From Pilasporangium apinafurcum (taxonomy: Eukaryota > Oomycota > Peronosporomycetes > Pythiales > Pythiaceae), in contig BCKE01000018.1 of assembly GCA_001600495.1 (NCBI GenBank), positions 143,444 to 185,483 of the forward strand: a stretch of DNA of 42,040 nucleotides. Reading direction: 5' to 3'. Below are positions 1 to 42,040 of the stretch, in pieces. Made by a program: the position numbers and the translations under genes. The notes below the pieces were generated by a model. It did not search any database, was not told where the DNA came from, and was given only the letters and a program-made list of their open reading frames with translations. Numbering within the stretch: position 1 is the stretch's first letter; each line of letters opens with the position of its first letter.

Positions 1-87
1 GTTGCATCTTCAACTTCCTCACGTACATATCTCGCAGACAAAAAAAATGTCTGCGAGATATGTACGTGAGGAAGTTGAAGATGCAAC
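1..87. repeat. Perfect 40-bp inverted repeat with 7-nt spacer
   Basis: Bases 1-40 are the exact reverse complement of bases 48-87, separated by seven A residues at 41-47. The right arm is also coding: it carries the ATG-proximal codons of the TnpB-like reading frame that follows. The left arm is therefore an antisense copy of those codons. The repeat touches the edge of the window, so it may extend further left. It could be a genuine fold-back junction at an element end, or an inverted-duplication chimera at a contig end; the sequence alone cannot separate these. Confidence 0.97.
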
Positions 88-430
88 ACCAAGAAACTTA
101 TGGGAGCCAGAGGAGATGCTGACAGTACGTGGACGCAAGCGCAAGATTTCAAGTCCGACGACGCGGATGATGTTGGCTCAGTCACATTATCAGTTCAGAA
201 TGCTCCTAACACAGAAGATGGAGCGCACAGGCGGACACTTGGAAGAAGTCTGTGAGAGATACACGTCCATCTCGTGCTCACGCTGCGGGAAGATCAACAA
301 GAGACTCAGTGAAAGCGAGACATTCAAATACAAGAAGTGTACGTTTAATCACGATCGTGATGTAAGTGCCGCAAAGAACATCTTCCACAAGAATATCGGC
401 GGATCTATCTTGCGCGAACACTTCGCCTGA
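47..430 (+). pseudogene. C-terminal fragment of a TnpB/Fanzor-type nuclease
   Basis: The frame encodes the last third of an OrfB/TnpB/Fanzor protein, the RNA-guided nuclease family of IS200/IS605-IS607 elements and their eukaryotic relatives. The order of motifs is typical: a helix reading MLAQSHYQFRMLL, then YTSISCSRCGK (first zinc pair), then a loop and HDRDVSAAKNI, which holds the last RuvC aspartate. The second zinc pair should read F-C-x-x-C but is FKYKKC, so one cysteine has become tyrosine. The N-terminal and central RuvC parts are absent; upstream there is only the fold-back. Full-length relatives are usually 350-700 residues against at most 128 here. I read it as a decayed fragment. 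The TAA-free stretch up to the stop at 430 shows that decay is recent or mild. The neighbouring genes are unrelated host genes. Confidence 0.82.
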
Positions 431-1241
431 TAAAGCAAAAAAATATCGAAGTCGCCTTCTTCGAGGAGTCCTGCCAGCTTTACTGGTGTTATAGACCCAA
501 GAGGGAGTAGGTGTCCAGTACTTTGGTATCTTTGGCATCTATGAGGATCTCCTTAGGCGATCGATAGCTAGCCTGTCGTCCCAAAAGAGAGACTGGTTAA
601 ACCGGTTATTTTACGAATATAATACGATTTGGATAGTGATGCGAATGAATCTCTTGTTCATGGATACAAGCAACTCATTCCTGAATGTTGCATCTTCAGA
701 TAGTCCTTTCCTGAGAAACAAAGTTATTGAGATTCAAACCCACTAACATCTCGTGCTGTTACAAGATATATGACCAAGCCAGCCTCATTTCCGACAAAGT
801 TATATAGATTTTTCTTAGTCTATCATGTACTGACTATAACTTTGATATATTGGTTAGTTGGACTCTTCATCAGAGACAAATCCATCTCGGATGAAGAGAA
901 ACTATGTAATGTAGTCGATTGCTTCTCTAGACGGTGACAATGGTGTTACTATGGGCGTTCTACTTTACGATTGTGGCTACTGTTAGTATCAGGGAACTAA
1001 TAGTTTTCCTAGGATCCGAAAACAACAAAGGTAAACCGGTTCAAAAAGTTAACCACTTTAAGCAAAACTGGAACCGAATTTTGTCCATATTTAATTGTTG
1101 GGTGGAGGAAAGACGTGATTGGCTGTGTGAGAATGTTGGTCGCTGCTTCTCTCATGGCGCTGCGCCATAGACCAGTTGCACGCCAGTGCTGTCAGTCGAT
1201 CCACCGATCTCGTTCCATTGCGTCGTTCACGAGTTTTAACC
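431..1241. other. Intergenic stretch without a supported gene
   Basis: About 810 bases lie between the nuclease fragment and the carrier gene. Short open frames are present, for example one around 934-1170, but none shows a recognisable domain. Directly after the fragment there is a small hairpin-prone stretch (TCGAAG...CTTCGA near 448-464), the position where TnpB-type elements encode their guide RNA. No tRNA-like A and B boxes were found. The last 200 bases presumably hold the carrier promoter. Confidence 0.5.
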
Positions 1242-2522
1242 ATGGCAATGGCTACGAAAGATGCACAGGCTACCAGCGCTACGGCGTCGCTGAATGTCTA
1301 TTCGTATCGGCATTTCGCTGGAGGGGCGCTTGGTGGGATGACCGCGGCACTGATCACGTCGCCGCTTGAAGTTGTCAAGACGCGATTGCAGATCAAAGGC
1401 GCCAGGTATGGTGATACAAAATGACGCTAATGCATCTTACACCCGTATACCTTATGCATCTGTTTTGTCGCTTTAGCGCGTCTCTTTCAAGCGCCAAGTC
1501 GCTCTCAACATTCGATGTCATGCGATCCATAGGACGAACAGGTACGAGATCAGGAAAAATGTGTTGCAATGAGTGATTTATGCCTGGAGCTCATCCTGGC
1601 ATTGCTATTTGCGACAGAATCGGTGTTTGGTTTATGGCGAGGCATTACTCCAACGTTGATTGGTATCATTCCAGCACGCGCAATATATTTTGGTGCTTAT
1701 TCGAACTTTAAGGAATCGTTGGCCAATCATGGCATGCAAGGACGAGTCTACAATCTTTTGGCTGCTGCTGGAGCTGGTAGCCTATCAGCCACACTCGTGT
1801 GCCCGATTTGGGTTGTGAAGACGCGATTGCAATTATTGCCAGCTCATACTGCTGAATTGACGATGCGACGGCAAAATGTGCTATCACTCGGATTTGCCAA
1901 TGTCCACACTGGTACTACTTCTCCTTCAAGACAGGCACCTCAGTTCTCCAGCATCCGTCAGGTGGCAATTGATATGTATCGGAAGGAGGGTGCTCGTGCA
2001 TTTTTCAGAGGTTTGACAGCATCGTATTGGGGGATCACGGAAAGTGCGATTCAGTTTGCAATGTACGAAGAAAGCAAGATCTGCATCGAAGAGCCCACTC
2101 CACTCAAGTACTTTATCGCAGCAGGCGTTTGCAAACTCATTGCAGCCACCATGACATATCCACATGAGGTACGTTCGTACAGATTAAGCGCTTTGTGCAG
2201 CCTTAAACAATATCTGCACTGGGTACTCATTGTTCTGATTCACAGGTTGTCCGTACACGAATGAGAGATCAGCGTGCTCCGATGGGATCGAAGGAAATGA
2301 AGTACGTTTATTGGTTTTTGTTTTCTCGTATTGTTGGCTCATGGCTGATACCTTTTGTCTATTTCTATCAGATACAAGAGTATGATTCAGTCAATCAGGA
2401 CCATCTTCAAAGAAGAGGGTGTACGTGGTCTCTATGGTGGTATGCCAGCGCATTTAATGCGTGTGGTGCCAAACGCTGCGATCATGTTTTTGGTTGTGGA
2501 AATGATCGCCAACAAAGAGTAA
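1242..2522 (+). CDS. Mitochondrial pyrimidine nucleotide carrier (SLC25A33/36, Rim2 type)
   Basis: Five exons join in one frame: 1242-1405, 1477-1541, 1618-2168, 2246-2301 and 2372-2522, giving 328 residues. All four introns are GT-AG and 56-77 nt long. The product is a six-helix carrier of the mitochondrial inner membrane. The three repeat signatures are PLEVVKTRLQ, PIWVVKTRLQ and PHEVVRTRM. The last one, together with IIPARAIYFGAYSNFKESL, is typical of the SLC25A33/SLC25A36/Rim2 group, which exchanges pyrimidine nucleotides (dNTP/UTP) for mitochondrial nucleic acid synthesis. The assignment to that group rests on these motifs; the exact substrate is inferred. The start at 1242 is followed six bases later by a second ATG in frame, and either could be used. 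No cleavable presequence is visible, as is usual for carriers. Confidence 0.92.
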
Positions 2523-2829
2523 ACCTGTTATATATATCAACATAACCGATCTAACCCATATAACATTTAACAATGTAATTTACCGTATTTAGCTCCATCA
2601 TCGCTTTTTACGTTAAAATATCTTATTTTCAGCCAATAAAATTCTTTATTTCCATATTCAGCACTTTTCATTGGCTAATTTTGGTAAAGTCCAGTGACCT
2701 CCATTCATTCGTAGCTGTTCAAGATCTTCAGTCTCAGATTCAGACTCAGATATTCTTTTTGCCTTCATGCTCATATCGGCCATATAGCATCAAGAGCTTT
2801 TCCATCAACCCACTCAAGAGACAGACAGC
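2523..2829. promoter_or_regulatory. Intergenic promoter region of the La gene
   Basis: The stretch holds a CCAAT box (AGCCAATAAA near 2632), an inverted one (CATTGGCTAA near 2670) and a short run of TCAGAY repeats near 2731-2750 (TCTCAGATTCAGACTCAGAT). It serves as 3' flank of the carrier gene and 5' flank of the La gene. The boxes are visible in the sequence; their use is inferred from position. Confidence 0.4.
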
Positions 2830-4374
2830 ATGACCTCCCTTGATGCGCAGATCAAGAAGCAGGTGGAGTTCTACTTCTCCGACAGCAACTTCCGTCGCGA
2901 TCGATTCCTGCAGGAAGAAACCAAGAAGCATGATGGTGGCTTTGTGCCGTTCCGCGTGCTTTTCACCTTCAAGAAACTCGCGGCGTTGACCACAGATGGC
3001 GCTGTGCTGCAGGCTGCACTCGCCGATTCTGATGTCATTGAAATGAATGAAGCCAAGGACGCGTTGCGCCGCAAGAACCCACTACCAACGACTGATGATG
3101 CTGCTGAACGCACACTTGTGCTGGCTGGATTGGGCAGCAACCAGCCCTTGATTGATGAGATCAAGGCTGCTTTTGCACCTTTGAACTGTGAGCTACTGTA
3201 CATTGACCGCAAGAGCTTTCGCAAGCGCTTCACTGGTGTCGTTCACGTTGAATTGAAGGATATTGAAGAGCGGAAGCGTGTCGAAGCCAATGCTGACAGT
3301 ATCATCATTAACAATCACAAGCCCAGTGTGATCGTCCTGAGCGACTTTCAAAAACTCTCGCGTGAAGAACAAGTTGAGTTTGAAAAGGCTACAAAGGCAA
3401 TGCTTGTCGCGAAGAATGTCCCTGTGAAGCCGATTACGTTCTTTTTGGATGAGTTGCTACCAATCTGGAAGGATGACGCCACATTGCGGGCTCGTGTCAA
3501 GTACTTTGACGACAAGCAGGAGTTGTATCTTCTCTTTACGCAAGTGGCATTTGCTGAAAAAGTCCTGGAAATGCTTAAGAACCAGCATCCATTAAAGGTA
3601 GACGAGACTGATCTGGTGTTTGAACTTGTTACGGACAAGGACGCTATCGCAGCACGGCCTCGACAGGAAAAGAGCGACAACGACAAGAAGAAGGACAACA
3701 AACGCAAGCGCGAAATTGAGGGCAAAGCCATTCATATTTCCAACATTGGTCAACGCGTGCGTCTGGACGACATTAAAAAACTAGTCGCAACAGTAATGGA
3801 TCCTTCTGCGCGATCCCCATACATTGAATACGAAGGACTGGACCGCGCCAAGTTTATCGTGCACGACGCTGCTGCTGCTCAAGCATTGTTCGAGAAGCTT
3901 CAAGCTCTTTCGGATGCGGAACTGGGCGGCCAGAAAATAGACTTTCATCTCTTGGAACCAAGTGAAGAGCTTCAGGTTGATGTGAAGTACGAAAAGGGAC
4001 TGATCGTTCAATTTGAAGGCGTAGACGCTGAAATTTCGCGGGATGATATCAAGAACGCCATCAACGAGAAGCTTGGCGACAAGGCTGCCGATGGCCAGGG
4101 TGTTGCCTTTATCAAGTACCAAATTGGCGATAAGAGCGGCTACTTGCGCATCACGTCAGCGGAGCTTGCAAAGGAAGTTGTGAGCATGTTTGAAAACGAA
4201 GGCGGCATTGACGTGAGCGGAAAGAAGGTGCAAAAGGCTCGCATCGTGGATGGCGACGAAGAGAAGCAGTTTTGGGAAGATGCTCGTAGCGCACGCAGCA
4301 ATCGTTTTAAGCAAGCAAGAACGAACAAGAACCAATTTCAACAGAAGAACAAGAAGGGAGGCCGTCGTCACTGA
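2830..4374 (+). CDS. La-type RNA-binding protein (La autoantigen homologue)
   Basis: An intronless 514-residue protein. La proteins bind the UUU-OH 3' ends of new RNA polymerase III transcripts in the nucleus and protect and fold them. Residues 1-90 form the La motif, with IKKQVEFYFSDSNFRRDRFL and the VPFRVLFTFKKL helix that carries the RNA-contacting aromatic residues. A first RRM follows at about 97-180 (TLVLAGLGSN, FRKRFTGVVHVEL). Residues 200-270 and 300-370 look like further RRM-like folds, and the last, about 385-475, resembles the C-terminal RRM (xRRM) of La, ending in VDGDEEKQFWEDARS. The tail is basic and rich in K, N and R. The length exceeds human La (408 residues) because of the extra RRM-like middle. 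It could also be called a La-related protein; genuine La is the better fit because the La motif sits at the very N-terminus. Confidence 0.9.
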   Translation: MTSLDAQIKKQVEFYFSDSNFRRDRFLQEETKKHDGGFVPFRVLFTFKKLAALTTDGAVLQAALADSDVIEMNEAKDALRRKNPLPTTDDAAERTLVLAGLGSNQPLIDEIKAAFAPLNCELLYIDRKSFRKRFTGVVHVELKDIEERKRVEANADSIIINNHKPSVIVLSDFQKLSREEQVEFEKATKAMLVAKNVPVKPITFFLDELLPIWKDDATLRARVKYFDDKQELYLLFTQVAFAEKVLEMLKNQHPLKVDETDLVFELVTDKDAIAARPRQEKSDNDKKKDNKRKREIEGKAIHISNIGQRVRLDDIKKLVATVMDPSARSPYIEYEGLDRAKFIVHDAAAAQALFEKLQALSDAELGGQKIDFHLLEPSEELQVDVKYEKGLIVQFEGVDAEISRDDIKNAINEKLGDKAADGQGVAFIKYQIGDKSGYLRITSAELAKEVVSMFENEGGIDVSGKKVQKARIVDGDEEKQFWEDARSARSNRFKQARTNKNQFQQKNKKGGRRH

Positions 4375-4649
4375 TAGAACTAAGAGACCACACAGACAGA
4401 TAATTGCAGAATTCTGCTTAATATATACTACCGCTTGGAGTTCTTACTGTTACGTCTGCATCTCTATCTATTGCTATTGCGTCTACTCTAGCTATCTCGC
4501 GCAAGAAAGGAACTTGCAGGAAGAGATTGCGCATCTGCTCCTGAGCTGAGCTGGTGGATTAGTGCCTGAAGCTTAGCTTGTTTCCCAACCTCGTTTGTCT
4601 ATCAAACACAAATACATAATCAGTTCGTTTCAACTCGTAGAGGTAATCA

Positions 4650-7600
4650 CTAAAAGGACACAAATAATTTTCGTACCAGATGGCGAATCTCTTCCTCACA
4701 TTTACGCAAATGGCTGTCTTTTGATTCTAAGAGTAATCGTTGCTCAGCAGCACGGATTTCAAGCATAGCAATGTCGCTTTCCAGCTTTCGGTGCGCTTTC
4801 CGAAAATCATCCAGGTCTCGGTAAGCTGCCCGACGTTTTTCACGTTCATCTTCTAATGCATTCTGAGCGATTGTCGCAGCTTCATCGAAACGAGCAATCT
4901 GAAATGAAGAGAAGCATGCACGAATGATAAGTTGCTGTGGATCAAGTAAAGCTGCAGTATGTCATACCTTTCGCTCTAACTGGTCAATCACATCTTTTTT
5001 CTCCTGCAAACGTGACTGAATCGAAATATTGAGCGATTCCATACTGGAAAGCTCATCCCTCATGGAATCCATCTCTTTCTGCAGTTCATCTTTTTCATCA
5101 GTCAGTGCCTTGTGTGCCTTCGATAACAGGACCAGCTCTTTGTAAGTGTTTTCAGTCGCGATTGTTTTATCATTTAGCTCATCTTCCAGTTTCTATGAGC
5201 ACAACACAATGAGGTCAGGTATCACAGTATATATTTTAAACAAGACGACAGGTTCGTACCTTGGCAATATCTGAAACTCGTTCAAGCTCTTCTCGTTGAG
5301 CAGTGTACTCTCCCGACAGTGAAGCCATCCCTTCCCGTAAATCGTCCAATTCCTTCTCACGTATCTTCATTTCCTCTGCTGCTACCGAGTGTGACTGTGC
5401 AACTTCTTCCAATCGTATTTCTAGCACTTGGACCTTGTGCTTCAGTTCATTGTTCTCTTCTTCTAAAAGACCACGTTTGGCTCGGTTCTCTTGCAAAAGT
5501 TGGTCTCGTTGCTGTAATGCGTTGATTTTTTTATTCATATGCTGTCCCATGCTTTCACATTGAGTACTGAGCTCACGAAGTTTGGCCTCGTATAGATCTT
5601 TTGTTTTTAAAAAAGCTTCTTCTTTCTGTCGCATTTGGTCGACAAATTTATTGCGAAGTTCCTGAAATTCAAGATCCTGCTGTGCCTTCATGCTATCTTG
5701 CAAACGAAGACTTTGCTGTATTTCCGTCTGGAGCTTCTCGATAGTCCTTACATGCGCGTCAATACTAGCTTCCAGAGATGTAATTGTAGATTGCAGATTC
5801 TCGTTTGTTTCTCCCAGACGCTGTCCAAAACTTACGATGCCTTCAGCTAAGCTAAACGCTTGAAAGCGTTTATTTCCCGAATCCGACAAAAACTGATGCA
5901 ATAAAAGCAGGGTCTCTACAACCATTTCCTTGTCATTGCGATCAAAGAAACCCGCGCCAACGACCACAGATACCTCCGACGATTGAAGAAATTGGTTTAA
6001 CGTCCGTTTTGTCTTCTCATTCATGGCCGGTTCACCCATTAATCGGGAAAGAAGCATCTAAACAGTATCGAATTTCGAAGAGTTCAGTTTCACCAAAATA
6101 CCATTAGCGTATTCGTCACCAACTCACCACGAGATTAAAAGACAAACGTGGATAGAAGTGAAGAAACTGCTGCTGATCCATCGATCCAATTCGCGCAGAC
6201 TCGGCTTGTATTAGGGTCGCAATCTAGATTCACATATCACGTATGAATAACATGATCTACAAAGAAGCTTCTCGCCGCAATAATATATTAATTACCTGAT
6301 TGAAGTTGATGGTTTGAACGCAAACTTGACGAACAACGGGAAACTCGCTCAGCCTGGCGAGAAGATGACCCAATCCAACACTGTGCAGGTATTCTTCCGA
6401 GATACTTAGATCCTCAATAGTTTCTGTACTTTGAGTAACAATGGATGCTTCAGTGATACACCGAAAGAAACCTGTAATGATGGGATTCAGTCGATCCATA
6501 CGTGTCGAATTATCAAAAAGACGCTGTAGTGGACGGATATCATCGCCAACTACTTTCAGAAGCAGCTGAGTCGTCAATGTCGCCACGACCTTTGACGGGT
6601 GGAGCGCTACCTGCAGTACACGATAGAGCACGTCCTGATCTGCCAGCGCGTTGATTACCATTCTGCGAAAGTGATGACCGAGACCGATCACTGACCTTAG
6701 GAAGTGAATTGCAATCTCAATCTGATCGACGTTGCCATTCAAGTTTATGGTCATACTGGAAAACTCGATAGTAGGATCCATTTTAGGAAACTTCTCGAGC
6801 ATACTGAGAATTTCGGGGCGATCGGCGAGGTCGCAGAGCAAGTCCACACTCACTGTCTGCAACAGGTTCTTATGGTTCAGGATTGTCGAAAGCGAAGAGG
6901 TTTTTCTGACTTCGCCGGACGGTATCGTATCATGCCATGAGCAGTCCAGTACAGAGAAAATGAGATCCAACGTCTGTTCCACGTTCTTGGCACTGAACAG
7001 TTTGGCACCTAACGATTCGGTCAGTACGAGCCGCGCGAGGATCGTCATACTAAACACCAACAGCTCTGGGTCTTCTGTACTGTTGAGAAATATAGTTAGT
7101 GATCGATAAAACTCTTTAATTTTCTTCATCTCCTTTGTGTAGATCCGTACACCCGCATTGAGCTTGAGTAATTCAGCCATCACCACCAATTGCAACTTTA
7201 ATACTGTGTCATCGTCAGAACTCCCATGCACTGCTGACGTGACAATACTCGAAATGAGCCACTGTAGTAGCTTACCCATAGCATGTGAAGGGTACCCAAT
7301 CGCAGTGCTCTTGCACGACAGATAGACGAGCTCCAATAGTTGCTGTTGTTGGTCCGTAGTTGAACTAGGTGCAGCAGTCGAAGAAGTAATACTCAGTAGG
7401 TGTTCTGCAATTGTATCCAGCAGCTTCAGGACAAGCGATACATAGTGGGTGGAGAAGAGCATCGTCTCTAGTGACTGTTTCCTGTATAACTGGTACACGC
7501 GCGCGGCTGTGTCCATGGATGGATTCTGCACATACACCTCCACAGCCTTCGCGAGTGTAGATTTGGGTGATTTCTGCTGCGCAATCGTGCCATAGAGATT

Positions 7601-7771
7601 GGGTGTAGATGATATTGACACACGTGTAAGGTCTGTGGCCGTCGAGAGATCCATAGCAGCTGCAGAAGGTTGCCACCACGAACACGACGACGCTGGTCGA
7701 TTCTGGTTGCTCATTGTCATGATAATGGTTGTTTCGAGTTTGTTTTTCCTTTCTCCAGTTGGGTTTTTCAT
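4650..7771 (-). CDS. CIP2A-like armadillo/coiled-coil protein
   Basis: Five exons on the minus strand, 7771-6296, 6223-6128, 6057-5260, 5192-4968 and 4898-4650, all joined in phase 0, give 947 residues (human CIP2A has 905). The N-terminal 560 residues are helical armadillo-like; the remainder is a continuous coiled coil rich in E, K, Q and L. The block KIKEFYRSLTIFLNS...LLVFSMTILARLVLTESLG...KLFSAKNVEQTLDLIF and then SVDLLCDLADRPEI lines up closely with residues of human CIP2A that I recall. In animals CIP2A dimerises, inhibits PP2A-B56 and also acts in mitotic DNA-break tethering with TOPBP1; either role here is an extrapolation. The true start is uncertain: methionines at 7771, 7720 and 7714 are in frame. 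The gene is divergent to the GST gene, about 207 bp away. A generic coiled-coil vesicle tether is the alternative, but the shared N-terminal block argues against it. Confidence 0.78.
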
Positions 7772-7978
7772 TTTGATTTAACCGTAATCTGGGTTTAATG
7801 GGTTTATTATTATATATTATAATACCCTTTTTAATTCGATTAAGTGTGGATTTCGTAATCAGCCTTTATAATTCGATATGGCATACGTCCACAATATGAG
7901 ATCGGCAGAATTGTCATCTCATTCCTTCTTCTTCCACCAGCTCCAGTTAGCGACACCAAGCAGAAGCCTCTAAGCATC
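7772..7978. promoter_or_regulatory. Shared divergent promoter with telomere-like motif
   Basis: The 207 bases separate the start of the CIP2A-like gene (minus) from that of the hydroquinone reductase (plus). Near 7789-7806 there are two GGGTTTA units (CTGGGTTTAATGGGTTTA), a rotation of the TTTAGGG telomere unit, followed by a very AT-rich tract. Near 7913-7927 the string ATCTCATTCCTTCTTC resembles the oomycete initiator core (TCATTYY), about 60 bases before the plus-strand ATG. Function is inferred from position and resemblance. Confidence 0.45.
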
Positions 7979-9263
7979 ATGACCTCCAAGACAACGTGGG
8001 CGACCTCCGAGAAGGGGAAGTTCATGCGGGATCCAAGCAAATTCCGCAACTGGATCCAGGCAGATAGCGACGCTGAGTTCCCTGCGGGTACGTTCTGCAT
8101 CCTTCAACATCACTTGCATTCATCATTTATGATTCTTAACAGTGCTTTCATTCTGTATATATACAGAAATTGACCGCTACCATCTGTATGTGTCTTTGGC
8201 GTGTCCTTGGGCACATCGCTGTGTGGCCACTTTATATTTGAAGGGTCTGGAAAATATTATCGGTCTCTCGATCGTCCATCCGGTCTTTCAGCGCACGCGT
8301 CCAAATGATCCAAACGATTTACACATGAGCTGGGCATTTGTGGATCCAAAGAAGACTCCTTTCTTAGCAGGTCCTTCAGGATTGGGTGAATATTCATCGG
8401 AAGGCGCGATCCCCGACACGGTCAACAACGCACAATACGTGCGTGATCTCTATGAGATGTGCTCGGAAGGCAACACGCGCTACACAGTGCCGGTGTTGTG
8501 GGATAAGAAAAAGAAAACTATCGTTTCGAATGAATCAGCCGATATTGTGCGCATGCTTAACACGGCGTTTGAGAAGCTTGTGCCATCCACGTTGGATCTC
8601 TACCCCGAAGATCTGCACCAAGAGATTGATACCATCAACACGTGGGTCTATGACGACATTAACAATGGCGTCTACAAATGCGGTTTTGCATCGAAGCAGG
8701 GCGCGTACGAGGAAGCAGCGACGAATCTGTTTAATGGACTCGACCGTGTCGAGGAGATTCTCTCCAAGCAAAGGTAATCGTCTACGCTTTCTTCGCATAG
8801 GTTGCTCAGTATGTTTAATGACAATGGCTATTGTTGTATGTTTGGATAGATATCTCATGGGAGATCGGTTCACAGAAGCAGATCTACGGTTGTTCACGAC
8901 GCTTATTCGTTTCGATGAAGTCTACTATGTTCACTTCAAGACGAATAAGAAATTGCTCAAGGACTATTACAACATCAGCAATGTACGTGGATATCTTCCA
9001 TTTTTTTGCGTGGTTTTTTAAACATGTGAGCTGACGGATGGGTTACTTGGTGTTTTGTCTGTATTGTGCAGTATGTTCGTGACATTTACCAAATTCCACC
9101 AGTGAAGAGGTCAGTCAACATGCAGCATATCAAGCTGCACTATTACGGATCACATACACATCTGAACGCGTTTGGTATCGTCCCAGTGGGATCGAATCCA
9201 AATTTTGACGCAAAGCACGATCGTGATCGCTTCACGACTTCTACTCCTCCTGTCTTCCCATAG
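7979..9263 (+). CDS. Glutathionyl-hydroquinone reductase (xi-class GST, ECM4/YqjG type)
   Basis: Four exons, 7979-8087, 8167-8773, 8850-8982 and 9072-9263, give 346 residues, close to the 320-370 usual for the family. The enzyme removes glutathione from glutathionyl-hydroquinones, using a catalytic cysteine instead of the tyrosine or serine of ordinary GSTs. The family block is intact: FPAEIDRYHLYVSLACPWAHR (split here by the first intron), with the catalytic Cys49 in the CPW motif. Downstream are the thioredoxin-fold segment VPVLWDKKKKTIVSNESADI and the all-helical C-terminal domain with YLMGDRFTEADLRLFTTLIR. The C-terminal segment containing PVGSNPNFDAKHDR is also typical. No transit peptide is evident, so a cytosolic location is likely. 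It is convergent with the Raptor gene, 290 bp between stops. Confidence 0.93.
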
Positions 9264-9553
9264 GCACAAGAGAACTGAGAACACTCACTGTTTGTGTTGA
9301 TCGATCGTTGTGAGTGCATATCATGCGAGTATGTATAAAACTGTAGCTGGGTAACCATGATTGATAGTACATCTGTCAATCATTGACACGCTTGGTCGAT
9401 CAATTTGGCATGTGTGCCTCAAAGGAAGTAGCTATAAACGACAATTATAACACGATCAAAAACTCTACACGACATAAAGCCATTAAACATTCATCTTGGC
9501 AAATATTATGATGCATCCCAACACAGCGCTCAGTCCACGACTGCGTCGGTCCT

Positions 9554-12500
9554 TTACTTATCACTCGAATATATCGCAACGACCGAATCCGTCGCACCAG
9601 CTGCAAGAAAGAGCCGATGAGGATGGAATGCTAGACACGACACGGGACCAATACGTTCTCCAAGGAAGCCTTCATGGTATCGAATCAGTGCTAGTTGCTC
9701 TCCGTCGCTTCGAAACACCTTAATAAACTGATTATGCGAGCCACTATGGCAAACACGATCAACAGGGGTCCATTGTAAGTAACATAGCGGGGAAGTTGTA
9801 GCAACAGAGCAAGTACATTGGCATACCTGGCAAAAATGGGGGCATAATCATGGACAGCGAGCGCCGTCATAGGCGATCGATGTGCTTCCAGAGATTTGGT
9901 ACTAGTTCTTGGTAACCTCAGGTCCCAAAATTTTAACTCACCCGATACAGAGCCTGATAAAAGCTCGTTTCGGCCTGCGTACACGTGGGTCTGGACAATC
10001 CACGATGTGTGTTCCTTCATAGTCATTTTCAGCGCATACTCAGGGCGAGTGCGCGGATCAAAGAGACGAATAGTACCATCTCCAAAGCCAGCAACGAGCA
10101 TCCCACCGGTCGTTTCGTCACTTGCCATACTCGTTATGCACGAGTCTGTTTGCGTAGGAAGCGTAAATGTACAGCGTTCCTGTCGCAAATTCCACCCACG
10201 GAGTACACTCGAATTGCCGCCAGCGAAGAGCATTCCTGCGGTTTGTTGCCAATTCGTGATTAGTCCTGATCCTCGTGTACCGGGGACCAAGTCAGGGACT
10301 GCAACAAATGCGCTCAATAGTTTTGGGCTGGATGGTGGAGGATGAGGCGTATGTAGGCCATGGTAGATTTTGATCACTCCGTCATCCGACGCGCAGGTTA
10401 GCAGGCTCTCCTCAGATTCGTTGATCCAGCTGAGAGATGTGAGACGTGATCTATGAACAGTACCAAATAGAGAATCAGTTGCCCGACCACGTGGATGCTG
10501 TCATCTAAAACTAGAACTTACCCCGTTGGATTTTTGTTCCCGAATGAGAGAACCTTTTTCTCACTCTGCTCAAAATTGTAGAGAGAAATCTGATCCTTCT
10601 CATCTGCAGCGACTAGCATCGTTTCGTACGGATGAAACAATAAAAGTGACGTCATTTCGGCTTCGTTATTCAACACTGCACACTGGCGAAGGTTGAGATT
10701 AAAATTCTTGATCTCATCTCGATTCCCATACACATCCGAGCGATGGACAGATCCAAATGCAGCAGCAGAGTATGGCGAAGAAGGTACAGGCATTCCAGGA
10801 TGATATGTGCTACTGTTACTAGGCAGCGCAGGTACTGACCGATCTGAAAGTCCTTGCACGGAGGTTGGACCTGGAAAAAATCCAGGCGCTAATTTCGTTG
10901 CTGATTTCCGAATCCGATCATATCTTCGTGCTCTGTCTAGCTTTTCAGCGCCTTTCTCGCTCAACGGATCGTCGTCTTCGCTTACAGGCTCCAAAATGGG
11001 CAAGTTAAATTTCGCCTTATGACGGTCGTAAAATGTCGATTGAAGACTCGCAGGGAAGTCTGGTTGCCTTCCATACCGTGAAACCGATCGAGCATTATCC
11101 TGTTTATACATGTTAGGTTCACCTGGACGAGAAGCTGCGTTTGCATGCCGTGCTGGACCCACGAACCGATTATTTCCGTCAACTGAAGCTATGCTGTGGC
11201 GAGTCTGTACAGGAGCTCCGTAAGCATTCTTAGGTTGCACCGTATTGCTTGATACGACCTGTGGAGTTGTTGAGCCAGCTGTTGCTTGGTACTGTTCCTG
11301 ATACGTCCGAAAGTTACCGACTGATAGATTTGGTCTGATTCCCATTCCGGTACCTGTAGTTGACGATACTACTTCTTCCGCTGAATTTCTTGAACCACTT
11401 TTCTCCATGCCTGTTGCCACAGGAGCCGGTTTCTCTCCTCTAGTGTCTGTGCTTCCGTGTGCATGCGCGCTAACAGCAGCAACAGAGATATCTGAAACAG
11501 AAGTTTCTCGTTGCAAGTGCGGGCCACCATCTATCCGTCGATTAAACTGGCTGTTAGTTCTTGCGTCAGCAGAACCACTTGCAGCATTTTGGTTATCACT
11601 TTTTAAATGTTCTTGTTCAGAAGCCAAAACACCCGTGTTAACGGCACTTACGATCACTTTCACTGCATTTACCACCTTTGGAAAGGGATCTCTTGATTGA
11701 ATTTCTTTCAAAGCGTACCATATTTGCACATAGTACCTCGCATCTTCGCCAATTAGATCAATAAGCTCAGCGTCAACTTGTGTATCAGCTCCAATGTGAG
11801 AATTTCGGTCGCCAGCGTTCTCTGAAACACCTGCATTCCCCCACTTGCTACCTCCACCTACGCTTGATTCTGTTGTAGACATCGGTGTTGCAGTGGAAGC
11901 AGCCAATGGACTCCGTTTATTCATCCCCCGGTTCTTGCAATGCTTTGCGACATACTCGAATCGCGGTTGATGGTAAATGTGCAATATCACATTCGCAAGT
12001 GCAAGTATGCTCTCTCTTCGCACCAATGGAGATGCATCGTGGCAGCCCCAAAGCAATTCCATTGCAGTCACAATATCACCAGTAGCACGTAAACGTAAGA
12101 AGTCGCCCAACTGGTGCTCGTCAACGTGCTTTCCAACCACTGAGAAGTCAAAGTCAAACCCGACTAGTGTCCCCAGCGCATAAGCGGCAGCAGCGCGTAC
12201 CTCTGGCCGTTCATCTTGCAATCGCAACCCCAAGAGACGAGGGACTTTGTCCTCGATCGCTATTCGTTTTGCGTCTTCAAAATTCTCCCACAGTTTGGCT
12301 AGGCAAAAGCACACCCACATTCGCACATTTTCATCAGCATCGCCCACTAAATTGCTGCAAATTTTGTGCAAGTACTGAGAAAGGCAGCTCTTTTGACCCT
12401 GTGGACAATTGGTACAAATCACTGACAGGATAAAGGCAGCCATGACTTTTTGATCGGGAGGCATAACGCTAACAGCTCCATGATGTCCCACAACGCCTTG

Positions 12501-14162
12501 CCCAAAGGAGGAATGGGCGTGAGTTTGAAGTCCTGCTGCCAGGTGTGAAATAAAATATGAGTGGCCATCATCCTTCACTAAATCCACTTGACAGCTCGGG
12601 TCCAGCGCAAGAATCTTGGCCCAAATGAATACTAGCACGTGTCTCAGCTCAGTAGCAGGGGACTGCAGGAGTTTTAAGACGTACGGAAAGATCCCAACTG
12701 AGAGCGCCAAGTTGACGGCCCATGGACCCAAATCCAGAAATTTCTTGAGCAACACCAGCGCACGCAAACGATGTACCTGACTGAGCAATACCTGAAGAAC
12801 CATGGGCAATTGCTGCGGAGGTGGCTTGGAACTCGACCCAAACTGGAGCCAGACTTCAAAAGCAGTCAATTGTTCTGCGAAGAACCGGGAATGCTGGAAA
12901 CTCAGCTCTGCATGTGGATGCGGATTGGAAATACGGTAAAGCTGGTTAAGACACGTTTCAGCCGCCAAATCCCACGACCGCCATAGGGGATGGTGGTGAG
13001 TTGAAGGCAACGCTGGCAGCGAGCACGGCGAACAGCCCTCTGCCTTCATAATCCGCTCTGCCAGCAGAAAATTACGAAAGAGCGAGGCCACCAGCAAATC
13101 CTGACGAAAAAGTTTCTGGAACAGCTCTCGTGGCAACACATTCCACGCGATTGTATCAGTGATGGCAGTAAAGATCCAGTTCAATTCACCCAAAGGGGTC
13201 TTCCGATCGGTCAGTTTGCCTGGTATCCGTTCAATGAAACTAGCGTCCACATGCGCCATTGATAGTTCGTTCTGCGCAATAAACCATCGCAGTGCCACCG
13301 TAATCGGCGTAGTCAGACAGGATGTAAACACATCTGCACAGAGCTCTGGATTCATCGGTAGCAGTTCGTTTGCGCCACATGCAGCCAACACAATAGCCTC
13401 CCCAGCCAAAGAAGATGATGAAAAGCCGTCAATCCCATTTGGGTCTGGCACAGGATTGTTAAAATGGTTCAGCAAAATACCTGCTGCAGAGCAATCGAAT
13501 ACGTAAATCGATGGCGTCCCTACCCACGATTGCAGATCGTAGACCAGAAGTGGAATATACTGTGTGTAACTCTTGTTAAACACCCAGATCTCGCCGTTCG
13601 CTGTGGGCCGAGGCACACCGTGACCATTATAATGAAATAGTACGCGGTCATGTTTTGCATGGCGGCGCAGTGATACACACAATTGCTTCGTTTCTTCTAC
13701 TGTTGGGTCCAAACTCTGGCGATATCGTGCGCGTGGCTGCCACCGTTCGTACTGGGATTGCAATGTCTTACCGATAGTCTCCAGCGCCTTCTGTGCCGGC
13801 ATAGAAAACGGATCGACCCAGCACTCTTTTCGTGCACAAGGAGAGGACTTGACCACGTCCGGCGGATCCGTGCCAATGTTCAAACAAAGCACCAGCGCCA
13901 CATCCATTGTCTTCATGCGCTCACGCATACGCCATGGCACGATCTCTACCACTGTCGGCGCTGCTTCGCTGTCGTTTTCTGCCTCCTCTGCGAACCGCAA
14001 CCGACCGCTGGTGTGATTACCTGTCACGGTAGTTGTTGTAGTTGGATTCCCAGTGTATGTGACTTTCCCCGCGGGCGGTGTTGATGCAACAGGGGTATAA
14101 CTGCTGCTACCCACACCAGCGCCTGCCTGTATCGTGTCTGGTAGCTGGGAACCGATAGCCAT
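9554..14162 (-). CDS. Raptor (TORC1 scaffold subunit)
   Basis: Three exons, 14162-10522, 10450-9827 and 9743-9554, give 1484 residues (human RAPTOR has 1335). Raptor recruits substrates to the TOR kinase in TORC1. Residues about 65-300 form the caspase-like RNC domain, with the conserved [10 protein letters not shown] and [10 protein letters not shown] blocks. A central armadillo/HEAT region follows (for example [19 protein letters not shown]). A long low-complexity linker rich in S, T, N and P spans about 870-1170. The C-terminus is a seven-bladed WD40 propeller, including [25 protein letters not shown] and, across the last intron, [19 protein letters not shown]. The acceptor for that last exon was chosen because it restores exactly this conserved block. 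An in-frame ATG at 14252 would add 30 residues; 14162 was preferred because the extension has no family resemblance. Confidence 0.95.
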
Positions 14163-14375
14163 CGTCTCCTTTCTTTTAATAAGGTCTGCTTTAAAGCAGC
14201 GTCCGCTGGTCCATGTACAGACACTTCTCTCCACTGGACTATTGGAAGACAAATGGACTCAGATGGATCTCAGTCATGAGGAAACATCGATGCGAACTTA
14301 GTAATGAACTTGCGGAACTGGACCATGCGAACTTAGTGGTTTTTATGAGAGCCATTTCGACGCTTGAACAAGCAC

Positions 14376-15133
14376 ATGCGAGAAGAAGCGACCAAGCGAA
14401 GGAAAACGATGGAGAATGCAGCGGTACGAGGCTATCTCATCTAGCAATACATTTATACATGCAGTAGTCTGTAACTCGTGGTCGTATTCTAAGCATTGAT
14501 TGTGACTGTTGTAGTATCAATTCAACAAAATTCAAGCTGAAGTAAAGAAGATTGCCCAGGATGTATGTTGCCAGTTGACTTGATCTTGCAAGGACAGACG
14601 AGCAGCTTAAACTGTTGTATGTATAGGTTCCAGAACAAGTTCTCGGTGGATACTCCTATCATGCCTCAGATGTACATCAGTGGACGTCAGAAATCTCGTC
14701 TCAGTGCTTAAAAAGCCTCAAGGGCGTCGCTAACGGATCCGCCGGATTCAAATATATCGGTAACACAACACAAGCATGCCTTTAATTGCTTAATACTTCG
14801 ACGACCATGTTGAAATATTACAATTCGGATAAATAATTGATTACGTACAAAATTGCTAACTCATTTGTTGTGTCTTCCTCGTAGTGAACTGCACCATTCT
14901 CCAGAAGAGGAATGCAGGCTTTCACACAAATTCGGCTTGCTTCTGGGATGCCGAACGTGATGGTACGTTGTGTTACCAAGCCTGATGGTGAGCCTACTGT
15001 CAAGTGCAACACCTAACTCATCGCTATATGCGTGAAACTATCCTGTGCTGTGCTTCCAGGGAGCGTTGCTGTGCGATGGGAAAATGCCACGATGACCTGT
15101 GTTCTCACTGTCTACTGCATCAGTCTTCAATAG
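14376..15133 (+). CDS. Tctex-type dynein light chain (DYNLT)
   Basis: Five small exons, 14376-14423, 14515-14562, 14627-14759, 14885-14962 and 15060-15133, join into 126 residues; a second in-frame ATG at 14409 would give 115, the normal size of Tctex1 (113). The light chain dimerises on the dynein intermediate chain and links cargo. Diagnostic strings are GGYSYHASDVHQWTSEI, then FKYIVNCTILQKRNAGFHT across one intron, SACFWDAERDGSVAVRWEN across the next, and TMTCVLTVYCISLQ to the stop. These match the conserved body of the DYNLT family almost continuously. No exon is longer than 133 nt, so the gene does not stand out as an open frame. It is divergent from Raptor, about 213 bp away, and ends 97 bp from the convergent stop of the receptor-kinase gene. 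Confidence 0.93.
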
Positions 15134-15230
15134 TGCTGCCATCACTTTAATTGCCACAAACTTCGAATCGATAGTTCGATAAAAAGCTACGGCTAGCATC
15201 GATGGATTGTGAATGGAAGTGACGTAGTCT

Positions 15231-17498
15231 TCATATCACCAATCCCCCTGTGCTATTAAACTCCACAGGAATATACTCCTTCCGTTTTGGGGCAGGTGCT
15301 CGTTTACGAGAACATCGCGCAGCTTCACCAAACACGACAGTGTCAATCACATTACGGCGGAAGCGATTCGCATAAAGCGCGGGGTTGATGCACGAAATCC
15401 CCGTACGATCGCGACACTGTAAATGTACGCGTATCCAATGCTCCATACTTTTTCGAATCGACCATGGCGTCAAGATATCAATGATCCCCATATTCACGAC
15501 AACAGCATCTTGGGCAAACACCTCCTGGCCAACACTGCCACCCAATGGTGTCGCCGCCTGGACGTAAGATGCTTCATCGTTACATGATTTGCTTTTGCTT
15601 ACCTCTAGACGCATCAACGTAGCGGTGCCTTGACTGCCTTCACTCGATGCGTAATTTGGCTTATGGCGACTTAACCCAATAATGAGACTGTAATCCATCG
15701 AATTAATTCGCTGGAGAAACTCGGTATCTGCGTAGAGCTGTTGTCCCAATTGAAGGGCGATATCTTGTGGCAAGCCCAGCTTTCGACAGGACCAGTTAAG
15801 GTCTTTTCCGACCATAAATTCTGCATGGCCCAAGCCAAGCTGTGGATTTTGCTCACAGACTTCCTTTGACATCCCAACAATGAAATCGTGACCACAAAAT
15901 TTACACACACGTCGCGTACCATTTCGTGCAAGCACATTATGACGCCCGACCCATGATCCTTTCAGGTCATAAAATTCATCAACATTCACGCTCGGATTAT
16001 TCAAGATGTTGGTCAATACGATGAAGAAGACCGAACTGCTCTCCATGACCAACTCATGGCAGCCAACATAGCGACAAAGGTAGCTGTTCGGATTGGCTTT
16101 TAAATGCTCCATATATTGCGGGAGGATGTGCAGCAAATACCGGTGTTCCGCGGGTGTACACGTCTTCAAAATAAATAACTGATCGCCTGTATAATAGAGA
16201 AAGGAACCACTCTTGCCCTCGCTAAACCGTTCATGTGTGCGTCCCATGAAAGAATGGATATAGCTTTCCTTGGTAATGCCTGATATCTTCCGAATTTCAT
16301 GGAACGCTTCCGGTTCGTAGTCTCGAAAGATGGCGGTTTGATCGGACGTGGCGTTCTTCAGCTCAAAGCAGCTCAGACTTGGCCGTTTCGCGTCCCATGG
16401 ATAAATGCCAGAGCGATTGGAGAGTGTGAAGATAGACATTGTCTGCACACCTACGTCGTCGTCCACTCGGTCCTTCGTCAGGAGCGCTGCCTTCTGGATG
16501 CCGTTCGTGGCGAAGTAAAGAATTTCGCGTCTCATCACCCAGCTGGCTTCATAGATTTTGAGGTAGTTATCCCAATTCCCCTGCTTCCATAACCTGTACG
16601 CGTTCGTGATACTTGTCGATCTCGCCCAGATCATTGCCATGAGTGCTCCTTTTGATGCCAACAATATCCGACCCGTAAATCGAAGCGCTTTATCTGCTGT
16701 TGAATTGACTTGAACGACTTGCTCATGTCGTAAGAAGTATGGAATACCCACAAGTCCCCAAAAAACGAAACGCCAGACGATGAAGCTTCGCATTGTATCG
16801 AGCGTTGTGCGTGCGTTGTTAAACCCTGTGAAGCTCAGGCGAATGCGTTTAGTTGCGACCACATAGAGGACAATACTGAGACAATATCCAGAGCAAACAG
16901 GCAGGAAAAACGTTTTCCATAATAATGACTCGCCTGTAGACCCTCGGAAGGTGTACCAGCAAAACCCATACGAGCTCATTCGTCCAACGCCAGTCTCGGT
17001 TGAGACGATCGCAGTAGTGCCACTGATCAACCACACAGCAACATGGTAGATGGGAAGGAGCCACCGAGAGAAGTGAAATGGATATCGAATCGTATAATAG
17101 AAGTGGAATGCCAATACGAAGAAGAAGAGTTCGTGCGATATCAACGCTAGCTGGATGATTGGTGCAGTCGAACATGGTGCACCGTACTCGGCGTATTTCT
17201 CAGCGATCACGACGCCGTGGAAAACGACACCCATCAATGAAACCCATGCCACGAGCATCGAGTGCTGTCTTAACGGTGGGATGATGGCGTACGTAGCGAT
17301 AATAAACAAACATCCGAGGAGCGAGACCAACGACATGGCCATCTTGACGCGTTCAACGTCTTCGAATTCTGGTTCGAGCGTCTTGAATTCGGTCTTGTTA
17401 GTGCTCTCAAGCATCCTGTGTAGAGTATCGAGAGGTTGTGTAATTATGTCTAGATCTACGAGCGGCGTCTGAGGAGACGACAGGGAGGAAGCGGTCAT
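15231..17498 (-). CDS. GPCR-phosphatidylinositol phosphate kinase fusion (GK family)
   Basis: An intronless 755-residue protein combining a seven-transmembrane receptor and a PIP kinase. The N-terminal 50 residues are presumably outside. Seven hydrophobic segments follow between about residues 53 and 300, starting AMSLVSLLGCLFIIATYAII and ending with FTGRILLASKGALMAMIW. A linker leads into the kinase domain from about 400: GKSGSFLYYTGDQLFILKT (nucleotide loop and lysine), FYDLKGSWVGR, MDYSLIIGLSRHK (catalytic DYSL) and MGIIDILTPWSIRKSMEHW (the IID metal-binding block). The fusion is known from Phytophthora and other oomycetes, and as RpkA in Dictyostelium. It would turn a receptor signal directly into PI(4,5)P2 synthesis at a membrane; the ligand is unknown. 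All kinase blocks are intact, so an active enzyme is expected. This gene is the best taxonomic marker in the window. Confidence 0.95.
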   Translation of the reverse strand: MTASSLSSPQTPLVDLDIITQPLDTLHRMLESTNKTEFKTLEPEFEDVERVKMAMSLVSLLGCLFIIATYAIIPPLRQHSMLVAWVSLMGVVFHGVVIAEKYAEYGAPCSTAPIIQLALISHELFFFVLAFHFYYTIRYPFHFSRWLLPIYHVAVWLISGTTAIVSTETGVGRMSSYGFCWYTFRGSTGESLLWKTFFLPVCSGYCLSIVLYVVATKRIRLSFTGFNNARTTLDTMRSFIVWRFVFWGLVGIPYFLRHEQVVQVNSTADKALRFTGRILLASKGALMAMIWARSTSITNAYRLWKQGNWDNYLKIYEASWVMRREILYFATNGIQKAALLTKDRVDDDVGVQTMSIFTLSNRSGIYPWDAKRPSLSCFELKNATSDQTAIFRDYEPEAFHEIRKISGITKESYIHSFMGRTHERFSEGKSGSFLYYTGDQLFILKTCTPAEHRYLLHILPQYMEHLKANPNSYLCRYVGCHELVMESSSVFFIVLTNILNNPSVNVDEFYDLKGSWVGRHNVLARNGTRRVCKFCGHDFIVGMSKEVCEQNPQLGLGHAEFMVGKDLNWSCRKLGLPQDIALQLGQQLYADTEFLQRINSMDYSLIIGLSRHKPNYASSEGSQGTATLMRLEVSKSKSCNDEASYVQAATPLGGSVGQEVFAQDAVVVNMGIIDILTPWSIRKSMEHWIRVHLQCRDRTGISCINPALYANRFRRNVIDTVVFGEAARCSRKRAPAPKRKEYIPVEFNSTGGLVI

Positions 17499-18664
17499 GA
17501 GTGCTCCCTGCTACCTATCGAACCCTCCCAGACAAAATGTGTTTGTTCTTGTTCTTTAGTGAATATGTATGGGAAGAGAGTTCAAATGGGGAAAGCATCG
17601 GGATTCGAATTTCTGGCCAATCAAATCTTGATAATTAATGATTGGTGTATTTTATTGGCTATAACTATGTGGGTCTCCTTCCACTCTCTTGGGGTGGATG
17701 AGAAGAAAAGACCAGCTTTTGTTGGTGGTATTCGATTGATGGCCGTCGCCTTCTTCATGACGACACTCGTTACTACCACAGACAGGATAAGTATTTGGAC
17801 GATTGCAGTTAGGTTGAATAAAAATCGAAAGTGGACGAATTGAAGCGACTAGAAAGAGCTACACTCTTCGATTGATTCAAGGTCACCATGCGGTGTGCCT
17901 TAGAGAAGGCAGGAAAATATCACAAAGAATACAGAAAGAAAGAAAATGAAACACGTCTTTCTGCTTCGCTACACTCGTTCATGGAAAAAAAATCTAGCCT
18001 TACAGCACAGCTAGCGAAACATTGGATTTAATACGGTTCCACAACGAAGGTCTACGACTTCTGGGTTATAGCGAGACGCGCATAGGATAGCAAGTCCACT
18101 CAAATGTTAATAGCTACCTGTGGAAGGTCACCTACACTTTTCAACACAATGGTAACTGAAGATTGTTGTGGTGTATGTGGAATGATGGAAGATGCGAAGA
18201 TTTATTGTCAGATGTTGCAAGCGAGGCTTGTAGCACCAGCAGATGGATCGACGTGCATAATTAGGTGGTCGAGTCAATAACGTCACGAGCGAAAAAGCCC
18301 AGTGGGTGTGCGCTTACTGAACCTTTTGTTACGCTAGTTCGCCTGGATAAGCCACCAAATGGTTGCTCTTCCCATTCTGACCAACTGCTTCCATAAGTTC
18401 AGCACAAATTAACACCCATTTACCATAAATGGCGAGAATGAAGGTGATCGTACAACTCTTGAGCTAGTGAATACTGAGATAAGTTATTTCTTCAATGATA
18501 CGGGTTGAAGCAGTATCTGGGTTTTGTGGGTCATTTTTTTATTAAATGGGTTTATGGGTTTGGATTTTATTACGAAATTGACAGGTTTTGGCCCAGATAA
18601 ATACAACAGCTTCTTGAGAGACAAAGATTAGATCGTACGGAAATACAGAGGGGGAAGAGAGAGG
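17499..18664. other. Long intergenic region between GK and NAD synthetase
   Basis: About 1.17 kb between two divergent genes. A 94-residue frame at 17559-17843 has two hydrophobic stretches but no recognisable family and lies where the GK promoter should be, so I do not call it a gene. Near 18519-18567, about 100 bp before the NAD synthetase ATG, there is a G-rich/T-rich stretch with GGGTTTT, GGGTCA, GGGTTTAT and GGGTTTG units, similar to the motif at 7789-7806. Nothing else was recognised; no tRNA was seen. Confidence 0.5.
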
Positions 18665-20794
18665 ATGAGCGCACTCGCCACCGTTGCGACCTGTAATTTG
18701 AACCAGTGGGCGTTGGATTTCGATGGGAACTTGGAGCGGATCATCACTTCTATCCAAGAGGCCAAGGCTCGAGGTGCAAAGTACCGCGTTGGGCCAGAGC
18801 TAGAGGTGTGTGGATATGGCTGTGAAGATCATTTCCTGGAGCAAGATACATTCTTCCATTGCTGGGAATCCATGGAGATGATTTTGAAATCGGACGTTAC
18901 GAATGACATCCTCTGTGACATTGGGATGCCAGTAATGCACAATGGTGTGCGCTATAACTGCCGTGTCTACTGTTTGAACCAGAAGATCCTCTTTATTCGT
19001 CCAAAACTATTTCTCGCAGATGACGGTAATTACCGTGAAAAGAGATGGTTCACGACGTGGAAGCTGGGTCCGGATCGCGTACTGGAAAATCATGTGCTTC
19101 CACCCAACATTCAGAAAGTCACCGGTACGGTGCATGTGCCGTTTGGATCGGGAGCCATCACCACACTCGACACATGCTGTGGCTCGGAAACCTGCGAAGA
19201 ACTCTTCACACCCGACAGCCCTCATATCAACCTCAGTCTCGCTGGCGTTGAGATCATCGGGAATGGCTCAGGCTCTCATCATCAATTACGCAAACTGCAT
19301 CAGCGAATGGATCTGATTCGTGGAGCTACTACCAAGAGTGGTGGTATATATCTCTATGCGAATCAACAGGGCTGTGATGGTGGGCGTCTTTATTATGACG
19401 GGTGTGCAGTCATTGTTGTGAACGGCGAAGTTGTCGCACAGGGATCTCAATTTTCGGTCAAGGACGTTGAAGTTGTCACTGCAACTGTTGATCTCGATGA
19501 TGTACGTTCGTACCGTGGATCTGTGAGCAGCCGTAGTGAGCAGGCTAGTGCGCTCGACACGACCGTCCCCAAGGTCAGCGTCAATTTCAGCCTGTGCCAT
19601 GATGAATCCACTTTTTTACGTCCATCCCGCCCAATTGCCGTGCAGTATCATTCTCCTGAAGAAGAAATTGGAATGGGTCCTGCGTGCTGGCTTTGGGACT
19701 ACCTGCGCCGTAGTGGTGGTGCTGGATTTTTCTTGCCTCTTTCTGGAGGTGCTGATTCGTCTTCTGTTGCTTGTATTGTCGGAGTGATGTGCCATCTTGT
19801 GGTGGAGGCAGCGAATGCGGGTGATGAACGCGTGATTCGAGATGTGCAGCGGATTATTGGAACGACTAACGAACCCTACACTTCGCTGACTGCTCAAGAC
19901 CTTGCGTCTCATATCCTTCACACCACGTATATGGGTACGAAGAATAGTTCAGCCGCAACAAAGAAAAGAGCTGCATCGCTTGCCAGTGAAATCGGATGCT
20001 ATCACCTCTCGATGGGCATGGATATGATGGTAGATGCTGTCGTGAAGACATTCGAGATGTTGACCGGCAAAACCCCACAGTATTTGTCCCGTGGTGGTAA
20101 TTTACAGCAAGATTTGGCACTTCAAAATATCCAAGCTCGATTACGAATGGTCATGGCGTATTTGCTGGCGCAATTGCTACCGTGGGTACGTTCAAAGAGT
20201 GGATTTTTACTTGTTTTAAGCTCTGCAAATGTTGATGAAGCACTACGCGGATACATGACCAAATATGACTGCAGTAGTGGGGATCTGAATCCCATCGGTG
20301 CTGTGTCTAAAGGAGATCTGAAGAAGCTCTTACGATGGGGAGCAGTGAAGTACAATTATCCATCATTACAAACCGTTGTCGAAGCACCTCCGACCGCGGA
20401 ACTGCGACCAACTGCTGAAGATGCTGGAGAGGAAGCGGACCATTCGCAATTGGATGAAGAAGACATGGGAATGTCATACGAAGAGCTTGGATTTTTCGGT
20501 CGTCTGAGAAAAATTGATCGATGCGGTCCATACTGGATGTTTCGAAAGCTCACTCATATCTGGGACCATCTATCTCCCACTGTCGTTGCCGAAAAAGTAA
20601 AACGTTTCTTTTTTTACTACTCGATCAATCGCCACAAGATGACGACACTGACCCCATCTTATCACGCCGAAAACTACTCCCCTGACGATAATCGATTCGA
20701 TTTGCGACCATTCCTCTATAATGCACGTTGGACGCGTCAGTTTCACGCCATTGATACTCTCGCCACCAAGCTAGAAGATAAAAAGGATGCATGA
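18665..20794 (+). CDS. Glutamine-dependent NAD+ synthetase
   Basis: An intronless 709-residue enzyme, the same size as yeast Qns1 and human NADSYN1. It amidates nicotinic acid adenine dinucleotide to NAD+, using ammonia tunnelled from glutamine, in the cytosol. The N-terminal nitrilase-type glutaminase has its full triad: Glu45 ([10 protein letters not shown]), Lys114 ([16 protein letters not shown]) and Cys177 ([11 protein letters not shown]). The C-terminal synthetase begins near residue 335 and carries the P-loop [15 protein letters not shown]. It continues with [22 protein letters not shown] and with [20 protein letters not shown], where the adenylation pocket lies. A linker with acidic residues ([18 protein letters not shown]) is somewhat extended. 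Every expected block is intact. It is convergent with the AGC kinase gene, 137 bp between stops. Confidence 0.96.
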
Positions 20795-20931
20795 ATGTGC
20801 ATGTATGTTTGACTTCCTTACGTGTAAAAAAGCCAAGCTTGATCGTGTTCTTTCGCCGACATAACGTCAACGACTGGTTAGCATCCAAAGCAAACTTAAG
20901 TGACCTTCTATCTTTGTGCATTGTACTTCCG

Positions 20932-22831
20932 TCAAAAACTAGATTGTTGATGTAGCACTGTTGTGACCGCTTGCAGCTCGCCACTCATGATGTTGGTGAA
21001 GCTGTTTCTACGAGTGGGCGATCTTGCATCGCTAAATTCAGGAACACCTGAAAGAGTCTCCAATCCATGAAATGAAAACCCTCGAAAGTGGATATCTTCG
21101 TCTTCTAAAATGGCATCGCAAACAAGATCGGAAGGGGGCATTCTCGTGAACCGGCAATCAAAATTTCTGGTATCTGCTTCATGCTGCACCGTCGGAATCA
21201 TCGGTGGGGCGACACGCAATTTCTCCAGTTCTGTCCAATTCACTGTCTGGTCGGTTTCAAACCAAATCAAACGATAAACCAGCTGCGTTGTCAAATTCAT
21301 TTTAATGATTGGCCAAGGTGCTTACCTTGAAAAATGAATGTGACTTCAGTGCTTGAACCCCACGCACCACAAACATGGACGATTTGCCTCCACCAAGTCG
21401 CTTGCTGACATTACGGTCTAATAATGACTTGATCAGCGAATGAGCTTCACTAGACAGCCACCGAGGCAGTTGAAGCTGCAAACACATTGCAATGTCTAGA
21501 ATCATACAGAATCTGTTCTAATATCACAACAATAATGGAGTTAGTAGTTACCTTTGCTGTAAGAATCTTATTGTGCAGATCTTTCGCATTCTTGGATTTG
21601 AATGGTGGATTTCCAGTGAGCATTTCATGGGCTAATGCACCTAAAGACCACCAATCTACAGCCTGTAGTCGAGCAGAGTCTCGAGTTAACAGCCACCGCT
21701 GCTTAAGTTACACAAGAAGTGCGTAGCTTACTGAATCATATCCTTTTCCGAGGAGCATCTCTGGCGCCATATACTCGCGGGTTCCGCACACGGTCAGCAG
21801 TTCTTGACCCTACGCAATAAAGTTATTCCGTAAGTACGCGTATCGCAACAATTAGACGAAGAAACATGGCTTGCCTCGCTATATTCCTTCGCCAATCCAA
21901 AATCTGTCAATTTGATGTGTCCTTCGGCGGAAAGTAGCACATTTTCAGGTTTTAGATCCCTAGAGTTCATGATGCATTCTCAGAAGCGAAAACTTCCCAA
22001 CCGAGTGCATTTTACTAACAAACATACCGATGAATAATGCCACACGAATGTAGATGTTCTAATGCAAGAATCATCTCTGCCAGATAGAACCGAGCAGTGT
22101 CCTAGTCCAGTCAAGAGCAAGTTGTAGAATGGATCAGAGCACCAGGCAGAAAATTCTAACGCATCTTCCACTACCTACCTCTGTGAACGTGCCTTCCTCT
22201 TTTAAGTAGGAAAACAGTTCACCTCCAGATTGGTAATCCATAACTAAATAAACCTTGGACAAAGCAACCAAAGAAGTATACGTCAAAAGAACAAAAGAAA
22301 AGCATTACCTTGGTCGATCGCAGAGTCTATACCTTCGCTTCAGTCTGGAATGCGTATGTGAGACTGATAACAAACGGATGACGAATCTGTGGTAACAAAG
22401 CCAATCACTCCAGCAACTACACATGATGTACAACGAAAACTGGCCAATTTCACCTTCGTCATCACATCTCGCTCACTCTTCATGTAACGGACACTATCCT
22501 TTTCGATGAGGAATCGCTTGCTAATGATCTGCGTTATCACGCAGAAAACCGAAAGCAATTGGTTAGATCGCCTAGTCCTTGGGCAAGGTGCATTCGTGTT
22601 CTCAACTTCGCACCTTCATGGCATGCACATGTTTGGTCCTTACGTGACGCACAAGCAATACCTACAACCATATCGTAGCGGTGTTGTAATGACTGCTATT
22701 TCCATACGACCAAGATGATCTACTTCACGTACTTTTCCGAATGCCCCTTGACCGATGACACTCAGCAATTGGAAATCCTCCAGCGATGTCGACTTTTTGG
22801 GTTCACTTAAGCTAGTGCGCAAACCACACAT
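20932..22831 (-). CDS. AGC-family protein kinase, S6K/AKT-like
   Basis: Eleven exons: 22831-22733, 22661-22614, 22528-22454, 22386-22333, 22253-22179, 22101-22028, 21959-21875, 21809-21732, 21662-21552, 21475-21326 and 21246-20932, giving 387 residues. The kinase core is complete: glycine loop [12 protein letters not shown], Lys49 in HAMK, catalytic HRDLKPEN (Asp143), DFG at 161-163, T-loop [12 protein letters not shown] (Thr176) and DWWSLGAL. The C-terminal AGC tail carries a turn-motif-like FTRMPPSD and a hydrophobic motif FRGFSF with phosphorylatable Ser341, as in S6K and related TOR/PDK1 targets. No PH or other lipid-binding domain precedes the kinase, which favours S6K-like over AKT. The tail extends 46 residues past the hydrophobic motif. 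One intron, 21874-21810, uses a GC donor. Introns are 51-85 nt. Confidence 0.92.
21810..21874 (-). other. GC-AG intron in the AGC kinase gene
   Basis: The junction after AKEYSE reads GCGAG/GCAAGCC, the usual consensus for a GC donor, and the acceptor is GCGTAG. Splicing here joins the DFG exon to [17 protein letters not shown] in phase 0. No GT donor nearby preserves the frame and the conserved T-loop spacing. Confidence 0.75.
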
Positions 22832-22875
22832 GCAATCAGTACGAATATGTACCGCACATCAAAATGGTACTATTA

Positions 22876-23123
22876 TCATTTCTGTTGAACGGTTGTGTTG
22901 ATATACTCGAGCATATCTGTCACGATGTTTTGTTGGGCGGGTTGGCGTCCAGTTCGTAAACACTCCTTGCAAACTGGTCGTGCAAGTCGCTTCTGGTCGG
23001 CATGGAACCTGTCACATGCACATATTCATTGAGATGTAGTTCATTATACGTGTGCGCGTACATAATAAGAAAGACGTACTTGTTGAAGCCTTTGGTTTGT
23101 TCACATGCCGCGCATTGCGGCAT
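22876..23123 (-). CDS. Small zinc-ribbon protein, 58 residues
   Basis: Two exons, 23123-23080 and 23008-22876, separated by a 71-nt GT-AG intron, encode 58 residues. The protein starts MPQCAACEQTKGFNKFHADQ and continues with a PVCKEC pair, giving C-x2-C followed by a lysine/aromatic stretch and C-x2-C. This spacing resembles the short treble-clef or ribbon fingers of the kind C-x2-C-x-x-x-K-x-x-x-x-F...CK-x-C seen in fungal and plant proteins of mostly unknown role. The C-terminal half is a short polar helix ending VQQK. I cannot assign a function. It lies 45 bp upstream of the AGC kinase ATG on the same strand, so it could be read as an upstream gene or as an alternative first part of that transcript, although its stop is in a clean frame. 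The intron choice is supported by completing the second cysteine pair. Confidence 0.6.
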
Positions 23124-23680
23124 GATTCTCCTCTTGTTGATGTTTCCGATTATCTCAGTTTAACGCCAATAAGATTATTTTCACCAATCATTACACTGAT
23201 TTATTTATCTAATACATTTCTATTGGTTAAAAATATTTAATAGTCAGAGTTGAAGCTGAAGATTTTAATCCGACTAAATGCGAGTGCGTGTAGCTAATCC
23301 GTACAATCATCCACGCGCATTGTAGCTGTTCTCCATGACTGGTAACGTTGGCTTTTCCTCACTTCGGATGGTTGCTGTCTGCGTTGACAGTCTATATATA
23401 CGCACTACACACCAAGAAGGGTATTTTTATTCTGCGCTTCTGCCCGAATGAAAAGTCACTACATCACAACAGCGCGAAACTGCAGACGCACAAGTGGGCA
23501 AAAACGGAAATCACTCCAACCAAACCATTAAACAGATCAACAACCTCCCACCCACTTACTGAGGTGAGGCACGCTAACAGAAGGAGCAAGTGGCCATCAC
23601 CGAAGGAAAAGAAATCGTGACGGAGACACCCCAGTCTCCCATGCATGCTAGTGGACCGTCCTGTTGTAACATAAAGTAAG
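23124..23680. promoter_or_regulatory. Divergent promoter region before the Ca-ATPase
   Basis: This 557-base gap separates the zinc-ribbon gene (minus) from the calcium pump (plus). CCAAT boxes lie near 23165 (GCCAATAAG) and 23182 (ACCAATCAT), with an inverted one near 23220 (TATTGGTTAA). An open frame at 23348-23620 has no family resemblance and probably lies in the 5' leader. The elements are visible; their use is inferred. Confidence 0.4.
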
Positions 23681-26600
23681 ATGAGCGACCTCACATCAGT
23701 ACAACCCGTGGCGTTCACAAAAGCACGTGGAACGAGTGCCCCGCCAGCTGCCACAGCGACGAGCAAAGTGGCGCCATCATCACCGTATGGTATCACAGTG
23801 GAAGAGATTCGCGCGCTCAACCAGGACCAAATGACCGCGGACAACTTGGCAGAACTCAATCGCATTGGTGGTGTCACAGGGCTTGCAAATTTGCTCTGCG
23901 TCAATCTAGAACATGGCTTGCCACAGAGCGAGATTGAAAGCAACTTTATGGTTCGACGAGATCGATTTGGATGTAATCTGTTCGCAGATCCTCCCATGAA
24001 AGGCGTCATTCGTCTATTTCTTGAAAGTCTACAGGACACAACATTGATCATTTTAATCATCGCTGCCATTGCGTCGCTTATTACGGGGTATATGGAGCAT
24101 CCAGAAACGGGGTGGAGCGAGGGCGTCGCTATTCTTTGTGGAGTCTTCTTGGTGGCCATAGTTACCGCCGTTAATAATTATTCTAAGGAAAAGCAGTTTC
24201 GAGCTTTGAGTGCCAAAAACGACGATGTGCAAGTCAAAGTCATCCGAAATGGTAAGCCAGATCAAGTTTTGGTCGGGGATGTGACGGTCGGGGATGTAAT
24301 TATCCTCGAATCAGGTGACAAAGTGCCTGCCGATGCGGTGCTGATTAATGGCCAGGATATCAAGTGCAATGAGTCCAGTTTGACAGGCGAACCAGATGAC
24401 GTTACGAAGAACAGTACAAAGGATCCGTTTTTACTCTCGAGCTGTTTGGTTGCTAGTGGACGTGGTGAATGCCTCGTTCTAGCTGTTGGTGCGGAATGCC
24501 GGTGGGGGAAAATCAAGTCAAAATTGGTAAGAGAGCACAAAGCGACCCCGTTGATGGGTAAACTGGAAGACATGGCTAAGAAAATTGGCTACGTGGGTAT
24601 GTTTTTCTCGATTTCCACGATGATCGCCATGATCGTTATCTACGCGACGTCTGACGAGAAAAAAGAAGATTACACTTGGCCTAGCTACATTTTGCACACG
24701 TTTCTCATCGGTGTGACGATTATTGTTGTGGCGATCCCGGAAGGTCTCCCACTCGCTGTAACAATCTCTCTTTCCTATTCGACGAAGAAGATGCTGCGGG
24801 ACCACAATCTCATTCGTGTCTTGGCTGCTTGTGAAACGATGGGGAATGTCACCAGTATTTGTTCAGACAAAACAGGTACTCTGACAGAAAACAAGATGAC
24901 AGTTGTCGAAGGCTGGATTCTTGGGCAATATTTTACGAATGAGGTGTTTAAGCAAAGTCAAGCCTCTCTCCCTGTGGATGCAGTGGCGCTTCAGCAGCTA
25001 GCTGAAAATATAGCAGTCAATACAAGTGCATTTCTGAAAGATACGAACGGAATACTACAAGTTCAGGGTAGTAAAACTGAAGGCGCAATGCTTCTTTGGA
25101 TGGAGAAAGCCAACTTCAAATACTTGGATTTACGTCGCCATCACTTTCAGCAAGAGCGAGGTGATCGACTCTTTCCCTTTTCGTCTGAAAAGAAATCGAT
25201 GAGTGCAATTGTTAAAATAGGCAGTGGACGCTGTCGTTTGTACTCTAAAGGTGCTGCCGAAGTGATCTTAGCGAGAGCTACTCACTACGTAAAAAATGAT
25301 GGCCAAATTACTGAAATGACACCTGCTAAGCGCAGGGAGCTTGATGAAATCATTACCCAAATGGCTAATTCTGCCCTTCGAACGATTTGCATTGCGCACC
25401 GAGATTTCGAAAAAGGAGCACTGCCAACTGATCTTCAGACGCTAGCTGACGCGCCTGAAGAAAATCTCGTCGTTAACGCTATTTTCGGGATTCAAGATCC
25501 ATTACGGCCTGACGTTATTGATGCAATAAAGGATTGCCGACGTGCTGGCATTATGGTACGCATGGTTACAGGAGACAATATACATACTGCGTCGGCTATT
25601 GCAAAGCAATGTGGGATTATGACTTTGGATGGTGTTGCATTAGAAGGACCAGAGTTTCGGAAAATGACAGTGGAAGAAGTCAATAAATTGCTTCCAAGAC
25701 TGCAGGTTCTGGCTCGTTCATCGCCAGATGATAAGTTTCGTCTTGTCAACCTATTGAAGGATCGCTCTGAGGTCGTCGGAGTCACTGGAGATGGAACAAA
25801 TGATGCTCCGGCGCTTCGAACAGCTGACGTCGGTTTATCCATGGGGATAGCTGGCACTGATCTCGCCAAGGAGGCGTCCGATATTATCATCATGGACGAC
25901 AAATTTTCCTCCATTCGCAAAGCAGTACTTTGGGGGCGATGCGTTTATGATAACATTCGTAAATTTCTTCAGTTTCAACTCACTGTGAATATCGTAGCTC
26001 TCGTTGTCACTTTTGTCAGTGCAGTGACTGGAAACGAGCCTCCACTCAACGCAGTGATGATGCTTTGGATAAATTTGATCATGGATACAATGGGTGCATT
26101 AGCATTGGGAACAGAAGCGCCAACAGAAGCTTTGCTTGATCGCCGCCCATACAAAAAAAGCGCCAACCTTTTGGGTCGCAATATTCTTAAGAATATTGTT
26201 GTTCAAGCGTGCTTCCAATTATTGCTCGTGTTTATTTTGCTCGCATACGGTGCGGAGAAATTTGGTTTTCACAAAGGCAATGTGTGCATTGAGACCTCAT
26301 ACAAAGTGAAATCGTCGTTTGAGACCCTAGAACAAAATTCGTGCGTAACTATAAATGGTGACGCTTGCTGGAGCTTAAAGTGTGAAGATTATCGTGATCA
26401 CCAACCAACTCTCGACGTGAAACACTTTCCGATGGGTTGCCTAAATTCCTATTGCTCCAAATATGACTATCGCCACTACACCATGATATTCAACACGTTT
26501 GTGTTTTCTCAAGCATTTAACGAGTTAAACGCGAGGCGGACGAATAACGACTGGCGAGTATTCTCTGGCCTCTTTTCCAATTATCTGTTCATCTTTATTA

Positions 26601-26859
26601 TCGTGACAACGGTCGTCATCCAAGTGATTCTGGCAGAATTTGGTGGAGATTTTACAAAAACCAGTGGAATCACTTTCATTCAGTGGCTAATTTGTTTTGG
26701 GTTAGGTTCGTTGTCTCTTCCTGTTGGTAAGTCATTCCTTGATATTGAGTCATTTCTATCCGAAGCTGACCTAATCGTTCTGCAGGTGTTATAATGAGAT
26801 GGATACCAATCTCAGAATCCCCAAATGCCTTTGCAAATCCAAACAATATTTCTCAGTAA
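23681..26859 (+). CDS. P-type calcium-transporting ATPase (P2B, PMCA type)
   Basis: Two exons, 23681-26726 and 26786-26859, give 1039 residues. The short intron near the end matters: reading through adds a false tail, while splicing gives the family-like LPVGVIMRWIPIS. The pump exports Ca2+ to the outside or into a vacuole at the cost of ATP. Catalytic features are complete: Asp396 in DKTGTLTENKM, the actuator loop (LTGEPDDV), the ion-binding M4 segment VVAIPEGLPLAV, KGAAEVIL in the nucleotide domain and TGDGTNDAPALR in the hinge. DMMLWINLIMDT-like residues (MMLWINLIMDTMGALALGTE) mark M6. The N-terminus is short and lacks an obvious calmodulin helix, and no long C-terminal regulatory tail follows M10, so control by calmodulin is uncertain. 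A cysteine-rich loop lies between M7 and M8. Confidence 0.95.
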
Positions 26860-27180
26860 GCGCTGTTGGCTGGAGATGCGCCATTTAATCCAATTTTGAA
26901 TGCCACACAGCTGTGGTACTGGTATCCAACACAAAGTTGAACGGTTTGCTTCAGGACAAGTGTCATCGTGGCATTGTAACACAACAAACCAGGACCAACG
27001 TGGTGAATAGAGCGAACATAGGACCGCACTCAGCCATTTGATATGCGACAGGAAAGCGAGTTTTGCTTTCGTTTATTTTATTCTTGTTTTTCACGATCGA
27101 TAAACTATGATACATCACGATACCTGATACTATAGCTGCTACACGGCTGGACTACTATTTTACAAACTAAACTCACTGCA
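26860..27180. other. Convergent 3' intergenic region
   Basis: This stretch of 321 bases lies between the stops of the calcium pump and the deubiquitinase. It should hold both 3' untranslated regions. I see no open frame with coding character and no RNA gene. Confidence 0.5.
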
Positions 27181-30094
27181 TCACAAGAATCCATTTTGAG
27201 TTGTATTTTGTCGGTGATTCGAGTTTTCATTGTCTTCAGCGTGATGTACAACAGGAACGTTTTCCTTATCGATGTTCTCAGTTTCAGATCGAACGTAGAA
27301 AAGCATATAGCAAGACTCTTGACTTCGGCTTGCTCTCAAAACGTAGTCTTCGCTGATCTGTGACAATAGGAGCCGAATTAACATAATGAAACGTGAGTAC
27401 CACTACATAACACCAGCTCGACCATCTATACTAAAAAACTTACTTGCGATTCGTGCGTATCATTGCGTCTCCTCCAGATCCCTTCACTATCACAAACATC
27501 CGCCAGGTAGTGTCCCTCATCAACGGTTTTACCCAAGTGATGGACAACACTCTACTCAATATAACAGATTGAGACATATAGTGAGTAAAATTATACAAGA
27601 AACCTTGCGTTGGGAATCCATACCTTCAATGTATACTGGGTGTCATTTGGCGTGGACATAGTCCTGTTAATGTTCTGGACTGGATTGATGACGCTCGGGG
27701 CCTCGACTAGATCGCATCGTTTAAACAAAGCACCGGTGCGAGGATGCACCTCAAAGCGCTTTAGATGGAGAATCAACACCGCCGGAAGCGATTTCACAAC
27801 GTATGCCGATGTCGCCTCTTTCCCAACTTTGCACTTTTCACACGTTAGCTCCAAAGTCTCCGGTTCGAATTGTTTTTGTAGCAATGACTCCAGTGGAATT
27901 GATCTTGATTGTAGTATCGTTGACTCATTGTGCGTTGACAGAGTTTGCACTTTTGAAACACTTGGTTCTTCCCCCGTCATTAGATTAATAGAAGGATTGC
28001 TTGGCTCCTCCTTGATTGTTTCCCTGAAACTGCATGCAGACTTGGCGCAGGAGTAAATTTTTTCCACTCCATTATCTCGAACCAATGCATCTGTTTCGCA
28101 AAAGCATCGCTTTGGCGTCTCACGCAATTCATCTTCAGGCATTGGTTCTGGCTCCGTAACAGCGCGGAATGGCAAATCCAATGAGAAATCGTAAAACGTT
28201 TCCACTTGTTTCCGACTATACTGGCATGCCTTGCACGTCAACGTACGATAGAGTTCAGCTCGAAAACATTTTGCTGGTGATAGTTCACCAATGAAATCAT
28301 CTGTCTCATTGGTATTGGATTCTGCCTTTGAACTGGTGCTCCGCTTTGTGTCGCCGCGAAAGAAATTCAAAAGACTGGATCTCTTCGGAGTAGGTGGTGC
28401 TGATTTGCTGTCTTCCTTGATTTGGGCCGTGACGCCATTGACTGCTTCAACAAGCTCCTTTTCGTATTCATTTACTAAATTCAGCAAAAATTCATGTGCG
28501 TCCTGCTGAAGATGGCTACAATGACAACCAAATAGATTAGTATACGTTGTAAACATATAAACTCAACGACATATTCGTCACAGCACTTACGTGGCAAACA
28601 TGGAATTCCTTCTTCCTAACAGATTCTTAAGTGGTTCTGGATTGATTGATGTTTCGCTTCCGTCAATGATCTGCTGCAGTAAATTGCTCAATAAGGACTG
28701 AAGAGCCAAGCGTTTGCTTTCATTCATCTTTCGCCAACTATCAAAACTGGTTTTGATGTGATCAAGGCTTTTTGCTTGAACGCTCGCATCTATATGTTTT
28801 CGGATCACTTTCAGCACCCACTCTTCATTACGAATACTTTGCATAAATTGTGGTAATGAGGTGAGAGACTGCAGTATAGAGTTCATGTAGCAATAGTTCC
28901 CAAGATTCAACAGCCCGTGCGTGCTTTTGTGAGGACCAGTTGCCACTGCATCATTTCCAGTATTGAGGACAGGCTGATGATGTTCTTCTTGCGTGGAATC
29001 TCGGTTAGACAGTTCAGTCTCGCACGTTCGCTTTGCTCCGTCTATGATCGGAGAAGCGATTGCTGGACTTGATGTTTTCATTGGAGATGCATCCAGGGTG
29101 TTTGCAGGCGCTGCATTTTTCGGAAAGTATGAAGACGTATACATTGACTGTGGATTGCTCGGACTTTCGTTTTCCTTTGGAACACTTTCGAGCATTGACT
29201 GAAGAGATCGTACGCGTTTGTTCCAGATGCCTCCCGCTGGCCGCTTGACTTGTTTGTCGCTTGTTTTGCTCTCACTGGAATTTGTCATACTACCACTTTC
29301 AGTTGTTGTACGAGGTGTGAGTTGGGGACGCAGTTTTAGTGATCGAACGGGACTAAGCCACTCTCGAACTCGAGGAGATACCTGCACCGATTGGTCAGAC
29401 AGTGGTGATGCACTCGCTATGGAGGGACCTTGTCGTGGAATTGGTTTCTTGCGGAACGGGGATCGATATGGAGATTTCGATGGCGAAGGGTATGCTGCGT
29501 GCGCGTCTGGCATCGATGCTACTGATAATGAAAGCGGTGTACCAAGACGAGGTGATCGATTGATAGCCATCGGAGGTTTTGTGGGAGTAGCTGGAGGCTT
29601 CAGAGTCGGACTTTTCAAGGTGTTCACTGGCACAAATCCCATCGCTTGGCTTAACTGTTTGCGAATTTTTCGTTTCTTCTTCTTAATCTCCAATCCAGTT
29701 TTACCATCTATTTGCTCTTTCAATTGAGCCATAAATTGCTTTCCATCATCTGTCATTGGAATGGTAAACGCGAAACTTCGTTTACCGTTCTCCACACGAA
29801 CTTCCCGTGTTAGTTGGCCAGCAGTAACCGCGTCTTTAATTGAGAGTAAGCCTGCTCCAACCCAGAGCATCACATCGCCACTAACTAGTCGAGCGTTCCC
29901 AATCTCTTTCTTCAAATGCAACTCCTTACTAAGTGTTGTGTGTCCCGAACTGCCATCATCACTGCGCTCTTCCAGCACCACGTTCGTCAGGCACTGGCGG
30001 AGTAACACAAGGGTAAATCACAACAGATACACGAGAGGAGCAAACACAACGGATTCTGCCTTACCTGAATAGACAGGACGCCAGCCGCCGCCAT
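27181..30094 (-). CDS. Ubiquitin-specific protease, USP37/26/29-like
   Basis: Five exons, 30094-30065, 29993-28591, 28515-27624, 27551-27444 and 27357-27181, give 869 residues. The first exon encodes only MAAAGVLSIQ. Residues about 10-110 resemble the PH-like domain that opens USP37, USP26 and USP29 (VRVENGKRSFAFTIPM). A disordered, proline/serine-rich linker with SP and TP sites runs from about 120 to 360. The catalytic domain follows: Cys378 in GLLNLGNYCYMNSILQSL, then HLQQDAHEFLLNLV, a zinc-finger insert (CKAC near the fingers), LILHLKRFEVHPRTG and His789 in VDEGHYLADV, with an Asn-Asp pair behind it. The residue before the catalytic cysteine is tyrosine where threonine is usual. It removes ubiquitin from unknown targets; in animals USP37 works in DNA replication and the cell cycle. 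Confidence 0.9.
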
Positions 30095-30786
30095 CTTCTA
30101 TTTAGTTGTGTGATTTCGAGTTCTGGGATCATGAACATCAATCTCAAGAGCTCATGGCGGGAACAAATTTTGCCGCCAAAAGATAAACGGTACAATGTAC
30201 CACTTAGACACGAATTTGCAGCTTAGTCTCCATTATCAACATTCAGAAGACACGCTTATCAGAAGGATTGCTTTATGATAATTCGGTCAACCTTCAGAAG
30301 ACCTTAGTCTTCGCGTGAAAAAAATTCAGTTGGTGGCATGTTGATGGCCATGTTTGCGATCTTCGAAGAATTTGCTCAGTGCATTTTGGGCTTCCATTAG
30401 GAGTTATTCATATCAGCAGCATATAACTTGGATCGCTGTATGCTTTGACTGCGTTTATCCCACTTGATATATATTTGCTTAAAGAAAATGTGTCGCATGA
30501 CAGTGTTGTTTGCCCGTTTGTGGACAAGCAAAGCACTAGCCCAGATCTCCTATTTGATAATGAATACCTCATTCAAATCTTGTTCAGTATTTCTTCACGC
30601 ATACAGCTCGTACATTACGAAGTGTGACCATCCCTAGGTTTTTATATTGGGTTGCCAATATCGTGAGTAATTATCATCATCATGTCACGGTCACAGCCCT
30701 CCAAGATATTCGGTAATGCACTGCATTATTGAAATTGCTTTTTAAGCATTCATATGCACTCTAACAGAATTAAAATAAATATGATC
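30095..30786. other. Intergenic region without a supported gene
   Basis: About 690 bases between the start of the deubiquitinase and the end of the CCCH gene. A 60-residue frame at 30445-30627 has no recognisable family. The first hundred bases are the presumed promoter of the deubiquitinase. No RNA gene or repeat was recognised here. Confidence 0.45.
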
Positions 30787-30874
30787 TTGATGTATGATAC
30801 AATACTGCAGTGGATATAACCAGTATCCACTGCAAAATTGCAGTATTGTCGAGTATCTCCTTGACATACATCAA
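30787..30874. repeat. Imperfect inverted repeat at the 3' end of the CCCH gene
   Basis: The left arm (30787-30816, TTGATGTATG...GTGGATA) is matched in reverse complement by the right arm (30824-30874), with three extra pieces of about 8, 4 and 8 nt in the right arm. The centre is CAATACTGCA...GTGGATA on both sides of a 7-nt loop. The right arm covers the stop codon of the minus-strand CCCH gene (30871-30873), so a transcript could fold here just after the stop. A damaged small inverted-repeat element is the other reading. Confidence 0.7.
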
Positions 30875-32351
30875 ACTTCAGGGCATGTCGATGCTTTGCT
30901 ACGGTTACTGAAAGGGCGTGGTCGATTATGGTTCATGCAAAATCCGTCGTCGAGTCTGATATCCGAGCAATTTGGTGTTTTACACAGTTTACCACCACCG
31001 TGACCTCTGCAGAGACCACCTTCTTGACTGCTTTTGATGCATCCATCAATGGCACATCTTTTTCCTCCTGGATCCCATGCAAAAGAAGATATCGGTAAAC
31101 ACTACACAGTAAAGGCAGAGTATAGACAATGTCTACCTCCATGACTTTTGCATAAGCCTCTCGATTGTGCAGAATTTTTGCATCCAGTTGAAGCACAACG
31201 TTTCCCTGTTCATATGCATGGTTAAATGTTTACATAATGCTGAACAATTTAATAATAAGAATTACATACCTCCACCGTGCGCAATACAAAAACCTCCTCC
31301 TTGATCGCTGCGGGTACATTCCGGATGGGTACACCTCTTACCACCTCCGTGGCGTTTGCATAGTCCCTTCGATCGTGCACCTTTCGTACAACCAGGGACA
31401 ATGCAATCTTTCGACTTTCGCGACGTTTGACAACGGCGTTGGGTGGTTACGCCATTGGATGCGCTTGGACGCCCGCCAAATGAGTGCCGTTCTTCTCTGT
31501 TTCGTTGCGCTCTGTCAATATCGAGTCTAAGCAAAGGCTGGTACCGAAACCGACTATCGACCTTGTTTTCATCCGGTACTCTGGCTTCAGTTGCATGCTC
31601 TATGAAGTTGGAACTTTTGCTGCTCAAGACAGTAGACTTTGATAAAGTCTGTAACTGTGTCACTGGAACTGCTGCTGGAATGTTTTGTCGTACTTGGCGT
31701 TCTCTTAAACCGAATCGACGAGACGAAGAACCTACGGACAAGCAATCCGAATTATAAGGATATATACATGTCTGTGAACGTTGAAGTCATGCATACTTTG
31801 CTGTCTGACTGAAGGCGTTGGTAAACCGCTTGCTCGTCGTCCTCTCCTCAAAGAATTTAATGGTTTCAGCGTTGAAATAGCATGAATGCTGGGAAGCACT
31901 GGACTCTGAAGGAATTCTCGACCTGTCAGTTCGAGTTCCTGCTCAACTTCAAACTGGCGGTGATGCCCCATGCATGCTTCAATGTCTGGACTGATGTATT
32001 CCATACAATCCACGCTTTCAAGCAATTCAGCCCATTCGTCATCGTCAAGCCTAGTATGGAAAATTAGTGTCATTTAGAAACAAACTGCGATAGCTGCGCC
32101 AAAATAAAAAATCATTACCGTCGTTCAGTCGCAAGTGGTGCGGTAACATCTGACATTGAAGGCAAACAACCTCGGTTCTGTAACCACGACAAGCCATCCG
32201 TCCACATTGCACTTTCCATGTCATCATTGTCGGAAAGCTGCGTGACCTCGTGTCGCTCCGTAGACATATCTTCCAGGTCAGACTGTTTGTTTATCAAATC
32301 GTCGATCGCTTCGGGCACTGTAGGCGATGTCACTTCTGTTTCGATATTCAT
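30871..32351 (-). CDS. WRKY19-like protein with five tandem CCCH knuckles
   Basis: Five exons, 32351-32119, 32050-31797, 31731-31270, 31205-31137 and 31067-30871, give 404 residues from the ATG at 32351. The N-terminal 270 residues are acidic to polar and look disordered. The C-terminus consists of five tandem units of about 24 residues: C-x4-C-x9-C-x2-H-G-G-G-K, for example CIVPGCTKGARSKGLCKRH. The fifth is divergent and ends NHNRP. Repeats of this kind are found in the N-terminal part of plant WRKY19 and in many oomycete proteins annotated as WRKY19-like, but no WRKY domain is present here. Nucleic-acid or protein binding in the nucleus is a guess. An upstream exon may exist (see 32459-32544), in which case the true start lies further out. 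One exon encodes exactly one repeat. Confidence 0.82.
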
Positions 32352-32458
32352 TGGAGCACGTGTGTTCTTTCTCTGGGAGATATTTGTCGAAGTCTATGTC
32401 GATGTGCGATCACCAGCGGAAAAACGGAACTGATTTCAACTCAATATCACTAACATAC

Positions 32459-32544
32459 CGTCCTTTTTGGAGTTCCGTTATGCGGACGAGAAAGTTCACG
32501 ACAAAAATTGTGGGCCGTCGTCTTATCCTTCTTTGCTTGTTTTC
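32459..32544 (-). other. Candidate 5' exon of the CCCH gene
   Basis: On the minus strand this 86-nt stretch lies between an acceptor (GTTCAG) and a donor (ACG/GTATGTT) and is open in a basic frame containing KKDKTTAHNFCRELSRP. Joining it to an acceptor at 32373 (CTCCCAG) leads through RKNTRAP straight into the ATG at 32351 in the same frame. No first exon with a start codon was found further upstream, so this is a tentative extension and not part of the called CDS. Confidence 0.4.
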
Positions 32545-33100
32545 CTGAACATCAACAGAAGTCGAGAGAGACGATGATCGAATAGCTCTTGCCCGTCAAA
32601 TCGTGCGGCGCATGTGTCGACGGTGGCGGCTGTCTCTAAACTCTAATAGTCACACTTGAGCGGATGTGTTGTGGTTCTCGTTGCGCTAATGCTGCTTTCT
32701 CCGTCGCTCTAGTGCGTACTTTTCGCTAATGCACTTGACTGTCATCACCTTCCGCCGCTTCAACCACACAGCCTTCCTACTCCAGATAACTGTTCAGAGT
32801 GATGATCAATTATTAATTTTTAAAGACTAGTGGATCCATATTAATAAATAGAGGTGATAAAAGCAATTATAATTACTAAACTAATTAATAAGTATTATTT
32901 AATTTCAGAAATAATCATATTATTAAGAATATTTTTAATATTAATAGAAGAAGAGTGATGGTCAAAATGGATGAGTGGCACACCCACCTGAATAGTGGCG
33001 GGAAGGGTCGCGTTAACGTTGCAGGAGTGAAATGATTATTACTATGACATCGCCGCATTCTGTCATTCTGCGCGCTCAAGCATTAAAGTAAGCAATCTAC
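32545..33100. other. Divergent intergenic region with AT-rich insert
   Basis: This region separates the CCCH gene (minus) from the Calx-beta gene (plus). Bases 32805-32948 stand out as about 80 percent A+T, with sharp edges against normal composition on both sides. On the minus strand the insert reads as short hydrophobic pieces such as LLISLVIIIAFITSIY before a stop, which resembles mitochondrial coding sequence. The flanks show no gene that I recognise. Confidence 0.5.
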
Positions 33101-36100
33101 ATGTATGTACAAATGCCAAGACGCACTCGAATGTGCTATCACTACCACATTCGTTTGTATGTGTTACTACTGTTGTCGTTCGCGGCGACCTGCGCAGGAG
33201 TTGTTACGATTGGTTTTCATTCTTCGTTCACAAATGCAGCCAATCCGTTTGCAGTGACAGAGTGTGACGCAGCATGCACGTCTCCAGGATCGGTTACGTT
33301 ATTGTTGAAAGTAGCGCGCTCAGGCACAGACCTCTCATCGACTGACACGGTGTATGTTACGACGCGGCCAGCGCAGACTCCAGGTGTAACCACGGCGACA
33401 GCAAATGATGATTACACACCATTGACGAATATCTCAGTCAAATTTTCACCTTCAGAGACCATCCATACTGTACCAGTGACTATCATTTCGGACGGGGTCT
33501 ATGAAGAAGATGAACAATTTGAAGCATATATCGACAATCCAAGTGCGGGAGTGATCTTAGGAGCAACAACGGCGTACATTAACATTCAAGACGGTGGGGA
33601 TGGTGAGTCCGCGTTCTACCACCCTCTTCCACTTCTTTCGGGTGCTGCTGCGTCCGAGATCTTGGCTGATAATGTCAATCGTTGATGTAGCTGGAATCTT
33701 CTCATTCAGTTCTAGCAGATTTGAATTTAAAGAGAATGCCGGAAACGTACAAGTGGGCATTACCCGGAAGGGTGGAGCGAGCAGGAGCATTACCGTGAAA
33801 TATCGACTATCCAATCCAACTCAAGCCACTGCAGTTAAAAATAAAAATTTTATGCTGCTAGATTCTGTTTACGAAGTGCAATTTGCCGAGTATCAGCGAG
33901 ATGGAGTTATCAACATCCAAATTATCAACGATGATGTCTACGAAGCAAATGAGTTTTTCTATATAGAAATTGCTGCGCTGAGCCCAACAAAATTGAGTGA
34001 TCCCACGACCAGCATCGCCAAATTTGGGTCTCCTCGTAGTACGGTAGTGTTTATCGTTGATGATGGCGATGCTGGCCAGTTTGATTTTGCATCTCCATTT
34101 ATACTATGCCGTGAAGACAACGGTACAGCAGTCGTAACTATTAAGCGTAGCAAGGGATCATCTTCCTCTTCCTACATACCGGTTTATCTTACAGTAGCGA
34201 CAGTGGGCTCCTCTGGTGGTAGCAATGCAACTGAAGGCGGCAGTCTAGCATATGACTACTTGGCAAAAACGGAGAAACTAAACTGGGCGAATGGCGAAGT
34301 GAAGAAATCGTTTGCTGTCAAAATATTCAACAACAATCGATATGATTCACAAACACGATCAATCAAGCTTCGAATGACAAGCGTTGAGGGTGGTGCCTCA
34401 ACTGGTCCGCAAAACGAAATGTGGGTATATATTATTGACGATCGGGATGCTGGGACTCTGTCTTTTCAATTACCACACTACGAGGTCGCCGAAAATGGAG
34501 ATAGTGTGACTGTTGACGTTATCCGTACAGGAGTATCGGATTCAACGAACATCAATACCTATGCTAGTGGTGTCGTAACTGTTGATGTCGCAACCTATAG
34601 TGGCATTATCTATCCCGGAAAGGATCGTTATGATTTGGCGTATGATTATGGTGTGATTAAAGAGCGAGGATGCACACATGTCAGCCCATGCACAGCTGTT
34701 GAAGATGTTGCTTATACACCATTGCAATCTACGACGTTAACGTTTGGTGCTGGTGAAACTAGAAAGACGGTCACGATTTCTATACTCAACAATGATCTAT
34801 ATGAAGCACCAAGCAGATCGTTTAAACTTATTTTACAGAACGTCACTGGAGGCGCTCATCTTGGTATCGATTACGAGCACCCAATGGAGTGGTACGGATA
34901 CAACACAGTCTTCTTGGCGTTGGAAAAACGTAAAAGTGAGCTTCCGGACAATGTCGGTACAATCGTGTCGATTATAGACGATGGGGATCCAGCAGTGATT
35001 GTGTCGAAAGCAAGCGTCTCCATTTCTGAAATTGGACAAGTAGATTCGTTTAGAATTCACCTCAATTCGCAGCCTTTGTCAGATGTTGGCATTGTCCTAA
35101 GTGTTGACTCCAGTGTACTACAAGTAACACCTAGTAGTCTCAAATTTGCGACGTTTAATTGGAATACGGACCAGTGGGTGCAAGTCAGCCCCATTCCAAA
35201 CAACATAACAACTGGTATTCAGCGAACCGATATCACTATAACTTGCTCGAGCAGTGACGCTGCATACTCTTCGTCATTACGTGTGAATGTTAGCGATTCA
35301 GGAACTGTTTTAGCTGCGAAAGTTTATACCCAGAAATGGGGAGAGTATTACACTGGCAATCTGTTGCATGCTTTTCCTTGGTTGGAAGAAGAAGGTGTAT
35401 TGACAGCACCCTTTGATAGAAGTTCGATAACCGCATTCATCCTAGATGATGATCACGCCAGTGTATCGATATATCCAGAAGATATACGTCATACATCAAG
35501 CAGAAATGGTGGCAGCACTCCAGACAATTTTGTTTGTGTTCGAAAAAATGGCCATAACGCATCTGTGCGTATCTCCCTAACCAGCGAGCCTACCACGGAT
35601 GTATTTCTCAGCTTCTTACCAGAATTGCTGTCAGGAATTGCTATCGAGCCTGCTTCTATTGATATCTCGTCATCTGAATGGGATAAAATGTATTCTGCTA
35701 TTATTTATGTATCGAGCAGCTTGGACACAAACGATACCGATGAAATTCACTTTTCCAAGATCTCTGTTTATACGCGTAGTAGTGGTGATTCCTATTATAA
35801 TAGTGCGGATAGTCCTGTTGGATATATCAACGTGATGAAGTTTCCACCAGCGTTGGCACTCCTAAACTCGTCTTTGCTAGAAATTCGTGAAAACGATGCA
35901 AGTCACCCTCTTGCTAGCTATGACATTCGATTAGGAAGTCAACCCAATTATTGGGAGCCGGCTGGTGGTAACTACGTCCCAGTACAGATAAAACTGAGCG
36001 CAGATGCGGATACCAGCCTTACTTCCTCGTCTCCATCATTAACATATTTCGGTTCAAGTCCGACTCTTGTCGTTGCGAGTAACTCATCCAAGAGCACCGA

Positions 36101-39100
36101 AGGTAATATCATACCAAGTATTGGAGTAATTCGGTTTAAAATTCATCCCTCCATCGAATCTAATACTGGTAGTATCCAGGTCGGTTTAGCTCGCTTGCGA
36201 GTATTTCGAGTCTCTGGTGGGGAGAACGGCGGACTTGGGGGTATAAAACTAGGAGTCACTACTGCTCAGGGGATATCATCTGACAACTGGGACGAGAATT
36301 TGCTTCATGTAGATTGCAGCTCAGCAAGTATTGCCGACGAATGCTCCTTGATCAATGGAACCGCAACCTACTCGTCATTTTTCCCTGATACTTCGACATT
36401 TGAGAATATAAGCAATTTTAGTGATGGCGAAGTTCTCATCCATCCGTCTACAGAAGTCAATACTGAGACCAATGCATTTGCACCTTCTTCAGGATGGCTT
36501 GAAATCGACGTCACGACTGCTCTCAATAGAGTTCTAGCCCAGCTTCAGAACCCCAGTTCGAAGTTTTGCACAATTACTTTTCTGTTATACTCAAAATCGA
36601 TTGCCACATTCACGTATGATGGCGTTGATGAAGTAATATTAGCCTCAAAAGAGTATCCAGATGCATCTTTGCATCCCGAGATACTCGTGACTGCGTCTGG
36701 AAGAGTGAATTTGGCACTATCGGCTGTAGCACGTCAGAGCCATCCAGGCAATGCAGTAGCAGCGATAGATGGCAAACAGTCATCGAGAATCGCAGTTGCA
36801 ACCACGTACGCAATGTCAACGGTACCATACAAATATCCGTGGTGGCAAGCAGATTTAACCAAGATTCGGTTGATCGAAGACATCATCATCACTATCAAAC
36901 GGAAAGCACTAGCTGCATCATTAGATGAAGCTAAGTTACCAGTGTCGTTATGGGTATTTCTGTCACAGTCATCACTTGCGACCAGTAACAACGGATTGAC
37001 AGGATTTTTGAATGCGAAGAGCAATGCGCTATTCTCGAAACAGTTCAATGTTACTACTAGATCGTTCGACGCATCCGATACAGACACAATTGTATTACGC
37101 TGGGATGTCAATGGGGAAGAGGGGTACTTTGGAGAGAACGAGTTCATTGCCAATTACTCGGTGCTAGTAGAAGCACGTTACCTTCTGATCCAAGTTGAAG
37201 AGGAAAACAACATCATTTTGAACGAGGTTGAAATATACCAACAGGCGTTTACGAGTGCTCATGTATCGGTGGGAGGGTTTATGCCCTCATCATCAGTACT
37301 TAGTGCTGGTCAGAATCAAATTCAATTGATATCGCCAGCATTTGGCGACGTATACGGTACCAACTGTAACGACACAACAAGGATATGCCGCCGCGAATTG
37401 TTATTTACGTCCGGAAATTGGAACAAAGTACAAACCATTCGGGTGAAGGTTATTGATGATGATGTAGCCATGGGCGATCGCGAAATACTGCTAACCCACC
37501 GACTGGAGAGTCTAGACGCAGATTTCTCTGGAAGTTCTCTTTGTGACAGCACTTCGAGTTCATCATGCAATTTAAACGTCTTCAACGAAAGTAGCATCAA
37601 GCCACTGCTTGTTCGAGAAGACGATGTAAATCAAGTTCTGCTCTCCAAATCCCGTCTTGAAGTAGTGGAAGGGAGTAATATTTTCCCAAACGCACCTGTC
37701 ATCCGTCGTGAAAAGACTATTCGGCCAAATCTCTTTCGATGCAGTTCAGATCCAGATAATGTTATTGATATCGATAGAGGTGAAAGCACTGCATGCGTCA
37801 ATTCATTTGTTGCTTCTAGTGCAACGGCGTGGAAGCCATGTATTTCAAATATTGATGCTCTACCACTCGAAACAGGGAGCACATGGGTGATGGCAGGATT
37901 TGACGACAAGAAAAATCTTTCTAGTATTACGCTGACAGTACCGTCAATGAGTGGGGCCAACTATATCCGCCGAATGAGCGTCTGGTTGAATCCATCCATG
38001 TCTATCACTGAGTCAAGTGCTGATCTCCTACAACTAGCAGCAAATTGGGTTCAGATTAAGGCGTTTGACATTGCAATGGAGTCAAGTGGAACCCAAACAC
38101 TTGTAGTAAACGGATTCACTCTATTCCCAGTACAAACCATTTTAATTGCGTTCGAGGAATCCTATGACGACGATCGCCACTGTATTGTTGCTCCTCGCGT
38201 TGTGATTACTGCGTATGAGCCCGTCATATTTCCTATTTCAATTCGAGGCGATCTTCGGGACCCTGAGAGTATTTCTCCCAATGCAAGTCGGCTTTCGAGA
38301 ATGCATTTATTCGGCGTGAGCGATACGCTGCAGATTCAACTCTCAAGCGAACCGATTGCCGATACTTTGATTTCAATCTTATCGAATGAAGCAAATGCCA
38401 ATATATCCGTGTTTGATCCCACTAATAACTCTGCTGGATTGGCGTCGCTTCAAGTACTCACTGGAGCTGCGTATGAGAATGGAGATATTTGGACATTTTG
38501 CATGCCAACGGTTCTCACGTTCACAGCAACGAACTGGAATATTTCCCAGCAGTTTACCTTTGTAGTTGTGGACGACAATACTTTTCAAGGAAATCGAAGT
38601 TTTGCGATCACTCACATTTCACAATCAAATGACTCAGAAATCGCCATAATCGCGAATCAGACGTTTGATGGTACAAGTCTTTCCTATTCATTCACCACTG
38701 TGCCAACAGCTCTTTCGTATTCTTCTGCCAAATTCGTCGTGAGTGATGGCCGTGAGGATATATGGCCCTACAGGCTACGGACAACATGGGTATCAGACAG
38801 CGGAAACGTCCAAGTAAATGCAATCGATGATGATCTACCAGGAGTCACCCTCTCTGCTAGTCAAATTGTTGTCTCAGAGAGTGGACCTAGTGGGAACTAT
38901 TCTGTCTGTCTTGATTCGGCTCCTTCAAAGAATGTTGTGATAGACATCACGTATGAACGTGTTGACGATTTGCTAACAGTAGATCCATTACAGTTGACCT
39001 TCACGTGCGAGAACTGGTATGAACCGCAATATGTTGTTATTTATCCAGTGGCGAACGATGTTTACGATGCGGGCGCTCCATTCACTCTATCGTACAGCAA

Positions 39101-39974
39101 GAACATTGCAAAGGCAAAACAACCTCTTCTTAAGCATCATGTGACAAGTGATGATCCTTTCTACGATTCCATTCCTGTGGGTGGAAATGAGCATGATCAA
39201 TCGATGCTGTACGTTACCAATCAAGGTGTACAGGCGATTGTTGAAGATGATGATACTGGATGTGTGGCAGAGTATGCTTGCGAAAATGGAGGCGAGTGTA
39301 TGTCTGAAGACATTGGGAATGTATGCAAATGTCCGACAACATTCGGTATGAAAAACTGTTCAGCCACCTGTGTAAATTCTCGGGACTGCATGTTTGACCG
39401 TTTGGCTTTTCAGCTCCAATGCCACATAGGACAGTCAAACGCAATCTGCAGTTCAACCTTTTCTGCGGGTTTATTAGTGTCGACTCTATACCAACTGCTC
39501 ACTACGGCAGAACTGGCTGTTGATGGGAAAATCTACCCCAAGCTGAGCCTGGCATCGCTTGCTGATGTGATGTATGTTGTCAACCAAACAAGTGCAGAAT
39601 GCGTAGATGGTACAGGGAATTGTGTGGTTGTTCGAGTGGATTTCTTGAGATCTACAGAAGGTGACACTTCTGTTGTGGACAAAATGATAGCGTATGCGAA
39701 GGCGGGTTCACTGAAGACAACCCCATTATATGTCGAGTTGGTGGTTGCTGAGCCTCAGTATCCAGCAGATATGAGTGTCACGATCGTCGTGTGGGTCTTT
39801 GTCGGGGTCTGCGGGATGTGTACGATTGCAGGCGGTATTTTCTTTAGTGCGCGCGCTATAAAGGTCAAGCGGAGCCAAGTAATACCACGGCAAGAAGGAG
39901 ACACCAGACCAACTAATACGGAACAACTCGCTATCCAGGATGCAATCGTGCGTACCTCTCCTATCTCTACGTGA
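33101..39974 (+). CDS. Giant Calx-beta domain transmembrane protein
   Basis: Two exons, 33101-33602 and 33691-39974, give 2261 residues. A hydrophobic segment at about 20-33 (VLLLLSFAATCAG) is a signal peptide or anchor; methionines 1, 5 and 11 are possible starts. The outer part is built from repeated Calx-beta-like units, each with an acidic DD(G/D)-type loop and the sequence type F..GE..KTV.I.I.NDD.YE (for example NNDLYEAPSRSFKLIL). Around 930-1160 lies a DNRLRE/CBM-like segment, and around 1170-1330 a discoidin-type (F5/8C) unit with AIDGKQSS and WWQADLTKIRLIEDI. One EGF-like unit sits near 2023-2060 (CENGGECMSEDIGNVCKC). A single membrane helix, about 2197-2219 (VVWVFVGVCGMCTIAGGIFF), leads to a 40-residue tail. 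Cysteine-poor, N-glycosylation-rich sequence suits an adhesin or wall-contacting surface protein; ligands are unknown. Confidence 0.88.
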
Positions 39975-40554
39975 AGCTTTTCTGTAGACGTTGATATTTC
40001 CTGAAAGCCAGTTGCAAGCACCATCAATTCCCGAGCAGACTTGAAGTTGGGGTTGAAATTGCCATGAGTGATTTTCTTCCCGATGCGCTCGGCACATTAT
40101 ACTAACTTGTTCTTCAAAACTCGACATATTACATAATCAACAAACAGTCACTCACTTACGACCATGGTGACATCGACAAAGGATTTTCGGCTTCGCTGTT
40201 GACATTTCAAGTCATTTATTTAATAGCATTTGTAATCCATTTTGAGACTGGGAACTCTAAGAATACGGGTATTGCCGAGGATAGAAAGCGACTACAATCG
40301 ACTGCTGCCTAGTCTCCATGCTCTTTTATCTTCACAAAATATCCCATTTCTCGCCAATGAACCATCAAAATCGAACTTGAAGTGAGCAGTTCGCTGCATT
40401 TACGACCGTGATATGATATTCAGTATTCAATCGCAATATAGCTTACTTAAAGTTCGGTCAGATTTCTATGTGTTGGAGATTGACATGCGCGTATTTGCTG
40501 TCAGATATTTCGACCATAGTGTTTGTGGAAATTGATGGTGGAAGCACACCAACA
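39975..40554. other. Intergenic region after the Calx-beta gene
   Basis: About 580 bases, with no confident gene. On the minus strand a 44-codon frame (40087-39956) has coding-like composition and could follow a tiny exon with a strong start context at 40165, but it overlaps the Calx stop and has no matching last exon. Otherwise nothing was recognised. Confidence 0.4.
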
Positions 40555-40936
40555 CTATTCCTGCGGATTGAAATCTAGTGGAACCGAGTATGAGAGAGAT
40601 TGAGATTGTCCACGACCTATAAGATGAATATGTTGCAACGCCTGGTTTTCTAGTGCAGTGGAAGTATTCGGCTCAACTTTGTACTCTTCGTCGTCACATA
40701 ATGACATCATCAACCGTGATACCATTTTCGTTGTGACTATAATGGACTCAATACACTGGTAGGCGAATGAATATGTTAGCATTTAACCATTTTTCCCCAA
40801 GTGTACTAGCGGAAGTACATTTGTACTACATGAAGTACATCCTCTTTTACAGCGTTAGTTTTTACTGGATTTAGCAACGAGCACTCCACTAGGCATAAAA
40901 GAGTAGATTCTGAGGATTCTTCCGCTACTTCATTTT
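40555..40936 (-). CDS. Tentative unnamed gene, C-terminal exons only
   Basis: Two putative exons, 40936-40830 and 40755-40555, join in one frame over a 74-nt GT-AG intron and encode about 102 residues ending LDFNPQE. The sequence contains LLCLVECSLLNPVKTNA and then CIESIIVTTKMVSRLMMSLC, both helical in character, followed by a polar tail. I do not recognise the family. The first exon opens after a CTGCAG acceptor near 40937, so at least one upstream exon with the start codon is missing; I could not find it between 40937 and 41150. The donor could also be at 40827, adding one valine. It is reported because the two open pieces and the splice sites agree; it may be a fragment. Confidence 0.35.
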
Positions 40937-41154
40937 CTGCAGGGCGACAAATAGTTCTGACGATATTGGCGTGTGGAGATTGTAAGGTAGGTGGGCAATT
41001 GGAAAGTGATCATGTTTCTGGTTTTAATTATCTACTGATTATCCATTTGTAAATAGCTGTGCATTCTTATTGCTAAGCATTCCTTCTACCAGCTTAACTT
41101 GATGGTCCAGAGGTCTATCTTGTTTTCGAACCGTTAATAGTGTTCTGACCGAAT

Positions 41155-41641
41155 GTGCGCTTCTGGAACCTATCTTCTCGCACTATGCTTGCAACTCTCG
41201 TTCACAACAGTGACTATTTTGAAAAGCACCAAGACAAGATAATCAAGAGTGCTGTTTTACTGCTGGTCCGTGCAAGCACTCAAACTCAGTATAGCTTATT
41301 CAGCCAGATGCTCGCGTATGGAAACGCAAGCTTCAAAGCTCAGCTAAAGTCAACATTGCTGTTCCCACAACGGCCGTATGAGAGAAAATTGGTTCCAGGT
41401 GTCGTGTTGTGCTTATCACAAGAAGATGAAGGGGTTTGTCCTTCACGGAAAAGTTGTCAGTGACGGTCTTTATGGTGTGCAACACTGCAAAAATAGTGAA
41501 TGCCATCGCACATTGTGGGACCGTGATATCAATGCCGCAATAAACATTTTGAGGCTATTCATCGACCAAGTGAAGGAAAAGAGGAGACTCGAGGCATTCA
41601 CGAGAAAAGAGAATGAATTGGTACTCGAAATCAAAAACTGA
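41155..41641 (+). pseudogene. Second decayed Fanzor/TnpB-type nuclease fragment
   Basis: Homology to the C-terminal part of Fanzor-type proteins runs through three frames. The first frame (to 41463) carries MLAYGNASFKAQLKS, the block before the zinc finger. A second frame, about 41310-41410, reads VPTTAV, a stop, then EKIGSRCRVVLI. The third (41378-41641) has CCAYHKKMKG, then YGVQHCKNSECHRTLW and DRDINAAINILRLF, the last RuvC aspartate block. At least two frameshifts and one stop are needed, so the gene is dead. The first zinc pair (expected C-x2-C-H) shows Tyr for the second Cys. The rest of the protein is not visible upstream. It differs from the fragment at 47-430 in sequence and spacing, so they are not recent copies of one element. 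Confidence 0.7.
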
Positions 41642-42040
41642 GGTGATAAATGATCTCACTGCTATGATTCCGGAAACGGATGATTGTAGTCTTTATTCCC
41701 CACGCGTGGTACAAAACACGTGGAGGATAAAGGTTAAGATAAAACATATGACAGGCAAGAATTAACATAGATAAAATGAAACTGAATTGAAAGAGAAAAT
41801 TCATTTTGCCTACTTACAGTGAAAGTGTGAGATAGGGAAGAGTGAATCTTCACTTCCTATTCGTCCTCGCTTGGGTGTCGTGTAAAAACAAAAACGGACA
41901 ACCACTCACTCGTCTTCCTTGAGGTCGTGGCTTGAATCAAACATGAAACTTAGCAACTGCCGGTGATTCCCACTTGAGAAGCAGTTACAGTCGAAAGACC
42001 GACCCATCCACGCATGGCATTCACGATGTCCAAATCACGA
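41642..42040. other. Terminal stretch without a recognised gene
   Basis: The last 400 bases hold no coding frame that I recognise. A 10-bp palindrome CCACGCGTGG near 41700 and a CACGTG box near 41718 are the only notable motifs. The stretch may contain the 3' end of the decayed nuclease element, but no terminal repeat was seen. Confidence 0.4.

Follow-up and report, generated by a model that had tools for sequence, protein, structure and literature searches.

A likely CIP2A orthologue in the oomycete Pilasporangium apinafurcum

The locus described here raises the question of whether CIP2A, a protein treated as a human oncoprotein in those parts of the literature that were examined, has a counterpart outside of the animals and, if so, what such a protein would do there. 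A preliminary description of the 42,040-nucleotide stretch of P. apinafurcum DNA analyzed in this study (hereafter, the window) had proposed exactly such an orthologue and placed its emphasis upon PP2A inhibition. A literature search, confined largely to open-access and partially accessible sources, turned up no description of CIP2A outside of animals; such proteins probably carry a label in public databases already, by way of the Pfam family PF21044. Judged by sequence comparison, the window does encode a CIP2A family member in an unexpected, non-animal lineage, and the relatives of its human partners that can be recognized elsewhere in the same genome suggest a possible role for it.

The CIP2A-like gene occupies window positions 7771-4650 on the minus strand, precisely where the preliminary description had placed it, with its ATG at 7771 and its stop codon at 4650-4652. 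Treating the locus as a single ORF was abandoned, since the frame is broken by four introns; the open frame starting from the ATG at 7771 runs to 6257, which is past the end of the first exon. When the five exons are joined, they yield a single frame of 948 codons including the stop, encoding a protein of 947 aa. The four introns are 72, 70, 67, and 69 bp in length and all are of the GT...AG type. The start codon was taken as the first in-frame ATG, while the ATGs at aa 18 and aa 20 are alternative candidate starts. Exon 1 (7771-6296, aa 1-492), which is supported by its open frame, the donor GTAATT, and the helical repeats found in structure models, encodes a segment without predicted structure from aa 1 to approximately aa 56 and then most of a helical solenoid. 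Exon 2 (6223-6128) is supported by its GT-AG introns and by the maintained reading frame, exon 3 (6057-5260) encodes the probable end of the solenoid and the start of a coiled coil, and the coiled coil continues through exon 4 (5192-4968) and through exon 5 (4898-4650) up to the stop codon. This apparent coiled coil, as judged by a simple heptad and composition score in place of a trained coiled-coil predictor, extends over approximately aa 600-947 (genomic span 4653..5832 on the minus strand, exons 3-5), is free of proline, and has an EKQRDN content of 36-68% across 23 protein windows from aa 603, with at least 43% in 20 of the 23. The domain order and length given in the preliminary description are both borne out, as a solenoid is followed by coil-like composition and the 947 aa of the oomycete protein compare with the 905 aa listed for human CIP2A in the available text of PMC9288427.

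The gene is found in the company of raptor, a PIP5K-domain protein, La, NAD synthase, and a P-type cation ATPase. The PIP5K gene is a single open frame (window 15231-17498, minus strand) in which a PIP5K domain scoring 217 bits follows what appears by eye to be a seven-span membrane region, and it reads as an RpkA-type GPCR-PIP kinase fusion; such receptor-PIP-kinase proteins are attributed to the Dictyostelidae and Phytophthora in the accessible portion of PMC3206951. Introns of some 70 bp and a genome of 36.5 Mb are likewise in keeping with an oomycete host. A 2124-aa open frame on the plus strand (window 33600-39974) encodes Calx-beta domains (112.8 bits) and, as recognized by eye, a stretch of EGF-like cysteines; its C-terminal segment is hydrophobic. 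An ORF at 33101-33685, which may be its first exon, overlaps this frame.

The principal evidence for the identity of the CIP2A-like gene comes from profile and sequence searches. A search with the CIP2A family profile, which the preliminary description had proposed as a check, placed the protein above the curated cut-off of CIP2A_N (PF21044), with 51.2 bits vs 26.3 and an E value of 1e-13. The query for this search, as well as for the PDB search, was the 504-aa open frame of exon 1, the last 12 residues of which derive from intron 1; with the spliced protein, the CIP2A_N score is 46.3 bits. The matched segment (aa 133-275, window 6947..7375, minus strand) covers 136 of the 544 profile positions, namely 89-224, and overlaps the match to human CIP2A. 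Using the same 504-aa query, human CIP2A (5UFL) was the sole PDB sequence retrieved at E <= 1, with an E value of 2.9e-12 over human residues 102-243 (aa 127-275). The two proteins agree at 47 of the 141 aligned positions; in the best conserved core (aa 195-275, window 6947..7189, minus strand), 31 of 80 aligned residues (39%) are shared with the human protein. The earlier statement that an N-terminal block (aa 217-272) matches human CIP2A closely was correct insofar as the similarity lies well above chance, but at an overall identity of 33% the word "closely" is too strong. In the reverse direction, a search of the 36.5-Mb genome with the human CIP2A segment returned one locus at E <= 10, the CIP2A-like gene (E 1.9e-13), and the CIP2A_N profile likewise yielded a single match at E <= 0.1 over the whole genome, which was again this gene. 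Such results indicate with near certainty that the window gene is homologous to CIP2A, and as a reciprocal best match within one genome, it is likely to be the CIP2A orthologue.

The resemblance to human CIP2A (5UFL, PF21044) comprises an N-terminal helical solenoid followed by a long C-terminal coiled coil, a length of approximately 900 aa, and the reciprocal best match. In contrast, the window protein offers no recognizable sequence counterpart of the human head (aa 1-85), nor of the latter half of the solenoid. When aa 1-132 and aa 277-504 were searched separately, neither returned a CIP2A match, and the rest of the solenoid outside of the matched segment is without CIP2A sequence similarity. 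This also applies to the C-terminal part of the armadillo domain, by which human CIP2A forms its homodimer. Confirmed relatives of the protein numbered zero among the 33 pattern stretches from a viral contig collection and zero among the 143 from a bacterial and archaeal collection, which is expected, since these collections comprise viruses, bacteria, and archaea. CIP2A_N was similarly found in 0 of 14 control genomes, the 12 named of which are bacteria and archaea, so this count is uninformative with regard to eukaryotes.

USO1/p115 (PF04869) also combines an armadillo-type head with a long coiled coil, a likeness that it shares with the window protein, and the preliminary description had envisaged that a reciprocal search might return this or another armadillo tether as the best match. 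CIP2A was returned instead; p115 is encoded elsewhere in the genome, and the human CIP2A segment retrieves only the window gene. The p115 gene of this organism, a separate gene on contig C44, matches Uso1_p115_head at 64.4 bits with no CIP2A_N match listed, and Uso1_p115_head is not listed among the Pfam matches of the window protein, a difference on which, together with the separate p115 gene, a USO1/p115 identity was rejected. With the spliced protein and a limit of E 10 (the HMMER filters drop most matches above approximately 0.1), Pfam listed no Uso1, ARM, or HEAT family. For the 504-aa query, the Pfam listing contains one solenoid profile besides CIP2A_N, a HEAT model of the GCN1 type, at E 0.12 and 12.8 bits vs a cut-off of 27. 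A 605-aa solenoid query against the PDB, extended up to E 10, recovered only CIP2A and two avidin chance matches.

Single-sequence structure models of the window protein are weak, with mean pLDDT values of 50.7 for a 504-aa model and 69.3 for a 246-aa model. Helices arranged as helical repeats span aa 57 to 501 in the weak 504-aa model. For both weak models, ARM/HEAT proteins and further alpha-solenoids head the VIA-align matches listed, while the Foldseek matches listed for the weak 246-aa model are led by designed helical repeats, none of them at E <= 0.001. Human CIP2A (5UFL) is not among the best 50 matches of any of the three fold listings (two from VIA-align and one from Foldseek), and since the models are weak, this absence was not counted against CIP2A. 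The helical repeats, as modelled, do not single out CIP2A. The armadillo domain of HSF2BP/MEILB2 (7bdx), a DNA-repair armadillo protein, is absent from the sequence searches and has a fold score within 1 Z of most of the best 50; due to this tie with most of the matches listed, we claim no relationship to HSF2BP/MEILB2.

If the gene is indeed a CIP2A orthologue, one may ask which of the human activities it would share. According to the available text of PMC9288427, CIP2A binds human TOPBP1 between BRCT5 and BRCT6, where yeast two-hybrid assays locate the site at residues 830-852 and deletion analysis at 774-798 plus 813-892, and the TOPBP1 region between BRCT5 and BRCT6 pulls down the purified armadillo domain of human CIP2A. 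This pull-down of a purified domain implies that the human TOPBP1-CIP2A interaction is direct. As the conserved part of the window gene falls within the armadillo domain, TOPBP1 was sought in the genome, which contains 16 BRCT matches. A TOPBP1 relative of 997 aa is predicted at C47:78500-88400 (L029), its exons joined across inferred borders. With the exons joined, its C-terminal BRCT pair matches TOPBP1 (3al2) at E 1.4e-21 and SLF1, a protein with the same type of domain, at 9e-21; we take 3al2, 3uen, and 8ok2 to be TOPBP1 BRCT7/8, BRCT4/5, and BRCT3-5, respectively. Its N-terminal BRCTs match TOPBP1 at E 1.6e-4 through 6hm5, which represents BRCT0-1-2 according to the accessible text of PMC12661054. 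For the middle BRCTs, XRCC1 is a better match (0.0023) than TOPBP1 (0.13), and they are consequently not diagnostic. The C47 gene was first read as PTIP/Rtt107-type, as it carries BRCTs at either end and one of its exons matches Rtt107_BRCT_5 at 27.0 bits, a reading that was discarded when the joined exons matched the TOPBP1 C-terminal pair. Its last exon alone scores 12.4 bits with BRCT_TopB1_SLF1 vs a cut-off of 27.

The two BRCT groups of the C47 protein are separated by a linker of 283 residues, in which the tripeptide FDV occurs once, at aa 577, approximately 84 residues past the last N-terminal BRCT (context: RFDVDEMLTELD). Adam et al. 2021 are said to have found F837, D838, and V839 of human TOPBP1 to be necessary for CIP2A binding. 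The FDV of the oomycete linker would sit about where human TOPBP1 binds CIP2A, and we regard it as a lead as opposed to a pre-planned test, as the motif was noticed after the fact; FDV is present in 1.9% of shuffles of the linker. A second gene of TOPBP1/Dpb11 type (E 7.6e-10) is found at C56:80500-90400 (L028), and since its frame stops after the last BRCT, it is without a comparable linker. Judging from these matches, the TOPBP1 family seems to be divided between the C47 and C56 genes. A further BRCT-containing open frame at C69:110697-113909 (L014) encodes, by eye, three BRCTs, then a putative SWIM zinc finger, and lastly a putative ATP-dependent DNA ligase domain.

Relatives of the upstream components are likewise evident. 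At two places on contig C63 (L040 and L041), opposed and approximately 0.6 kb apart, an H2A ends in SQDY, which is an H2AX-type tail; 15 loci were read, and two further pattern matches (L032 and L037) read as other frames with no H2A. The tandem BRCT of a protein encoded on contig C22 is closest to PTIP (7.9e-13), followed by Mdb1 (8.5e-8) and MDC1 (1.8e-7), and the tandem-BRCT group to which these proteins belong reads phosphorylated H2A. At C22:13691-20051 (L017 and L026), there are two adjoining genes with tandem BRCTs that are similar by eye, the first of which is the one closest to PTIP, Mdb1, and MDC1, and the pair look like a local duplication. Each link in the tether of human mitosis (H2AX, reader, TOPBP1, and CIP2A) has, by homology, a relative in this one genome, and we infer that these relatives may form one pathway in this organism.

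Taking all of this together, the explanation to which we incline, with slightly better than even confidence, is that this gene specifies an orthologue of CIP2A which, bound to TOPBP1, serves as a scaffold at sites of chromosome breakage. The protein would consist of an N-terminal armadillo-type solenoid and then a coiled coil of approximately 350 residues. Its solenoid would bind a short FDV-containing segment of the TOPBP1 linker that separates the N-terminal BRCTs from the C-terminal BRCT pair, and its dimerization together with the coiled coil would create a bivalent scaffold. Presumably, the CIP2A-TOPBP1 pair would then keep chromosome ends that are broken or under-replicated tethered to one another during mitosis, as in human cells. 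For the tether mechanism and its predicted TOPBP1 binding taken by themselves, we consider the chances to be about evenly balanced. Inhibition of PP2A-B56 through the head would be an animal addition, or else the head is too diverged to be seen.

The cancer literature would instead predict an orthologue that mainly binds PP2A-B56 and blocks its substrate groove, and both the CIP2A homology and the several B56 loci in this genome (14 matched stretches on 5 contigs) are consistent with such a role. In the available text of PMC9974998, human CIP2A binds PP2A-B56 via its N-terminal head, as seen from mutations in the first 40 residues and from the binding of fragment 1-85, and conservation of this head is noted across animals, from humans to lancelet. 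The oomycete alignment starts at human residue 102, which puts the conserved block downstream of the human B56-binding head, and aa 1-132 matched no Pfam family at E <= 1, a search in which a short diverged head could escape detection. The earlier emphasis upon PP2A inhibition consequently finds no support, as the B56-binding head is without a detectable counterpart; PP2A inhibition by the window protein is unsupported by its sequence, and we regard B56 binding as its main role as decidedly improbable. Somewhat less improbable, yet still unlikely in our view, is that the protein shares ancestry with CIP2A while performing a different job, such as membrane or cytoskeletal tethering. A solenoid plus a coil is a common architecture and many such proteins are tethers, the recognizable match is limited to 142 human residues, the fold matches listed are general solenoid and helical-repeat proteins, and the GCN1-type HEAT profile appears, albeit below its cut-off. 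Against this, no other solenoid or tether family is significant in the Pfam or PDB searches, and p115 is a separate gene.

The age of CIP2A is a further matter, as a pre-animal origin requires that horizontal transfer be excluded. Acquisition of the gene from an animal would be compatible with its presence in one non-animal genome alone, and CIP2A then need not predate animals. We consider this very unlikely in light of the low identity (33%), the four introns of 67-72 bp, and a coding G+C content (45.3%) that equals that of the window (45.4%); furthermore, the TOPBP1 relative and its linker motif would need a separate explanation. Returning to the TOPBP1-bound scaffold, a more far-reaching proposal, which we advance only tentatively and with somewhat less than even confidence, is that the chain of gamma-H2AX, tandem-BRCT reader, TOPBP1, and CIP2A is older than animals and already existed in the ancestor that they share with stramenopiles. 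TOPBP1 binding would then be ancestral and the PP2A-B56 head a later addition in the animal lineage. A non-animal orthologue that shares its genome with a relative of TOPBP1 and an H2A tail of the H2AX kind would allow one to ask which function of CIP2A came first, the tethering of chromosome breaks or the inhibition of PP2A, and such a distant CIP2A sequence may also help in recognizing which surface of a drug target is essential.
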